64,000 nt of DNA from Streptomyces sp. NBC_01314. GTDB taxonomy: Bacteria > Actinomycetota > Actinomycetes > Streptomycetales > Streptomycetaceae. The translations under genes were made by a program, and so were the position numbers. Of this stretch, positions 1 to 64,000 are shown piece by piece. Within the stretch, counting starts at the first letter, position 1. The number at the start of each line of letters is the position of its first letter. The notes beneath the pieces were generated by a model. It saw nothing but the letters and a program-made list of their open reading frames with translations, did not search any database and was not told the DNA's origin. The stretch covers positions 9,176,001 to 9,240,000 of the forward strand of contig NZ_CP108394.1 in the NCBI RefSeq assembly GCF_041435215.1, in the 5' to 3' direction.

Positions 1-1022
<1,022 letters not shown>

Positions 1023-1088
1023 CGCCCGCTCGGGCAGCTCTTGCCCGATTCGCCTTGTGTCCCTGGCCACTTGGGCACTTCGGGCTGC

Positions 1089-1118
1089 CCCCGGCCGTTC
1101 ACCAAACGACGGCCGGGG
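1089..1118 (+). terminator. hairpin after aroB
   Basis: A perfect 10-bp inverted repeat (CCCCGGCCGT / ACGGCCGGGG) with a 10-nt loop lies 66 bp past the aroB stop. It has no T-tract, which is usual for Streptomyces terminators. A second GC hairpin (GGGCGGGG / CCCCGCCC) follows at 1136-1159, so the site may be a tandem terminator. Confidence 0.7.
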
Positions 1119-1199
1119 ACGGTACCGTTCGGTAAGGGCGGGGTCGAAAGGCCCCGCCCGCCAGTGTCGATGTGACTGTACGAGACGGAGTGGCACCGG

Positions 1200-2141
1200 A
1201 TGCAGCACGCAGTGGGAGGCCCGCTGCCGCCGCCCCATCGGCCGGGGCAGGACCCGGCGGCCCCGTGGCCGCCGACCGCGAACCACCCGGGACACCCAGC
1301 CCCCCCTCACCCGGGAGCGCCGGGAACGCACCCTCCGGGACACCCGGGCGCGAGCCACCCCGTACCCCCGGGCACACACCCGGGCCCCGTGCCGCCGCCC
1401 CCACCCGCACCTCCGGGGTCGGTGCCCCCTCCCGCGCCGGGCTTCGCCGGAAATCCCGGGCATCCACCCACCTCGGCCCCACAGCGGACCGGGGTCCCGC
1501 GGGACACCACCGGACACGTGCAACTGCCGCCGGGCGGCCCCGTCACCATGCCGCCGCCCGCCACCGGCGCACCCGACGTCACGGCCACCACGCTCGCGGT
1601 CCTGCTCATCGGGCCCGCCGGAGCCGGCAAGACCAGCGTCGCCAAGTACTGGGCGGACCACCGCCGGGTGCCCACCGCGCACATCAGCCTGGACGACGTA
1701 CGCGAGTGGGTGCGCTCCGGCTTCGCGGACCCGCAGTCCGGGTGGAACGACAATTCCGAGGCGCAGTATCGTCTCGCCCGCCGCACCTGCGGCTTCTCCG
1801 CCCGTAACTTCCTGGCCAACGGCATCTCCTGCATCCTCGACGACGCCGTCTTCCCCGACCGCCCGGTCGTCGGCCTCGGCGGCTGGAAGCGGCACGTCGG
1901 CCCCGGCCTGCTGCCCGTCGTCCTCCTGCCGGGCCTGGAGATTGTCCTCGAACGCAACGCCAAGCGCTCGGGAAATCGCCGCCTCACCGACGAAGAGGTC
2001 GCCCGCATCCACGGCCGGATGGCGGGCTGGTACGGCTCGGGCCTGCCGATCATCGACAACTCCCAGCTGGATGTCCCGGCCACGGCGAGGGTCCTGGACG
2101 AGTTCTTGGCAAGGTCGATCGCCAGCCCGCCCAAGTGGTAG
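1200..2141 (+). CDS. P-loop ATPase/kinase-like protein with Pro/Gly/His-rich N-terminus
   Basis: This 313-residue protein has two parts. Residues 1-125 are low complexity, dominated by Pro, Gly and His with repeated HPG and PPP runs, and are probably disordered. Residues about 130-313 form a compact P-loop domain. It has Walker A GPAGAGKTS, a nucleotide-kinase-like LDDVREW segment, ILDDAVFPD as the likely Walker B, and a late RNAKRSGNR segment that could be the lid. The fold resembles AAA_33/zeta-like kinases. No substrate can be named. It sits between the aro block and the peptidase-efp-nusB group, with its own upstream hairpin region, so it may be separately transcribed. Confidence 0.75.
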   Translation: MQHAVGGPLPPPHRPGQDPAAPWPPTANHPGHPAPPHPGAPGTHPPGHPGASHPVPPGTHPGPVPPPPPAPPGSVPPPAPGFAGNPGHPPTSAPQRTGVPRDTTGHVQLPPGGPVTMPPPATGAPDVTATTLAVLLIGPAGAGKTSVAKYWADHRRVPTAHISLDDVREWVRSGFADPQSGWNDNSEAQYRLARRTCGFSARNFLANGISCILDDAVFPDRPVVGLGGWKRHVGPGLLPVVLLPGLEIVLERNAKRSGNRRLTDEEVARIHGRMAGWYGSGLPIIDNSQLDVPATARVLDEFLARSIASPPKW

Positions 2142-2194
2142 CCGCGCAGTAGGCGACGGTACCGGTGAACACCGTGGCCTGAGCCGATCCCCAG

Positions 2195-2225
2195 CCAAGG
2201 GGCGCGGGGAACCGCGCGAACAACC
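2195..2225. repeat. copy of dispersed intergenic GC-rich repeat
   Basis: The core AAGGGGCGCGGGGAACCGCG matches one arm of the long palindrome at 58111-58153 (core GGGGCGCGGGGAACTGCG) with a single change. It lies in the 200-bp gap before the peptidase gene. Related fragments occur in several other gaps of this window. Confidence 0.6.
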
Positions 2226-2341
2226 CCCGTCGGGCCGCACCCGGCATCCGACCTCAGCCGCGCACCCCGTTTCCCGCAGAACGCCCCCCGCTCGGCTGCG
2301 CTCAACCGGCGGCCCACCGGCGAAGCTCATACGCTCGGCAC

Positions 2342-3448
2342 ATGTCAGAGGTGTACGCGGCCCGCCGCACTCGACTGAGAGAACGCTGCCACTCCAGCGG
2401 CAGCGCCACCGCACTCGTCACCCGCCCGGCCAACGTGCGCTATCTCGCGGGCGCGGCACCGCGGGGCGCGGTGCTGCTGCTCGGGAGGAGCGAGGACGTC
2501 CTGCTCTGCGGCACACCGCCGAGCGGCGAGCTCGGCGAGGGCCGACCCGACGACGCCGTACGCGTCCAGGTGCTGCCGGGACCCGGCGGTGACGCGGCGG
2601 TCGCGGCCGCCGACCTGGCCACGGCCCTGGGCGCCGAGTCGCTCGGGGTGGAGGAACACCACCTCACCGTCGGCCGGCACCGCGCGATCCGCTCGGTCGC
2701 GCCCCGGCTGCGCCTCGCCGACCTCGGCGGCGCGGTCGAGCAGCTGCGAGTGATCAAGGACGAGGAGGAGATCTCCTGTCTGCGCATCGGCGCGGAGATC
2801 GCCGACCAGGCACTGGGTGAACTGCTCGAATCGATCCTCGTGGGCCGCACCGAGCGTCACCTCGCCCTGGAACTGGAACGCCGCCTCGTCGACCACGGCG
2901 CCGACGGCCCGGCCTTCACCACCTCCGTCGCCGCCGGCCCGAACTCCGGCCGCCCCGGCCACATCCCCACCGACCGCCGGGTCGAGGAGGGCGACTTCCT
3001 GTCCGTCTGCCTCGGCGCGACCTACCGCGGCTACCGCTGTGAGATCGGCCGTACATTCGTGATCGGCACCTCGCCGGCCGACTGGCAGATCGAGCTGTAC
3101 GACCTGGTCTTCGCAGCCCAGCGCGCCGGACGGGAGGCCCTGGTACCCGGTGCGGCCTTCCGTGCCGTGGACCGCGCGGCCCGCCAGATCCTGGACTCCG
3201 CGGGGTACGGTGACGGCCTCTCGGGACTGATGGGGCACGGGGTCGGACTCGAAATCGACGAGGACCCGCAGTTGGCCCCCGCGGCCATGGGTAAACTGGA
3301 CGCTTGCGTGCCGGTCACCGTCGAACCGGGGGTTCACCTCCCGGGCCGGGGCGGCGTCCGGATCGATGACACGCTCGTCGTACGCCCCGAGGCGGACGGC
3401 GGACCCGAGCTACTCACCATCACGACCAAGGAGCTGCTCGCGCTCTAG
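2342..3448 (+). CDS. M24 family Xaa-Pro peptidase-like protein
   Basis: A 368-residue pita-bread-fold protein, with a creatinase-type N-terminal domain (residues 1-130) and an M24 C-terminal domain. The family normally removes Xaa-Pro residues using two metal ions held by D, D, H, E and E. Here the His ([10 protein letters not shown]) and one Glu (VTVEPGVHL) are present. The first Asp appears to be Cys (LSVCLGA), the second is Glu (RCEIGRTF), and the last Glu is Asp (RIDDT). The enzyme may therefore bind metal differently or be non-peptidolytic. It lies directly upstream of efp, the pepQ-efp-nusB order common in actinobacteria. Confidence 0.85.
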
Positions 3449-3507
3449 CTCATCGGCTGCGCGCGTGGCCCGGGGTCGTCCACGTCAGTCCAGGAGATTC
3501 CGCAACC

Positions 3508-4074
3508 GTGGCTTCCACGAACGACCTCAAGAACGGCCTGGTGCTCAAGCTCGACGGGGGCCAGCTCTGGTCCGTCGTCGAGTTCCAGCACGTCAAGCCC
3601 GGCAAGGGCCCGGCCTTCGTGCGCACCAAGCTCAAGAACGTGCTCTCCGGCAAGGTCGTCGACAAGACGTTCAACGCCGGCGTCAAGGTCGAGACGGCCA
3701 CTGTCGACAAGCGCGACATGCAGTTCTCCTACATGGACGGCGAGTACTTCGTCTTCATGGACATGGAGACCTACGACCAGCTCATGGTCGACCGCAAGGC
3801 TGTCGGCGACGCTGCCAACTTCCTGATCGAGGGCTTCACCGCCACCGTCGCGCAGCACGAGGGCGAGGTGCTCTTCGTCGAGCTGCCGGCCGCCGTCGAG
3901 CTCGTGATCCAGGAGACCGAGCCGGGTGTCCAGGGCGACCGCTCCACCGGTGGCACCAAGCCCGCCACCCTGGAGACCGGCCACCAGATCCAGGTGCCGC
4001 TCTTCATCACCACCGGAGAGAAGATCAAGGTCGACACCCGCACGAGCGACTACCTCGGCCGGGTGAACAGCTAA
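3508..4074 (+). CDS. efp: elongation factor P
   Basis: EF-P rescues ribosomes stalled at polyproline motifs by stimulating peptide bond formation. The 188-residue length and three beta-barrel domains are standard. The functional loop in domain I reads KPGKGPA. This carries a Lys at the tip, flanked by a Pro-containing loop of the type known in actinobacteria, where the Lys is thought to work unmodified. The GTG start is preceded by an AGGAGA ribosome-binding site. nusB starts 2 bases after the stop, so the two are co-transcribed. The Pro-rich P-loop protein upstream is a plausible client, though that is only inference. Confidence 0.97.
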
Positions 4075-4076
4075 CC

Positions 4077-4511
4077 GTGGCTGCCCGCAACACGGCCCGC
4101 AAGCGCGCCTTCCAGATCCTCTTCGAGGGCGACCAGCGCGGCGCCGACGTCCTGACCGTCCTCGCGGACTGGATCCGGCACGCTCACAACGACACCCGGC
4201 AGCCCCCGGTCAGCGAATACACCATGCAGCTGGTCGAGGGGTACTCGGAGTACGCCAGGCGGATCGACGAGTTGATCGCGCAGTACTCGGTGGGGTGGAC
4301 CCTCGACCGGATGCCGGTCGTGGACCGCAACATCCTGCGGCTCGGGGCATACGAGCTGATCTGGGTCGACGCGACTCCGGACGCGGTCGTACTGGACGAG
4401 ATGGTGCAGCTGGCGAAGGAGTTCTCCACGGACGACTCGCCGTCCTTCGTGAACGGCCTGCTGGGCCGTCTGAAGGACCTGAAGCCTTCGCTCCGCAGGG
4501 AAGCCGACTAG
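4077..4511 (+). CDS. nusB: transcription antitermination factor NusB
   Basis: NusB binds boxA RNA with S10 (NusE) and supports rRNA transcription antitermination. The 144-residue all-helical protein begins VAARNTARKRAFQILFE and contains the family segments VDRNILRLGAYEL and FVNGLLGRL. The GTG start lies two bases after the efp stop, which indicates translational coupling. No other start in this frame avoids the efp reading frame. Confidence 0.97.
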   Translation: MAARNTARKRAFQILFEGDQRGADVLTVLADWIRHAHNDTRQPPVSEYTMQLVEGYSEYARRIDELIAQYSVGWTLDRMPVVDRNILRLGAYELIWVDATPDAVVLDEMVQLAKEFSTDDSPSFVNGLLGRLKDLKPSLRREAD

Positions 4512-4596
4512 CCGACACGAGAAGCCGACCAGCCGACACGAGCGGGGAAGCGCCGTCGGGGAGCTGTGTGAGTCCGGCCACGAGTCGACTGTGGCC

Positions 4597-4625
4597 GATC
4601 GCGCAGTTCCCCGCCCCTCAAGAGC
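4597..4625. repeat. fragment of dispersed intergenic repeat
   Basis: GATCGCGCAGTTCCCCGCCC corresponds to the left arm of the long palindrome at 58111-58153. It lies just before the nusB/bldD terminator. Confidence 0.5.
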
Positions 4626-4631
4626 AAAAAA

Positions 4632-4675
4632 CCGCCGGGGTGGTCCGAACCAATCGGTTCGGGCCACCCCGGCGG
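4632..4675. terminator. bidirectional terminator between nusB and bldD
   Basis: A perfect 20-bp inverted repeat starting CCGCCGGGGTGGTCC, with a 4-nt loop, is flanked by an A-run on the left (GCAAAAAA) and a short T-run on the right. It serves the convergent nusB and bldD genes in both directions. Confidence 0.9.
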
Positions 4676-4704
4676 CACGTTTCTGCTGGGCGCTGCCCGG
4701 TGCG

Positions 4705-5205
4705 TCAGCCGTCCTCGTGGGAGACCGCGCGGCGCGCGTCGGCGTCCAGGACGCCCCAGCTGATCAGCTGCTCGGTGAGGACCGAGGGGGACTGGTCGTA
4801 GATGACGGCGAGTGTGCGCAGGTCGTCCTGGCGGATCGAGAGCACCTTGCCGTTGTAGTCACCGCGCTGGGACTGGATCGTCGCCGCGTAGCGCTGCAGC
4901 GGGCCCGCCTTCTCGGCCGGAACGTGGGCAAGGCGCTCAAGGTCCAGGACGAGCTTCGGCGGGGGCTCGGCGGCGCCACCAGGGGTCGTACCAGGAAGCA
5001 GTTCCTGCACGGGGACCCCGTAGAAGTCCGCCAGCTCCGCGAGGCGCTGCACGGTGACGGCGCGGTCGCCGCGCTCGTACGAACCGACCACGACCGCCTT
5101 CCAGCGTCCCTGGGACTTCTCCTCGACTCCGTGGAGGGAAAGGCCCTGCTGGGTGCGGATGGCCCGGAGCTTGGCCCCGAGCTGTTTGGCGTATTCGCTG
5201 GACAT
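4705..5205 (-). CDS. bldD: developmental master repressor BldD
   Basis: BldD represses sporulation genes during vegetative growth. Tetrameric cyclic di-GMP joins two BldD C-terminal domains so that the protein can dimerise on DNA. The 166 residues comprise an XRE-type helix-turn-helix (about 5-70: AKQLGAKLRAIRTQQGLSLH through SYERGDRAVTVQRLAELADF) and a C-terminal domain. The latter holds the intact c-di-GMP signature RGD-X8-RQDD (RGD then RQDD at about 113-128). It is divergent from pyrR, and two BldD boxes precede it, consistent with known autorepression. Length and motifs match the characterised Streptomyces protein. Confidence 0.97.
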   Translation of the reverse strand: MSSEYAKQLGAKLRAIRTQQGLSLHGVEEKSQGRWKAVVVGSYERGDRAVTVQRLAELADFYGVPVQELLPGTTPGGAAEPPPKLVLDLERLAHVPAEKAGPLQRYAATIQSQRGDYNGKVLSIRQDDLRTLAVIYDQSPSVLTEQLISWGVLDADARRAVSHEDG

Positions 5206-5227
5206 ATAGCTCCCCGGACGAAGGCTG

Positions 5228-5242
5228 GTGACTCACTGTGAG
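5228..5242. promoter_or_regulatory. BldD box, imperfect
   Basis: GTGACTCACTGTGAG fits the published BldD consensus NTNACNCWGNGTNAN with one mismatch (C for G at position 9). It directly abuts the perfect box to its right and lies 23 bp upstream of the bldD start. Confidence 0.6.
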
Positions 5243-5257
5243 GTTACGCAGCGTGAC
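5243..5257. promoter_or_regulatory. BldD box, perfect consensus match
   Basis: GTTACGCAGCGTGAC fits NTNACNCWGNGTNAN at every defined position. It lies between the divergent bldD and pyrR starts. It most likely mediates bldD autoregulation. Confidence 0.8.
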
Positions 5258-5378
5258 TCTGCCCCGTCAAGCCGAATGGTCCGGACCGACTCTTCCGTGG
5301 CAACCCTGATCCGTTGCGCCAGGGGGGTGATCAGGGATGTTCCTGGGGCCTGCTAACGTTGACGGCGCAATTCCGACG

Positions 5379-5414
5379 TCCTTTAAGGTCCGTCCCGTGA
5401 GGCGGAGAAGGAGG
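5379..5414 (+). promoter_or_regulatory. putative PyrR-binding RNA loop over the pyrR ribosome-binding site
   Basis: The leader RNA can form a lower stem (TCCTT with AAGGA) and an upper stem CCG-T-CC / GG-CGG with a bulged T, closed by the loop CGTGA. Bacillus PyrR-binding loops have the same layout (CAG-U-CC / GG-CUG around AGAGA, with GAGAAGGA after). The 3' strand of the stem contains GAAGGAGGT, the pyrR ribosome-binding site. UMP-bound PyrR could therefore block translation initiation, as proposed for mycobacteria. The match was found by eye and the function is inferred. Confidence 0.65.
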
Positions 5415-5424
5415 TCCGTTTTAT

Positions 5425-6024
5425 ATGGACTCGCAAGAATTTCCGCACGAGGACCCGCAACAGGATCCTCCGTCGTCCGATGCCCGGCCGGTGCTCGAAG
5501 GCCCCGACATCGCGCGCGTACTGACCCGCATCGCCCACGAGATCGTCGAACGCGCCAGGGGCGCCGACGACGTGGTGCTCCTCGGCATTCCGACCCGGGG
5601 CGTCTTCCTCGCCCAGCGGCTCGCCGCCAAGCTCGAAGAGATCACCGACCGCAAGATCCCGGTCGGCTCGCTGGACATCACCATGTACCGCGACGACCTG
5701 CGCATGCACCCGCCGCGTGCGCTGGCCCGGACCGAGATCCCCGGTGACGGCATCGACGGCCGTCTGGTCGTCCTCGTCGACGACGTGCTCTTCTCCGGCC
5801 GGACGATCCGCGCGGCGCTCGACGCGCTGAACGACATCGGCCGCCCGCGCGCCGTCCAGCTCGCGGTCCTCGTCGACCGGGGCCACCGCGAACTGCCCAT
5901 CCGCGCCGACTACGTCGGCAAGAACCTCCCCACGTCGCTGCGGGAGACGGTCAAGGTCCAGCTCGCCGAGGAAGACGGTCGGGACACCGTCCTGCTCGGT
6001 GCGAAGCGGACCGCCCAGCAGTAG
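5425..6024 (+). CDS. pyrR: bifunctional pyr operon regulator / uracil phosphoribosyltransferase
   Basis: PyrR senses UMP and PRPP and represses pyrimidine genes by binding a specific RNA hairpin. It also has weak uracil phosphoribosyltransferase activity. The 199-residue protein shows the PRPP loop [17 protein letters not shown] and the family segment ITMYRDDL. The ATG is preceded by a strong GGAGGT. It heads the pyrimidine operon. A hairpin (GCGTACGGC / GCCGTACGC at 6032-6054) lies between it and pyrB and could partly attenuate transcription or process the message. Confidence 0.95.
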
Positions 6025-6031
6025 CACGCGC

Positions 6032-6054
6032 GCGTACGGCCCCGCGCCGTACGC
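6032..6054 (+). other. hairpin in the pyrR-pyrB gap
   Basis: A perfect 9-bp inverted repeat (GCGTACGGC / GCCGTACGC) encloses a 5-nt loop, starting 7 bases after the pyrR stop. It has no T-tract. It may be a processing or partial termination site. Confidence 0.5.
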
Positions 6055-6113
6055 CCCTTCGCGATGCCCCTGCCTGCCCGGAATCTCCTGAACTGCCTTA
6101 CGGAGCCTGAAAG

Positions 6114-7094
6114 ATGCAGCGTCATCTCATCTCGGCCGCCGACCTCACCCGCGACGACGCCGTCCTGATCCTCGACACCGCCGAGGAGATGGCCCGGGTC
6201 GCGGACCGGCCGATCAAGAAACTGCCGACCCTGCGCGGCCGTACCGTCGTCAACCTCTTCTTCGAGGACTCGACACGGACCCGGATCTCCTTCGAGGCCG
6301 CCGAGAAGCGCCTCTCCGCCGACGTCATCAACTTCTCCGCCAAGGGATCGAGCGTGTCGAAGGGCGAGTCCCTCAAGGACACCGCCCAGACCCTCGAAGC
6401 CATGGGTGTGGACGCCGTCGTCATCCGCCACGGCGCCTCCGGGGCCCCGTACCGGCTGGCGACCTCCGGCTGGATCGACGCCGCCGTGATCAACGCGGGC
6501 GACGGCACCCACCAGCACCCCACCCAGGCCCTGCTGGACGCCTTCACCATGCGCCGCCGCCTCGTCGGCCGGGACACCGGACTCGGCCAGGACCTGTCCG
6601 GCAAGCGCATCACGATCGTCGGCGACGTCCTGCACAGCCGCGTCGCCCGCTCCAACGTGGACCTGCTGCACACCCTCGGCGCCCAGGTCACCCTCGTCGC
6701 CCCGCCCACCCTGGTCCCGGTCGGCGTCGGCTCCTGGCCCTGCGAGGTCTCCTACGACCTCGACAGCACGCTCGCCAAGTCCGACGCCGTGATGATGCTG
6801 CGCGTGCAGCGGGAGCGGATGAACGCCGCGTTCTTCCCCACCGAGCGCGAGTACTCGCGGCGCTACGGCCTCGACGGTGACCGCATGGCACGGATGCCCG
6901 AGCACGCCATCGTGATGCACCCCGGCCCGATGGTCCGCGGCATGGAGATCACCGCCGAGGTCGCCGACTCCGACCGCTGCACCGTCGTCGAGCAGGTCGC
7001 CAACGGCGTCTCCATCCGGATGGCCGTGCTGTACCTGCTGCTCGGCGGCAACGAGCCCGCCGTCACCCACACCCGCACCACCGAGGAGAAGTAA
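6114..7094 (+). CDS. pyrB: aspartate carbamoyltransferase catalytic subunit
   Basis: Joins carbamoyl phosphate and aspartate to give carbamoyl aspartate. The 326-residue chain has the carbamoyl-phosphate signature [12 protein letters not shown], the [10 protein letters not shown] loop, and the Asp-site LRVQRERM. No pyrI regulatory subunit is present, as is usual in Gram-positive bacteria. pyrC follows after 4 bases. Confidence 0.98.
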
Positions 7095-7098
7095 GACC

Positions 7099-8385
7099 AT
7101 GAGCAAGATCCTTATCCGTGGTGCGAAGGTGCTGGGCGGCGAGCCGCAGGACGTCCTGATCGACGGCGGGACCATCGCCGAGGTGGGTGCCGGCCTGTCC
7201 GCCGAGGGCGCCGAGGTCGTCGAGGCCGCCGGCAAGGTCCTCCTGCCGGGCCTGGTCGACCTGCACACCCACCTGCGGGAGCCCGGCCGTGAGGACTCCG
7301 AGACCGTGCTGACCGGCACGCGCGCGGCGGCCTCCGGCGGCTTCACGGCCGTCTTCGCCATGGCCAACACCTTCCCGGTCGCCGACACCGCCGGTGTGGT
7401 CGAGCAGGTCTACCGGCTCGGCCAGGAGCACGGCTACTGCGACGTGCAGCCCATCGGCGCCGTCACCGTCGGTCTGGAGGGCAGGAAGCTCGCCGAGCTG
7501 GGCGCGATGCACGAGTCGGCCGCCGGGGTCACCGTCTTCTCGGACGACGGCAAGTGCGTCGACGACGCCGTGATGATGCGCCGGGCCCTGGAGTACGTGA
7601 AGGCGTTCGGCGGGGTCGTCGCCCAGCACGCGCAGGAGCCCCGGCTGACCGAGGGCGCCCAGATGAACGAGGGCGTCGTCTCCGCCGAGCTGGGCCTCGG
7701 GGGCTGGCCGGCGGTGGCCGAGGAGTCGATCATCGCCCGGGACGTCCTGCTCGCCGAGCACGTCGGCTCCCGGGTCCACATCTGCCACCTCTCCACCGCC
7801 GGGTCCGTCGAGATCGTCCGCTGGGCCAAGTCCCGCGGCATCGACGTCACCGCCGAGGTCACCCCGCACCACCTCCTCCTCACCGACGAGCTGGTGCGCT
7901 CCTACAACCCGGTCTACAAGGTCAATCCGCCGCTGCGCACGGAGCGCGACGTGCTGGCCCTGCGCGAGGCGCTCGCCGACGGCACGATCGACATCGTCGC
8001 CACCGACCACGCCCCGCACCCGCACGAGGACAAGGACTGCGAGTGGGGCGCGGCCGCCATGGGCATGGTCGGCCTGGAGACCGCGCTGTCGGTGGTCCAG
8101 GAGACGATGGTCGAGACCGGTCTGCTCGACTGGGCGGGCGTCGCGGACCGCATGTCCTTCAAGCCGGCGAAGATCGGGCGGGCGGCCGGACACGGACGTC
8201 CCGTCTCGGCAGGTGAGCCCGCCAACCTCACGCTCGTCGACACGGCATACCGTGGGTCGGTGGATCCCGCGGGCTTCGCCTCGCGCAGCCGCAACACCCC
8301 CTACGAGGGCCGCGAGCTGCCGGGCCGTGTCACGCACACGTGGCTGCGGGGCAAGGCCACGCTCGTCGACGGGAAGCTCACGTGA
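7099..8385 (+). CDS. pyrC: dihydroorotase (class I)
   Basis: Cyclises carbamoyl aspartate to dihydroorotate. The 428-residue amidohydrolase has the metal motif [10 protein letters not shown], the FSDDGKCV bridging segment, HICHLSTA, and the catalytic ATDHAPHP. The stop codon overlaps the GTG start of the next gene (GTGA), so the two are translationally coupled. Confidence 0.97.
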
Positions 8386-8948
8386 CACCTGTAATTCTGC
8401 TGGCCGCGCAGAAGGAATCGGCCGAGGTCACCGACTGGGCCGCGCGCATCGGCTGGGTCGTCGGACTAGGCCTCTTCGTCGCGCTGGTCTACTGGCTGAT
8501 GCGCGAGGGCTGGAAGTGGCGGGGCACGCTCCAGAGCGACCTGCCCGCCCTCCTCGGCGCGCCGGACGAGCCCGGTACGGCGAAACTGGGCATGAGCGGC
8601 CGCTACCACGGCTCCACCACCGCCGGGCAGTGGCTCGACCGGATCGTGGCGCACGGCCTGGGCACCCGCAGCAGGGTCGAGCTGACGCTGACGGACGCGG
8701 GCCTGGACGTCGTACGCCCGGGAGCGACGGACTTCTTCGTCCCCGTCGAGGCCCTGCGCGAGGCCCGCCTCGACAAGGGCATCGCGGGCAAGGTCCTCAC
8801 CGAGGGCGGGCTGCTGGTCGTCACCTGGGAGCACGGCGGCAAGCTGCTGGACTCCGGATTCCGCTCCGGCCGCGCGGCCGAGCACAACGAGTGGGTCGCG
8901 ACCCTGAACCAGATGATCAACAAGACGGAAACGGAAGGCGCACGATGA
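8382..8948 (+). CDS. small membrane protein embedded in the pyr operon
   Basis: This protein of 188 residues has one N-terminal transmembrane segment (about residues 20-38, [18 protein letters not shown]) followed by a soluble domain of mixed beta character (about 60-185), resembling a PH-like fold. It overlaps the pyrC stop by GTGA and the carA start by ATGA, so it is locked into the operon. I do not recognise an enzymatic motif. Membrane anchoring between dihydroorotase and carbamoyl phosphate synthetase suggests a scaffold or regulatory role, but that is only inference from position. Confidence 0.85.
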
Positions 8949-10079
8949 CGACCTCCACCCGGGGAGCCACCAGGGTTCCCGCCGTACTCGTCCTGGAGGA
9001 CGGCCGGATCTTCCGCGGCCGTGCCTACGGGGCCGTGGGGGTGACCTTCGGCGAAGCCGTGTTCTCCACCGGGATGACCGGCTACCAGGAGACCCTCACC
9101 GACCCGTCGTACCACCGCCAGGTCGTCGTCATGACCGCCCCGCACATCGGCAACACCGGCGTCAACGACGAGGACCCCGAGTCCAGGAAGATCTGGGTAT
9201 CCGGATACGTCGTACGCGACCCCGCGCGCGTGCCCTCCAACTGGCGCTCCCGGCGCTCGCTGGACGAGGAGCTGGCGCAGCAGGGCGTCGTCGGCATCAG
9301 CGGCATCGACACCCGGGCCCTCACCCGCCATCTGCGCGAGCGCGGCGCCATGCGCGTCGGCATCTTCTCCGGCAACGCGCTGCCCGACGACGGCACCATG
9401 CTCACCGAGGTCCGTCAGGCCCCCGAGATGAAGGGCGCGAACCTCTCCGCCGAGGTCGCCACCAAGGAGACGTACGTCGTCCCGGCGATCGGCACGAAGA
9501 AGTTCACCGTCGCCGCCGTCGACCTCGGCATCAAGGGCATGACCCCGCACCGGATGGCCGAACGCGGCATCGAGGTGCACGTGCTCCCGGCCACGGCGAC
9601 GGCCGAGGACGTGTACGCCGTGAACCCCGACGGCGTGTTCTTCTCCAACGGGCCGGGCGACCCGGCCACCGCCGACCACCCCGTCGCCGTCATGCGGGCC
9701 GTCCTGGAGCGCCGCACCCCGCTCTTCGGCATCTGCTTCGGCAACCAGATCCTGGGCCGCGCGCTCGGCTTCGGCACCTACAAGCTCAAGTACGGCCACC
9801 GGGGCATCAACCAGCCGGTGCAGGACCGTACGACCGGCAAGGTCGAGGTCACGGCGCACAACCACGGCTTCGCCGTCGACGCCCCGCTCGATCAGGTCTC
9901 CGAGACCCCCTACGGCCGTGCCGAGGTCTCCCACGTGTGCCTCAACGACAACGTGGTGGAGGGGCTCCAGCTCCTCGACCGCCCCGCCTTCAGCGTCCAG
10001 TACCACCCCGAAGCGGCAGCGGGCCCGCACGACGCCGCCTACCTGTTCGACCGCTTCGTATCCCTGATGGAGGGCCAGC

Positions 10080-10087
<8 letters not shown>
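8945..10087 (+). CDS. carA: carbamoyl phosphate synthetase small (glutaminase) subunit
   Basis: Supplies ammonia from glutamine to CarB. The 380-residue protein has the N-terminal CPSase domain ([20 protein letters not shown]) and a class I glutamine amidotransferase domain. The latter carries the nucleophile Cys in FGICFGNQ and the His/Glu pair in YHPEAAAGP. Its ATG overlaps the preceding stop, and its own stop lies 8 bases inside carB, giving tight coupling of the two subunits. Confidence 0.98.
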
Positions 10088-13388
<3,301 letters not shown>

Positions 13389-13393
13389 CAGCC

Positions 13394-13427
13394 CAGAGGG
13401 GGACACCGGAAACGGTGTCCCCCTCTG
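13394..13427 (+). terminator. hairpin after carB
   Basis: A perfect 15-bp stem (CAGAGGGGGACACCG and complement) is closed by a GAAA tetraloop, 5 bases after the carB stop. It lacks a T-tract. It may terminate partially, or protect the mRNA end, before pyrD. Confidence 0.75.
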
Positions 13428-13464
13428 CATGAGGCTCACCGAGGCTTCAAGAGGACACTGACTC

Positions 13465-14571
13465 ATGTACAAGTTTTTCTTCCGTCTGGTTTTCACCCGG
13501 ATGGACCCGGAGGAGGCCCACTACCTGGCCTTCCGCTGGATCCGCCTCGCCGCCCGCGTCCCCGTCCTGCGCACCTTCGTCGCGGCCGCCCTGGCACCCC
13601 GCCACGAGGAACTGCGCACCGAGGCGTTCGGGCTGCGCATGCACGGCCCGTTCGGGCTGGCCGCCGGCTTCGACAAGAACGCCGTCGCGATCGACGGGAT
13701 GTCGATGCTCGGCTTCGACCATGTCGAGATCGGCACGGTGACGGGCGAGGCCCAGCCCGGCAACCCCAAGACACGGCTGTTCCGCCTGGTCGCCGACCGC
13801 GCGCTGATCAACCGCATGGGCTTCAACAACGAGGGCTCGCTGGCAGTCGCCGCGCGGCTGGCCTCCCGTACGCCCGTCTTCAGGACGGTCGTGGGCGTCA
13901 ACATCGGCAAGACCAAGGTCGTCCCGGAGGACGAGGCCGCCGGGGACTACGTGAAGTCCACCGAGCGCCTCGCGCCGTACGCCGACTACCTGGTCGTCAA
14001 CGTCTCCTCGCCCAACACGCCAGGTCTGCGCAACCTCCAGGCCACGGAGGCTCTGCGGCCGCTGCTCACCGCCGTGCGCGAGGCCGCCGACCGCACGGTC
14101 CGCACGCGCCGGGTGCCGCTGCTGGTGAAGATCGCGCCGGACCTCGCCGACGAGGACGTCGACGCCGTCGCCGACCTCGCCGTGGAACTCGGCCTGGACG
14201 GGATCATCGCCACGAACACCACCATCGCGCGCGAGGGCCTCGGTCTGAAATCCGAACCCTCGCTGGTGAAGGAGACCGGCGGTCTCTCCGGCGCCCCGGT
14301 CAAGGACCGCTCCCTGGCGGTCCTGCGCCGCCTCTACGCGCGCGTTGGCGGCCGGATCACCCTGGTGGGCGTCGGCGGCATCGGGAACGCCGAGGACGCC
14401 TGGCAGCGCATCCTGGCGGGCGCCACGCTGGTCCAGGGCTACAGCGCCTTCGTCTACGAGGGCCCGTTCTGGGCACGCGCCGTCCACAAGGGTCTCGCCG
14501 CCCGCCTCCGCACGAGCCCGTACGCCACCCTCGCCGACGCGGTCGGCGCCGATGTGAGGAAGACGGTATGA
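13465..14571 (+). CDS. pyrD: quinone-dependent dihydroorotate dehydrogenase (class 2)
   Basis: Oxidises dihydroorotate to orotate with FMN, passing electrons to membrane quinone. The 368-residue length and the amphipathic N-terminal helices ([20 protein letters not shown]) that touch the membrane identify class 2. NRMGFNNEG, the catalytic-Ser loop [14 protein letters not shown], and the FMN phosphate site VGVGGI are present. It overlaps pyrF by ATGA. Confidence 0.97.
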
Positions 14572-15407
14572 CCGAGCCCTTCGGCGCGCGGCTGCGCCGT
14601 GCCATGGACGAGCGCGGACCGCTCTGCGTGGGCATCGACCCGCACACCTCCCTGCTCGCCGCCTGGGGCCTGAACGACGACCTCGCGGGCCTGGAGCGCT
14701 TCAGCCGCACGGTCGTGGACGCGCTCGCCGACCGGGTGGCCGTTCTCAAGCCGCAGAGCGCGTTCTTCGAGCGCTTCGGGTCGCGTGGGATCGCCGTCCT
14801 GGAGAAGTCGGTCCAGGAGGCGCGGGCGGCCGGCGCGCTGGTCGTCATGGACGCCAAGCGCGGCGACATCGGCTCCACCATGGCCGCGTACGCCGAGACC
14901 TTCCTGCACAAGGACGCGCCTCTCTTCTCGGACGCGCTGACGGTCTCGCCCTACCTGGGCTACGGCTCCCTCAAGCCCGCCGTGGACCTGGCGCGCGAGA
15001 GCGGGTCCGGACTGTTCGTGCTGGCGCTCACCTCCAACCCGGAGGGCGGCGAGGTCCAGCACGCGGTACGCGGCGACGGACGCGACGTCGGCGCGACCAT
15101 GCTGGCGCACCTGGCGGCCGAGAACGCGGGGGAGGCGCCCCTGGGGTCCTTCGGTGCCGTCGTCGGTGCCACGCTGGGTGACCTGTCGTTCTACGACCTG
15201 GACATCAACGGACCTCTCCTCGCGCCCGGGATCGGTGCCCAGGGAGCCACGCCGGCCGACCTTCCGGCGGTCTTCGGGGCGGCTGTGCGCCATGTGGTCC
15301 CGAATGTCAGCCGAGGTGTTCTTCGTCACGGTCCCGGCGCTGTCGCGCTGCGTGACGCGTCGGATCGTTTCGCGGACGAGATCCGAACCGCGACGGCGAC
15401 CGCCTGA
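14568..15407 (+). CDS. pyrF: orotidine-5'-phosphate decarboxylase (type 2)
   Basis: Final step to UMP. The 279-residue length and the active-site motif VMDAKRGDIGSTMAAYAE belong to the longer, type 2 subfamily found in actinobacteria. Substrate-phosphate residues lie in LTSNPEG and the C-terminal TPAD region. It is coupled to pyrD through an overlapping start. A 266-bp gap with the sIHF promoter follows. Confidence 0.96.
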   Translation: MTEPFGARLRRAMDERGPLCVGIDPHTSLLAAWGLNDDLAGLERFSRTVVDALADRVAVLKPQSAFFERFGSRGIAVLEKSVQEARAAGALVVMDAKRGDIGSTMAAYAETFLHKDAPLFSDALTVSPYLGYGSLKPAVDLARESGSGLFVLALTSNPEGGEVQHAVRGDGRDVGATMLAHLAAENAGEAPLGSFGAVVGATLGDLSFYDLDINGPLLAPGIGAQGATPADLPAVFGAAVRHVVPNVSRGVLRHGPGAVALRDASDRFADEIRTATATA

Positions 15408-15673
15408 GACCTCCGATGAGTGCCCTAGGGGCGCTTCCCGGACGGCTTGAGTCTGAATACATTCTCAAATCCGGGGCATTATGCGGCTTATGTCCGACTC
15501 CATGGAGGCTGACCAGGACTTTTCCGCTGTTCTCGCTGACTCCGGCGGAGTTGGCCGCTAGTCTCCGAGCAGGGTGAACGGGCAAGCGTGTTGCTCGTGG
15601 CACCCCAGGTGTGGGGCGATTAGGTTCCTCACCGGTCCGTATCCGACAGTTCGACATCCGAGGTGACGTAGGC

Positions 15674-15997
15674 GTGGCTCTTCCGCCCCTTACCCCTGAA
15701 CAGCGCGCAGCCGCGCTCGAAAAGGCCGCCGCGGCTCGCCGGGAGCGGGCCGAGGTCAAGAATCGACTCAAGCACTCCGGCGCCTCCCTGCATGAGGTCA
15801 TCAAGCAGGGACAGGAGAACGACGTCATCGGCAAGATGAAGGTCTCCGCCCTGCTTGAGTCCCTGCCGGGCGTGGGCAAGGTCCGCGCCAAGCAGCTCAT
15901 GGAGCGACTGGGAATTTCCGAGAGCCGTCGTGTACGCGGCCTCGGTTCCAACCAGATCGCCTCCCTGGAGCGTGAGTTCGGCAGCACCGGTTCCTGA
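15674..15997 (+). CDS. actinobacterial integration host factor, nucleoid protein sIHF/mIHF
   Basis: A 107-residue basic DNA-binding protein that bends DNA, affects supercoiling, and in Streptomyces influences growth, sporulation and antibiotic production. It has a long N-terminal helix (PLTPEQRAAALEKAAAARRE) and a helix-two-turn-helix core with LPGVGKVRAKQLMERLGI and RVRGLGSNQIASLE. The GTG start was chosen because it gives the 107-residue length of the characterised protein. Upstream in-frame codons lack a ribosome-binding site. It is unrelated to the HU-like IHF of E. coli. Confidence 0.95.
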   Translation: MALPPLTPEQRAAALEKAAAARRERAEVKNRLKHSGASLHEVIKQGQENDVIGKMKVSALLESLPGVGKVRAKQLMERLGISESRRVRGLGSNQIASLEREFGSTGS

Positions 15998-16057
15998 TCC
16001 CGGGTACTGCCGGGAAGGCAGTCCCGGGCACTCCGGGATTGCTGGAATAATCGCTGC

Positions 16058-16615
16058 ATGAGTGAACGTCCGCGGCTGACCGTGCTCTCCGGCCCCTCCG
16101 GGGTCGGCAAGAGCACGGTCGTCGCCCATATGCGCAAGGCACACCCCGAGGTCTGGCTCTCGGTGTCGGCGACAACCCGTAGGCCGCGCCCTGGTGAGCG
16201 GCAGGGAGTCCACTACTTCTTCGTCACCGACGAGGAGATGGACAAGCTGATCGCCAACGGTGAGCTGCTGGAGTGGGCCGAGTTCGCCGGCAACCGCTAC
16301 GGCACTCCCCGAGCCGCCGTGCTCGAACGACTGGAGCGGGGCGAGCCGGTCCTGCTGGAGATCGACCTCCAGGGCGCACGGCAGGTCCGCGAGACCATGT
16401 CGGACGCCCAGCTGGTGTTCCTGGCTCCTCCCTCCTGGGAGGAGCTGGTGCGCAGACTCACCGGGCGGGGCACCGAACCGCCCGAGGTGATCGAGCGCCG
16501 CCTGGAGGCGGCCAAGATCGAGCTGGCGGCCGAGCCCGAGTTCGACGTGACCCTGGTCAACACCTCCGTCGAGGACGTGGCCCGCGAGCTGCTAGCCTTG
16601 ATGGATGTTGTGTGA
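16058..16615 (+). CDS. gmk: guanylate kinase
   Basis: Phosphorylates GMP to GDP. The 185-residue protein has the P-loop [11 protein letters not shown], the GMP-binding [13 protein letters not shown] with the HYFFV segment, and the lid around [12 protein letters not shown]. The gmk-rpoZ order is widely conserved. Its stop codon lies inside a repeated TGTGATCACG element. Confidence 0.97.
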
Positions 16616-16646
16616 TCACGGGTTCTGTCGTTTTTCTGTGATCACG
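16611..16646 (+). repeat. paired TGTGATCACG elements between gmk and rpoZ
   Basis: TGTGATCACG occurs twice, 26 bp apart (16611-16620 and 16637-16646). Because GTGATCAC is self-complementary, the copies can also pair into an 8-bp hairpin. The first copy contains the gmk stop. Each copy is a palindrome that could bind a dimeric regulator. Confidence 0.55.
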
Positions 16647-16679
16647 ACCGATCTTTTCCCATCCATCGGAAGGTAGAGC

Positions 16680-16949
16680 GTGTCCTCTTCCATCTCCGCG
16701 CCCGAGGGCATCATCAACCCGCCGATCGACGAGCTCCTCGAGGCCACTGACTCGAAGTACAGCCTCGTGATCTACGCGGCCAAGCGTGCTCGCCAGATCA
16801 ACGCGTACTACTCGCAGCTGGGTGAGGGGCTCCTCGAGTACGTCGGTCCTCTCGTCGACACCCACGTCCACGAGAAGCCGCTCTCGATCGCCCTGCGCGA
16901 GATCAACGCGGGTCTGCTGACGTCCGAGGCCGTCGAGGGCCCCGCGTAA
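16680..16949 (+). CDS. rpoZ: RNA polymerase omega subunit
   Basis: Omega helps fold and assemble the beta-prime subunit, and in Streptomyces its loss affects development. The 89-residue chain contains the conserved core [20 protein letters not shown] followed by RARQIN and a C-terminal [10 protein letters not shown] segment. The GTG start is preceded by GGAAGGTAGAGC. A clear terminator follows. Confidence 0.96.
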
Positions 16950-16979
16950 GTCTTATCAGCGGATCGCGGTAGGTTTTTC

Positions 16980-17012
16980 CACAGGCCCGGCAGCGCTACT
17001 GCCGGGCCTGTG
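16980..17012 (+). terminator. terminator after rpoZ
   Basis: A perfect 14-bp stem (CACAGGCCCGGCAG and complement) with a 5-nt loop lies 30 bases after the rpoZ stop. Confidence 0.85.
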
Positions 17013-17093
17013 GTGTGCTCGGGGGCGCGGGGGTCCTCCCCCGGCTGTGATGCAGCATGGAGTCGTTGAGTTTTCCGAGTGCGGGGAGGCGCG

Positions 17094-18296
17094 GTGGGCA
17101 AGCCGAAGGTCGTTCTGGGGGTCAGCGGTGGGATCGCCGCCTACAAGGCGTGCGAACTGCTGCGCCGGCTGACCGAGTCCGGGCATGACGTCCGGGTCGT
17201 GCCGACCGACTCCGCGCTGCACTTCGTCGGCGCCGCCACCTGGTCCGCGCTCTCCGGCAACCCGGTCTCCACCGAGGTCTGGGAGAGCGTCCACGAGGTG
17301 CCGCACGTCCGTATCGGGCAGGAGGCCGACCTGGTGGTCGTGGCCCCGGCGACCGCCGACCTGCTGGCCAAGGCCGCCCACGGCCTCGCCGACGACCTCC
17401 TCACCAACACCCTCCTCACCGCCCGCTGTCCCGTCGTCTTCGCTCCTGCCATGCACACCGAGATGTGGGAACACCCGGCCACCCAGGAGAACGTGGCGAC
17501 GCTGCGCCGACGGGGCGCCCTCGTCATCGATCCCGCCGTGGGCCGGCTGACCGGCGTCGACACCGGCAAGGGACGGCTGCCGGACCCCGCGGAGATCTTC
17601 GAGGTCTGCCGCCGGGTGCTGGCCCGGGGCGTCACCGAGCCGGACCTCGTCGGCCGCCACGTCGTCGTCACCGCCGGCGGCACCCGTGAGCCCCTCGACC
17701 CGGTCCGCTTCCTCGGCAACCGTTCCTCCGGCAAACAGGGCTACGCCCTCGCCCGTACGGCCGCCGCCCGGGGTGCCCGCGTCACGCTGATCGAGGCCAA
17801 CACCGGGCTGCCGGACCCCGCGGGCGTGGACGTCGTACGGATCGGCACGGCGGTCCAGCTGCGCGAGGCGGTGCTCAAGGCGGCGCCGGACGCGGACGTC
17901 GTGGTGATGGCGGCGGCGGTGGCCGACTTCCGCCCCGACACGTACGCCGCCGGGAAGATCAAGAAGAAGGACGGTCAGGAGCCCGCGCCCATCGTCCTGG
18001 TGCGTAATCCGGACATCCTCGCGGAGATCTCGGCGGACCGCCCCCGCCCCGGACAGGTGGTCGTCGGCTTCGCCGCGGAGACCGACGACGTCCTCGCCAA
18101 CGGGCGCGCCAAGCTGGCGCGCAAGGGGTGCGACCTGCTGGTGGTGAACGAGGTGGGGGAGCGCAAGGCCTTCGGTTCGGAGGAGAACGAGGCTGTGGTG
18201 CTGGCAGCCGACGGGAGCGAGGCACCGGTGCCGTACGGCCCGAAGGAGGCCCTGGCCGAAACGGTGTGGGACCTGGTCGCGAGCCGGCTCGACTGA
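17094..18296 (+). CDS. coaBC: bifunctional phosphopantothenoylcysteine decarboxylase / phosphopantothenate-cysteine ligase
   Basis: Makes 4'-phosphopantetheine for coenzyme A. The 400-residue protein has an N-terminal FMN-binding CoaC domain (VSGGIAAYKACEL) and a C-terminal CoaB domain (VVTAGGTREPLDPVRFLGNR, AAVADFRP, KIKKKDG). The decarboxylase motif PxMNxxMW reads PAMHTEMW, a His variant that I recall in other actinobacterial CoaBC proteins. The GTG after GGGGAGG was taken as the start. An upstream in-frame GTG at 17079 would place that ribosome-binding site inside the gene. Confidence 0.95.
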   Translation: MGKPKVVLGVSGGIAAYKACELLRRLTESGHDVRVVPTDSALHFVGAATWSALSGNPVSTEVWESVHEVPHVRIGQEADLVVVAPATADLLAKAAHGLADDLLTNTLLTARCPVVFAPAMHTEMWEHPATQENVATLRRRGALVIDPAVGRLTGVDTGKGRLPDPAEIFEVCRRVLARGVTEPDLVGRHVVVTAGGTREPLDPVRFLGNRSSGKQGYALARTAAARGARVTLIEANTGLPDPAGVDVVRIGTAVQLREAVLKAAPDADVVVMAAAVADFRPDTYAAGKIKKKDGQEPAPIVLVRNPDILAEISADRPRPGQVVVGFAAETDDVLANGRAKLARKGCDLLVVNEVGERKAFGSEENEAVVLAADGSEAPVPYGPKEALAETVWDLVASRLD

Positions 18297-18535
18297 CAGT
18301 GCCATTCGCGTCACGTCTCCCCCGACCTCGCACATTGAGGCGTGGCGACCCTGGCGGACAGCGACGGCCATTGGGCAGAATGCACGTGCCGCAGGTCACA
18401 GAGCTCCCGAGAGGCGAGACAGGTGGGCCGGTGGCCGAGCCCGACCGATAAACTGTTCTCGGACGACGCCGGGCGCAGCCCCCGAGCACGTCCGCCAATG
18501 ATCAGCCAGCAGCCGCTGCAACCCCAGGGAGCGTT

Positions 18536-19759
18536 GTGTCCCGTCGTCTGTTCACCTCGGAGTCTGTGACCGAGGGTCACCCTGACAAGATCGCTGACCA
18601 GATCAGCGATGCCATTCTCGATGCGCTCCTGCGCGAGGACCCCCAGTCCCGTGTCGCAGTGGAGACGCTCATCACGACCGGCCTGGTGCACGTGGCCGGC
18701 GAGGTCACGACCAAGGCATACGCGCCGATCGCCCAGCTGGTGCGCGACACCATCCTGAACATCGGCTACGACTCGTCGAAGAAGGGCTTCGACGGAGCCT
18801 CCTGCGGTGTGTCGGTGTCGATCGGCGCGCAGTCCCCGGACATCGCGCAGGGTGTGGACACGGCGTACGAGTCCCGGGTCGAGGGTGCCGCCGCAGGTGG
18901 AGAATCGGACGAGCTGGACAAGCAGGGCGCCGGCGACCAGGGCCTGATGTTCGGGTACGCGTCGGACGAGACGCCGACCCTGATGCCGCTGCCGATCTTC
19001 CTGGCGCACCGTCTGTCGAAGCGCCTGTCCGAGGTCCGCAAGAACGGCACGATCCCCTACCTCCGTCCCGACGGAAAGACCCAGGTCACCATCGAGTACG
19101 ACGGTGACAAGGCGGTCCGCCTGGACACGGTCGTCGTCTCCTCGCAGCACGCGAGCGACATCGACCTGGAGTCCCTCCTCGCCCCCGACATCCGCGAGTT
19201 CGTGGTGGAGCCGGAGCTGAAGGCCCTCCTGGACGACGGCATCAAGCTGGACACCGAGGGCTACCGCCTGCTGGTCAACCCGACCGGCCGCTTCGAGATC
19301 GGCGGCCCGATGGGCGACGCCGGCCTCACCGGCCGCAAGATCATCATCGACACCTACGGCGGTATGGCCCGCCACGGTGGCGGTGCCTTCTCCGGCAAGG
19401 ACCCGTCCAAGGTCGACCGTTCCGCCGCGTACGCGATGCGCTGGGTCGCCAAGAACGTCGTCGCGGCGGGCCTCGCCTCGCGCTGCGAGGTTCAGGTGGC
19501 GTACGCCATCGGCAAGGCCGAGCCCGTCGGCCTCTTCGTCGAGACCTTCGGCACGGCCAAGGTCGAGACCGACCGGATCGAGAAGGCGATCGACGAGGTC
19601 TTCGACCTCCGCCCGGCCGCGATCATCCGCGACCTCGACCTTCTCCGTCCCATCTACGGCCAGACCGCCGCGTACGGTCACTTCGGCCGTGAACTCCCCG
19701 ACTTCACCTGGGAGCGCACGGACCGGGTCGAGGCACTGCGCAAGGCCGCGGGGCTGTAA
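18536..19759 (+). CDS. metK: S-adenosylmethionine synthetase
   Basis: Forms S-adenosylmethionine from methionine and ATP. The 407-residue protein starts with a GTG codon and shows [19 protein letters not shown], the [12 protein letters not shown] loop, and the glycine-rich [19 protein letters not shown]. The 239-bp leader was examined for a SAM riboswitch and none was recognisable. In Streptomyces, SAM supply influences antibiotic production and sporulation. A long terminator hairpin follows. Confidence 0.98.
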
Positions 19760-19782
19760 GGCCTGCGGCTCCTCGGTTCTCC

Positions 19783-19821
19783 GACGAGGCCCGGTGTCCC
19801 TCGGGGACGCCGGGCCTCGTC
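19783..19821 (+). terminator. terminator after metK
   Basis: An 18-bp stem (GACGAGGCCCGGTGTCCC and complement, one G-T wobble) with a very small loop lies 24 bases after the metK stop, followed by GTTCTGT. Confidence 0.9.
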
Positions 19822-19890
19822 GTTCTGTGATCGGCGGTTCCGGGATCGCGGGCGGCGTCGGTTGTCAGTGGCGTTTGGAAGAATGCAAGC

Positions 19891-22092
19891 GTGAGCAGCG
19901 AGGATGGGACGCGGGGCGGCGGCGCGGCGGGGGACGCGGTGCCGGAGCAGCTCGCGCTCGTCCGGGAGGCGGTGCGGAAGGCCAAGGTGCCGCGGGCCAA
20001 GCCGCGGACCTGGCGGGGGGCGGCGCTGGCGAAGGAGCTGCCGGTCGCCCGGGTGCTGGTCGACAAAGGTGTGCTGCATCTCGACCGGTACTTCGACTAC
20101 GCGGTGCCGGAGGAGTTGGACGCCGTCGCCCAGCCCGGGGTCCGGGTCCGGGTGCGGTTCGGGGCCGGGGGGCGCAATGTCAGGGAAGGGCGGCGTGAAG
20201 GGGGCTCGCTGATCGACGGGTTCCTCGTCGAGCGGGTCGCTGAATCGGACTATCCCGGAGCCCTGGCCGCGCTCGCGCAGGTCGTCTCGCCGGAGCCGGT
20301 GCTGGGCCCAGAGCTGCTGGAGCTGGCACGGGCCGTGGCGGATCGGTATGCGGGGAGCCTCGCGGACGTGCTGCAGCTGGCCGTTCCGCCCCGGCACGCC
20401 CGGGCGGAGGCCGTGGAGATGAGCGGGCCGGCGCAGCCTCCGGTCGTGCCCGAGCCGGGGTCGTGGCTGAGGTACGAGCGCGGTGAAGGGTTCCTGCGGG
20501 CGCTGGCCGGTGGGGGTGCGCCCCGGGCCGTGTGGACCGCGCTGCCGGGGCCGGAGTGGGCCGAGGAGATCGCGCGGGCCGTGCAGGCGACGCTGGCCTC
20601 CGGGCGGGGGGCCCTTGTCGTCGTACCGGCCGGGCGACCGGCGGCCCGGGTCGACGAGGCGCTCGGGGAGCTGCTGGGGGAGGGGCGGCACGCGCTGCTG
20701 ACCGCCGACGCCGGGCAGGAGCGGCGGTACCGGGAGTGGCTGGCCGTGCGGCGGGGGGCTGTACGGGCTGTGGTCGGGACCCGGGCGGCCATGTTCGCGC
20801 CGGTGCGGGATCCGGGGCTGGTCGTCGTCTGGGACGACGGGGACGCCGGCCACAGTGATGACAACGCTCCCTTCCCGCATGTGCGGGAAGTGCTGGAGCT
20901 GCGGGCCTCTCGGGACAAGTGCGCCTTCCTGCTGGGGAGTTGGAGTTGTACGGTCGAGGCCGCCCAGCTCGTCGAGAGTGGGTGGGCCGCGCCGATCGTG
21001 GCCGGGCGGGAGCAGGTGCGGGCTGCCGCGCCGCTGGTGCGGACCGTGGGGGACGGGGACCTCGCGCGGGACGAGGCGGCTCGGGCGGCTCGGCTGCCCA
21101 GCCTTGCCTGGCAGGTCGCGCGGGACGGCCTCCGGGACGGGCCCGTGCTCGTGCAGGTGCCTCGGCGGGGCTATGTGCCGAGGATGGCCTGCGCGCGGTG
21201 CCGGGAGCCCGCGCGGTGCGTGCACTGTGCGGGTCCGTTGCAGGCGCGGGACGCCGCCGGGGCCCTGCTCTGCGGGTGGTGCGGGCGCGAGGAGGCCGGC
21301 TGGCACTGCCCCGAGTGCGGGGGCTACCGGCTCCGGGCGCAGGTCGTGGGAGCGCGGCGGACCGCGGAGGAACTGGGGCGGGCCTTCCCCGCCGTGCCCG
21401 TGCGGACCTCCGGGCGGGAACATGTGCTGGACACCGTGCCGGGGACGCCCGCGCTGGTCGTGAGCACGCCGGGAGCCGAGCCGGTCGCCGAGGGCGGGTA
21501 CGCGGCTGCCCTGCTGCTCGACGGGTGGGCCATGCTCGGCCGGCCCGATCTGCGGGCCGGGGAGGACGCGCTGCGGCGGTGGATCGGCGCCGCGGCGCTG
21601 GTACGGGACCAGGGGGTGGGCGGCAGGGTCGTCGTGGTCGCCGAGCCGACCCTGCGGCCCGTGCAGGCGCTTGTGCGGTGGGATCCGGTGGGGCACGCGG
21701 TGCGGGAACTCGCCGAGCGGGCCGAGCTGGGGTTTCCGCCGGTGTCACGGATGGCCGCCGTGTCCGGGACCGCTCAGGCCGTGGTCGATTTTCTGGGGGC
21801 CCTCGAACTGCCCTCGGACGCCGAGGTGTTGGGGCCTGTACCCATGGCCGGGCCGGCCTCCGGATCCGGCGCCCGGTCCGGCGCCGGTTCCGCTGCGGAT
21901 GCGGGGAGGGCACGGCGGGCGGGGGCGCCGTCGGCGGGGGAGCAGGGGGAGCGGGCGTTGATCCGGGTGCCGCCGGGGAGCGGGGCGGCGCTGGCCGCCG
22001 CGTTGAAGAGTGCGCAGGCGGCGCGGATGGCGCGTGGGGTGAGTGAGAGCGAGCGGGTGCGGATTCGGGTGGATCCGCCGGACATCGGGTGA
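19891..22092 (+). CDS. priA: PriA-like primosomal protein lacking helicase motifs
   Basis: PriA normally restarts stalled replication forks. This 733-residue protein keeps the N-terminal DNA-binding domain (ARVLVDKGVLHLDRYFDYAVP) and the double zinc-binding region. The latter has Cys pairs in CARCREPARCVHCAG, LLCGWCGRE and HCPECGGY. The Walker A loop (GSGKTE in E. coli) is replaced by ALPGPEWAEEIARA, and no DEAH box is visible, so helicase activity is unlikely. This is the known actinobacterial form, probably structural. A low-complexity linker (about 655-690) is rich in Gly, Ala and Ser. It converges with the next gene across a hairpin. Confidence 0.93.
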   Translation: MSSEDGTRGGGAAGDAVPEQLALVREAVRKAKVPRAKPRTWRGAALAKELPVARVLVDKGVLHLDRYFDYAVPEELDAVAQPGVRVRVRFGAGGRNVREGRREGGSLIDGFLVERVAESDYPGALAALAQVVSPEPVLGPELLELARAVADRYAGSLADVLQLAVPPRHARAEAVEMSGPAQPPVVPEPGSWLRYERGEGFLRALAGGGAPRAVWTALPGPEWAEEIARAVQATLASGRGALVVVPAGRPAARVDEALGELLGEGRHALLTADAGQERRYREWLAVRRGAVRAVVGTRAAMFAPVRDPGLVVVWDDGDAGHSDDNAPFPHVREVLELRASRDKCAFLLGSWSCTVEAAQLVESGWAAPIVAGREQVRAAAPLVRTVGDGDLARDEAARAARLPSLAWQVARDGLRDGPVLVQVPRRGYVPRMACARCREPARCVHCAGPLQARDAAGALLCGWCGREEAGWHCPECGGYRLRAQVVGARRTAEELGRAFPAVPVRTSGREHVLDTVPGTPALVVSTPGAEPVAEGGYAAALLLDGWAMLGRPDLRAGEDALRRWIGAAALVRDQGVGGRVVVVAEPTLRPVQALVRWDPVGHAVRELAERAELGFPPVSRMAAVSGTAQAVVDFLGALELPSDAEVLGPVPMAGPASGSGARSGAGSAADAGRARRAGAPSAGEQGERALIRVPPGSGAALAAALKSAQAARMARGVSESERVRIRVDPPDIG

Positions 22093-22141
22093 GTGGCCCA
22101 CCGGCGCGTGCCGGCTGATGGCCGGGCGTGCGGGCGTGCGA

Positions 22142-22170
22142 CTGCCTCCCGGTGGGGGACCGGGAGGCAG
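22142..22170. terminator. bidirectional terminator between priA and the HTH gene
   Basis: A perfect 12-bp stem (CTGCCTCCCGGT / ACCGGGAGGCAG) with a GGGGG loop lies between two convergent genes. Confidence 0.85.
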
Positions 22171-22181
22171 ACAGGGGTCGG

Positions 22182-23101
<920 letters not shown>

Positions 23102-24034
23102 ATGAAGCTTGTCTTCGCTGGTACCCCAGAGGTCGCTGTTCCCGCGTTGGACGCGTTGATCGCGTCGGGGAGGCATGAGGTGGCCGCGGTCGTGACGCGG
23201 CCGGACGCGCCTGCGGGGCGGGGGCGGCGGCTGGTCGCGAGCCCGGTGGCGCAGCGGGCGGAGGAGGCGGGCATCGAGGTGCTGAAGCCGCACCGGCCCC
23301 GGGACGAGGCGTTCCTCGCACGGCTCAGGGAGATCGCCCCCGACTGCTGTCCTGTCGTCGCCTACGGGGCCCTGCTGCCCCGGGTCGCCCTCGATGTGCC
23401 CGCCCAGGGGTGGGTCAACCTGCACTTCTCCCTGCTGCCCGCCTGGCGGGGCGCCGCTCCCGTGCAGCACTCGATCATGGCGGGGGACGAGATCACCGGG
23501 GCGTCCACCTTCCTGATCGAGGAGGGGCTCGACTCCGGGCCCGTGTACGGGACGGTCACCGAGGAGATCCGGCCGACGGACACGAGCGGTGATCTGCTGA
23601 CCCGGCTCGCCTTCGCCGGGTCCGGGCTGCTCGCCGCCACCATGGACGGGATCGAGGACGGGACCCTGAAGGCCGTGCCCCAGCCCGCCGACGGGATCAC
23701 CCTCGCGCCCAAGATCACCGTGGAGGACGCCCGGGTCGACTGGGCCACGCCCGCGCTGCGCGTCGACCGGGTCGTGCGTGGCTGCACGCCCGCGCCGGGC
23801 GCCTGGACGACGTTCCGCGGTGAGCGTCTGAAGCTCATCCAGGTCGTGCCCGTTCTCGAGCGGACCGGTCTGGCCCCGGGCGCGCTCGACGTCGGCAAGA
23901 ACAACGTGTACGTCGGGACCGGCTCGTACGCCGTGGAACTGCTCTGGGTGCAGGCGCAGGGCAAGAAGCCGATGCGGGCCGCCGACTGGGCGCGCGGGGT
24001 GCGGATCGAGTCCGGCGAGTCCGTCGGCGACTGA
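23102..24034 (+). CDS. fmt: methionyl-tRNA formyltransferase
   Basis: Formylates initiator Met-tRNA. The 310-residue protein starts [20 protein letters not shown] and carries the catalytic Asn/His/Asp region [18 protein letters not shown] followed by ITGAS. A C-terminal tRNA-binding barrel starts at about 205. The 172-bp gap before rsmB suggests either a short operon or an independent rsmB promoter. Confidence 0.97.
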
Positions 24035-24206
24035 AGCGTCGCAGAGCGACCGACAGGGAGCGACCCGTCGGAGACCGGCCGGGACCAGCGCCCGGCAGAG
24101 CCCATCGCCACCGTGCCCGCAGGCCCACGCGGCCGACACCCGGCGGTTCGTCCCCGCGGCGTACCCTGGGCGTGGCATCTCGACCCGTATCCGGAGCACC
24201 TTTTTC

Positions 24207-25628
24207 GTGAGTGAGCAGTCCCGGCGTCCGCGTAAGCCGTACCGCCGTCCCCAGAAGGATCCTGTCCGCATGCTCGCCTTCGAGGCGCTCAGGGCCGTGG
24301 ACGAGAGGGACGCGTACGCGAACCTCGTCATGCCGCCGCTGCTGCGCAGGGCGCGGGAGAAGGAGGGCCCCGACAAGTTCGACGGACGGGACGCGGCCCT
24401 CGCGACCGAGCTGGTGTACGGGACACTGCGGCGGCAGGGGACCTACGACGCGATCATCGCCGAGTGCGTGGACCGGCCGTTGCGCGAGGTCGACCCGCCG
24501 GTGCTCGATGTGCTGAGCCTCGGTGCGCATCAGCTGCTGGGGACGCGGATCCCCACCCATGCCGCCGTGTCCGCCTCCGTCGATCTCGCGCGGGTCGTGC
24601 TCGGGGACGGGCGGGCCAAGTTCGTGAACGCCGTGCTGCGCAAGATCGCGCAGCACGATCTCGACGGGTGGCTGGAGCGGGTCGCGCCGCCCTACGACGA
24701 CGATCCGGAGGATCACCTCGCCGTCGTGCACTCGCACCCGCGCTGGGTCGTCTCCGCGCTCTGGGACTCCCTCGGCGGCGGACGCGCCGGGATCGAGGAC
24801 CTGTTGGAGGCCGACAACGAGCGGCCCGAGGTCACCCTCGTCGCCCGGCCCGGCCGGTCCACCACCGAGGAACTGCTCCGGGAGGAGGCCGCGGTGGCGG
24901 GGCGCTGGTCGCCGTACGCCGTGCGGCTCTCCGAGGGCGGGGAGCCGGGTGCCGTGGACGCCGTACGGGAAGGCCGTGCGGGTGTGCAGGACGAGGGCAG
25001 CCAGCTCGTGGCGCTCGCCCTCGCCAACGCCCCGGTGGAGGGGTCCGACAAGGCGTGGCTCGACGGGTGTGCCGGGCCCGGCGGCAAGGCCGCGCTGCTC
25101 GCCGCCCTCGCCGCCGAGCGCGGGGCCGTGCTGCTCGCCTCCGAGAAGCAGCCGCACCGGGCGGGGCTCGTCGCGAAGGCGCTGCACGGCAATCCCGGGC
25201 CGTACCAGGTGATCGCCGCCGACGGGACCCGTCCGCCCTGGCGGCCCGGCGCGTTCGACCGGGTGCTGATGGACGTGCCCTGTACGGGGCTGGGGGCCCT
25301 GCGGCGGCGGCCCGAGGCCCGTTGGCGGCGACGGCCCGAGGACCTGGAGGGGTTCGCCCCGCTCCAGCGCGCGCTGCTGCGGACCGCGCTGGAGTCCGTA
25401 CGGGTCGGCGGGGTCGTCGGCTATGCGACCTGTTCGCCCCACCTCGCCGAGACCCGCGCGGTCGTCGACGACGTGCTCAAGCACTACGGCGGCGCGGCCG
25501 ACCTCATCGACGCGCGGCCCCTGCTGGAGGGTGTACCGGCGCTGGGCGAGGGCCCCGACGTACAGCTGTGGCCGCATCTGCACGGGACGGATGCCATGTA
25601 TCTGGCCCTGATCCGCCGGGTCGCGTAA
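24207..25628 (+). CDS. rsmB: 16S rRNA (cytosine-967-C5)-methyltransferase family protein
   Basis: The 473-residue protein has an N-terminal NusB-like RNA-binding domain (about 15-150) and a C-terminal SAM-dependent methyltransferase domain. SAM binding lies at LDGCAGPGGKAALLA. The two catalytic cysteines are in MDVPCTGLGALRRRPEARW and YATCSPHLAET. The usual PGGKT appears as PGGKA. The start is GTG. It converges on the MMPL gene with only a 13-bp gap and no visible terminator. Confidence 0.94.
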   Translation: MSEQSRRPRKPYRRPQKDPVRMLAFEALRAVDERDAYANLVMPPLLRRAREKEGPDKFDGRDAALATELVYGTLRRQGTYDAIIAECVDRPLREVDPPVLDVLSLGAHQLLGTRIPTHAAVSASVDLARVVLGDGRAKFVNAVLRKIAQHDLDGWLERVAPPYDDDPEDHLAVVHSHPRWVVSALWDSLGGGRAGIEDLLEADNERPEVTLVARPGRSTTEELLREEAAVAGRWSPYAVRLSEGGEPGAVDAVREGRAGVQDEGSQLVALALANAPVEGSDKAWLDGCAGPGGKAALLAALAAERGAVLLASEKQPHRAGLVAKALHGNPGPYQVIAADGTRPPWRPGAFDRVLMDVPCTGLGALRRRPEARWRRRPEDLEGFAPLQRALLRTALESVRVGGVVGYATCSPHLAETRAVVDDVLKHYGGAADLIDARPLLEGVPALGEGPDVQLWPHLHGTDAMYLALIRRVA

Positions 25629-25641
25629 CACCTCTCACTTG

Positions 25642-27810
25642 TCAGCCGCCCGGACCCGCGGCGCTGCCCGCCGGTTCCTTCGGCGGTGCCGCGCCGCCGT
25701 CCTCGTGGGCCAGCCGGTGGGGCCACCACACCTTCGGTCCGACGTCCAGGAACAGGGACGTGACCAGCACGGACCGCACGATGAGGGTGTCCAGGAGGAC
25801 GCCCAGGGCCACCGCGAAGCCGATCTCGGCGAAGGCGACCATGGGGAGCGTGCCGAGGGCGGCGAAGGTGCCGGCGAGGACCAGGCCGGCCGAGGTGATC
25901 ACCGCGCCCGTCGTCGCGAGGCCGGTCACCACGGCCTTGCGGGTGCCCTGGTGGGCGGCCTCCTCGCGGATACGGGTGGTCAGGAAGATGTTGTAGTCGA
26001 TGCCCAGGGCGACCAGGAACACGAAGACGAACAGCGGGAAGTCGGTCGACTCGCCCGCGTAGTCGAAGAGGTGTCTGAAGGCGAGCGCGCTGATGCCCAG
26101 CGCGGCGGCGAAGGACAGGATCACCGTCCCGATCAGCAGGAGTGGGGCGATCAGGGCGCGGAGCAGGGCACAGAGGATCAGCATGACCACGACCAGCACC
26201 ATCGGGATGATCAGGATGTTGTCGTGGGTCGTCGCCTCGTCCATGTCCAGCAGGGCCGCCGTACCGCCGCCCACCTGGGCGTCGGCGTCCGGCACGTCGT
26301 GCACCGCGTCCCGGACCCGTTCGACGGTCTCCTTCGCCGCCTCGCTGTCGGCGGGGTCGGACATGGTGGCCTCGAAGAGGACCTGGCCCTCGTGGGCGGG
26401 TTTCGTGCCGGGTGGAAGGCCGAGCGAGTCCGCCACGACGCCTTCCGTGTCGGCGACCACGCGGCCCACCTCCCGGGCCTGCGCCTGGTTGCTGATGATC
26501 ACGAGGGGGTCGCCGCTGCCCGCCGGGAAGTAGCGTGCCGAGACCTCCTGGCCGACGATCGAGTCCGGTTTCCCGGTGAAGGCGTCCGCGTTGCCGATGC
26601 CCTCGGCGCGCAGCTGGATCAGGCCCAGCGAGCACACGGCCAGGGCGGCCGCCGTGGCGACCCAGACCACGCGGGGGCGGCGGGAGAAACGGCGGCCCAT
26701 GCGGGCCCACATGCCGTGTTCGGTCGGGTCGGCGCTGCCGAGGTGCGGGATCACCGGCCAGAAGATCCAGCGGCCGAAGATCACCAACAGGGCGGGGAAC
26801 AGCGTCATCATCGCGAGGAGGGCGACCGCGACACCGATGGCCGCCACCGGGCCCAGACCGCTCGTCGAGTTCATCTCGGCGGCCAGCAGGACCAGCATGC
26901 TCAGGACGACCGTCGCGCCGGACGCCAGCACCGCCGGGCCCGCCCGGTGCAGGGCGAGGGCCATCGCCTCGTGGCGGTCCTCGTGGCGGCGCAGCTCCTC
27001 GCGGTAGCGGGCCACGAGCAGCAGGGCGTAGTCGGTGCCCGCACCGAAGACGAGGACGGTGAGGATGCCCGCGCTCTGGCCGTTCACGGTCAATCCGGTG
27101 TGTTCCGCCAGCAGATAGATCAGGGCCTGGGCCGTGAACAGGGCGGCGATGACCCCGATCAGGGGGACCAGGATGAGGGTCGGACTGCGGTAGGTGAGCA
27201 GGAGCATCACGATGACGACGGTCATCGCCGACATCAGCAGCGTGGAGTCGATGCCCTCGAAGGCCTCGGAGAAGTCGGCGGACGTACCGCCCGGGCCCGT
27301 GATGTGCACGGCGAGCCCGCCGCCCTCCGCCCCGTTTTTCCCGCCGCCCTCCCCGACGGACTCCCGGATCGAGTCGACCGCGGGCGCGATCCGTTCCCAG
27401 CCCTTCTCGTCCATCGTGATCGGGACATAGACCTGGGCCGCCCTCGGGTCGACCGCGCGGTCGTAGACGGGGCCTCGGGTCCGGTCGCCGATGATCCCGT
27501 GGGCGGTCAGCTGCCTGAGTTCCCGTACGTCCGCCTCGATGCGCGTCCGGTCCTCGGCCGTGAGGCCGCTCTCGCGGGCGTACACGACCACGGCCGGGAT
27601 CTGCTCGGGCCGGAACTCCTCGGAGATCTCCAGGACCTGGGTGGACTCGGCCGAGCCCGGCAGCCAGGAGGCGGCGTCGTTGTCCTGGGCGTCGGTGAGC
27701 TTCGTCGCGAACGGCGCCGTCACGAAGAGCGCCACCAGCCACAGCACCAGCACGACCCACTTGGCACGCCGCCCGCAGACGAGATGCCCGATGCCCCGGT
27801 TGCCTGTCAT
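25642..27810 (-). CDS. MMPL family RND transporter
   Basis: A 722-residue polytopic membrane protein of the MMPL/RND family, which exports lipids, siderophores or drugs. Two repeated halves each have one N-terminal helix, a large extracytoplasmic domain (about 40-190 and 390-520) and five further helices. The proton-relay motifs are GTDYALLLVARYREEL and GIDYNIFLTTRIREE. The ATG was chosen because GGAGG precedes it by 5 bases. A GTG four codons upstream is less likely. No lipid-synthesis genes are adjacent, so the substrate is unknown. Confidence 0.92.
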   Translation of the reverse strand: MTGNRGIGHLVCGRRAKWVVLVLWLVALFVTAPFATKLTDAQDNDAASWLPGSAESTQVLEISEEFRPEQIPAVVVYARESGLTAEDRTRIEADVRELRQLTAHGIIGDRTRGPVYDRAVDPRAAQVYVPITMDEKGWERIAPAVDSIRESVGEGGGKNGAEGGGLAVHITGPGGTSADFSEAFEGIDSTLLMSAMTVVIVMLLLTYRSPTLILVPLIGVIAALFTAQALIYLLAEHTGLTVNGQSAGILTVLVFGAGTDYALLLVARYREELRRHEDRHEAMALALHRAGPAVLASGATVVLSMLVLLAAEMNSTSGLGPVAAIGVAVALLAMMTLFPALLVIFGRWIFWPVIPHLGSADPTEHGMWARMGRRFSRRPRVVWVATAAALAVCSLGLIQLRAEGIGNADAFTGKPDSIVGQEVSARYFPAGSGDPLVIISNQAQAREVGRVVADTEGVVADSLGLPPGTKPAHEGQVLFEATMSDPADSEAAKETVERVRDAVHDVPDADAQVGGGTAALLDMDEATTHDNILIIPMVLVVVMLILCALLRALIAPLLLIGTVILSFAAALGISALAFRHLFDYAGESTDFPLFVFVFLVALGIDYNIFLTTRIREEAAHQGTRKAVVTGLATTGAVITSAGLVLAGTFAALGTLPMVAFAEIGFAVALGVLLDTLIVRSVLVTSLFLDVGPKVWWPHRLAHEDGGAAPPKEPAGSAAGPGG

Positions 27811-27971
27811 GGCCACCTCCACAACCGTGCCGCTTCAGGGGTGCGGGACTGTGACATGTGCGGCTCCGCCGGGTGGACGCGAGTGACGACGGACGGTCCG
27901 CGGCCGAGATACCACCGTCCCCACCCGAGACCGATGCCCGCAACCCCCGGCGGACGTGGCAGGCTTGGCCC

Positions 27972-28658
27972 ATGGCCGCGCAGATCAACCCAAGCATCCT
28001 GTCCGCCGACTTCGCCCGTCTCGCCGACGAGGCGAAGGCGGTCGAAGGCGCAGACTGGCTCCATGTAGACGTGATGGACAACCATTTCGTCCCGAACCTC
28101 ACGCTCGGTGTGCCGGTCGTGGAGTCCCTGGCCCGTGCGACGGCGACGCCGCTGGACTGCCATCTGATGATCGAGGCCCCCGATCGGTGGGCGCCCCAGT
28201 ACGTGGAAGCGGGTGCCGGCTCCGTCACCTTCCATGTCGAGGCTGCCGCCGCACCGGTGCGGCTCGCCCGCGAGATCCGGGCCAAGGGAGCCAGAGCCTC
28301 CATGGCGCTCAGGCCGGCGACGCCGATCGAGCCGTTCGAGGACCTGCTGCCCGAGCTCGACATGGTGCTGATCATGACGGTCGAACCGGGCTTCGGTGGC
28401 CAGGCCTTTCTCGACATCATGCTCCCCAAGATTCGCCGGACCCGCGAGTTGATCAGCAAGCACGGCCTCGACCTGTGGCTGCAGGTCGACGGTGGTGTCG
28501 CCGCGTCCACCATCGAGCGCTGCGCCGAGGCGGGCGCCGACGTCTTCGTCGCCGGTTCCGCGGTGTACGGGGCGGACGACCCGGCCGAGGCGGTGCGCGC
28601 GCTGCGGGCCCGGGCGGAGGCCACGACGGCAGCCGCCGGGTGGGCCTGCGGCCACTGA
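27972..28658 (+). CDS. rpe: ribulose-phosphate 3-epimerase
   Basis: Interconverts ribulose 5-phosphate and xylulose 5-phosphate in the pentose phosphate pathway. The 228-residue TIM barrel shows NPSILSADF, the metal/catalytic [26 protein letters not shown], the phosphate loop [12 protein letters not shown] and LQVDGGV. It shares a divergent intergenic region with the MMPL gene. Confidence 0.97.
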
Positions 28659-28819
28659 ATCAAAGGGGTACGGCTGTGCGAACACCGAGGTGAGCGTGGC
28701 ACGTCGTACGTCCAGAGAGCCAAGGGAACGTGAACGACGTTCCTTCGGGCTGATCGAAAACGTCGGATCTGCAAGGATGAACGGCGTATCCATGTGTGAA
28801 GAGCAGTGAGGAGATGACC

Positions 28820-29839
28820 GTGTCGGGTATGTCGGCGGGCCGGTCAGCCATGCGGATGGGACCCGCTGAGCTGGTTCAGGCGGCGGCAATGGCCCGCCGT
28901 TTCTACCTCGAGGGCAAGTCCAAGATCCAGATCGCCGAGGAGTTCGGCGTGAGCCGCTTCAAGGTGGCCCGGGTCCTGGAGACCGCCCTCGAACGGGATC
29001 TCGTACGCATCGAGATCCGAGTCCCCGCGGAACTGGACGCCGAGCGCTCCGACGCGCTGCGCGCCCGCTACGGTCTTCGGCACGCCGTGGTCGTCGAGTC
29101 CCCGGCGGAGGCCGAGGAGACGACCGACCCGGAGAACCTCGGCGAGGTCGCGGCCGACCTGCTGGGCGAACTGGTCAACGAGGGCGACATCCTGGGCCTC
29201 GCCTGGGGACGCTCCACCATTCACATGGCGGCCGCCCTCGACCGGCTGCCGCCCTGCACGGTGGTGCAGCTGACGGGGGTGTACGACGCCGGGACCGCCG
29301 AGCGCGGCTCCGTCGAGGCGGTCCGGCGGGCCGCGCAGGTGTCGGGCGGCGACGCCCACCCCATCTACGCGCCGATGCTGCTGCCGGACGCGGCGACCGC
29401 GATCGCGCTGCGCCACCAGACCGGCATCGCGCGGGCCTTCGAGTACTTCGACAAGGTCACGGTCGCCTGTGTCTCCATCGGCTCGTGGGAGGCGGGCATC
29501 TCCACGGTGCACGACATGCTCAGCGACGAGGAGCGTGGCCACTACGCCTCCCTCGGTGTAGCCGCCGAGATGTCCGCGCACCTCTTCGACGCCGAGGGGC
29601 GCCGCGTCGGGCGCGACCTGGGCGAGCGGTGCATCACGGTCAAGGCCGACCAGCTCCGCCGTATCCCCGAGGTCGTGGCGATCGCGGGCGGGCAGCGCAA
29701 GGCGGCCGCCATCGACGCGGTGCTGCGGTCGGGGCTGGTGACCAGCCTCGTCACCGACACCTCCGCGGCGGACTATCTGCTGACGGCCGGTCAGACACCC
29801 CGGCCGGCACTCAACCGGGCGGACCCGGACGGGCCCTGA
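28820..29839 (+). CDS. SorC/DeoR-type sugar-binding transcriptional regulator
   Basis: A 339-residue regulator. The N-terminal helix-turn-helix is KSKIQIAEEFGVSRFKVARV. The rest is a SorC-type phosphosugar-binding domain of isomerase fold, with GLAWGRSTIHMA, a LTGVYD loop and the C-terminal VAIAGGQRKAAAI. Such proteins usually repress sugar-use genes until a phosphorylated sugar binds. It follows rpe, so a pentose phosphate effector is possible. The GTG start has GAGGAG 6 bases upstream. The ATG at 28814 is too close to that site. Confidence 0.88.
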   Translation: MSGMSAGRSAMRMGPAELVQAAAMARRFYLEGKSKIQIAEEFGVSRFKVARVLETALERDLVRIEIRVPAELDAERSDALRARYGLRHAVVVESPAEAEETTDPENLGEVAADLLGELVNEGDILGLAWGRSTIHMAAALDRLPPCTVVQLTGVYDAGTAERGSVEAVRRAAQVSGGDAHPIYAPMLLPDAATAIALRHQTGIARAFEYFDKVTVACVSIGSWEAGISTVHDMLSDEERGHYASLGVAAEMSAHLFDAEGRRVGRDLGERCITVKADQLRRIPEVVAIAGGQRKAAAIDAVLRSGLVTSLVTDTSAADYLLTAGQTPRPALNRADPDGP

Positions 29840-31672
<1,833 letters not shown>

Positions 31673-32030
31673 GGCGCCTTCGGGCTGCGTCGGCGGGTGC
31701 GGGCTCGTTGTGGCTTGTCGCGCCCACGTGGCGGAGCCGCACATCGATGCAGCCCCGCGCCCCTGGGCATGCTGCCGTTCCCAAGCCCACCGGCGAACAC
31801 GAGCACACGCGTTCGCCCACACTCGACTCCGCCGAGCAGGCCGTTGTCTCCGGTGCCGCCCGCGCCGGGATTCGGGTTCTGCGTCCGGATGAGGGGAGCC
31901 GTCGGGCTCGTGTTCTACTTCAGTCACGGCTGTCGCCGCTCGCGACTCTTCACCCCCTCGATCCCTGTGACTCCCTCGTCTCCATCAGCTCCGTCGGCTC
32001 TGTCGACTCCAGAGAAGTGATCCACCCGCA
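31673..32030. other. intergenic region with dispersed repeat, guaB1 / asnC-type gene
   Basis: The first 100 bases carry a degenerate copy of an intergenic repeat also seen at 40366-40420: both share a CGCGCCCxCGxGGCGGAxCCGCA block and a later CCCCGCGCCCCTGGG. The rest, up to the regulator start, shows no gene. The 100 bp before 32031 are rich in short TCGxCTC and CTCCGTCGxCTC tracts. A promoter must lie here but none could be assigned. Confidence 0.5.
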
Positions 32031-32483
32031 GTGCTGAACGATCTCGACGAACGCATCGTGCACGCCCTCGCCGAGGACGCCCGCCGTTCCTACTCCGACA
32101 TCGGCCAACTCGTCGGGCTGTCCGCGCCCGCGGTCAAACGCCGGGTGGACCGCCTCCGGGCGACCGGGGCGATCACCGGATTCACGGTTCGGGTGGACCC
32201 CGCCGCGCTCGGCTGGGAGACCGAGGGGTTCGTCGAGATCTACTGCCGGCGGAACACCTCGCCGGAGACGATCCAGCGGGGGCTGGAGCGGTATCAGGAG
32301 GTCGTCGCGGCGTCGACCGTCACCGGGGAGGCCGATGCCATGGTGCAGGTCTTCGCCTCGGACATGCGGCACTTCGAGCGGGTGCTGGAGCGGATCGCCG
32401 GGGAGCCGTTCGTCGAGCGGACCAAGTCCGTGCTGGTGCTGTCGCCGCTGCTGCGGCGGTTCTCCTCCGGGTCGCCCGCCTGA
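32031..32483 (+). CDS. Lrp/AsnC family transcriptional regulator
   Basis: A 150-residue feast/famine regulator. It has an N-terminal winged HTH (NDLDERIVHALAEDARRSYS, then IGQLVGLSAPAVKRRVDRL) and a RAM effector-binding domain (about 65-140, with TVTGEADAMVQVFA). Members respond to amino acids. The GTG start has only a weak ribosome-binding site (AGAGAAGTGA). It converges on the GntR gene with a 13-bp gap. A lysine-degrading pair lies 8 kb downstream, but any link is speculative. Confidence 0.93.
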   Translation: MLNDLDERIVHALAEDARRSYSDIGQLVGLSAPAVKRRVDRLRATGAITGFTVRVDPAALGWETEGFVEIYCRRNTSPETIQRGLERYQEVVAASTVTGEADAMVQVFASDMRHFERVLERIAGEPFVERTKSVLVLSPLLRRFSSGSPA

Positions 32484-32496
32484 GCGGGCGTGCCCC

Positions 32497-33240
32497 TCAG
32501 GGAGCCGCGGTCTTCCTCGCCAGCGCGTTGTTTCCTATCGAGTTGTGCACGCTGAAGCTCACCGCGTCCGGGCGGTAGCGGTCGTCGGACCACTCCACCG
32601 GGCGGCCCTCGCGGGTGGTGGTGACGCGCCGGACGCGGAGGAGGGGGCTCGTACGGCGCACGGCCAGGAACTCGGCGTCCTGGGCGCCGGCGGCCACGGC
32701 GTCGATGACGTGCTCGCCGTAGGCGAAGACCAGGCCCGTGTCGTCGAGCAGGCGCTGGGTGACCGAGGGGCAGTCCGTCTCGATGGGCTCGACGGCGGGG
32801 GAGATCCAGTCGGCGTAGACCGTGCGCTCCAGCAGGACGGGCCGGCCGTCGAGACCGCGCAGGCGCAGCACGTGCAGGACGCGGGCGCCCGGGGTCAGCT
32901 GGAGGCGTACGCGGTCCTCGGCGGTGGCGGTCCGGTACTCCTGGGCGACGACCCGGCCCGTCGCGTCCCGGCCCATCGAGCGCGCCCACTGGGCGAAGCT
33001 GCGCAGCTCGGCGAAACTCTGGCTGCGGCGGCCGGCCAGGACCACCCGGCGGGCGCCCTGCCGCGAGCCGATGAGACCCTCGGCGGTCAGGGTCGCCACC
33101 GCCTGACGGACGGTGCCGCGCGAGACGCCGTAGCGGGCCGCGAGTTCGGTCTCCGGGGGCAGCAGACTCCCCACCGTGTAGTCCTCACGGTCGATCGCCC
33201 CCCGCAGTGCCTCGGCGATCTCCTCGTGTCGCGCCGCCAT
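32497..33240 (-). CDS. GntR/HutC family repressor of the adjacent ABC importer
   Basis: The 247-residue protein has an N-terminal GntR winged HTH (LPPETELAARYGVSRGTVRQ) and a C-terminal UTRA effector domain typical of the HutC subfamily, ending YRPDAVSFSVHNS. Such repressors leave DNA when a phosphosugar, phosphonate or amino acid metabolite binds. The ATG was chosen for its GGAGGG site. It is divergent from the ABC importer, and the shared region holds a HutC-like palindrome, so control of the importer is likely. Confidence 0.92.
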   Translation of the reverse strand: MAARHEEIAEALRGAIDREDYTVGSLLPPETELAARYGVSRGTVRQAVATLTAEGLIGSRQGARRVVLAGRRSQSFAELRSFAQWARSMGRDATGRVVAQEYRTATAEDRVRLQLTPGARVLHVLRLRGLDGRPVLLERTVYADWISPAVEPIETDCPSVTQRLLDDTGLVFAYGEHVIDAVAAGAQDAEFLAVRRTSPLLRVRRVTTTREGRPVEWSDDRYRPDAVSFSVHNSIGNNALARKTAAP

Positions 33241-33410
33241 GGTTCCCTCCGCTTGTCCCGCCCGCCCGCTGTGCACAGCGCGACCAGCCTAACGAGGTGG
33301 GGAAGAAACTACCGAACCATGGGATCGACCAGCGATTGTGCGGGAAAACGTGCACGAGTATTTCGCCGGAGTTTACGTGCGTGATATGAAGCGCGGACCT
33401 AATGAGGCCA

Positions 33411-33426
33411 ACTTGTTCAGACAAGT
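33411..33426. promoter_or_regulatory. HutC-type operator palindrome
   Basis: ACTTGTTCAGACAAGT has perfect 6-bp arms around a 4-nt spacer. Length and layout match sites of HutC-type GntR regulators such as DasR (ACTGGTCTAGACCAGT). It lies 42 bp before the importer start, where a bound repressor would block the promoter. Confidence 0.75.
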
Positions 33427-33467
33427 GCTCCACCCAGATCGTCCCTGCGCGTACCCCTGGAGAGCCC

Positions 33468-34619
33468 GTGACCCTCTTCCCGCCGAGAACCGCCGTCATC
33501 GGCGGCGCCCTCGCCGCCGCCGTTCTCACCCTCAGCGCCTGTGGCGCGGCCCCCGAGACCAGGACCACCACCGACGGCAAGAACGCGGCCACCGCGACCT
33601 CCGCGAAGGAGTTCGGCGGCCTGGACGCGCTGATCAAGGCGGCCAAGAAGGAGGGCACGCTCAACGCGATCGCCCTGCCCCGTGACTGGGCCAACTACGG
33701 CGCGCTGATCGACGGGTTCGAGAAGAAGTACGGCATCAAGATCGAGGTCGAGAACCCGGACGGGGCCAGCCAGGACGAGATCAACGCCGTCACCTCGCGC
33801 AAGGGCCAGGACCGGGCGCCGGACGTGCTCGACCTCGGCAGCTCCTTCGCGCTGAGCGCCGCCCAGCAGGGGCTGCTCGCGCCGTACAAGGTGGCCGCGT
33901 TCGCCGACATCCCCGAGGGCCAGAAGGACCCGAAGGGCCAGTGGTACAACGACTACGGCGGCTACATATCCATCGGCTGCGACGCGAAGCGCGTGAAGGC
34001 GTGCCCGGAAACCTTCGCCGACCTGCTGAAGCCGCAGTACAAGGGGCAGGTCGCGCTCAACGGCAACCCCACCAAGTCCGGGTCCGCCTTCGGCGGGGTG
34101 TGGGCGGCGTCGCTGGCGAGCGGCGGCTCGTTCGACGACATGCAGCCCGGACTCGACTTCTTCGCCAAGCTGAAGAAGAACGGCAACTACACGCCCGTCG
34201 AGTCGACGCCGGCCACCGTCGAGAAGGGCGAGACGCCGATCAGCATCGACTGGGACTACCTGAACGCCGGGTACGCCGACGAGTTCAAGTCCAAGGGCGT
34301 CGACTGGAAGGTCGTCGTCCCTGAGGACGGCAAGTTCTCCCAGTACTACTCCCAGGCCATCAACAAGGACGCCCCCCACCCGGCCGCCGCCCGGCTCTGG
34401 CAGGAGTACGTCTACAGCGCCGAGGGCCAGAACCTGTGGCTCGCCGGGTACGCCCGACCGGCCCTGATGACCGCCATGGAGAAGGCGGGCACGCTGGACG
34501 AGACCGCCGCGGCCAAGCTGCCCGAGGTGTCCGGCACACCCGAGTTCCCGACCGAGGACCAGCAGACCAAGGCCAAGGACGTGCTCGGACAGGGCTGGGC
34601 CAAGGCGGTCTCCGGGTGA
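33468..34619 (+). CDS. ABC transporter substrate-binding lipoprotein
   Basis: The 383-residue secreted protein has a lipoprotein signal with lipobox LSAC, so the mature protein begins at the Cys near residue 24. A Ser/Thr/Ala linker follows, then a family 1 periplasmic-binding fold of the Fe(III)/polyamine/2-aminoethylphosphonate group (EGTLNAIALPRDWANYGALI, DVLDLGSS, IDWDYLNAGYADEF). No iron-type double Tyr site is obvious, which leaves polyamines or organophosphorus compounds open. The GTG start follows GGAGAG. It is coupled to the permease by GTGA. Confidence 0.93.
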   Translation: MTLFPPRTAVIGGALAAAVLTLSACGAAPETRTTTDGKNAATATSAKEFGGLDALIKAAKKEGTLNAIALPRDWANYGALIDGFEKKYGIKIEVENPDGASQDEINAVTSRKGQDRAPDVLDLGSSFALSAAQQGLLAPYKVAAFADIPEGQKDPKGQWYNDYGGYISIGCDAKRVKACPETFADLLKPQYKGQVALNGNPTKSGSAFGGVWAASLASGGSFDDMQPGLDFFAKLKKNGNYTPVESTPATVEKGETPISIDWDYLNAGYADEFKSKGVDWKVVVPEDGKFSQYYSQAINKDAPHPAAARLWQEYVYSAEGQNLWLAGYARPALMTAMEKAGTLDETAAAKLPEVSGTPEFPTEDQQTKAKDVLGQGWAKAVSG

Positions 34620-35518
34620 CCGCCGTCGTCACCGAGGCCGACACAGCGCTGGTGGCCGCCGCTTCCGTGAAGCGGCGGCCCCGCCCCGGCGGATGGCTCG
34701 CCGTGCTCCCGCTGCTGGTCTTCGTCGCGGTCGCCTTCGGGCTGCCCGCAGTCGCCATGCTGAACGGCGCGTTCACGGTCAAGGACCAGGCCACGGGCGC
34801 CACTTCGTACACCACGGCGAACATGACGGCCTCCGTGCAGGGGGCCTACCTCACGGCCATGCTCGGCAGCGTGAAGCTGTCCGCCGTCTCGGCCGGGCTC
34901 GCGGCCGTACTGGGGCTGCCGCTCGCCCAGGCCGTGGTGACCTCCCGCTTCCCGGCGCTGCGCGAGGCCGTGCTCACCGCCTCCGGGGTGCTCGCCAACT
35001 TCGGCGGCGTCCCGCTCGCCTTCGCGTTCGTCGCCACCCTCGGCAACGCCGGTGTGCTGACCAGGCAGCTGGGCCTGACGGACAAGGGCTGGGACCTCTA
35101 CAGCTTCTGGGGACTGGTCATCGTCTACCTGTACTTCCTGATCCCGCTGATGGTCCTCACCATCACCCCCGCCCTCGACGGACTGCGCGTCCAGTGGCGG
35201 GAGGCCGCGCAGAACAACGGCGCCACCGGCCTCCAGTACTGGCTGCACGTCGCCCTCCCCGTGCTCGCGCCCTCGCTGCTCGGCGGGCTCGTGCTGCTCT
35301 TCGGCAGCGCCTTCGCCGCGTACGCCACCGCCGCGGCCATGGTGGGCAGCTCGATCCCGCTGGTCACCCTGCAGATCGCCGACGCCATCTCCGGCAACGT
35401 CCTGGTCGGCCAGGAGAACGTGGCGCTCGCGCTGAGCCTCGACATGGTCCTGATCGCCGGGCTGGTCATGGCCGTGTACCTGCCCCTGCAACGACGGAGC
35501 GCGCGATGGCTGGCCTGA
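34616..35518 (+). CDS. ABC transporter permease, first subunit
   Basis: The 300-residue inner-membrane permease has about six transmembrane helices (first at about 22-42, WLAVLPLLVFVAVAFGLP) and the EAA-type coupling loop WREAAQNNGATGLQYWLHVALP. It belongs to the PotB/CysT-like group. Its GTG overlaps the binding-protein stop, and its end overlaps the second permease by 13 bases. Confidence 0.92.
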   Translation: MTAVVTEADTALVAAASVKRRPRPGGWLAVLPLLVFVAVAFGLPAVAMLNGAFTVKDQATGATSYTTANMTASVQGAYLTAMLGSVKLSAVSAGLAAVLGLPLAQAVVTSRFPALREAVLTASGVLANFGGVPLAFAFVATLGNAGVLTRQLGLTDKGWDLYSFWGLVIVYLYFLIPLMVLTITPALDGLRVQWREAAQNNGATGLQYWLHVALPVLAPSLLGGLVLLFGSAFAAYATAAAMVGSSIPLVTLQIADAISGNVLVGQENVALALSLDMVLIAGLVMAVYLPLQRRSARWLA

Positions 35519-36354
35519 ACCCCGGGCGCCCGGCACCGCGGCGCCCCGCCCTGTGGCGCCCGCTCGTCCTCGCCTGCGCCGGGCTGTACTTCCTCGTCCC
35601 GCTCGCCGCCTCCGTGATCTTCACGGTCGATGTGCCGGGCGAGGGGATCACCTTCGACGCGTACGGCCAGATCCTCGGCACCGAGGGCTTCGTGACCAGC
35701 CTGCTGCTCTCGCTGGAGCTGGCCGCCGTGACGATCGCCGTCGTGCTGCTGCTGATGGTGCCCGCCATGGTCGCGCTGCGGCTCGGCGCGCCCAGGCTGC
35801 GGCCCGTCGTGGAGGTGGTGTGCTCCCTGCCGCTGGTGGTGCCGCCGATCGCGTTCGTCGCCGGGCTCGGAACCGTGCTCAAGTGGGGGCCCGAACACCT
35901 CTCCCGGACCCCGCTGTTCCAGACCTTCGTCGCGATCCAGAACCCCGACTTCCCCGTGGTGCTGGTCCTCGCCTACGTCGTGATGGCGCTGCCCTTCGTG
36001 TACCGGGCGCTGGACGCGGGGCTGCGCGCCATGGACGTACCCACCCTCGTCGAGGCCGCCCGCAGCTGCGGGGCGAGCTGGCCGCAGGCGCTGGTGCGGG
36101 CCGTGCTGCCCAATCTGCGCGGGGCGCTGCTCAACTCCGCCTTCCTCACCCTGGCGCTCGTGCTCGGCGAGTTCACCGTCGCCCAGCTCCTGGGCTTCAG
36201 GCCGTTCGCCGTGTGGATCGTCAACGTCAGCGGCTCGCAGGCCCAGCTCTCCGTCGCCGTCTCGGTCCTCAGCCTGCTCGTCACCTGGGCCATGCTCCTC
36301 GCGCTCGCCTCGTTCGGCGGACGTACCCCAACCGCTTCCGCCTCCCGGGGATGA
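35506..36354 (+). CDS. ABC transporter permease, second subunit
   Basis: The 282-residue PotC-like permease has about six helices. The EAA loop reads VEAARSCGASWPQALVRAVL followed by PNLRGALL. It starts inside the end of the first permease gene, so a heterodimeric channel is made in step. The ATPase gene starts 4 bases later. Confidence 0.92.
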   Translation: MAGLNPGRPAPRRPALWRPLVLACAGLYFLVPLAASVIFTVDVPGEGITFDAYGQILGTEGFVTSLLLSLELAAVTIAVVLLLMVPAMVALRLGAPRLRPVVEVVCSLPLVVPPIAFVAGLGTVLKWGPEHLSRTPLFQTFVAIQNPDFPVVLVLAYVVMALPFVYRALDAGLRAMDVPTLVEAARSCGASWPQALVRAVLPNLRGALLNSAFLTLALVLGEFTVAQLLGFRPFAVWIVNVSGSQAQLSVAVSVLSLLVTWAMLLALASFGGRTPTASASRG

Positions 36355-36357
36355 ACC

Positions 36358-37431
36358 ATGACCGTGCTTGAGAAAACAGCGACCACCACCGCCGCCACCG
36401 TCGAATTCCGAGGCTTGCGGCGGGAGTTCGGGACGACCGTCGCCCTCGACGGACTCGACCTGACCGTCCGCCCCGGTGAACTGCTCGCGCTGCTCGGCCC
36501 GTCCGGCTGCGGCAAGACCACCGCGCTGCGGATGCTCGCCGGCTTCGAACACCCCGACTCCGGCGAGGTGCTGGTCGACGGGGAGGACGTCACCCGCGTC
36601 CCGGCCCACCGGCGCGACGCCGGGATGGTCTTCCAGTCGTACAGCCTCTTCCCCCACCTCAGCGCCCTCGACAACGTGGACTTCGGGCTGCGCATGCGCA
36701 AGGTGCGCACGGCCGAACGACGCTCCCGTGCCGCCGAGTTGCTCGACCTCGTGGGCCTCGCCGACAAGGGCGCCCAGTACCCCCACCAGCTCTCCGGCGG
36801 CCAGCAGCAGCGCGTCGCCCTCGCCCGGGCGCTCGCCCTGCGGCCCCGTGTGCTGCTGCTCGACGAACCGCTCTCCGCCCTCGACGCCAAGGTGCGGCTC
36901 ACGCTCCGCGAGGAGATCCGCCGGCTCCAGCAGGAGCTGGGCATCACCACCCTGTTCGTGACGCACGACCAGGAGGAGGCGCTGTCGATGGCCGACCGGG
37001 TCGCCGTGATGCACGCCGGGCGGCTCGAACAGTGCGCAACCCCCGTCGAGTTGTACGGGCGTCCGGCCACCGCCTTCGTCGCCGAGTTCGTCGGCACGAT
37101 GAGCCGGATCCCGGGCCGGCTGGCCGGCACGACGGTCGAGGTGCTGGGCCGGCGGCTGCCCGTGGACGGCGCGGCGCCGACCACCTCGGAGGTGGACGTA
37201 CTCCTGCGGCCGGAGGCGGTCGGGGTACGGGCGGACGACACCGGCGACGCCCGGGTGGTCGCCACCGCGTTCCTCGGCGCCGCAACCCGCCTCACCGTAC
37301 GGCTCGCCGACGGCACCGAGGTCAAGGCCGACCTGCCCACGCACGAGGCGGCGACCCTCGGCGCCGGAGCGGCCGTGACCGTGAGCCTCCCCGAACGGCC
37401 GGTCCTGGTCGCCGCCCGCGCCACCCGCTGA
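36358..37431 (+). CDS. ABC transporter ATP-binding subunit
   Basis: The 357-residue ATPase has Walker A GPSGCGKTTALR, the Q-loop VFQSYSLFP, signature LSGGQQQR, Walker B VLLLDEPLSALD and the H-loop FVTHDQEEA. A C-terminal TOBE domain (from about 240) is typical of the PotA/FbpC/PhnT group. It completes the importer encoded by the three preceding genes. Confidence 0.95.
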   Translation: MTVLEKTATTTAATVEFRGLRREFGTTVALDGLDLTVRPGELLALLGPSGCGKTTALRMLAGFEHPDSGEVLVDGEDVTRVPAHRRDAGMVFQSYSLFPHLSALDNVDFGLRMRKVRTAERRSRAAELLDLVGLADKGAQYPHQLSGGQQQRVALARALALRPRVLLLDEPLSALDAKVRLTLREEIRRLQQELGITTLFVTHDQEEALSMADRVAVMHAGRLEQCATPVELYGRPATAFVAEFVGTMSRIPGRLAGTTVEVLGRRLPVDGAAPTTSEVDVLLRPEAVGVRADDTGDARVVATAFLGAATRLTVRLADGTEVKADLPTHEAATLGAGAAVTVSLPERPVLVAARATR

Positions 37432-37436
37432 ACACC

Positions 37437-37465
37437 CGCTGCCCGGCCCCCACTGCCGGGCAGCG
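37437..37465 (+). terminator. hairpin between importer and HAD-EEP gene
   Basis: An 11-bp stem (CGCTGCCCGGC and complement) with a 7-nt loop starts 6 bases after the ATPase stop. No T-tract follows. It could reduce expression of the downstream enzyme or stabilise the upstream message. Confidence 0.6.
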
Positions 37466-37496
37466 CCCCGACGCACCCCCACAGAAAGAGAAGCCC

Positions 37497-38966
37497 GTGT
37501 CCCGACTGTCGCTCCAGGCCGCCCTGTTCGACATGGACGGCACGCTCGTCGACACCGAGCGGCTCTGGTGGGATGCGGTGGAGGAGGTGGCCGCCGGCCT
37601 CGGGCGCACGCTGACCGAGGCCGACCAGCCGGACGTACTGGGCCGTCCGGTCGAGTACACGGCCGCCTGGCTCGCCGGGATCACGGGCGCGCCGGGGGGC
37701 GGGGTGGCCGCCGACCTGCACCGGGAGTTCGCCGACCGGGTCCGCACCGGGACCGTGCCCCGCCCGGGCGCGCTGGAGCTCTTGAGGGCCCTGGCCCGCG
37801 AGGGCGTCCCCACCGCCCTGGTCACCGCGTCCCCGCGAGCCGTCGCCGACACCGTCCTCGACGCCCTCGGCCGCGACCTGTTCGCCGTCTCCGTCACCGC
37901 CGACGACACCGAGCACACCAAGCCGGCCCCCGACCCCTACCTCGCCGCCTGCCACGCCCTCGGCGTCGACCCCGCCGCCTGTGTGGCCGTCGAGGACACC
38001 GAAACCGGTGTCGCCTCGGCCGAGGCTGCCGGCTGTGTGGTCCTCGCCGTGCCCTCGCTCGCGCCGATCGCGGAGGCCCCGGGGCGGACCGTACGGGAGA
38101 GCCTGGAATCGGTGACCCCGGCGAGTCTGCGCCGGCTGGTCGCCCCCGACGGGCCCGTCCTGCGTGTGATGACCTGGAATCTCTGGCACGGCGGCACCCA
38201 GGTCCGCGACCACCGGGCCAAGCAGCTCAAGGTCATCACCGAGACGGACGTCGACGTGGTCGGCCTCCAGGAGACGTACGGCACCGCCGCACAGGAACTC
38301 GCCGAAGCCCTCGGCTGGCACCACCACCGGGCCGGCGACAACCTCGGCATCATCAGCCGCCACCCGATCACCGCCCGCTTCGGCGACCCCGACGTCGGTT
38401 TCTACGGGGCGGCGGGCGTCCGGATCAGGACCGGCTCCGGAAGCGAGGTGGACATCTGGACGGTCCACCTGGACTGCGAGCCGTACGGGCCCTACGAGGC
38501 CGCCTTCGACGGGCTGGGCGCCGCCGAGCTGATCGCCCACGAGGAGGTGCGGCTCGGCCGGCTGCGGGACTGTCTGAGCCGGATCGACGGCACTGTGCCG
38601 GTCGTCCTGGTCGGCGACCTCAACAGCCCGTCCCACATCGACCGGCCGGACGTCGACTGGCCGGTCACCAGGGCCGCCGAGACCGCCGGCCTGCGCGACT
38701 CCTACCGCGAGGCCCACCCCGACCCCGTACGGGAGCCGGGCCACACCTGGTCGCCGGTCCACGCCGAACACGAGGACGGCAGTGGTCGGCCGGAGCCGCA
38801 GGACCGGATCGACTTCGTCCTGCACCGGGGCCTCGAGGTGCTCGACTCCCGGACCTGTGTCAGCGGCACGCCCCGCCCCTGGCCGGATGTCGAGGACAAC
38901 GACTGGCCGTCGGACCACGCGGCGGTGATCACCACGTTCGCGCCGGTCACGGCCGTCGGGGAGTGA
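37497..38966 (+). CDS. fusion protein: HAD hydrolase + endonuclease/exonuclease/phosphatase domain
   Basis: The 489-residue protein joins two phosphate-ester hydrolases. Residues 1-215 form a beta-phosphoglucomutase-like HAD domain, with nucleophile DMDGTLVDTERLWW, motif II VTASPRA, the motif III Lys in HTKPAPDPYLAA and acidic VEDTETG. Residues 222-489 form a complete EEP domain. Its catalytic residues are visible in MTWNLWHGG, GLQETYG, VHLDCEPYG, VGDLNSPSH, DRIDFVLH and WPSDHAAV. No signal peptide is present, so it acts in the cytosol. It follows the ABC importer in the same direction. Sequential phosphodiester then phosphomonoester cleavage of an imported compound is a reasonable but unproven idea. 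Confidence 0.9.
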   Translation: MSRLSLQAALFDMDGTLVDTERLWWDAVEEVAAGLGRTLTEADQPDVLGRPVEYTAAWLAGITGAPGGGVAADLHREFADRVRTGTVPRPGALELLRALAREGVPTALVTASPRAVADTVLDALGRDLFAVSVTADDTEHTKPAPDPYLAACHALGVDPAACVAVEDTETGVASAEAAGCVVLAVPSLAPIAEAPGRTVRESLESVTPASLRRLVAPDGPVLRVMTWNLWHGGTQVRDHRAKQLKVITETDVDVVGLQETYGTAAQELAEALGWHHHRAGDNLGIISRHPITARFGDPDVGFYGAAGVRIRTGSGSEVDIWTVHLDCEPYGPYEAAFDGLGAAELIAHEEVRLGRLRDCLSRIDGTVPVVLVGDLNSPSHIDRPDVDWPVTRAAETAGLRDSYREAHPDPVREPGHTWSPVHAEHEDGSGRPEPQDRIDFVLHRGLEVLDSRTCVSGTPRPWPDVEDNDWPSDHAAVITTFAPVTAVGE

Positions 38967-39111
38967 ACCCCGATATCCACTGTGCCGGACGGGTCGGCCG
39001 GACTAGCATCGGTGCCATGACCTGGCGACATTGATCCACCAGCCGTGCCTCCCGAGGACCGCCTCGGACGCCGTACCACCGACGTCCGAATCGCTCCTTC
39101 GGGAAGGCCTC

Positions 39112-40308
39112 ATGACTCTCTCACCCGCACGTGTGCCCGGTGCCGGAACCAGTGGTGTCCGGCGACTGACGGCCACGCTGTACGGATACGCGTTCCTCGA
39201 CGACTTCGTGCTGCTCTACCCGGTGTACGCGCTGCTGTTCAGCGACACCGGACTGTCGATCTGGCAGATCTCCTCACTGTTCGCCCTGTGGTCGGTCACC
39301 GGCATCCTCCTGGAGGTCCCCTCCGGTGCCTGGGCCGACGCCGTCTCCCGACGTCTGCTGCTGTGGCTGGGCCCGCTGCTCACCGCCGCCGGCTTCGCCC
39401 TGTGGGTGATCGTCCCGTCGTACTGGGCGTTCGCCCTCGGCTTCGTCCTGTGGGGGGTGCGCGGCGCGCTCGGCTCCGGTGCGCTGGAAGCGCTGGTCTA
39501 CGACGAACTGGACCGCCTCGGCGCGGCCGACCGGTACGCGCGGGTCATCGGCCGGGCCCAGGCCGTCGGCATGGTCGCCGTGATGGCGGCGATGGGACTG
39601 GCGGGGCCGGTCCTCGACCTCGGCGGCTATCAGGCCGTGGGCGCGGCGAGCGTGCTGGGCTGTGTGCTGACCTCGGTGGTGGCCACGCGGCTCCCGGAGC
39701 ACCGGCCGGCCGCGGCGGGCGAAGGTGACCGGGTCTCCACCCTCACGACCCTGCGGACCGGAATCGCGGAGGTCCGCCGGGACCGGTCCGTACGCGGGGC
39801 ACTGCTGCTCGTGCCTGCCGTCGGCGCGGTGTGGGGTGCCCTCGACGAGTACACGCCGCTGCTGGTCCGGGACACCGGGGTGGCCGAACAGACGGTCCCG
39901 TACCTGCTGCTGGTGATCTGGGTGGGGCCGACGCTCGGCAGCCTGCTGACCGGGGTGGGGGAGCGGATGAGTACGGCCGGGCTGGGGGTGGTGCTGGCGG
40001 GCTCGGCGTTCGCGCTGGCCGTGGGTGCGCTGATGGGGACACCGGCCGGGATCGGGCTGGTGGCCGTCGCCTTCGGTGGCTTCCAGTTGGTCAATGTGCT
40101 GGTCGACGCGCGGTTGCAGGATCGGATCGCGGGGGAGCGCCGGGCGACGCTGACGTCCGTGGCGAGCATGGGGACGGAGATGGCGACGGTCGCTGTCTTC
40201 GCCGCGTATGCCTTGATCGGTGCGTCCCATGCGCACGGGGTCGCGTTCGCGGTGTTCGCGGTGCCGTATCTGGTGACCGCCATCGTGCTGGTGCGGAGGG
40301 ATGCCTGA
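39112..40308 (+). CDS. MFS transporter
   Basis: The 398-residue membrane protein has about 12 helices. It resembles DHA1-type exporters, starting with YGYAFLDDFVLLYPVYALLF and an MFS loop EVPSGAWADAVSRR between helices 2 and 3. GGAAGG precedes the chosen ATG. It follows the HAD-EEP gene after 145 bp and may or may not belong to that unit. The substrate is unknown. Confidence 0.88.
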   Translation: MTLSPARVPGAGTSGVRRLTATLYGYAFLDDFVLLYPVYALLFSDTGLSIWQISSLFALWSVTGILLEVPSGAWADAVSRRLLLWLGPLLTAAGFALWVIVPSYWAFALGFVLWGVRGALGSGALEALVYDELDRLGAADRYARVIGRAQAVGMVAVMAAMGLAGPVLDLGGYQAVGAASVLGCVLTSVVATRLPEHRPAAAGEGDRVSTLTTLRTGIAEVRRDRSVRGALLLVPAVGAVWGALDEYTPLLVRDTGVAEQTVPYLLLVIWVGPTLGSLLTGVGERMSTAGLGVVLAGSAFALAVGALMGTPAGIGLVAVAFGGFQLVNVLVDARLQDRIAGERRATLTSVASMGTEMATVAVFAAYALIGASHAHGVAFAVFAVPYLVTAIVLVRRDA

Positions 40309-40365
40309 GGGGGGCGGGGTGTGGGGGACCGCGCGCGGCCGCGGGGTCCCCGCGCGGTCGTCGTG

Positions 40366-40420
40366 GTTGATCGCGCCCGCGCGGCGGACCCGCATATTCG
40401 GCACCGCCCCGCGCCCCTGG
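40366..40420. repeat. copy of dispersed intergenic repeat
   Basis: This segment shares CGCGCCC-CG-GGCGGA-CCGCA and a later CCCCGCGCCCCTGGG with 31703-31766. It lies in the 281-bp gap before davA, which also contains a GC hairpin at its left end. Confidence 0.55.
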
Positions 40421-40449
40421 GGGAGCGGGGCTGTGCCCCGGAACGGGAG

Positions 40450-40493
40450 ACGCAACGAATCGTCGTCCGTGCCGGCCCGTACGCAACGAATCG
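40450..40493. promoter_or_regulatory. direct repeats upstream of davA
   Basis: ACGCAACGAATCG occurs twice (40450-40462 and 40481-40493), 31 bp apart, about three helical turns. The repeats lie just upstream of a candidate promoter, so they may bind the regulator of the lysine-degradation genes. The function is inferred from position alone. Confidence 0.55.
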
Positions 40494-40518
40494 CGCATCG
40501 GCGCGCAATGGCTCCTGC

Positions 40519-40548
40519 TTGTCCGGCCATGCGCGCCGACCGTACCGT
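40519..40548 (+). promoter_or_regulatory. candidate davA promoter
   Basis: TTGTCC and TACCGT separated by 18 bp fit a Streptomyces vegetative (HrdB-type) promoter, 42 bp before the davA start. Confidence 0.4.
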
Positions 40549-40589
40549 CTAGATGACCCCGAACCCCCTTGTCCAGGTGAGGAACACGC

Positions 40590-41378
40590 ATGCGTACCGC
40601 CCTGCTCCAGAGCTCCGGTCGACCCGGCTCGGTCGTCGGGAACCTGAAGGTGCTCGACGAGGCCGCGGGGCGGGCCGCCGAGGCCGGGGCGGGGCTGATG
40701 GTGGTGCCGGAGATGTTCCTCACGGGCTATGCGATCGGCGACGACATCGCGCGGCTCGCCGAGGAGGCCGACGGTGACTCGGCCGACGCGGTCGCCGAGA
40801 TCGCGGGGCGGCACGGGGTCGCGATCGTGTACGGGTACCCGGAGCGCGCCGGTGAGGCCGTCTTCAATGCGGCGCAGCTGGTCTCCGCCGAGGGCGTCCG
40901 GCTGGCGAACTACCGCAAGACCCACCTCTTCGGCTGCTTCGAGCGTGATCACTTCACGCCGGGCGAGCAGTCCGTCGTACAGGCCGAGCTGGACGGGCTC
41001 CGCGTCGGGATCCTGATCTGCTACGACGTGGAGTTCCCGGAGAACGTCCGCGCCCACGCCCTCGCCGGCACCGACCTGCTCGTGGTGCCGACGGCCCAGA
41101 TGCATCCGTTCCAGTTCGTCGCCGAGTCGATGATCCCGGTGCGGGCCTTCGAGAACCAGATGTACGTCGCGTACGTCAACCGGGCCGGCCGCGAAGGGGA
41201 GTTCGAGTTCGTCGGGCTCTCCACTCTGGCCGGACCCGACGGGGTCGCGCGGACCCGCGCCGGGCGCGAGAACGATTTCGTCCTGGCCGATGTCGACCCC
41301 GTCTTCCTCGCGGCCTCGCGCGAGACGAACCCGTATCTCCAGGACCGTCGCCCCGGGCTGTACGAGTCCCTCGTCTGA
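40590..41378 (+). CDS. davA: 5-aminopentanamidase-like carbon-nitrogen hydrolase
   Basis: The 262-residue nitrilase-superfamily amidase has the catalytic triad Glu in VVPEMFLTGYA, Lys in NYRKTHLFG and Cys in ILICYDVEFPEN. The surrounding sequence (IVYGYPER, NYRKTHLFG, LICYD-EFPEN) closely resembles Pseudomonas DavA as I recall it, which converts 5-aminovaleramide to 5-aminovalerate. The next gene encodes the enzyme that makes that amide from lysine, which supports the call. An indole-3-acetamide-type amidase is the main alternative. Confidence 0.85.
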   Translation: MRTALLQSSGRPGSVVGNLKVLDEAAGRAAEAGAGLMVVPEMFLTGYAIGDDIARLAEEADGDSADAVAEIAGRHGVAIVYGYPERAGEAVFNAAQLVSAEGVRLANYRKTHLFGCFERDHFTPGEQSVVQAELDGLRVGILICYDVEFPENVRAHALAGTDLLVVPTAQMHPFQFVAESMIPVRAFENQMYVAYVNRAGREGEFEFVGLSTLAGPDGVARTRAGRENDFVLADVDPVFLAASRETNPYLQDRRPGLYESLV

Positions 41379-41451
41379 GACCCGCCACCCCGTACCTGTC
41401 TCGACCCTTCTCTCTCCTCTTTCTCGTCCTTCCGCAAGGAGTCCGTACCCC

Positions 41452-43164
41452 ATGACGTCCACCGTGCCCAACGCCATCGAGCACGCAGACGAGCACCAGC
41501 CGCCGATCACCATGTTCGGCCCGGACTTCCCGTACGCGTACGACGACTTCCTGGCCCACCCGGCCGGCCTGGGCCAGATACCGGCCACCGAGCACGGCAC
41601 CGAGGTCGCGGTCATCGGCGGCGGGCTGTCCGGCATCGTGGCGGCGTACGAGCTGATGAAGATGGGGCTCAAGCCGGTCGTGTACGAGGCCGACCGAATC
41701 GGCGGGCGGCTGCGAACGGTCGGCTTCGACGGGTGCGACCCGTCGCTCACGGCCGAGATGGGGGCGATGCGCTTCCCGCCGTCCTCCACCGCGCTCCAGC
41801 ACTACATCGACCTGGCCGGTCTGCAGACCCGTCCCTTCCCCAACCCCCTTGCGGAGGCCACGCCTTCGACCGTCGTCGACCTCAAGGGCGAGTCGCACTA
41901 CGCCGAGACGATCCACGATTTGCCGCAGGTGTACCGGGACGTCGCCGCGGCCTGGAACGCCTGCCTCGAAGAAGGCGCCGACTTCTCCGACATGAACCGG
42001 GCGCTGCGCGAGCGCGATGTGCCGCGCATCCGGGAGATCTGGGCGAAGCTCGTCGAGCGGCTCGACAACCAGACCTTCTACGGCTTCCTCTGCGACTCCG
42101 AGGCCTTCAGGTCCTTCCGGCACCGCGAGATCTTCGGCCAGGTCGGCTTCGGCACGGGCGGCTGGGACACCGACTTCCCGAACTCCATCCTGGAGATCCT
42201 GCGGGTCGTCTACACCGAGGCCGACGACCACCACCGCGGCATCGTCGGCGGCAGCCAGCAACTCCCGCTGCGGCTCTGGGAGCGCGAGCCGGAGAAGATC
42301 GTGCACTGGCCGTACGGGACGTCCCTGAAGTCCCTGCACATCGACGGTGAGCCGCGGCCCGCCGTGACCCGGCTGCACCGGACCGCCGGCGACCGGATCA
42401 CCGTGACGGACGCGAACGGCGACATCCGTACGTACCGGGCGGCGATCTTCACCGCCCAGTCCTGGATGCTGCTGTCGAAGATCGCCTGCGACGACTCGCT
42501 CTTCCCGATCGACCACTGGACCGCCATCGAGCGGACCCACTACATGGAGAGCTCGAAGCTGTTCGTCCCGGTCGACCGGCCCTTCTGGCTGGACAAGGCC
42601 GTCGACGACAGGGGAAACCCGACCGGCCGCGACGTCATGTCGATGACGCTCACCGACCGGATGACGCGCGGGACCTACCTCCTCGACGACGGTCCGGACC
42701 GTCCCGCCGTCATCTGCCTCTCCTACACGTGGTGCGACGACAGCCTGAAGTGGCTGCCGCTGTCCGCGAGCGAGCGGATGGAGGTCATGCTGAAGTCGCT
42801 CGGCGAGATCTACCCGACGGTCGACATCCGCAGCCACGTCATCGGCAACCCGGTGACCGTCTCCTGGGAGAACGAGCCCTACTTCATGGGTGCGTTCAAG
42901 GCCAACCTGCCCGGTCACTACCGTTACCAGCGGCGCCTGTTCACGCACTTCATGCAGGACCGGCTGCCCGAGGACAAGCGGGGTGTCTTCCTCGCCGGCG
43001 ACGACGTCTCCTGGACGGCCGGCTGGGCCGAGGGCGCGATCCAGACGGCCCTCAACGCGGTCTGGGGCGTCATGCACCACTTCGGGGGCGCCACCGACGC
43101 GGCCAACCCCGGGCCCGGGGACGTCTACGACGAGATCGCGCCGGTGGAACTGCCGGAGGACTAG
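41452..43164 (+). CDS. davB: L-lysine 2-monooxygenase-like flavin amine oxidase
   Basis: The 570-residue FAD enzyme has the Rossmann motif VIGGGLSGIVAAYELMKMG followed by KPVVYEADRIGGRLR. A C-terminal FAD segment is VFLAGDDVSWTAGWAEGA. Long stretches (FGPDFPYAYDDFLAHPAGLG, FGQVGFGTGGWDTDFPNS) closely match the Pseudomonas lysine oxidase/monooxygenase from memory. It would convert lysine, O2 and water-level reductant to 5-aminovaleramide and CO2. AAGGAG precedes the ATG. Tryptophan 2-monooxygenase is a more distant relative and a weaker alternative. Confidence 0.87.
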   Translation: MTSTVPNAIEHADEHQPPITMFGPDFPYAYDDFLAHPAGLGQIPATEHGTEVAVIGGGLSGIVAAYELMKMGLKPVVYEADRIGGRLRTVGFDGCDPSLTAEMGAMRFPPSSTALQHYIDLAGLQTRPFPNPLAEATPSTVVDLKGESHYAETIHDLPQVYRDVAAAWNACLEEGADFSDMNRALRERDVPRIREIWAKLVERLDNQTFYGFLCDSEAFRSFRHREIFGQVGFGTGGWDTDFPNSILEILRVVYTEADDHHRGIVGGSQQLPLRLWEREPEKIVHWPYGTSLKSLHIDGEPRPAVTRLHRTAGDRITVTDANGDIRTYRAAIFTAQSWMLLSKIACDDSLFPIDHWTAIERTHYMESSKLFVPVDRPFWLDKAVDDRGNPTGRDVMSMTLTDRMTRGTYLLDDGPDRPAVICLSYTWCDDSLKWLPLSASERMEVMLKSLGEIYPTVDIRSHVIGNPVTVSWENEPYFMGAFKANLPGHYRYQRRLFTHFMQDRLPEDKRGVFLAGDDVSWTAGWAEGAIQTALNAVWGVMHHFGGATDAANPGPGDVYDEIAPVELPED

Positions 43165-43223
43165 GGCCTGTTGATGGCGCCAGCGCGCCCGCGCGCCCCG
43201 GCCGTCCGTCCCGTGGGCGCGGA

Positions 43224-43907
43224 TCAGTCCGGCAGCGGGGTCAGCAGCATGCGGCCCGTCAGGCCCACCGCCGCGTCCAGGCGGAGGGCGGACTCCTCGG
43301 CGAGACCGGGGAGTCCGCGCAGCGCCCACAGGGCCCGGGCGGCCGACCAGGTGGCCTCACGGGCGCGTTCCAGGCTCCACGCGCCGAGCAGATGGGTGAG
43401 CGGATCGGCGATCTGGAGGAGATCCGGCCCTGGCATCAACTCCTCGCGGATGTGCTCCTCCAGCGACACGAGGACATCGCCCACACGCTCGAACTCGTCC
43501 TCCAGGTCGGCGGGTTCGCAGCCGAGCGTACGACAGGTGTCCACGACGGCCAGCGCGAGATCGTGACCGATGTGCGCATTGATGCCGCAGAGGGCGAACT
43601 GCAGCGGTCGTACGCCGGGATGGCGCCGGAACTGCAGCAGCGGTCGCCAGCAGGCGGGCGCACAGCCGCCCTCGGCGACCCTCAGATACCGCTCGGCGAA
43701 GAGCACGTCCAACGTGATCGCGGCCTCGGTGTCCGGGAAGTGGCCGGAGTCCAGCCGTCGGCCGATGGCCTCCGTGACGGTGAGGTAGACGCGGTTGAAG
43801 ACGGCGATCCCGTCCCGCTCGGGGAGGACCGCGTCGAGGGCGTGCATACGGGAGACGACTGTGTCCACTGAGTCCATGGAATTGGTGAATTGCTCCAACT
43901 GCGCCAT
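43224..43907 (-). CDS. DUF5995 family protein
   Basis: A 227-residue, mostly helical protein of unknown function. It starts MAQLEQFTNSMDSVDTVVSR and contains FNRVYLTVTEAIGRR, a conserved FALCGINAHIGHDLALAVV stretch and LLGAWSLERAREATW. The conserved His residues in NAHIGHD suggest a metal or haem site, but no function is established. No Shine-Dalgarno sequence precedes the chosen ATG, so the mRNA may be leaderless. An upstream in-frame extension of 52 residues is Arg/Pro-rich and looks non-coding. Confidence 0.8.
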   Translation of the reverse strand: MAQLEQFTNSMDSVDTVVSRMHALDAVLPERDGIAVFNRVYLTVTEAIGRRLDSGHFPDTEAAITLDVLFAERYLRVAEGGCAPACWRPLLQFRRHPGVRPLQFALCGINAHIGHDLALAVVDTCRTLGCEPADLEDEFERVGDVLVSLEEHIREELMPGPDLLQIADPLTHLLGAWSLERAREATWSAARALWALRGLPGLAEESALRLDAAVGLTGRMLLTPLPD

Positions 43908-44063
43908 AGGGGGCAGGGTCCCAGGCCTAGGCTGCCACCGGCGCCGCCGTGCCCGGCGCGTCCCCGGAACGGGGTAACGCGGGCGCTGTGGGAGATCGCG
44001 GGCGCTGCGGGAACAGCCGGGAAGCCGACGGAGCGCGGTCCGGGGAGCAGGGGGGAGCACCAC

Positions 44064-45305
44064 GTGTCAGGCTTGCGCGCCCAGCGTCTGGCCGCACGCC
44101 GAGCCGAGCGCAGGCGGGCGGCGAGGCGCAGCGTCATGGTGGCAGCGGTGGCGGCCGTGTCCGTCGTCGCGACCGTCACCGGGATGGTGGCCGTCCTGGG
44201 CGGCGACAGAGGCGCCGCGGACGAGGCCCGGCCGCTGACCAGCCGCTCACCGGGCCTCCTGCCCGATGCGGCCGAACAGACCGAACGGACTGAACGGACC
44301 GAGCCGACTCAGGGCCCGCCCCACCCGTCACGCACCTCGCCCACGCCCTCGCGCTCGAAGTCGCCCGAACCGTCCGAGAAGGCCGGTGTGCGGCCCCCGG
44401 CGGAGCGGGTCGAACGGCGGACGCGATCCGTGCCCGGCCCCGGCGCGCTCTACCGCCACCCCGACTCCCAGGTCCGGGACTGGATCCGGGACAACCCGGA
44501 CGACCCGCGCAGCACCGCCATCGAGACCGGCATCGCCGACCGTCCGGCCGCCGTCTGGTTCACGGACCCCGCCCCGGCCGCCACCATGTCCCGGGTCGCG
44601 GCGGTCGCCTCCGCGGGCGCCGCGCGGGGGCAGGTGCCGGTCCTCGTGGCGTACGCGATCCCCGACCGCGACTGCGGAGGGGCCTCGCAGGGCGGGGCGT
44701 CGAGCCTGGACGCGTACGACGCCTGGATCGACGCGTTCGCCGCCGGGCTGGGCTCGGACGAGGTCATCGTGATCCTGGAGCCGGACGCGATCGCCCAGTC
44801 CGACTGCCTCTCCGCCGGCACCCGTGCCGACCGCTTCGCCTCGCTCGCCCGCGCCGGACGCGTCCTGAAGGCGGCCAACCCCGACGCCCGCGTCTACTAC
44901 GACGCCGGGCATTCGGAGTGGAACGTGCCGGGCAAGCAGGCCGCGCTCCTCCGCCAGGCGGGCGCCGCCTCGCCCGACGGTTCGGACGGCGTCTTCAGCA
45001 ACGTGTCCAACTTCAACCGCACGGAAGCCGAGGCCGCCTACGACCGCCGTGTTCTCGACGCCCTCGGTGGCCCCGCGGGCCTCGGCGCCGTCATCGACAC
45101 CAGCCGTAACGGCAACGGCGCCCCGGCCGGCGGCGAGTGGTGCGACCCCGCAGGCCGAGGCCTCGGCCGATCACCGACCCTCACCACCGGCGAGCCCCGC
45201 ATCGACGCCTACCTGTGGGTGAAACTGCCGGGCGAGTCCGACGGTTGCCGGGGAAGCGCGGGGGCGTTCTCGCCGGGATACGCGTACGAGTTGGCGCGGG
45301 GGTGA
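44064..45305 (+). CDS. secreted glycoside hydrolase family 6 (endoglucanase/cellobiohydrolase)
   Basis: The 413-residue protein has a basic N-terminus, a hydrophobic signal or anchor (about 25-45, VMVAAVAAVSVVATVTGMVA), and a Ser/Pro/Thr/Glu-rich linker to about 130. The GH6 domain runs to the end, with LVAYAIPDRDCGG, the catalytic-acid region VIVILEPDAIAQSDC, YYDAGHSEW, DTSRNGNG and the C-terminal LWVKLPGESDG. It would cleave beta-1,4-glucan with inversion. No carbohydrate-binding module is present. The GTG start follows GGGGGAG. No CebR-type operator was seen upstream. Confidence 0.93.
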   Translation: MSGLRAQRLAARRAERRRAARRSVMVAAVAAVSVVATVTGMVAVLGGDRGAADEARPLTSRSPGLLPDAAEQTERTERTEPTQGPPHPSRTSPTPSRSKSPEPSEKAGVRPPAERVERRTRSVPGPGALYRHPDSQVRDWIRDNPDDPRSTAIETGIADRPAAVWFTDPAPAATMSRVAAVASAGAARGQVPVLVAYAIPDRDCGGASQGGASSLDAYDAWIDAFAAGLGSDEVIVILEPDAIAQSDCLSAGTRADRFASLARAGRVLKAANPDARVYYDAGHSEWNVPGKQAALLRQAGAASPDGSDGVFSNVSNFNRTEAEAAYDRRVLDALGGPAGLGAVIDTSRNGNGAPAGGEWCDPAGRGLGRSPTLTTGEPRIDAYLWVKLPGESDGCRGSAGAFSPGYAYELARG

Positions 45306-45372
45306 GGGACACCGGGGCGGGAGACGGACGGTCACGGCACGGCACCGCACGCCCTCGCACGGCATGGCCGAG

Positions 45373-46584
45373 TCAGGGCTTCGGGTCGGGAACCGCCACG
45401 TCCGTGCGGGTGAGCCGCGGGCGGTCCCGATCGCTGGTGCGCAGCACGCCCGCGAAGGCGACCAGGCCACACGCCAGCACGGTGACCAGGCCGAACGACA
45501 CGACCAGACTGGTCAGTTGCGCCAGACCGCCGATCGCGCTCGGCGCGACCAGCCCGGAGGTGTACGTGATGGTCGCGACGCCCGCGATGGCCTGGCTGGG
45601 GTTCGGCCCGCTGCGGCCGGCGGCGGCGAAGCAGAGCGGGACGACGACCGCGATGCCCAGGCCCATCAGCGCGAAGCCGCCCATCGCGACCGCCGGCTGG
45701 TTCGCGACGACGATCAGGACCCCGCCGAGCGCGGCCAGGACACCGCTCGCCCGCACGGTACGGACCGCGCCGAAACGGTTGACCACCCCGTCGCCCGCAA
45801 GCCGGGCCACCGCCATGGTCAGCATGAAACCGGTGGTGCACGCCGCCGCGAGCCCGGCCGAAGTCTCCAACTGGTCCCGCAGATAGACCGCCGACCAGTC
45901 CAGCGCCGCCCCCTCCGCGAACACCGCGCAGAACCCGACCGCGCCGATCAGCAGCGCCGACTTCGGCGGCAACGCGAACCGGGGCGGCGGCTCCTCGTCC
46001 TCGGTGGCCCTGAGATCCAGTACCCACTGGCAGGCGACCAGACCGAGGGCGGTGAGCGTGACCGCCGCGAGCGCGTGGTGCAGTCGGGCGTCCGAGCCCA
46101 GGTGGGCGGCGAGAGTGCCGGCCGCCGAGCCGACGAGGGCGCCCGCGCTCCACATGCCGTGCAGACCCGACATGATCGACTTTCCGAGGCGGCTCTCGAC
46201 CTCGACGCCGAGCGCGTTCATCGCGACGTCCGCCATGCCCGCCGACGCGCCGTACACGAACAGCGCGAAGCAGAGCGTCCAGAGGTTCGGCGAGAGGGAC
46301 GGCAGGATCAGCGCGAGCGTCCACAGGGAGAGCAGCCCGCGCAGGGCGGTGCGGGCGCCGAAGCGGTGGCTGATCCGGCCCGCGAGCGGCATCGCCAAGG
46401 ACGCGCCGATCGCGGGGAAGGCGAGTGCGAGGCCCAGTTGGCCCGCGCTGACCCCCGCGTGGTCCTGGATCCACGGCACGCGGGTCGCGAACGAGCCGGT
46501 GACGGCGCCGTGCACCGCGAACACGGCCGCCACGGCGTACCGCGCCCGCCTCACCTCGCGCTGCTCGTAGACCACCACGCTCAT
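45373..46584 (-). CDS. MFS transporter, divergent from ROK regulator
   Basis: The 403-residue protein has about 12 helices. Its first segment (AVAAVFAVHGAVTGSFATRVPW) and loop AGRISHRFGARTALR are of the kind found in the YbjJ-like MFS group. The ATG has GGAGGCGGAGA just upstream. It is divergent from a ROK regulator across a region holding an inverted repeat, which suggests that the regulator controls it. Sugar or drug transport cannot be told apart. Confidence 0.88.
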   Translation of the reverse strand: MSVVVYEQREVRRARYAVAAVFAVHGAVTGSFATRVPWIQDHAGVSAGQLGLALAFPAIGASLAMPLAGRISHRFGARTALRGLLSLWTLALILPSLSPNLWTLCFALFVYGASAGMADVAMNALGVEVESRLGKSIMSGLHGMWSAGALVGSAAGTLAAHLGSDARLHHALAAVTLTALGLVACQWVLDLRATEDEEPPPRFALPPKSALLIGAVGFCAVFAEGAALDWSAVYLRDQLETSAGLAAACTTGFMLTMAVARLAGDGVVNRFGAVRTVRASGVLAALGGVLIVVANQPAVAMGGFALMGLGIAVVVPLCFAAAGRSGPNPSQAIAGVATITYTSGLVAPSAIGGLAQLTSLVVSFGLVTVLACGLVAFAGVLRTSDRDRPRLTRTDVAVPDPKP

Positions 46585-46997
46585 TCTCCGCCTCCCTGAA
46601 TTTCGGTGCGCCGCGAGGTCGGCGCTCCCGTCCGTCGCCCGTCGCTGCCTATGGGTTCTCCGGCGCTCCGGGTGCCGCCGGACCATCCAGGCTGCCGTTC
46701 TTCTCGTAGCCTGGCAGGACCCGGGGCTTCGGTCTTCCGGACGCCGACTCGCCCGAAGTCCCAGAGCCTTCGGGTCCTCGGGCTGTCGATTCCTCGGAGC
46801 TGTCGATTCCTCGGATTCCCCGGATTCCTTGAAGCCCTCGATCCTCGAAGTTCTCGCGCTTCCGGTTCCCCGATCGCCTTGGCCTACCCGGGCTCCGTCG
46901 CGCTGCGTAAACTATCAGGAACCCTGCCTGATAGATAGGGAGCGGTCGTCCGAGGGCCACCGGCCGTACGGCGCCGCAGATCTGGGAGGATCCCGGC
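46585..46997. other. divergent regulatory region, MFS / ROK
   Basis: This 413-bp region has a low-complexity stretch (about 46730-46870) in which TCGATTCCTCGGA-like units recur (TCGATTCCTCGGAGC, TCGATTCCTCGGATT). A short AT-richer segment follows with the inverted repeat at 46912-46934. No gene is evident. Confidence 0.5.
46912..46934. promoter_or_regulatory. inverted-repeat operator, MFS/ROK region
   Basis: CTATCAGG and CCTGATAG form perfect 8-bp arms around a 7-nt spacer in the most AT-rich part of the region, 64 bp before the ROK start. It is the best candidate binding site for the ROK protein. Confidence 0.65.
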
Positions 46998-48641
46998 ATG
47001 CCCGCATCACCCAGCACCGCCCGAGCCATCAACGACCGGCTCGCCCTGCGGCTGCTGCAGCAGGAAGGGCCGCTGACGGCAGGGCAGTTGAAGCAGCTCA
47101 CCGGTCTGTCCCGGCCCACGGTCGCCGACCTCGTGGAGCGCCTCACCGCCGCCGGGCTGATCGAGATCGCGGGGGAGTCGGGGGAGCAGCGGCGCGGGCC
47201 CAACGCCCGTCTCTACGGCATCGTGGCGGACCGTGCGCATCTCGCCGCGCTCGATGTGCGCACCGAGGGCGTCACGGTCGTCATCGCCGACCTGGTCGGT
47301 ACGGAACTGGCGCGGGCGTCCGTCCCGATCGCGGACGACGCCGGCACGGGGCCCGCGGTGGAGCAGGCGGTCACCCTGGTGGAGCGTGCCGCGAAGGAGG
47401 CGGGCGCCGACCGGCTGCACACGGTGGTGATCGGCGCCCCCGGTCTGATCGACCCGGCCACGGGCGAACTCCGCGACTCCAGCGGCCTCCCCGAGTGGCA
47501 CCGCCGCCTGGTCGCCGCCCTCGGTGAACGGCTTCCCGCCCGCGTCCTCGTCGAGAACGAGACCAACCTCGCCGCCCTCGCCGAACAGCGGGACGGCGCC
47601 GCCCGCGACCGCGACACCTTCGTCCTCCTCTGGCTCGGCCTCGGCACCGGCGCCGCCGTCGTCCTCGACGGCCACCTCCGCCGGGGCGCCTCCGGCGGCA
47701 CGGGCGAGATCGGCTTCCTCCCGGTACCCGGCACGACCACCATCCCCTCGGCCACCGACTGCGAGGGCGGCTTCCACTCCCTGGGCGGCGCGGCGGCGGT
47801 GGCGGCACTGGCCACCGCACACGGCGTCAAGGCCGCGGCGGCGCCGAACGAGCCGTACGCGGCGACGTTGGTACGGGCGGCGGTCGCCGGACTCCCGGCG
47901 AGCGACACGGTCGCGTCGTCGATCACCCCTGGCCTTCCGGCGCGAGTACCCGGCCGTTCGGGGGAGGCGGGCGCGAGCGGTTCGGTGGTGGGGGCGACGA
48001 GTCTGGTGGTGGCGGCTCGGGGGCGTTCCGCGGGTACCGCGAGCCCGTCGGTCGGGGGCGAAGGACGTTCGGTCGGGCCTGCGGGGCCGGCGGTGGAGGC
48101 CGAGGGGTGGCCCGCTGGAACCGCGAGCCTGTCGGCGGAGAGCAGGGGCGGTCCAGCGGGTGCCGGGAACCCGTCTGTGGAGGCCGAACCCCCTTCGGGC
48201 GAGGCCACCACCTTCCCGTCCGACGACCTCCGCCGTCCGGCGGTCGCGCCGGTGGTTGGTGTGCCCCCCTCGTCCACGACGCAGGGCACCTCGGCGGACC
48301 AGGCACCCCCTTCGCCGCCCGGCCTCCGCCCCCCGGCGGCCCCCGACTCTTCGGCCGACCCCCGCGCCCGTTTTCTCGGCGCCCTCGCCGACCGCCTTGC
48401 TCTCGGCGTAGCCTCCGTCGTCGCTGTGCTCGACCCCGGGTGTGTGGTGCTCGGTGGTGAGGTCGGGCAGGCCGGTGGGCAGGAGCTTGCCGTCAGGGTG
48501 GGGGAGCGGCTGGCGGCCATGTCGCCGTTGCCGACCGAGGTGCGGCCCAGTGGCCTCGGCGGGGCCGCCGTGCTGCGCGGCGCGTTGCTTATGGCCCGGG
48601 AGGCGGCTCAGGACGAGTTGTTCGCACCGCCCGCGCGATAG
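46998..48641 (+). CDS. ROK family transcriptional regulator with repeat-bearing insertion
   Basis: The 547-residue protein has an N-terminal winged HTH (RLALRLLQQEGPLTAGQLKQ, then LTGLSRPTVADLVERL) and a ROK domain. The latter includes GAPGLIDPATG, VENETNLAALAEQ and GLGTGAAVVLDG. The zinc motif CxCGxxGC is degenerate (DCEGGFHSLGG) and the kinase phosphate loop is not conserved, so it is a regulator, not a kinase. Between residues about 300 and 460 the ROK fold is interrupted by a Gly/Ala/Ser/Pro-rich insertion with four 14-residue repeats. The fold resumes with FLGALADRLALGVASVVAVL. It is about 150 residues longer than usual. Confidence 0.9.
   Translation: MPASPSTARAINDRLALRLLQQEGPLTAGQLKQLTGLSRPTVADLVERLTAAGLIEIAGESGEQRRGPNARLYGIVADRAHLAALDVRTEGVTVVIADLVGTELARASVPIADDAGTGPAVEQAVTLVERAAKEAGADRLHTVVIGAPGLIDPATGELRDSSGLPEWHRRLVAALGERLPARVLVENETNLAALAEQRDGAARDRDTFVLLWLGLGTGAAVVLDGHLRRGASGGTGEIGFLPVPGTTTIPSATDCEGGFHSLGGAAAVAALATAHGVKAAAAPNEPYAATLVRAAVAGLPASDTVASSITPGLPARVPGRSGEAGASGSVVGATSLVVAARGRSAGTASPSVGGEGRSVGPAGPAVEAEGWPAGTASLSAESRGGPAGAGNPSVEAEPPSGEATTFPSDDLRRPAVAPVVGVPPSSTTQGTSADQAPPSPPGLRPPAAPDSSADPRARFLGALADRLALGVASVVAVLDPGCVVLGGEVGQAGGQELAVRVGERLAAMSPLPTEVRPSGLGGAAVLRGALLMAREAAQDELFAPPAR
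48021..48188 (+). repeat. four 42-bp tandem repeats inside the ROK gene
   Basis: They encode GRSAGTASPSVGGE, GRSVGPAGPAVEAE, GWPAGTASLSAESR and GGPAGAGNPSVEAE. The unit length is a multiple of three, so copy-number change keeps the frame. Sequence divergence between units suggests that the array is old. Confidence 0.75.
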
Positions 48642-48786
48642 CGGGCGGTGCGTCGGGCCGCGTGCTCCGAGTCCGGCCCTGCGGCACCTTTCACCGCCGG
48701 TCGCTCCGCCCGGTCGCGGCCCTGCCGACACGCCTCGGCCGATCGAGGTCACCCCTGCCGTTCCCCGACCCCGTCGTCGCCGCGAC

Positions 48787-48812
48787 CGCCACCGCTGTCT
48801 TCAGCGGTGGCG
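48787..48812. terminator. hairpin between convergent ROK and oxidoreductase genes
   Basis: An 11-bp stem (CGCCACCGCTG and complement) with a TCTT loop lies in a 206-bp convergent gap. Nothing else was recognised in that gap. Confidence 0.65.
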
Positions 48813-48847
48813 CCGCCGCCCCCTTGGGTGGCGTCGCGTCCCTCTTT

Positions 48848-49606
48848 TCATCCCTTCCCCCGGCTCCCACCGAACCGGTCCGCCAAGTGCTCCCCGAACG
48901 TCCCCTTGCCCACGGCCCGCCCCGGCGTGAGATGGCCGCCGGCGCGAAAGGCCCGGTAGGCCTTGCCGAACAGCGGGACGTTCAGCAGGGGGCGGCGACG
49001 GCCGGTGGCCGCCAGGTAGGCGCGGGCCAGGTGGGGGAAGGTCAGGATCTCGGGGCCTCCCAGGTCGTCGACGCGTCCGGCGGGGGCGCCCACGGCCAGG
49101 GCCGCCAGGCGTTCGGCGACCTCGGCGACGGCGACGGGCTGGTCGCTCACCCCGGCGGGGAGCATCATGACCGGCGGCTTGGAAAGGCCCTGGAAGAGCA
49201 TCACCAGCAGGTCATGGAACTGGGTCGCGCGCAGGGTCGTCCAGCCCAGCCCCGACCCCTCGACCAGCCGCTCGACGGCCAGCTTGGACCGGTAGTAGCC
49301 GAACGGCACCCGGTCCACGCCGACGATCGAGATGTAGACCAGGTGCCGCACCCCGGCCCGCCGCGCCGCCGCGATCAGGTTCTCCGCCGCCTTCTCGTCG
49401 CCCCCGCGCGGCGACGTCGCGCAGTGCACGATCGTGTCCACCCCCGCCACGGCCGCGTCCAGCCCGCTCCCGCCCGCGACGAGATCGACGGCGTACGGCT
49501 GCGCGTGCCGGCTGAGCACCCGCACCTCGTGCCCGTCCGCCCGCAGCCGCTCCGTGACGGGCCGGCCGAGGACACCCGTGCCGCCGGTCACCAGGATCGT
49601 GGTCAT
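48848..49606 (-). CDS. NmrA-like NAD(P)-binding oxidoreductase/epimerase
   Basis: The 252-residue atypical short-chain dehydrogenase starts MTTILVTGGTGVLGRPVTER, with the TGGTGVLG dinucleotide loop. YISIVGVDRVPFGYYRSK contains the YYRSK active-site-like segment. AAGGGA lies 9 bases before the chosen ATG. Genes of this type often accompany ECF41 sigma factors as COE partners (carboxymuconolactone decarboxylase, oxidoreductase or epimerase). A decayed ECF41-like stub lies directly upstream on the same strand, and an ECF41-type promoter motif precedes the gene. Confidence 0.88.
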   Translation of the reverse strand: MTTILVTGGTGVLGRPVTERLRADGHEVRVLSRHAQPYAVDLVAGGSGLDAAVAGVDTIVHCATSPRGGDEKAAENLIAAARRAGVRHLVYISIVGVDRVPFGYYRSKLAVERLVEGSGLGWTTLRATQFHDLLVMLFQGLSKPPVMMLPAGVSDQPVAVAEVAERLAALAVGAPAGRVDDLGGPEILTFPHLARAYLAATGRRRPLLNVPLFGKAYRAFRAGGHLTPGRAVGKGTFGEHLADRFGGSRGKG

Positions 49607-49665
49607 GCTGTCCATTCCCTTCGTACGCCGGACGCTCCAGGCTGGAAACGTCCTACGGCAGCTAC

Positions 49666-49692
49666 GACGGGACAGCCCCCGCGGATGTGACC
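49666..49692 (-). promoter_or_regulatory. ECF41-type promoter
   Basis: On the minus strand, GGTCACA and CGTC are separated by 16 bp. The published ECF41 consensus is TGTCACA, a 16-17 bp spacer and CGTC, so the site differs by one base. It lies 60 bp upstream of the oxidoreductase start in the correct orientation. Confidence 0.6.
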
Positions 49693-49800
49693 ACCGAGGC
49701 GACTCGGTGGTCCCGAGGAGGGTCCCGGGGCGACTCGTCCCGGTGCGACGGAAGGCGACCCGATCGGGCGCGCGGTCATCCGCCAAGTCGGATCGCGCGA

Positions 49801-50000
49801 TCACGTCCCGGTCGGCTGCCGTCCCACGAACTCCAGCTTGTCCGGGTTCACCACGACCCGCACGTCCGACACGGCACCGCCCCGGAGCGCGAAGGACTCG
49901 GTGCCCACAAGCGCGTCCCCGGCCCCGGTGAGCAGTGCGGGGAGCCGCTGACCTCGGCCACGGCGAAGTCCGAGCCGCCCGCCAATCGTTCCGCATGAGG
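49801..50000 (-). pseudogene. C-terminal remnant of an ECF41-type sigma factor
   Basis: The minus strand encodes PALLTGAGDALVGTES then VSDVRVVVNPDKLEFVGRQ before a stop. NPDKL is a hallmark of the SnoaL-like C-terminal extension of ECF41 sigma factors. The preceding residues GSDFAVAEVSGSP continue the similarity only in a different frame. One base therefore seems to be lost near 49938-49942. No sigma region 2 or 4 can be found upstream. The gene is thus both truncated and frameshifted. The right boundary is approximate. Confidence 0.6.
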
Positions 50001-50278
50001 GGGACCCGGCGACGGGGCAAGGGCCGTCGTCACCGCCGCCGGGCCGTTCGAGGCGGGTAACCGCGACCGCAGACTTTAAAAGGACTAGACCAAGCCGGTC
50101 AATGGGTCCAACCCCTTCGAGTGGAGTCGCGGTCGCGGAAGTTGACCCATGGTCAGTGATAGCCGAAATCCGTCGGCCCCCGCTGAGAAGTCCAGTGACA
50201 CGGCCTGTGAGCCACCCCACAGTGCTCACCCGCATGGGTGTCGACCGGGCGTGGCACACTGGCCATGTACCAGAAGCA
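50001..50278. other. intergenic region before the FMN riboswitch
   Basis: This holds the junction of the sigma-factor stub and the promoter of the riboflavin operon. A short TTTAAAAGG tract at about 50075 is the only AT-rich stretch. No gene or repeat was recognised. Confidence 0.4.
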
Positions 50279-50405
50279 GCGCACTCCGGGGTCGGTGAAA
50301 GTCCGAACCGGCGGTTACAGTCCGCGACCCGGTCGCTTCCAGCGGCCGGTTGACCAGGTGAAATTCCTGGACCGACGGTTAAAGTCCGGATGGGAGGCAG
50401 TGCGC
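50279..50405 (+). ncRNA. FMN riboswitch (RFN element)
   Basis: The closing helix GCGCACT / AGTGCGC encloses the conserved RFN segments GGGGTCGGTGAAAGTCCGAA, GGCGGTTACAGTCCGC, CCAGGTGAAATTCCTGG, ACGGTTAAAGTCCGGATGGG and AGGCAG, in the correct order. FMN binding would shut off ribE-ribM-ribAB-ribH. Confidence 0.96.
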
Positions 50406-50442
50406 GGCGGGCGGGCATTCGTGCGCGCCGCCGTCTGTTTTT
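50405..50442 (+). terminator. terminator of the FMN riboswitch
   Basis: CGGCGG and CCGCCG form a stem followed by TCTGTTTTT, one of the few T-tracts in the window. It starts at the last base of the aptamer closing helix, so FMN could control transcription termination 120 bp before ribE. Confidence 0.65.
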
Positions 50443-50564
50443 GGCTTGCCCCGCCAGGGGTGGGTCTTCTACGCGGCGTCGCTCCCTGTGCCGCTGTCCG
50501 CTCAAGTCTGTCTCTTCGACAGCCCCGGAGTCCGTGCCCATACGAGGCAGGGAGGACCCGGGAA

Positions 50565-51197
50565 GTGTTCACCGGAATCGTCGAAGAGCTGGGTGAGGTC
50601 ACCGCCGTCGAGAAGCTCGGCGACTCCTCCCGCTTCCGTCTGCGCGGCCCCGTTGTCACACAGGGCGCGCGCCACGGCGACTCCATCGCCGTCAACGGCG
50701 TCTGTCTCACGGTCGTGGAGCACGAGGACGACTGGTTCACCGCCGACGTCATGGCGGAGAGCCTGGATCGCTCCAGCCTCGGCGCCCTCACCGCCGGCTC
50801 CCGCGTCAACCTCGAACGCCCCATGGCCGTCGGCGACCGCCTCGGCGGGCACATCGTGCAGGGGCACGTCGACGGCACGGGCGAAGTCATCGAGCGCAAG
50901 CCGTCCGAGAACTGGGAGATCGTCAGGATCTCGCTCCCGGCGGACCTCACGCGGTACGTCGTCGAGAAGGGCTCCATCACCGTCGACGGCATCAGCCTGA
51001 CCGTCGTCGAGGCCGGCCCCGACTACTTCACCGTGAGCCTCATCCCGACCACCCTCGACCTGACCACGCTCGGCCGCAAGCAGCCCGGCGACCCGGTCAA
51101 CCTCGAGGTCGACGTCATCGCCAAGTACGTCGAGCGGCTGCTGGGCGCACGGGGAGCGGACACCCAGGGGATCGGTATTCCGGGGGCGTCGCAGTGA
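50565..51197 (+). CDS. ribE: riboflavin synthase
   Basis: Dismutates two lumazines to riboflavin. The 210-residue protein has two lumazine-binding barrels. The first begins with the family start [11 protein letters not shown], with [10 protein letters not shown] and [10 protein letters not shown]. The second contains [16 protein letters not shown] precedes the GTG start by 9 bases. An upstream extension in this frame would run through the riboswitch and is rejected. Its stop overlaps the ribM GTG. Confidence 0.96.
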
Positions 51198-51826
51198 ACT
51201 CGCTGAACACCGTCGCCTTCACCGCCTTCGGCCAGCAGATCCTCTGGTCGGACATGATCGGCAACGTCCTCGGCCTGATCGCCCTCGCCCTCGGCGCGAT
51301 CCGCTCCATCTGGAACTGGCCCGTGCAGTTTCTCTCCGGCCTCGTCCTCTTCGGCGCCTTCGCCGGCCACCTGACCGGCAGCGCAGGCAAGCAGGTCATC
51401 GTCATGGCCGTCGCCGGGTACGGCTGGTGGCAGTGGAACCGTACGAAGGGGCAGTCCGCGGACGGCGCCATCACCCCGCGCTTCGCCACCTGGCGCGAGC
51501 GCGGGTACCTCATCGCCGGTGCCGTGCTCGGCACCCTGGCCGTCGCCGGCCTCTTCACCGCGTTCCCCACCCTGTCCTGGGACCCCTGGCCGGACGCGTA
51601 CATCTTCACCGGCACCATCGTCGCCATGTACGCCCAGGCGCGCGGCATGATCGAGTTCTGGTTCGCCTGGCTGCTCGTCGACCTGGTCGGCGTACCGCTC
51701 AACTTCGCCAACGGCTACGCCTTCTCCGGATTCGTCTACATCATCTACGGCGCGCTCGTCCTGTGGGGCATGCGCGACTGGTGGCTGCGCTCCCGCAAGC
51801 CCGCTCTGGAAGGAGCCCCGGCATGA
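51194..51826 (+). CDS. ribM: PnuC-family transporter, likely riboflavin transporter RibM
   Basis: The 210-residue membrane protein has about seven helices and the PnuC signature of aromatic residues ([31 protein letters not shown]). PnuC proteins carry nicotinamide riboside. Members located in FMN-riboswitch operons between ribE and ribAB (RibM of Streptomyces davawensis and Corynebacterium) carry riboflavin, and this gene sits in exactly that place. Overlapping starts on both sides lock it into the operon. Confidence 0.9.
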
Positions 51827-53112
51827 CCACGGCGCCGATCCTGTACAGCACCGCCGACATCGAGAACTTCGGACTCGACCCCGTCGAGCAGGCCATCGCC
51901 GACATCGCGGCGGGCCGCCCGGTCGTGGTCGTCGACGACGAGGACCGCGAGAACGAGGGCGACCTCGTCATCGCCGCCGAGAAGGCCACCCCCGAGATCA
52001 TCGCCTTCATGATGAGCGAGTGCCGGGGCATGATCTGCGCCCCGATGGAGGGCGACGAACTGGACCGGCTCGAACTGCCGCAGATGGTGCAGCAGAACAC
52101 CGAGTCCATGCGCACCGCCTTCACCGTCACGGTCGACGCGGCGCCGGGGCACGGCGTCACCACCGGCATCTCCGCCTCCGACCGCGCCACCACCCTCCAG
52201 CTCCTGGCGAGCGGCACGGCCGAGCCGGGCGACTTCGTCCGCCCCGGTCACATCTTCCCGCTGCGCGCACGAACCGGCGGAGTGCTCGTGCGCGACGGCC
52301 ACACCGAGGCCGCCGTCGACCTCGCCCGCCTCGCGGGCCTGCGCCCGGCCGGCGCGATCGTCGAGATCGCCGGCGAGGACGGCCGCATGCTGCGCCTTCC
52401 CGAACTGATCCCGTTCGCCCGCAAGCACGGCCTGACGATCATCTCCATCGAGGACCTCATCGCCTACCGCCGCTCCGCCGAACCCACCGTCAAGCGCGAG
52501 GCGAAGACCCAACTCCCCACGTCCTTCGGTGACTTCACCGCGTACGGCTACCGCTCCACCGTCGACGGCGTCGAGCACGTCGCCCTCGTCCAGGGCGAGA
52601 TCGGCGACGGCGAGGACGTCCTCGTCCGCGTCCACTCCGAATGCCTCACCGGCGACATCTTCCACTCGCTGCGCTGCGACTGCGGCCCCCAGCTGCAAAC
52701 CTCCCTCGAACGCATCGCCACCGAGGGCCGGGGCGTAGTCGTCTACCTGCGCGGCCACGAGGGCCGCGGCATCGGACTGCTGTCCAAGCTGCGCGCGTAC
52801 GAACTCCAGGAGCGCGGCCGCGACACCCTCGACGCCAACCTGGAACTGGGCCTGCCCGCCGACGCCCGGGACTACGGCGCCGGCGCGCAGATCCTCCAGG
52901 ACCTGGGCGTCCGCAGCCTGCGCCTGATGACCAACAACCCCGAGAAGACCGAGGCCCTGGTCCGGCACGGCCTCGACGTCATCGACCGCGAACCGATGCC
53001 GGTCCGCGCGGGCGAGCACAACCTCCGCTACCTGCGCACCAAGCGCGACCGGATGGGCCACGACCTGCCCTGGCTGGACGCGACCACCGCGTCCACCTGC
53101 GGCAACCAGTAA
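51823..53112 (+). CDS. ribAB: bifunctional DHBP synthase / GTP cyclohydrolase II
   Basis: The 429-residue enzyme makes both riboflavin precursors. The RibB half (1-210) has [16 protein letters not shown] and the acidic loop of the active site. The RibA half has [18 protein letters not shown] with three zinc-binding cysteines, and [17 protein letters not shown]. The ATG overlaps the ribM stop by ATGA and follows AAGGAG. Confidence 0.97.
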
Positions 53113-53161
53113 CACCAGCGGCAAGATCAGCGAGTAAGAGTTCCAGGAACCAAGGAGCAAC

Positions 53162-53647
53162 GTGAGCGGCAAGGGCGCACCCGAACTGTCCGTACGCAAC
53201 TGCGGCGACCTGCGCGTCGCGGTCATCGCGGCCCAGTGGCACGAGAAGGTGATGGACGGCCTCGTCGAAGGAGCCCTGCGCGCCCTGCGCGACCTGGGCA
53301 TCGACGAGCCGACCCTCCTGCGGGTCCCCGGCAGCTGGGAACTCCCCGTCGTCGCCAAGGTCCTCGCGGGCCGCGGCTACGACGCGATCGTCGCCCTCGG
53401 CGTCGTCGTCCGCGGCGGCACCCCCCACTTCGAGTACGTGTGCCACGGTGTCACCCAGGGCCTCACCCAGGTCTCCGTCGACACCGGCGTCCCCATCGGC
53501 TTCGGCGTACTGACCTGCGACACCGAGGAACAGGCCCTGGACCGCGCGGGCATCGAGGGCTCGAACGAGGACAAGGGCCACGAGGCGGTGACGGCGGCCG
53601 TGGCGACCGCGGCCACCCTCCGCTCAGTATCTGAACCCTGGCGCTGA
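53162..53647 (+). CDS. ribH: 6,7-dimethyl-8-ribityllumazine synthase
   Basis: Condenses the pyrimidinedione with dihydroxybutanone phosphate. The 161-residue protein has the active-site segments [14 protein letters not shown] ([17 protein letters not shown]) and [16 protein letters not shown] with the catalytic His, and [20 protein letters not shown] precedes the GTG start. It ends the riboflavin operon. hisE follows after 34 bp, so some read-through is possible. Confidence 0.97.
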
Positions 53648-53681
53648 GACACGGGCGGTTGCGCGTAGGCTGAACCTCACC

Positions 53682-53954
53682 ATGTCCAAGAAGACGTTCG
53701 AGGAGCTCTTCACCGAGCTCCAGCACAAGGCCGCCACCGGCGACCCCGCCACTTCCCGCACCGCAGAGCTGGTCGAGAAGGGCGTCCATGCCATCGGCAA
53801 GAAGGTCGTCGAAGAGGCCGCCGAGGTCTGGATGGCCGCCGAGTACGAGGGCAAGGAAGCGGCCGCCGAGGAGATCTCGCAGCTGCTTTACCACGTCCAG
53901 GTGATGATGGTCGCCCGCGGCATCACCCTGGACGACGTGTACGCCCATCTCTGA
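53682..53954 (+). CDS. hisE: phosphoribosyl-ATP pyrophosphatase
   Basis: The second step of histidine synthesis. The 90-residue all-helical MazG-like protein starts [20 protein letters not shown] and has the metal-binding [18 protein letters not shown] and the [14 protein letters not shown] helix. It is followed by hisG after 76 bp. Confidence 0.96.
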
Positions 53955-54030
53955 GCCATGACGCCGTGGGCCGCACGCCATTCCCTACGCAACTCCATCC
54001 GCACGAACACGAACGAAGGAAGCTCGCCTC

Positions 54031-54888
54031 ATGCTGCGCATCGCCGTCCCCAACAAGGGTTCCCTGTCCGGACCTGCGGGGGAGATGCTGCATGAGGCCG
54101 GCTACCAGCAGCGCCGGGAGTCCAAGGAACTGCGGATCGTCGACCCGGTCAACGAGGTGGAGTTCTTCTACCTCCGCCCTCGCGACATCGCGATCTACGT
54201 CTCCTCCGGCCGCCTCGACATCGGCATCACCGGCCGCGACCTCCTGATCGACTCGGGCGCCAAGGCGGAGGAGATCCTGCCGCTCGGCTTCGCCCGCTCC
54301 ACCTTCCAGTTCGCCGCCAAGCCCGGCACGGCGAACGGCGTCGCGGACCTGAAGGGCATGACGGTCGCCACCTCCTACGAGGGGATCGTCGCCAAGCACC
54401 TCGCCGACCACGGCACCGACGCCTCCGTCGTCCACCTCGACGGCGCCGTGGAGACCGCGATCGAGCTGGGTGTCGCCGAGGTCATCGCCGACGTCGTCGA
54501 GACCGGCACCTCCCTGCGGAACGCGGGCCTTGAGGTCTTCGGCGACCCGATCATGAAGTCCGAGGCCATCGTCATCCGCCGCGTCGGCGCCGACACGTCC
54601 TCGGAGAACGAGCCCAAGGTGCAGCAGTTCCTGCGCCGCCTCCAGGGCGTCCTCGTGGCCCGGACGTACGTGATGATGGACTACGACTGCCGCGTCGAGC
54701 AGCTGGAGAAGGCCGTCGCGCTCACGCCGGGCCTGGAGTCCCCGACCGTCTCGCCGCTGCACAACGAGGGCTGGGTCGCCGTGCGCGCCATGGTCCCGGC
54801 CAAGGAGGCCCAGCGGATCATGGACGACCTGTACGACATCGGTGCCCGGGCTATCCTGACCACCGCCATCCACGCCTGCCGCCTCTGA
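54031..54888 (+). CDS. hisG: ATP phosphoribosyltransferase, long form
   Basis: First, feedback-controlled step of histidine synthesis. The 285-residue chain includes the C-terminal ACT-like regulatory domain (from about 205, DYDCRVEQLEKAVALTPGLE), so no HisZ partner is needed. The PRPP site lies at IADVVETGTSLRNAG. It starts MLRIAVPNKGSLSGPAGEML. A small PH-domain gene follows after 20 bp. Confidence 0.96.
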   Translation: MLRIAVPNKGSLSGPAGEMLHEAGYQQRRESKELRIVDPVNEVEFFYLRPRDIAIYVSSGRLDIGITGRDLLIDSGAKAEEILPLGFARSTFQFAAKPGTANGVADLKGMTVATSYEGIVAKHLADHGTDASVVHLDGAVETAIELGVAEVIADVVETGTSLRNAGLEVFGDPIMKSEAIVIRRVGADTSSENEPKVQQFLRRLQGVLVARTYVMMDYDCRVEQLEKAVALTPGLESPTVSPLHNEGWVAVRAMVPAKEAQRIMDDLYDIGARAILTTAIHACRL

Positions 54889-54908
54889 CGGCCGGGGAGT
54901 CGTACGCC

Positions 54909-55373
54909 ATGCCGGACCAGCTCTCTCTCCCCGCCCTGCCGGTCACTTTCCGGCCGGGCCGCACCCGGGCCGTGCTGCTGACCGCCGCGGGCGCGATCTT
55001 CGTGGTCATCACGGTGGTCGCACTGCTGCTGCCGACGCTCGGTCCGGGGGAGCGGCTCAGCTTCGTCTTCACGGCGGCCATGCTCGCCGGGGTGCTGGGC
55101 GTGCTCTCCCGGCCCCGGGTGGTCGCCGACGACTCCGGTGTGACCGTCGTCAACATCGCCGGGAGGCGGCACCTGGGCTGGGCGGAGATCGTGCAGGTGA
55201 ACCTGCGGGTCGGCGACCCCTGGGTCTTCCTCGACCTCACCGACGGCACCAGCCTGCCCGCGCTCGGCATCCAGCCGGGCATCGCCAAGCAACGCGCCAT
55301 CGAGGACGCCCGGACCCTCCGGGCGCTGGTGGAGGCCCGGTCGGTCTCCGAGCCCGAGCAGCCTCAGGGCTGA
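54909..55373 (+). CDS. PH-domain-like small membrane protein
   Basis: A 154-residue protein with two N-terminal helices (about 22-60, VLLTAAGAIFVVITVVALLL) followed by a bacterial PH-like domain. That domain carries VVADDSGVTVVNIAGRRHLG and AEIVQVNLRVGDPW. The function is unknown. It is close enough to hisG to be co-transcribed, as is common in Streptomyces. Confidence 0.85.
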   Translation: MPDQLSLPALPVTFRPGRTRAVLLTAAGAIFVVITVVALLLPTLGPGERLSFVFTAAMLAGVLGVLSRPRVVADDSGVTVVNIAGRRHLGWAEIVQVNLRVGDPWVFLDLTDGTSLPALGIQPGIAKQRAIEDARTLRALVEARSVSEPEQPQG

Positions 55374-55490
55374 CCCGGCTCCGCTTCCGGGCCGGCGGGG
55401 CTTCGCGCCGGGAACGGCCCCGAGCAAGATCAGGGCCGACTCAGGGCCGTCACCCCTGCCACACCGGCCCATGTCTTGATTAATCTGTTG

Positions 55491-55517
55491 GCGGAGGCGT
55501 TTTCTTCACGCCTCCGC
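55491..55517 (+). terminator. hairpin before the CNNM pair
   Basis: A 10-bp stem (GCGGAGGCGT and complement) with a TTTCTTC loop lies 118 bp after the PH-domain gene. It probably ends the his unit. The rest of the 269-bp gap holds the promoter of the next operon, which could not be assigned. Confidence 0.65.
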
Positions 55518-55642
55518 TTCCGCCGCTCCACCCCCCGGGACGGCGGAGGCTCCCTGCTATTCGAGGAGTGACTCCCTCCAGCGATGGACGGATCGTCCTG
55601 TAGTATCTGCGCCGCCCCCTCCCGACCTATCGAGGCGGCGGC

Positions 55643-56986
55643 ATGACCATCCCTCTGCTGCTCCTCGGAGCCGCGTTCCTGCTGATCCTCGCCAACGGCT
55701 TCTTCGTGGCGGCCGAGTTCGGCCTTGTGACGGTCGAGCGGCCGGAGGCCGAGAAGGCCGCGGCCGAAGGTGACCGCCGGGCCCACAAGGTGGTGGGCGC
55801 GCTCAAGGAGCTGTCGTTCCAGCTCTCCGGCACCCAGCTCGGCATCACCATCACCTCCCTCGTCGTCGGCATGCTCGCCGAACCGGCGCTCGCGGAGATC
55901 CTCCACGGCCCCTTCTCCGCCATCGGCATACCCGAAGGAGCCGTGTCCGGTGTCGCCGTGGTCGTCGGCATGCTGCTGGCCTCCGCCGTGCAGATGGTGA
56001 TCGGCGAACTGGTGCCCAAGAACTGGGCTGTGTCGAAGCCGATGCAGGTCGCCCGCTTCGTCGCGGGCCCCCAGCATGTCTTCTCCCGCCTCTTCCGCCC
56101 GGTCATCGCAGCTCTCAACGCGGTCGCCAACCGCCTGGTCCGCGCCTTCGGCGTCGAGCCCACCGATGAGCTGGCCTCCGCCCGCACCCCCGGTGAACTT
56201 GTCTCCCTCGCCCGTCACTCGGCCCAGGCCGGCACCCTCGAACAGGACACGGCCGACCTCTTCGTCCGCACCCTCTCCCTGGGCGAGCTGACCGCGGAGA
56301 ACGTGATGACGCCGCGTGTGAAGGTCAGCGCCCTGCAGTCGACGGCCACCGCCGAGGACGTGGTCAACCTGACCCGGGCCACCGGCCTGTCCCGCTTCCC
56401 CGTCTACCGGGAGCGGATCGACGAGATCGTCGGCATGGTCCACCTCAAGGACGCCCTGGCGATCCCGGCCCACGACCGGCTGCACACCCCGGTCGGCCGT
56501 ATCGCCAAGGCCCCGCTGCTGGTCCCGGAGTCGCTGCCCGTGCAGCCGCTCCTGGCCCGGCTGCGCAGCGAGCAGCCCATCGCGGTCGTCGTCGACGAGT
56601 ACGGCGGGACGGCCGGGGTGGTGACTCTGGAGGACATCGTCGAGGAACTGGTCGGCGAGGTCCGCGACGAGCACGACGGGCACGACCTGCCGGAACTCGC
56701 CGCCGCCCCGCCCGAGGACGGCCGCCCCGCCTGGGACGTCGACGGCAGCTGCCGGGTCGACGTGCTCCAGCGCATCGGCCTCGACGTTCCGGAGGGCCCG
56801 TACGAGACGGTCGCCGGCCTCGTCGCCGACCTCCTCGGCCGTATCCCCGCGCCGGGGGACAAGGCGGAACTGCCCGGCTGGAGGCTGGCGGTACGCCAGG
56901 TCGGGCACTACCGGGCTGAGCGCGTACGCCTCGTGCGGACCACTCCGGCCACGGACTCCCTCACCATGGTGGAGGCGGCCCGATGA
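55643..56986 (+). CDS. CNNM/HlyC-type membrane protein with CBS pair and CorC domain
   Basis: The 447-residue protein has an N-terminal DUF21/CNNM membrane domain (about 1-195, with LANGFFVAAEFGLVTVER and GTQLGITITSLVVGMLAEPA). A CBS pair follows (about 205-330, VMTPRVKVSAL, VDEYGGTAGVVTLEDIVEEL), then a CorC_HlyC domain at the end. The eukaryotic and archaeal relatives transport or sense Mg2+, and the bacterial ones are likely to do the same. The older hemolysin label is not supported. It overlaps the next gene by ATGA. Confidence 0.92.
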   Translation: MTIPLLLLGAAFLLILANGFFVAAEFGLVTVERPEAEKAAAEGDRRAHKVVGALKELSFQLSGTQLGITITSLVVGMLAEPALAEILHGPFSAIGIPEGAVSGVAVVVGMLLASAVQMVIGELVPKNWAVSKPMQVARFVAGPQHVFSRLFRPVIAALNAVANRLVRAFGVEPTDELASARTPGELVSLARHSAQAGTLEQDTADLFVRTLSLGELTAENVMTPRVKVSALQSTATAEDVVNLTRATGLSRFPVYRERIDEIVGMVHLKDALAIPAHDRLHTPVGRIAKAPLLVPESLPVQPLLARLRSEQPIAVVVDEYGGTAGVVTLEDIVEELVGEVRDEHDGHDLPELAAAPPEDGRPAWDVDGSCRVDVLQRIGLDVPEGPYETVAGLVADLLGRIPAPGDKAELPGWRLAVRQVGHYRAERVRLVRTTPATDSLTMVEAAR

Positions 56987-58071
56987 CCGTCCTCCAACTC
57001 CTGTTCGCCCTGCTTCTCGTACTCGCCAACGGCTTCTTCGTCGGCGCCGAGTTCGCCCTGGTCTCCGTCCGCCGCAGCCAGATCGAACCGCTGGGGACCG
57101 CGCGGGCCCGGCAGGTCCTCTACGGCCTGGAGAACCTGCCCCAGATGATGGCGGCGGCCCAGTTCGGCATCACCGTCTGCTCCCTGACGCTGGGCGCGGT
57201 GGCCGAGCCGACGGTGGCGAAGCTGCTGGAGCCGGTCTTCGAGGCGATCCATCTGCCGCACGGCGTGATCCACCCCCTGGGGTATGTGATCGCCCTCGCC
57301 CTCGTCGTCTTCCTGCACCTCGTCATCGGCGAGATGCTGCCGAAGAACCTGGCCATGGCGGCGCCGGAGAAGACCGCGCTGTGGCTGAGCCCGGCACTGG
57401 TGGCGTTCGCGAGGCTGTGCAAGCCCGTCACGATCGGCCTCGGTGCCTGTGCCCGCGTCATCCTGAAGCTCTTCCACGTCGAGCCCAAGGACGAGATCGA
57501 GGCGGTCTTCACCAGCGTCCAGCTGGTCCGGCTGGTCGAGGACTCCGGTCAGGCCGGGCTGCTCGACCCCGAGGAGCAGGAGCGCCTGGAGGACGCGCTG
57601 GAGCTGGGCTCCCGCCCGGTGACGGACGTCCTGCTGAAGCGCGACTCCCTGGTGACGGTGGTCCCCTCGGTGTCCCCCGCCCAGGTCGTGGCGCTGACCG
57701 CCCGCACGGGCTACTCCCGCTTCCCGGTGGTCGCGGAGAACGGCGCCTTCATGGGCCGCTACCTACACGTCAAGGACGTCCTCGACCTGGAGGACTCCGA
57801 CCGTGCCGTCCCCCAGCAGATCTGGCGCCCCATGACCACCCTCCGCGCGGAACTGCCGCTGGACGACGCGCTGACGGTCATGCGCCGCGCGGCCACCCAC
57901 CTGGCCCAGGTGGCGGACGCCTCCGGCAAGGTGCTGGGCCTGGTCGCCCTGGAGGACGTTCTGGAACTGCTGGTCGGCGAGGTGAGGGATCCGGCCCACC
58001 GTGAGCCGGCGCAGGTCCGCGTCACGGAACCGCGGGGCAGCGAAGCCCCGGAGGAGGCACTGGCGAGCTGA
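56983..58071 (+). CDS. second CNNM membrane protein with CBS pair, no CorC domain
   Basis: The 362-residue partner has the CNNM domain (LANGFFVGAEFALVSVRRSQ, FGITVCSLTLGAVAEPTVAK) and a CBS pair ending LVALEDVLELLVGEVRD. It lacks the C-terminal CorC_HlyC domain present in the preceding gene. The overlapping start suggests that the two are made together, perhaps as a heterodimer. Confidence 0.92.
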   Translation: MTVLQLLFALLLVLANGFFVGAEFALVSVRRSQIEPLGTARARQVLYGLENLPQMMAAAQFGITVCSLTLGAVAEPTVAKLLEPVFEAIHLPHGVIHPLGYVIALALVVFLHLVIGEMLPKNLAMAAPEKTALWLSPALVAFARLCKPVTIGLGACARVILKLFHVEPKDEIEAVFTSVQLVRLVEDSGQAGLLDPEEQERLEDALELGSRPVTDVLLKRDSLVTVVPSVSPAQVVALTARTGYSRFPVVAENGAFMGRYLHVKDVLDLEDSDRAVPQQIWRPMTTLRAELPLDDALTVMRRAATHLAQVADASGKVLGLVALEDVLELLVGEVRDPAHREPAQVRVTEPRGSEAPEEALAS

Positions 58072-58110
58072 TTTCGCCCCTGCCGCCCCTGCCGGTGGGT
58101 GGGGCTTCTC

Positions 58111-58153
58111 CGCAGTTCCCCGCGCCCCATTTTCAGGGGCGCGGGGAACTGCG
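58111..58153. repeat. long palindrome, best copy of the dispersed repeat
   Basis: A perfect 18-bp inverted repeat (CGCAGTTCCCCGCGCCCC and complement) with a 7-nt loop lies between convergent genes, where it can act as a bidirectional terminator. Related arms occur at 2195-2225 and 4597-4625. Confidence 0.85.
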
Positions 58154-58191
58154 CGAACGGGGTCCGGGGCGGAGCCCCGGGATGGGGGCAC

Positions 58192-58223
58192 CTCCCGCTC
58201 GAGCGAAGCCGAGAGTGGGGGAG
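58192..58223. repeat. second Streptomyces-type intergenic palindrome
   Basis: CTCCCGCTCGAGC and an imperfectly complementary GAGAGTGGGGGAG around GAAGCC form a stem-loop. I recall closely similar sequences in gaps of many Streptomyces genomes. Confidence 0.6.
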
Positions 58224-58253
58224 GGGCGGGTAGGGGCGGCGGGGGCGAGAAAC

Positions 58254-60128
58254 TCACATCGCCGAGGGTTCCCCCGGCCCCCGCCCCGACAGCACCTCTC
58301 CGTACGCCTGCATCAGATCCGGCAGCCGCAGCGTCGACAGATCGTCCCGCGTCGGAATCGACGGATACCCCGACAGCCGCAGGTCCCGGTACGCGCAGCT
58401 CTTCTCGTACAGCGTCCGCAGGAACCGCCCGTTGCCGAGCTCGTCGATCCACCCCTGGTCGACGACGTGCCCGGAGATGGAGCGCAGCTCGTCCAGGGCC
58501 TCCTCGTCCCAGACGTCCCCGTTCTCGTCGGCGAGCACCTCGCCGATGGACGTCAGTTCCAGGGGCCGGTAGGAGGGGAAGTCGACGCGGGTCGTGAAGC
58601 GGGAGGAGAGGCCGGGGTTCGCTGCCAGCAGCCGGTCCATGCCCTCCGGATAGCCCGCGAGGATCACGACCAGATGATCCCGGTTGTCCTCGGCCCGCTT
58701 CAGCAGTACCTGCAACGCCTCGTCGCCGTACGCGTCGCCCTTCCCGTAGCCGGAGTTGGACAGGGAGTACGCCTCGTCGACGAACAGCACGCCACCGATC
58801 GCCGAGTCGATCAGCTCGTTGGCCTTCACCGCGGTCTGCCCGAGGTACTCGCCCACGAGGTCCGCGCGCTGCGCCTCGACGAGATGATCGCCGCCCAGCA
58901 GCCCGAGCGCGTAGAAGACCCGGCCCAGTATTCGCGCCACGGTCGTCTTCCCGGTCCCGGAGGGCCCGGAGAAGACGAAGTGCCGCTTCGGCGGCTGGAC
59001 CGGCAACCCCTGCCCGGCCCGCAGCCGCGCCATGTTCAGCTGCGCGGACAACGCCTTGACCTGCCGCTTCACCGGCTCAAGCCCGACCATCCGCTCCAGC
59101 TCCGCGAGCGCCTCCTCCAGCAGCTCCGGATCCGTCGGCCCGGCCGGCAGGGACAGCGGCTCCACCGGCACCACGGACTTCTCCCGTACGAAGGTGTCGC
59201 CGGCCTCGGGCGGCAGCCCACCCGGCGGCGGAAGTCCGGGATCGGAGACCTTCACATCCCGTCCCTCGGGGTCGAAGAACGGCTCCACCCCGTCGCTGTC
59301 GAGGACGTCCTGTCCGATCCCGGCGAGCGCGATCGCCGCGAAGTCGCTCGCGTCGTCGTCGTACCCGTCCCCCACGGCGATCGCCGCGAGCCGCGCGGAG
59401 GTGTCCATGAAGGCGGGGTCGACGCGGTGCACGGCCCGGTACAGCGGCAGCGCGGCGGCGCTGCGCCCCGTGCCCTCGTGGGCGCGCGCCAGCCAGTACC
59501 GCAGCTCCTTGCGCTGCGGCTGCTCGCTGCGACATCGCATCAGCGCGGCGGAGAGCAGCGGCTCGGCCTGCCCGTACGTCTCCAGCCGGACCCGGGCCAT
59601 CCCGCCGAACAGGCCCGCCTCGATCCCCAGCAGGGGATCGTCGAGCAGCGGATCGGTGTGCCGGACCAGCTGCTCCCAGTCCTTGACGAGGTAGGCGCGG
59701 CAGGCGTGCAGGAAGCGCACCTGGTGGTCCGCGTCGACCGGCGGGAGTCCCGCGAGCGCCCGGTCCAGCTCGGGCACATGGCGCCCGTCCAGCCAGTGCG
59801 AGGCGTGCGCCAGGAGCAGATCACGCGGGCTCTCCAGTACCGGCTGCACCCACCAGCCCAGCCAGTACCAGGAGTTGAGGGTGCGCCGGTGCCGGGTGCG
59901 CTGCTCCCCGAAGCGCTCCCGGTGCCGGAACATCCGCAGCAGCGCGGTCGTCGTGTCCACCCGCAGTGCGTGCAGCCCGAGCCAGCCGTCGGCCATCCCG
60001 GGATCCATGCGCACCGCGGAGCGGAACTCCTCCTCCGCCTGCGGATAGGCGCCCATCGTGTAGGCGTCCACGCCTCGCAGCCAGGCGAGGTCGGCCGGCG
60101 CCTCGGGGCCCCGCGAGCCGAAGTCCAT
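58254..60128 (-). CDS. EccA-like AAA ATPase with TPR N-terminus
   Basis: The 624-residue protein has a TPR-like helical domain (about 1-290) and a Pro/Gly linker. A CbxX/EccA-type AAA domain follows, with Walker A VFSGPSGTGKTTVARILG, Walker B GGVLFVDEAYSLSNS, arginine-finger region LSSRFTTRVDFP and the pore segment AQRADLVGEYLGQTA. EccA proteins serve type VII (ESX) secretion. No esx, eccB, eccC or eccD gene is in view. The ATG after GGGGGA was chosen, and GTG codons 3 and 12 bases further out are possible. Confidence 0.87.
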   Translation of the reverse strand: MDFGSRGPEAPADLAWLRGVDAYTMGAYPQAEEEFRSAVRMDPGMADGWLGLHALRVDTTTALLRMFRHRERFGEQRTRHRRTLNSWYWLGWWVQPVLESPRDLLLAHASHWLDGRHVPELDRALAGLPPVDADHQVRFLHACRAYLVKDWEQLVRHTDPLLDDPLLGIEAGLFGGMARVRLETYGQAEPLLSAALMRCRSEQPQRKELRYWLARAHEGTGRSAAALPLYRAVHRVDPAFMDTSARLAAIAVGDGYDDDASDFAAIALAGIGQDVLDSDGVEPFFDPEGRDVKVSDPGLPPPGGLPPEAGDTFVREKSVVPVEPLSLPAGPTDPELLEEALAELERMVGLEPVKRQVKALSAQLNMARLRAGQGLPVQPPKRHFVFSGPSGTGKTTVARILGRVFYALGLLGGDHLVEAQRADLVGEYLGQTAVKANELIDSAIGGVLFVDEAYSLSNSGYGKGDAYGDEALQVLLKRAEDNRDHLVVILAGYPEGMDRLLAANPGLSSRFTTRVDFPSYRPLELTSIGEVLADENGDVWDEEALDELRSISGHVVDQGWIDELGNGRFLRTLYEKSCAYRDLRLSGYPSIPTRDDLSTLRLPDLMQAYGEVLSGRGPGEPSAM

Positions 60129-60598
60129 CACGTCCCCCACAAACCGTGCCCCCGTTGGAAACCGAACGGGCCGGTGCCCGTCGGCAGCCTTCGTCGAACC
60201 GCTGTGCCGCGGACGGGAGTTGCGTTGCCGCAGCCGTCCGAAGGTTGCACCCTGCGCATCGTACCTGCGGGTCGGTCGCCCTTCGAAGGGTGCCGCAGCC
60301 CTCGTCTTACGAGGTGGGAGCGGACGGGGCCCGTCGCGGACGGTGACCGAGGGTGAAGGAAACGTGCCTCAGGAGTTCCGGAAAGCCGGAAGAGGGCAGA
60401 ACGAAGCCCCCGATCACGGGGGAACAACCGGGGGCTTCGCGTCTCTGGGCGGTGACGAATGACCGCACATTCAGAACGTAAGACCAGTACGGCCCCCCGG
60501 TCAAGCCGAGTTGGGGCAGTCGGCGAACTTCTCGGACAGCCGTCTTCACGAGTTCAGCACATTGCGGATGGTCCGTCACTCTGAGTGAGAGGAGGCCT
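60129..60598. other. intergenic region upstream of the AAA ATPase gene
   Basis: This 470-bp region holds a strong hairpin at 60402-60439 and, nearer the ATPase gene, its promoter. A minus-strand reading frame of 90 codons (60307-60579) spans the hairpin and shows no protein-like character. The unusual AT-rich stretch at about 60462-60500 was checked for a tRNA and does not fold as one. Confidence 0.5.
60402..60439. terminator. hairpin in the kinase/ATPase gap
   Basis: A perfect 11-bp inverted repeat (CGAAGCCCCCG / CGGGGGCTTCG) with a 16-nt loop. It probably ends the kinase transcript on the minus strand. Confidence 0.7.
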
Positions 60599-61207
60599 CT
60601 ATTCAGGAGTTGTCGCAGGTCCCGGGGACACCTCGTACCCCGTGTTTCCCGGCCGAATCAGCAGATCGGCGAACGGCCGAGAAGGATCCTCGGCGAAATG
60701 CCGACGCTCCGCCCGGACCCAGCCGGCCCAGAACTCACTCTGTTCCGCCCCGTCCCGCGCCCGCCCACGCGCCCAGGCCTCCTCCTCCGGAAACTCCATC
60801 CACACCAGCCGCGCCAGAGACGGACGCAGCGCGCGCCGTCCCGCGCCCACCCCCTCGACGACGATCACGGGCGCGGACGGCAGGACGCGCGCCGGTCCGA
60901 AACTGCGCTCACACCAGTCGTACGGGGCGTAGCGCGCGCTCCGGCCGTGCCGCAGCGGCCCGATCACCTGGTCCAGCAGGCGTCCGGTCCACGCGAACAG
61001 TTCCTCGTGCGTGGCGATGTCGTCGAGGTGGAGCACCGGGGCGCCGCCGAGCGCGTCGGCCAGCCGCCCGGCGAAGGTGCTCTTTCCGGAGCCGGCGTGC
61101 CCGTCGACGCCCACCAGCCGGACCGGCCCGCAGGAGGGCGGCAGCCGCCGCAGCCTGTCGGCCAGAGCGACGACGGCGGGATCCGTGGGGGCGGGGGAGG
61201 CGTGCAT
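60599..61207 (-). CDS. uridine kinase-like P-loop protein
   Basis: The 202-residue protein has Walker A VDGHAGSGKSTFAGRLAD, the LHLDDIATHEELFAW segment typical of uridine/pantothenate-kinase-like enzymes, YDWCERSFG, and a VIVVEGVGAGRRALRP Walker B-like strand. It belongs to the nucleoside kinase group annotated as uridine kinase in actinobacteria, but the substrate is not certain. The ATG codon for MHASP was preferred over a GTG five codons upstream. No ribosome-binding site is clear for either. Confidence 0.85.
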   Translation of the reverse strand: MHASPAPTDPAVVALADRLRRLPPSCGPVRLVGVDGHAGSGKSTFAGRLADALGGAPVLHLDDIATHEELFAWTGRLLDQVIGPLRHGRSARYAPYDWCERSFGPARVLPSAPVIVVEGVGAGRRALRPSLARLVWMEFPEEEAWARGRARDGAEQSEFWAGWVRAERRHFAEDPSRPFADLLIRPGNTGYEVSPGPATTPE

Positions 61208-61380
61208 ACGTGGATTGAACACCGTGGCGCGGTGCCCCCGGGCCTGCCAGTGGTGTCGACCAATATTGGCGGGCGTGGCGAGACACGAGGTGCTGGCAGA
61301 AGCCCTTCCCCGGCGTCCATAGTGGGCGAACAGCCGTGCGTCTGAACCGTTCCGTCCGGATCACTGGGGGTCTCCCACAG

Positions 61381-62763
61381 ATGACGAGCCTTTCCGAGCC
61401 GTCCCGCAGGACCGTCCTGACCGCAGCCGTCGCCACCGCCGCCGCTGCGGCCGGAGGACCGGCGGGTCAGGCGGTCGCCGACACCACGAGCGGCCGGGGC
61501 GCAGCCCCCGCCCACCTCGCGCAGGTACCGGAACGCCTCGCGGATTACCACGCCTGGACCACGTACACCGACTGGCGTGCCGGCAGCGCCGAGGGCACCC
61601 GGGCGAAGGCGGGGGAGCGGCCGGGACTGGTGATCGACGCGCCGCTCGGCACCACCGACTACACCGACCCGCACACCGGGCGGACGGCCGCCTGGGAGTA
61701 CGCGACCTGGACCTCCCCGGTGCACCCGCTCACCGTGCCCGCCACCGAGGTCGTCGCCTCCTGGAACGCGCACACTCCGGCCGGTACCTGGGTCCAGATC
61801 GAGCTCAGGGGCACGTACTCCGACGGCACGGACACTCCCTGGTACGTGCTGGGCCGGTGGGCGGCCGGCGACCAGGACATCAGACGGACCTCCGTCGACG
61901 GCCAGAAGGACGGCAGGAGCAGTGTCTGGACCGACACCTTCGCGATCGACGACCCGGCCACGGGACTGCGTCTCGCCTCGTACCGGCTGCGCCTGACCCT
62001 GTACCGCACGCCCGGCACCCGGCTCACCCCCACGGTGTGGCGGCTCGGCGCGATGGGCTCCGACGTGCCCGACCGCTTCACCGTCCCGGCCTCCGCTCCC
62101 GGGCTCGCGCGGGAGCTGAACGTCCCGCGCTACTCCCAGGAGACCCACAAGGGTCAGTACCCCGAGTACGACAACGGGGGCGAGGCCTGGTGCAGCCCCA
62201 CCTCCTCGCAGATGATCATAGAGTTCTGGGGCCGGAAGCCCAGCGCCGCGGACCTGGCGTGGGTCGACCCGGCGTACGCGGACCCGCAGGTGTGCCACGC
62301 GGCGCGGTTCACCTTCGACTACCAGTACGAGGGCTGCGGCAACTGGCCCTTCAACGCCGCGTACGCGGCCACCTACGAGGACCTGCAGGGCGTGGTGACC
62401 CGGCTGGGCTCGCTCACCGAGCTGGAGACGCTGATCGCGGCGGGTATTCCGGCGATCACCTCCCAGTCGTTCCTCGCGGCGGAACTGACGGGCGCGGGCT
62501 ACGGCACGGCCGGGCATCTCATGACGGTGATCGGCTTCACCGCCGACGGCGACGTCGTCGCCAACGACCCGAACTCGCCCACCAACGAGGCGGTGCGCCG
62601 GATCTACCGGCGGCGCGAGTGGGAGAACATCTGGCTGCGTACCAAGCGGTACAGCGCCGCCGGCAAGGTCGTCTCCGGCACCGGAGGCATCTGCTACCTG
62701 TACTTCCCCGCGCGGCCCACAACCCGCCAGCGCGCGGCGCTCACGGCGGTGGGCGTCTGCTGA
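61381..62763 (+). CDS. Tat-exported C39-type cysteine peptidase family protein
   Basis: The 460-residue protein has a twin-arginine signal ([20 protein letters not shown]). A beta-rich N-terminal domain (about 50-235) precedes a papain-like C39 domain with Cys in GGEAWCSPTSSQM, His in GHLMTVIGF and the third residue in VVANDPNSP. It is not an ABC-transporter-linked bacteriocin peptidase, because no membrane or ATPase part is present. The substrate is unknown and may be a cell-wall or extracellular protein. The ATG was chosen because it places the RR motif near residue 10. Confidence 0.9.
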   Translation: MTSLSEPSRRTVLTAAVATAAAAAGGPAGQAVADTTSGRGAAPAHLAQVPERLADYHAWTTYTDWRAGSAEGTRAKAGERPGLVIDAPLGTTDYTDPHTGRTAAWEYATWTSPVHPLTVPATEVVASWNAHTPAGTWVQIELRGTYSDGTDTPWYVLGRWAAGDQDIRRTSVDGQKDGRSSVWTDTFAIDDPATGLRLASYRLRLTLYRTPGTRLTPTVWRLGAMGSDVPDRFTVPASAPGLARELNVPRYSQETHKGQYPEYDNGGEAWCSPTSSQMIIEFWGRKPSAADLAWVDPAYADPQVCHAARFTFDYQYEGCGNWPFNAAYAATYEDLQGVVTRLGSLTELETLIAAGIPAITSQSFLAAELTGAGYGTAGHLMTVIGFTADGDVVANDPNSPTNEAVRRIYRRREWENIWLRTKRYSAAGKVVSGTGGICYLYFPARPTTRQRAALTAVGVC

Positions 62764-62777
62764 GGCGGTGCGCCGAG

Positions 62778-62813
62778 TCGGAGGGGCCCCCGGGAGACCG
62801 GGGGCCCCTCCGA
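62778..62813 (+). terminator. terminator after the C39 peptidase
   Basis: A perfect 16-bp stem (TCGGAGGGGCCCCCGG and complement) is closed by a GAGA tetraloop, 14 bases after the stop. Confidence 0.9.
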
Positions 62814-62912
62814 CGTGTGACCAAGGTCTCGGCCGCGAACCGCCCACGCGGTGGCAAGGTGGACGGAACGGTGGGGGAGCCCACCGCACGCCGATCACAC
62901 CAGCGAGCTGCC

Positions 62913-63059
62913 ATGACCGCGACCTCCGCCACCGCCAACCGTGTCCAGAGCCGTACGGGCGGCCCCAAGGACGACGGCCCGAAGATCGTCGAGCACATCA
63001 TGGGCTGGACCCTGGTGGTGGTCGTCGCGATGCTGGTGACGCAGTTGGGTCTGCTGTGA
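62913..63059 (+). CDS. 48-residue single-pass membrane protein
   Basis: A polar N-terminus (MTATSATANRVQSRTGGPKD) is followed by one hydrophobic helix at the C-terminus (IMGWTLVVVVAMLVTQLGLL). It has its own ATG, with GAGCTGCC as a weak ribosome-binding site, and lies between a terminator and a TetR gene. The clean membrane segment ending exactly at the stop supports a real small protein. The function is unknown. Confidence 0.6.
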   Translation: MTATSATANRVQSRTGGPKDDGPKIVEHIMGWTLVVVVAMLVTQLGLL

Positions 63060-63162
63060 CCTGATCCGCCGCTCGATTCTGTCGATCAGAGTCGAACAAG
63101 CAGGTGGTAAGGGTCTGCCATACTGCGGTTGTTCCGCTGGCAGTTGGAGACCAGGACCGAAA

Positions 63163-63822
63163 TTGAATAGTAGTCAACAGCGTGGTGTCGAACCGCCGCG
63201 GGCCCGCGGGACCGACCGTTCGCTGGCGCGCCGCGCCGAACTCATCTCCATCGGGCGCAAGTTGTTCGCCGACACGTCGTACGACACGCTGTCGATGGAC
63301 GACATCGCGCGGCAGGCGCACGTGGCCAAGGGACTGATCTACTACTACTTCAAGTCCAAGCGCGGCTACTACCTCGCGATCGTCGAGGACTCGGTCGCCG
63401 ATCTGATCACCTTCGCGGCGAGCGGCCTCCAACTGCCGCCCGTGGAGCGGGTGCACCGGACCATGGAAAGCTATCTGCGCTACGCGGAGGACAACCAGGC
63501 CGCGTATCGCACGATCGTCACCGGCGGCGTCGGCTTCGACGCCCAGGTGCACGCCATCCGGGACGGCGTCCGCGAGGCCATCGTCGCCACCATCGCCGAG
63601 GGCGCGTACGGCAGGAGCGACATCGAACCGGTGGCCCGCATGGGCCTGTTCGGCTGGGTGTGCGCGGTCGAGGGCGCCACCCTCGACTGGATCGGCCGCC
63701 CGGAGCTGCCCCGCGACACCATGCGCGATCTGTTCGTCAAGATGCTGGGCGGCTCGCTGCGGGCCATCGAGGAGCTGGCCCCGGCCTACCTCGCACCGGA
63801 ACCCGCCCGCCGCGACACCTGA
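63163..63822 (+). CDS. TetR/AcrR family transcriptional regulator
   Basis: The 219-residue regulator has an N-terminal HTH (ISIGRKLFADTSYDTLSMDD, then IARQAHVAKGLIYYYFKSKR) and a helical ligand domain. The TTG start is the only plausible one upstream of the HTH, with GGACC as a weak ribosome-binding site. The target is unknown. The preceding small membrane gene, 103 bp away, is one candidate. Confidence 0.9.
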   Translation: MNSSQQRGVEPPRARGTDRSLARRAELISIGRKLFADTSYDTLSMDDIARQAHVAKGLIYYYFKSKRGYYLAIVEDSVADLITFAASGLQLPPVERVHRTMESYLRYAEDNQAAYRTIVTGGVGFDAQVHAIRDGVREAIVATIAEGAYGRSDIEPVARMGLFGWVCAVEGATLDWIGRPELPRDTMRDLFVKMLGGSLRAIEELAPAYLAPEPARRDT

Positions 63823-63909
63823 GCGGCGCCGGAGCCGGCGACACCCGGCGAACGCACTCGGGGTGGGGGTCCGGTGAGCGACTCCCACCCCAAGCCCCCG
63901 TAGCGGCGG

Positions 63910-64000
63910 CTACTTGATCGCCTTGATCAGCTCACCGTTCGCCGTGTCCCCGCTGAGCTCCCAGAAGAACGTGCCGCCCAGACCCTGTGCGTTCTTGTAG
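63910..64000 (-). CDS. C-terminus of a GH18 chitinase, cut by the window edge
   Basis: The 29 visible residues include AQGLGGTFFWELSGDT and end GELIKAIK before a TAG stop. The GGTFFWELSGD segment is the C-terminal strand of the GH18 catalytic barrel, with its conserved Trp. The remainder, including the DxxDxDxE active site, lies to the right of the window. Confidence 0.85.
   Translation of the reverse strand, partial: YKNAQGLGGTFFWELSGDTANGELIKAIK

Follow-up and report, generated by a model that had tools for sequence, protein, structure and literature searches.

The locus described here lies in a 64,000-nucleotide stretch of DNA from Streptomyces sp. NBC_01314 (the window; 9,176,001-9,240,000 of its contig, in a genome of 11.3 Mb in two contigs). 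Its minus strand carries a gene for an oxidoreductase, which we call ox, a putative promoter of the ECF41 type and the remains of a sigma factor gene, beyond which a ribE-like gene lies divergently on the plus strand. Counted from the first nucleotide of the window, the features are as follows (L266 is the locus of Streptomyces europaeiscabiei 96-14; G251 and G277 belong to the window's clade):

48848..49606, minus strand: ox, an intact open frame of 252 residues for an NmrA-like NAD(P)-binding oxidoreductase, the COE gene (PF13460, E 2.3e-19; NmrA, E 3.1e-12).
49666..49669, minus strand: -10 element of the putative ox promoter, CGTC; the same place holds GGTC in sigma-intact relatives and CGTC in L266 and G251.
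49686..49692, minus strand: -35 element of that promoter, GGTCACA; TGTCACA in most relatives and in the ECF41 consensus given in the accessible part of PMC3426412.
49703..49794, minus strand: a segment of about 90 bp that separates the stub from the promoter; L266, G251 and G277 have no counterpart of it and only 21, 11 and 9 bp at this place.
49801..49940 (upper end approximate), minus strand: last part of the ECF41 sigma relic, with the NPDKL motif and stop in one frame, recognised by the tail profile and by the ends of NF007214 and TIGR02957.
49941..49992 (limits approximate), minus strand: preceding residues of the relic in another frame; the frame change is common to L266, and the DNA matches L266.
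49992..49994, minus strand: approximate deletion junction, where the blastn blocks of the window meet (49994/49992), those of L266 ending at 1904 and resuming at 2683.
50003..50045, minus strand: GC-rich hairpin that includes GGCCCTTGCC, lying upstream of where the sigma gene once stood and recurring in relatives.
50277..50407, plus strand: FMN riboswitch (RF00050, 98.9 bits) ahead of the divergent ribE, marking the syntenic position.
50565..51197, plus strand: ribE-like reading frame, which we take to encode riboflavin synthase; as a syntenic neighbour, its orthologue lies upstream of ox on the opposite strand in 80 of 119 loci.

Three of the surroundings deserve a brief description. The segment of about 90 bp at 49703-49794 has no second copy that we could find in its own genome, and an origin from a mobile element was rejected on account of this single copy. 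The hairpin at 50003-50045 (fold z -2.33) was recovered with a simple pattern at 97 of the 149 loci, which come from the best of 245 genomes: at 38 of 62 sigma-intact and 59 of 87 sigma-less ones. In the window's own genome, a short pattern gave three matches, one of them here, and an Rfam search at this position gave no family at its cut-off. At 46998-48641 on the plus strand there is a 547-residue reading frame, presumably ROK-like, with a repeat-like stretch rich in proline, glycine and serine in its second half (approximately 47950-48390).

A first-pass annotation of the window had described a truncated, frameshifted stub with an NPDKL motif, on the same strand as the NmrA-like oxidoreductase, as a decayed ECF41 sigma factor gene, and both the identity and the shared minus strand were borne out. 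The relic piece, which ends in NPDKLEFVGRQPTGT (49801 to approximately 49940, minus strand), lies upstream of ox and is preceded by a few residues of the same family in another frame. Compared with a profile built from the C-terminal 60 residues of each of the 62 intact orthologous sigma factors, the NPDKL-bearing frame gave an E-value of 7.9e-18; with the same profile, none of the reverse-strand controls of the 87 sigma-less regions reached E<1. The piece also matches the ends of SigJ (NF007214, 257-288 of 293; E 0.01) and SigX4 (TIGR02957, 247-279 of 281; E 0.013). The alignment covers the tail alone, with neither region 2 nor region 4 of sigma-70; only the last part of the C-terminal SnoaL-like extension is kept, and a Sigma70_r2 search of the genome gave no match at this locus. 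The motif itself, as NPxKL, occurs in 58 of the 62 intact tails. We take TIGR02957, the SigX4 model, to correspond to ECF41. SigJ is counted as ECF41 in the accessible part of PMC8999054. As judged from its alignments, then, the stub is a real C-terminal end of an ECF41-type (SigJ/SigX4) sigma factor gene, and the locus carries a relic of such a sigma factor rather than a working member. That the NPDKL motif of the stub might match by chance, or that the stub might come from some unrelated protein of NTF2 fold, we regard as vanishingly improbable and ruled out by the tail-profile alignment: as an isolated 45-residue piece it obtains E of about 0.01 at best from the curated libraries, and from Pfam nothing at E≤1, but it aligns to the tail of the orthologous sigma factor and runs colinear both with the intact genes found at this site and with the pseudogene that L266 has at full length.

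What an intact gene at this site looks like can be seen in G033, whose ox is 80% identical to that of the window and is accompanied by a sigma factor gene on the same strand; the two matched stretches lie 120 bp apart. Its product has region 2 (PF04542, E 1.4e-13), region 4 (PF08281, E 1.6e-11) and a SnoaL_2 domain (E 3.3e-7), and passes both TIGR02957 (358.3 bits, cut-off 323.25) and NF007214 (334.8, cut-off 271). The closest solved structure is that of SigJ of Mycobacterium tuberculosis (PDB 5xe7; E 3.5e-50 over residues 6-285), which, as an intact sigma factor unlike the relic in the window, serves for comparison only.

By ox, the nearest named relatives are S. europaeiscabiei 96-14 (95% in the best segment), S. 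stelliscabiei (93%) and S. tailanensis (90%), in a comparison from which this genome's own records, and those closest to it, may be missing. S. europaeiscabiei and S. stelliscabiei are potato-scab species; we know of no link between ox and this trait. In S. europaeiscabiei the whole sigma factor gene is still recognisable upstream of ox as a pseudogene: a stop interrupts its region-2 part, and the frame changes twice, the second change being common to the window, where it lies near 49940 (reading frames compared by eye). Because this frameshift is shared with a separately sequenced species, it is no homopolymer or sequencing error, and that reading was rejected. By blastn, the window lacks about 778 bp of the L266 sequence and matches it to either side of this gap. 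Inactivation, marked by the shared frame change in a pseudogene that L266 still has at full length, thus preceded the deletion. Decay goes on elsewhere in this clade: two loci (G251 and G277) have shorter tails and have kept the promoter, two others (G271 and G373) lack the promoter, and in G319, which was not counted, the upstream region is there and ox gave no match. Within the clade, dN/dS of ox ranges from 0.24 to 0.43.

Across the genus, 392 genomes were searched, ox was found at E≤1e-55 in 245, and of the 150 best of these 245 all but one were analyzed (149 loci), G328, in which ox lies near a contig end, being left out. We called a locus intact if a sigma factor match of more than 250 bits ended within 900 bp of ox. 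By this definition the sigma factor gene just upstream of ox is intact in 62 of the best 149 of 245 loci (two of the 62, G359 and G133, with an internal stop), a remnant in 5 and absent within reach in 82; it has thus been lost in 87, for each of which at least 2600 bp of upstream sequence was covered. The suggestion that the locus is a sigma/COE module that lost its sigma gene is thereby supported, relatives having an intact ECF41-type sigma gene at exactly this place. Recognisable sigma tails were detected at E<1e-3 in 9 of the 87 sigma-less regions, the window included. Where ribE is within reach on the opposite strand (39 of the 119 loci lack it there), it lies 1442-2038 bp from ox in the 35 sigma-intact loci and 557-1024 bp in the 45 others.

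On a DNA tree of ox, the sigma state changes 29 times, with 16 independent pairs on well-supported branches; a count allowing only losses gives 38 lost clades. Gain of the sigma factor gene in place of loss was rejected, as the fitted rate of regain is 0 in reversible models and relics lie at the site. As to relocation, 85 genomes have an orthologue of at least 300 bits, and none of these is among the 87 sigma-less ones, a threshold at which weaker orthologues could escape. The median dN/dS of ox is 0.335 for intact and 0.375 for lost pairs. Comparison of these loci shows, by the substitution ratios of their coding sequences, that ox has been kept under purifying selection while the sigma factor gene was repeatedly lost.

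The arrangement resembles the ECF41 sigma/COE module of Bacillus licheniformis (ecf41-ydfG) and Rhodobacter sphaeroides (Wecke et al. 2012, PMC3426412), in which, according to the accessible part of that paper, an ECF sigma factor gene with a large C-terminal extension adjoins a COE gene, that is, one for a carboxymuconolactone decarboxylase, oxidoreductase or epimerase (in the window, an NmrA/NAD(P)-binding oxidoreductase), and the promoter reads TGTCACA-n16-CGTC. The same part of the paper proposes that ECF41 sigma factors control essentially one neighbouring target. It differs from the case presented here in that the sigma factor of the window is a relic and in that the intact Streptomyces relatives read GGTC; orphan sigma factors lacking a COE gene are described in that part, and COE genes bereft of their sigma factor go unmentioned in it. 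A further ECF sigma factor with a SnoaL_2 extension in Streptomyces, SigG1 of S. tsukubaensis, belongs to a different group, ECF56 (accessible part of PMC7730460).

Against this consensus, the window has GGTCACA, 16 bp and CGTC, and hence the single mismatch that the first-pass annotation had noted; use of the site is predicted. The annotation had further held that target and promoter remain. The target does, as ox is intact, and the promoter is recognisable, but the mismatch falls on the near-invariant first T of the -35 element, which 58 of the 60 intact promoters have, as do 45 of the 47 sigma-less ones. As the window has G where the sister locus L266 keeps T, its promoter may be weak.

Among the relatives, a promoter was called if at most one mismatch to TGTCACA was combined with NGT(C/T) 16-17 bp further on, upstream of ox. 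Of the 62 intact loci, 60 have such a promoter, as do 47 of the 87 sigma-less ones, the other 40 of the 87 lacking it (best 149 of 245); in relatives, sites occur at nearly the same distance from ox as in the window. In sigma-intact loci the promoter reads TGTCACA-N16/17-GGTC/T. The first base of the -10 element is almost always G in the presence of the sigma factor gene (n=60: G 57, C 1, A 1, T 1) and is divided between G and C in its absence (n=47: G 23, C 21, T 2, A 1; Fisher p 4e-8, uncorrected). This association survives correction for descent. In a test of correlated evolution on the ox tree (107 loci), loss and the first -10 base gave a likelihood ratio of 24.1 (p 6e-6), and on a ribE tree (68 loci) p was 1e-4; 19 other promoter traits, put to the same test, gave a likelihood ratio of at most 8.3 (p 0.015), which fails correction for 20 tests. 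By parsimony, G was replaced 13 times on lost branches, in 11 of these cases by C, and 4 times on intact branches (p 0.005); one of these four changes leads to a pair of loci of which one is lost and the other intact. The independent pairs on well-supported branches point in the same direction, with means of 4.8 versus 0.1, but their number is too small for significance (median p 0.06). A hold-out set of 58 further named loci, with ox less than 98.5% identical to the first set, though related to it and hence not independent, repeated the pattern: G in 22 of 25 intact promoters and, among 22 sigma-less ones, 13 with C and 9 with G (p 0.0016), with 11 sigma-less loci lacking such a promoter. One G in the hold-out comes from L288, whose label as lost is unsure, as it has just 412 bp of upstream sequence. 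CGTC together with an intact sigma factor gene was found once in each set, in 1 of 60 (G205) and 1 of 25 (L281). As far as promoter sequences can tell, loss of the sigma factor is thus shown by comparison to be statistically linked to a non-G, mostly C, first -10 base.

We envisage the following course of events. The ancestor would have had a divergent ribE with its FMN riboswitch, an ECF41-type sigma factor gene and, on the strand of the latter, its target ox, with the promoter TGTCACA-N16/17-GGTC between the two, read, as we infer, by the cognate sigma factor. In the lineage of the window, a stop and frameshifts would first have inactivated the sigma factor gene, the state kept by S. europaeiscabiei, and about 778 bp would have been deleted afterwards, leaving the tail. 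The promoter would still be used by another sigma factor, most likely an ECF41 paralogue reading CGTC, the first -10 base having been re-tuned after the loss in what would amount to a promoter hand-over. That the promoter shifts towards another sigma factor, probably an ECF41 paralogue, once the cognate one is gone strikes us, on the promoter comparison, as evenly balanced between true and false. The fuller version is put forward more tentatively, at somewhat less than even confidence: the sigma factor of this locus would be an ECF41 specificity variant reading a GGTC -10 element, lost in many lineages, after which the orphaned promoter would be re-tuned to CGTC and the sigma factor of a different ECF41 module would take ox over, making the locus a repeated natural experiment in hand-over with its intermediates visible (full-length pseudogene, stub and no trace; GGTC, CGTC and promoter gone).

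A serious rival, which we consider quite possible while leaning against it, is that constraint was merely released: the promoter would be unused after the loss, its G free to change, mostly to C in a GC-rich genome, and many promoters would be deleted. This would agree with the 40 of 87 sigma-less loci that lack a recognisable ECF41 promoter, with L267 (S. stelliscabiei), L268, G271 and G373, in which ox is present and no such promoter is found, and with C already making up 65% of the non-G spacer bases in lost loci. It also agrees with the fitted models, in which the main difference is that a fast return to G is lost together with the sigma factor, not that change to C is faster. On the ox tree the rates away from G are 2.35 in the intact and 6.22 in the lost state and those back to G 43.7 and 1.4; on the ribE tree they are 22.2 and 22.3 away, and 403 and 15 back. 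Plain release of constraint would give the same result in the models and would account for part of the pattern. Against this reading, 47 of the 48 lost loci with a -35 element keep NGT(C/T) at the right distance, and the first and last bases of the -35 element are as conserved in sigma-less promoters (45 and 41 of 47) as in intact ones (58 and 53 of 60). Moreover, 21 of the 24 non-G bases in lost loci are C (11 of 13 by parsimony events), a modest excess over the spacer share (p 0.013, counted by tips with no correction for descent), and only 3 of the 40 promoter-less loci have a relic with two mismatches (0.29 expected), so that few promoters have been caught half-decayed.

An inverse order, in which the change to CGTC came first, let another sigma factor drive ox and so rendered the cognate one dispensable before its loss, we judge unlikely. 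Loci with CGTC and an intact sigma factor gene do exist (G205 and L281); over both sets together, however, CGTC is the form of just 2 of the 85 promoters at intact loci, and G is still present in 23 of the 47 sigma-less promoters, which indicates that loss often occurred without a change of base.

If the promoter is indeed handed over, the question arises which sigma factor receives it. At the loci of other SigX4-like sigma factors in relatives (L039-L058, n=20), TGTCAC is followed by CGTC in 12, GGTC in 1 and TGTC in 1, with none in 6; given this prevalence of CGTC, the change at ox runs towards what other ECF41 sigma factors would be expected to read. Two paralogue families of the CGTC type were considered as recipients, and co-occurrence supported neither: among genomes with sigma-less promoters, type A is present in 6 of 21 with C and 5 of 23 with G (p 0.73), and type B in 9 of 21 and 17 of 23, respectively (p 0.06, in the wrong direction), and the genome of the window has neither type. 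The proposed check for other ECF41 sigma factors in this genome turned up six further SigX4-like genes that score 200 bits or more, of which three exceed the curated cut-off. None of the six loci has the exact consensus, two having TGTCACG together with TGTC or GGTT. Of these, the one at 605182 comes nearest in region 2.4, the -10-reading helix, and is a candidate only; compared with the majority sequence of the intact sigma factors, it has 84% identity in region 2.4, 53% in a region-4 stretch and 52% overall. Genome-wide, TGTCACR-N15-17-CGTC has 32 sites, compared with 14 for a reversed control. The SigX4-like genes at 721566 (L260) and 605182 (L261) each adjoin a long frame that, by eye, resembles a FAD-dependent oxidoreductase.

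What is new here is the recurrent loss of the sigma factor throughout the genus and its link to the first -10 base. A literature search of titles and the beginnings of abstracts, with most subscription papers outside its reach, yielded among the matches listed no account of the loss of an ECF41 sigma factor with retention of its target, nor of such a shift in a promoter. A series of repeated losses with a surviving target allows one to ask what becomes of a one-target circuit once its switch disappears, and bears on whether paralogous sigma factors capture a promoter by a single base change. The prediction is that the cognate sigma factor prefers G at the first -10 position and that some paralogue prefers C.

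Some of the sigma-less loci that lack the ECF41 promoter have a different sequence in front of ox. Boxes of the form CAGxCT or CACGCT occur just before the ATG in 16 of these 40 loci, in none of the 47 sigma-less loci with a promoter and in 1 of the 62 intact loci. Fourteen of the 16 (G004, G015, G122, G166, G293 and nine more) form one clade, the others being G182 and G019, so that about three events would account for them; the boxes of the 16 read CAGxCT, CACGCT or CAGGAT. A box just before the ATG is as in leaderless housekeeping-type promoters.
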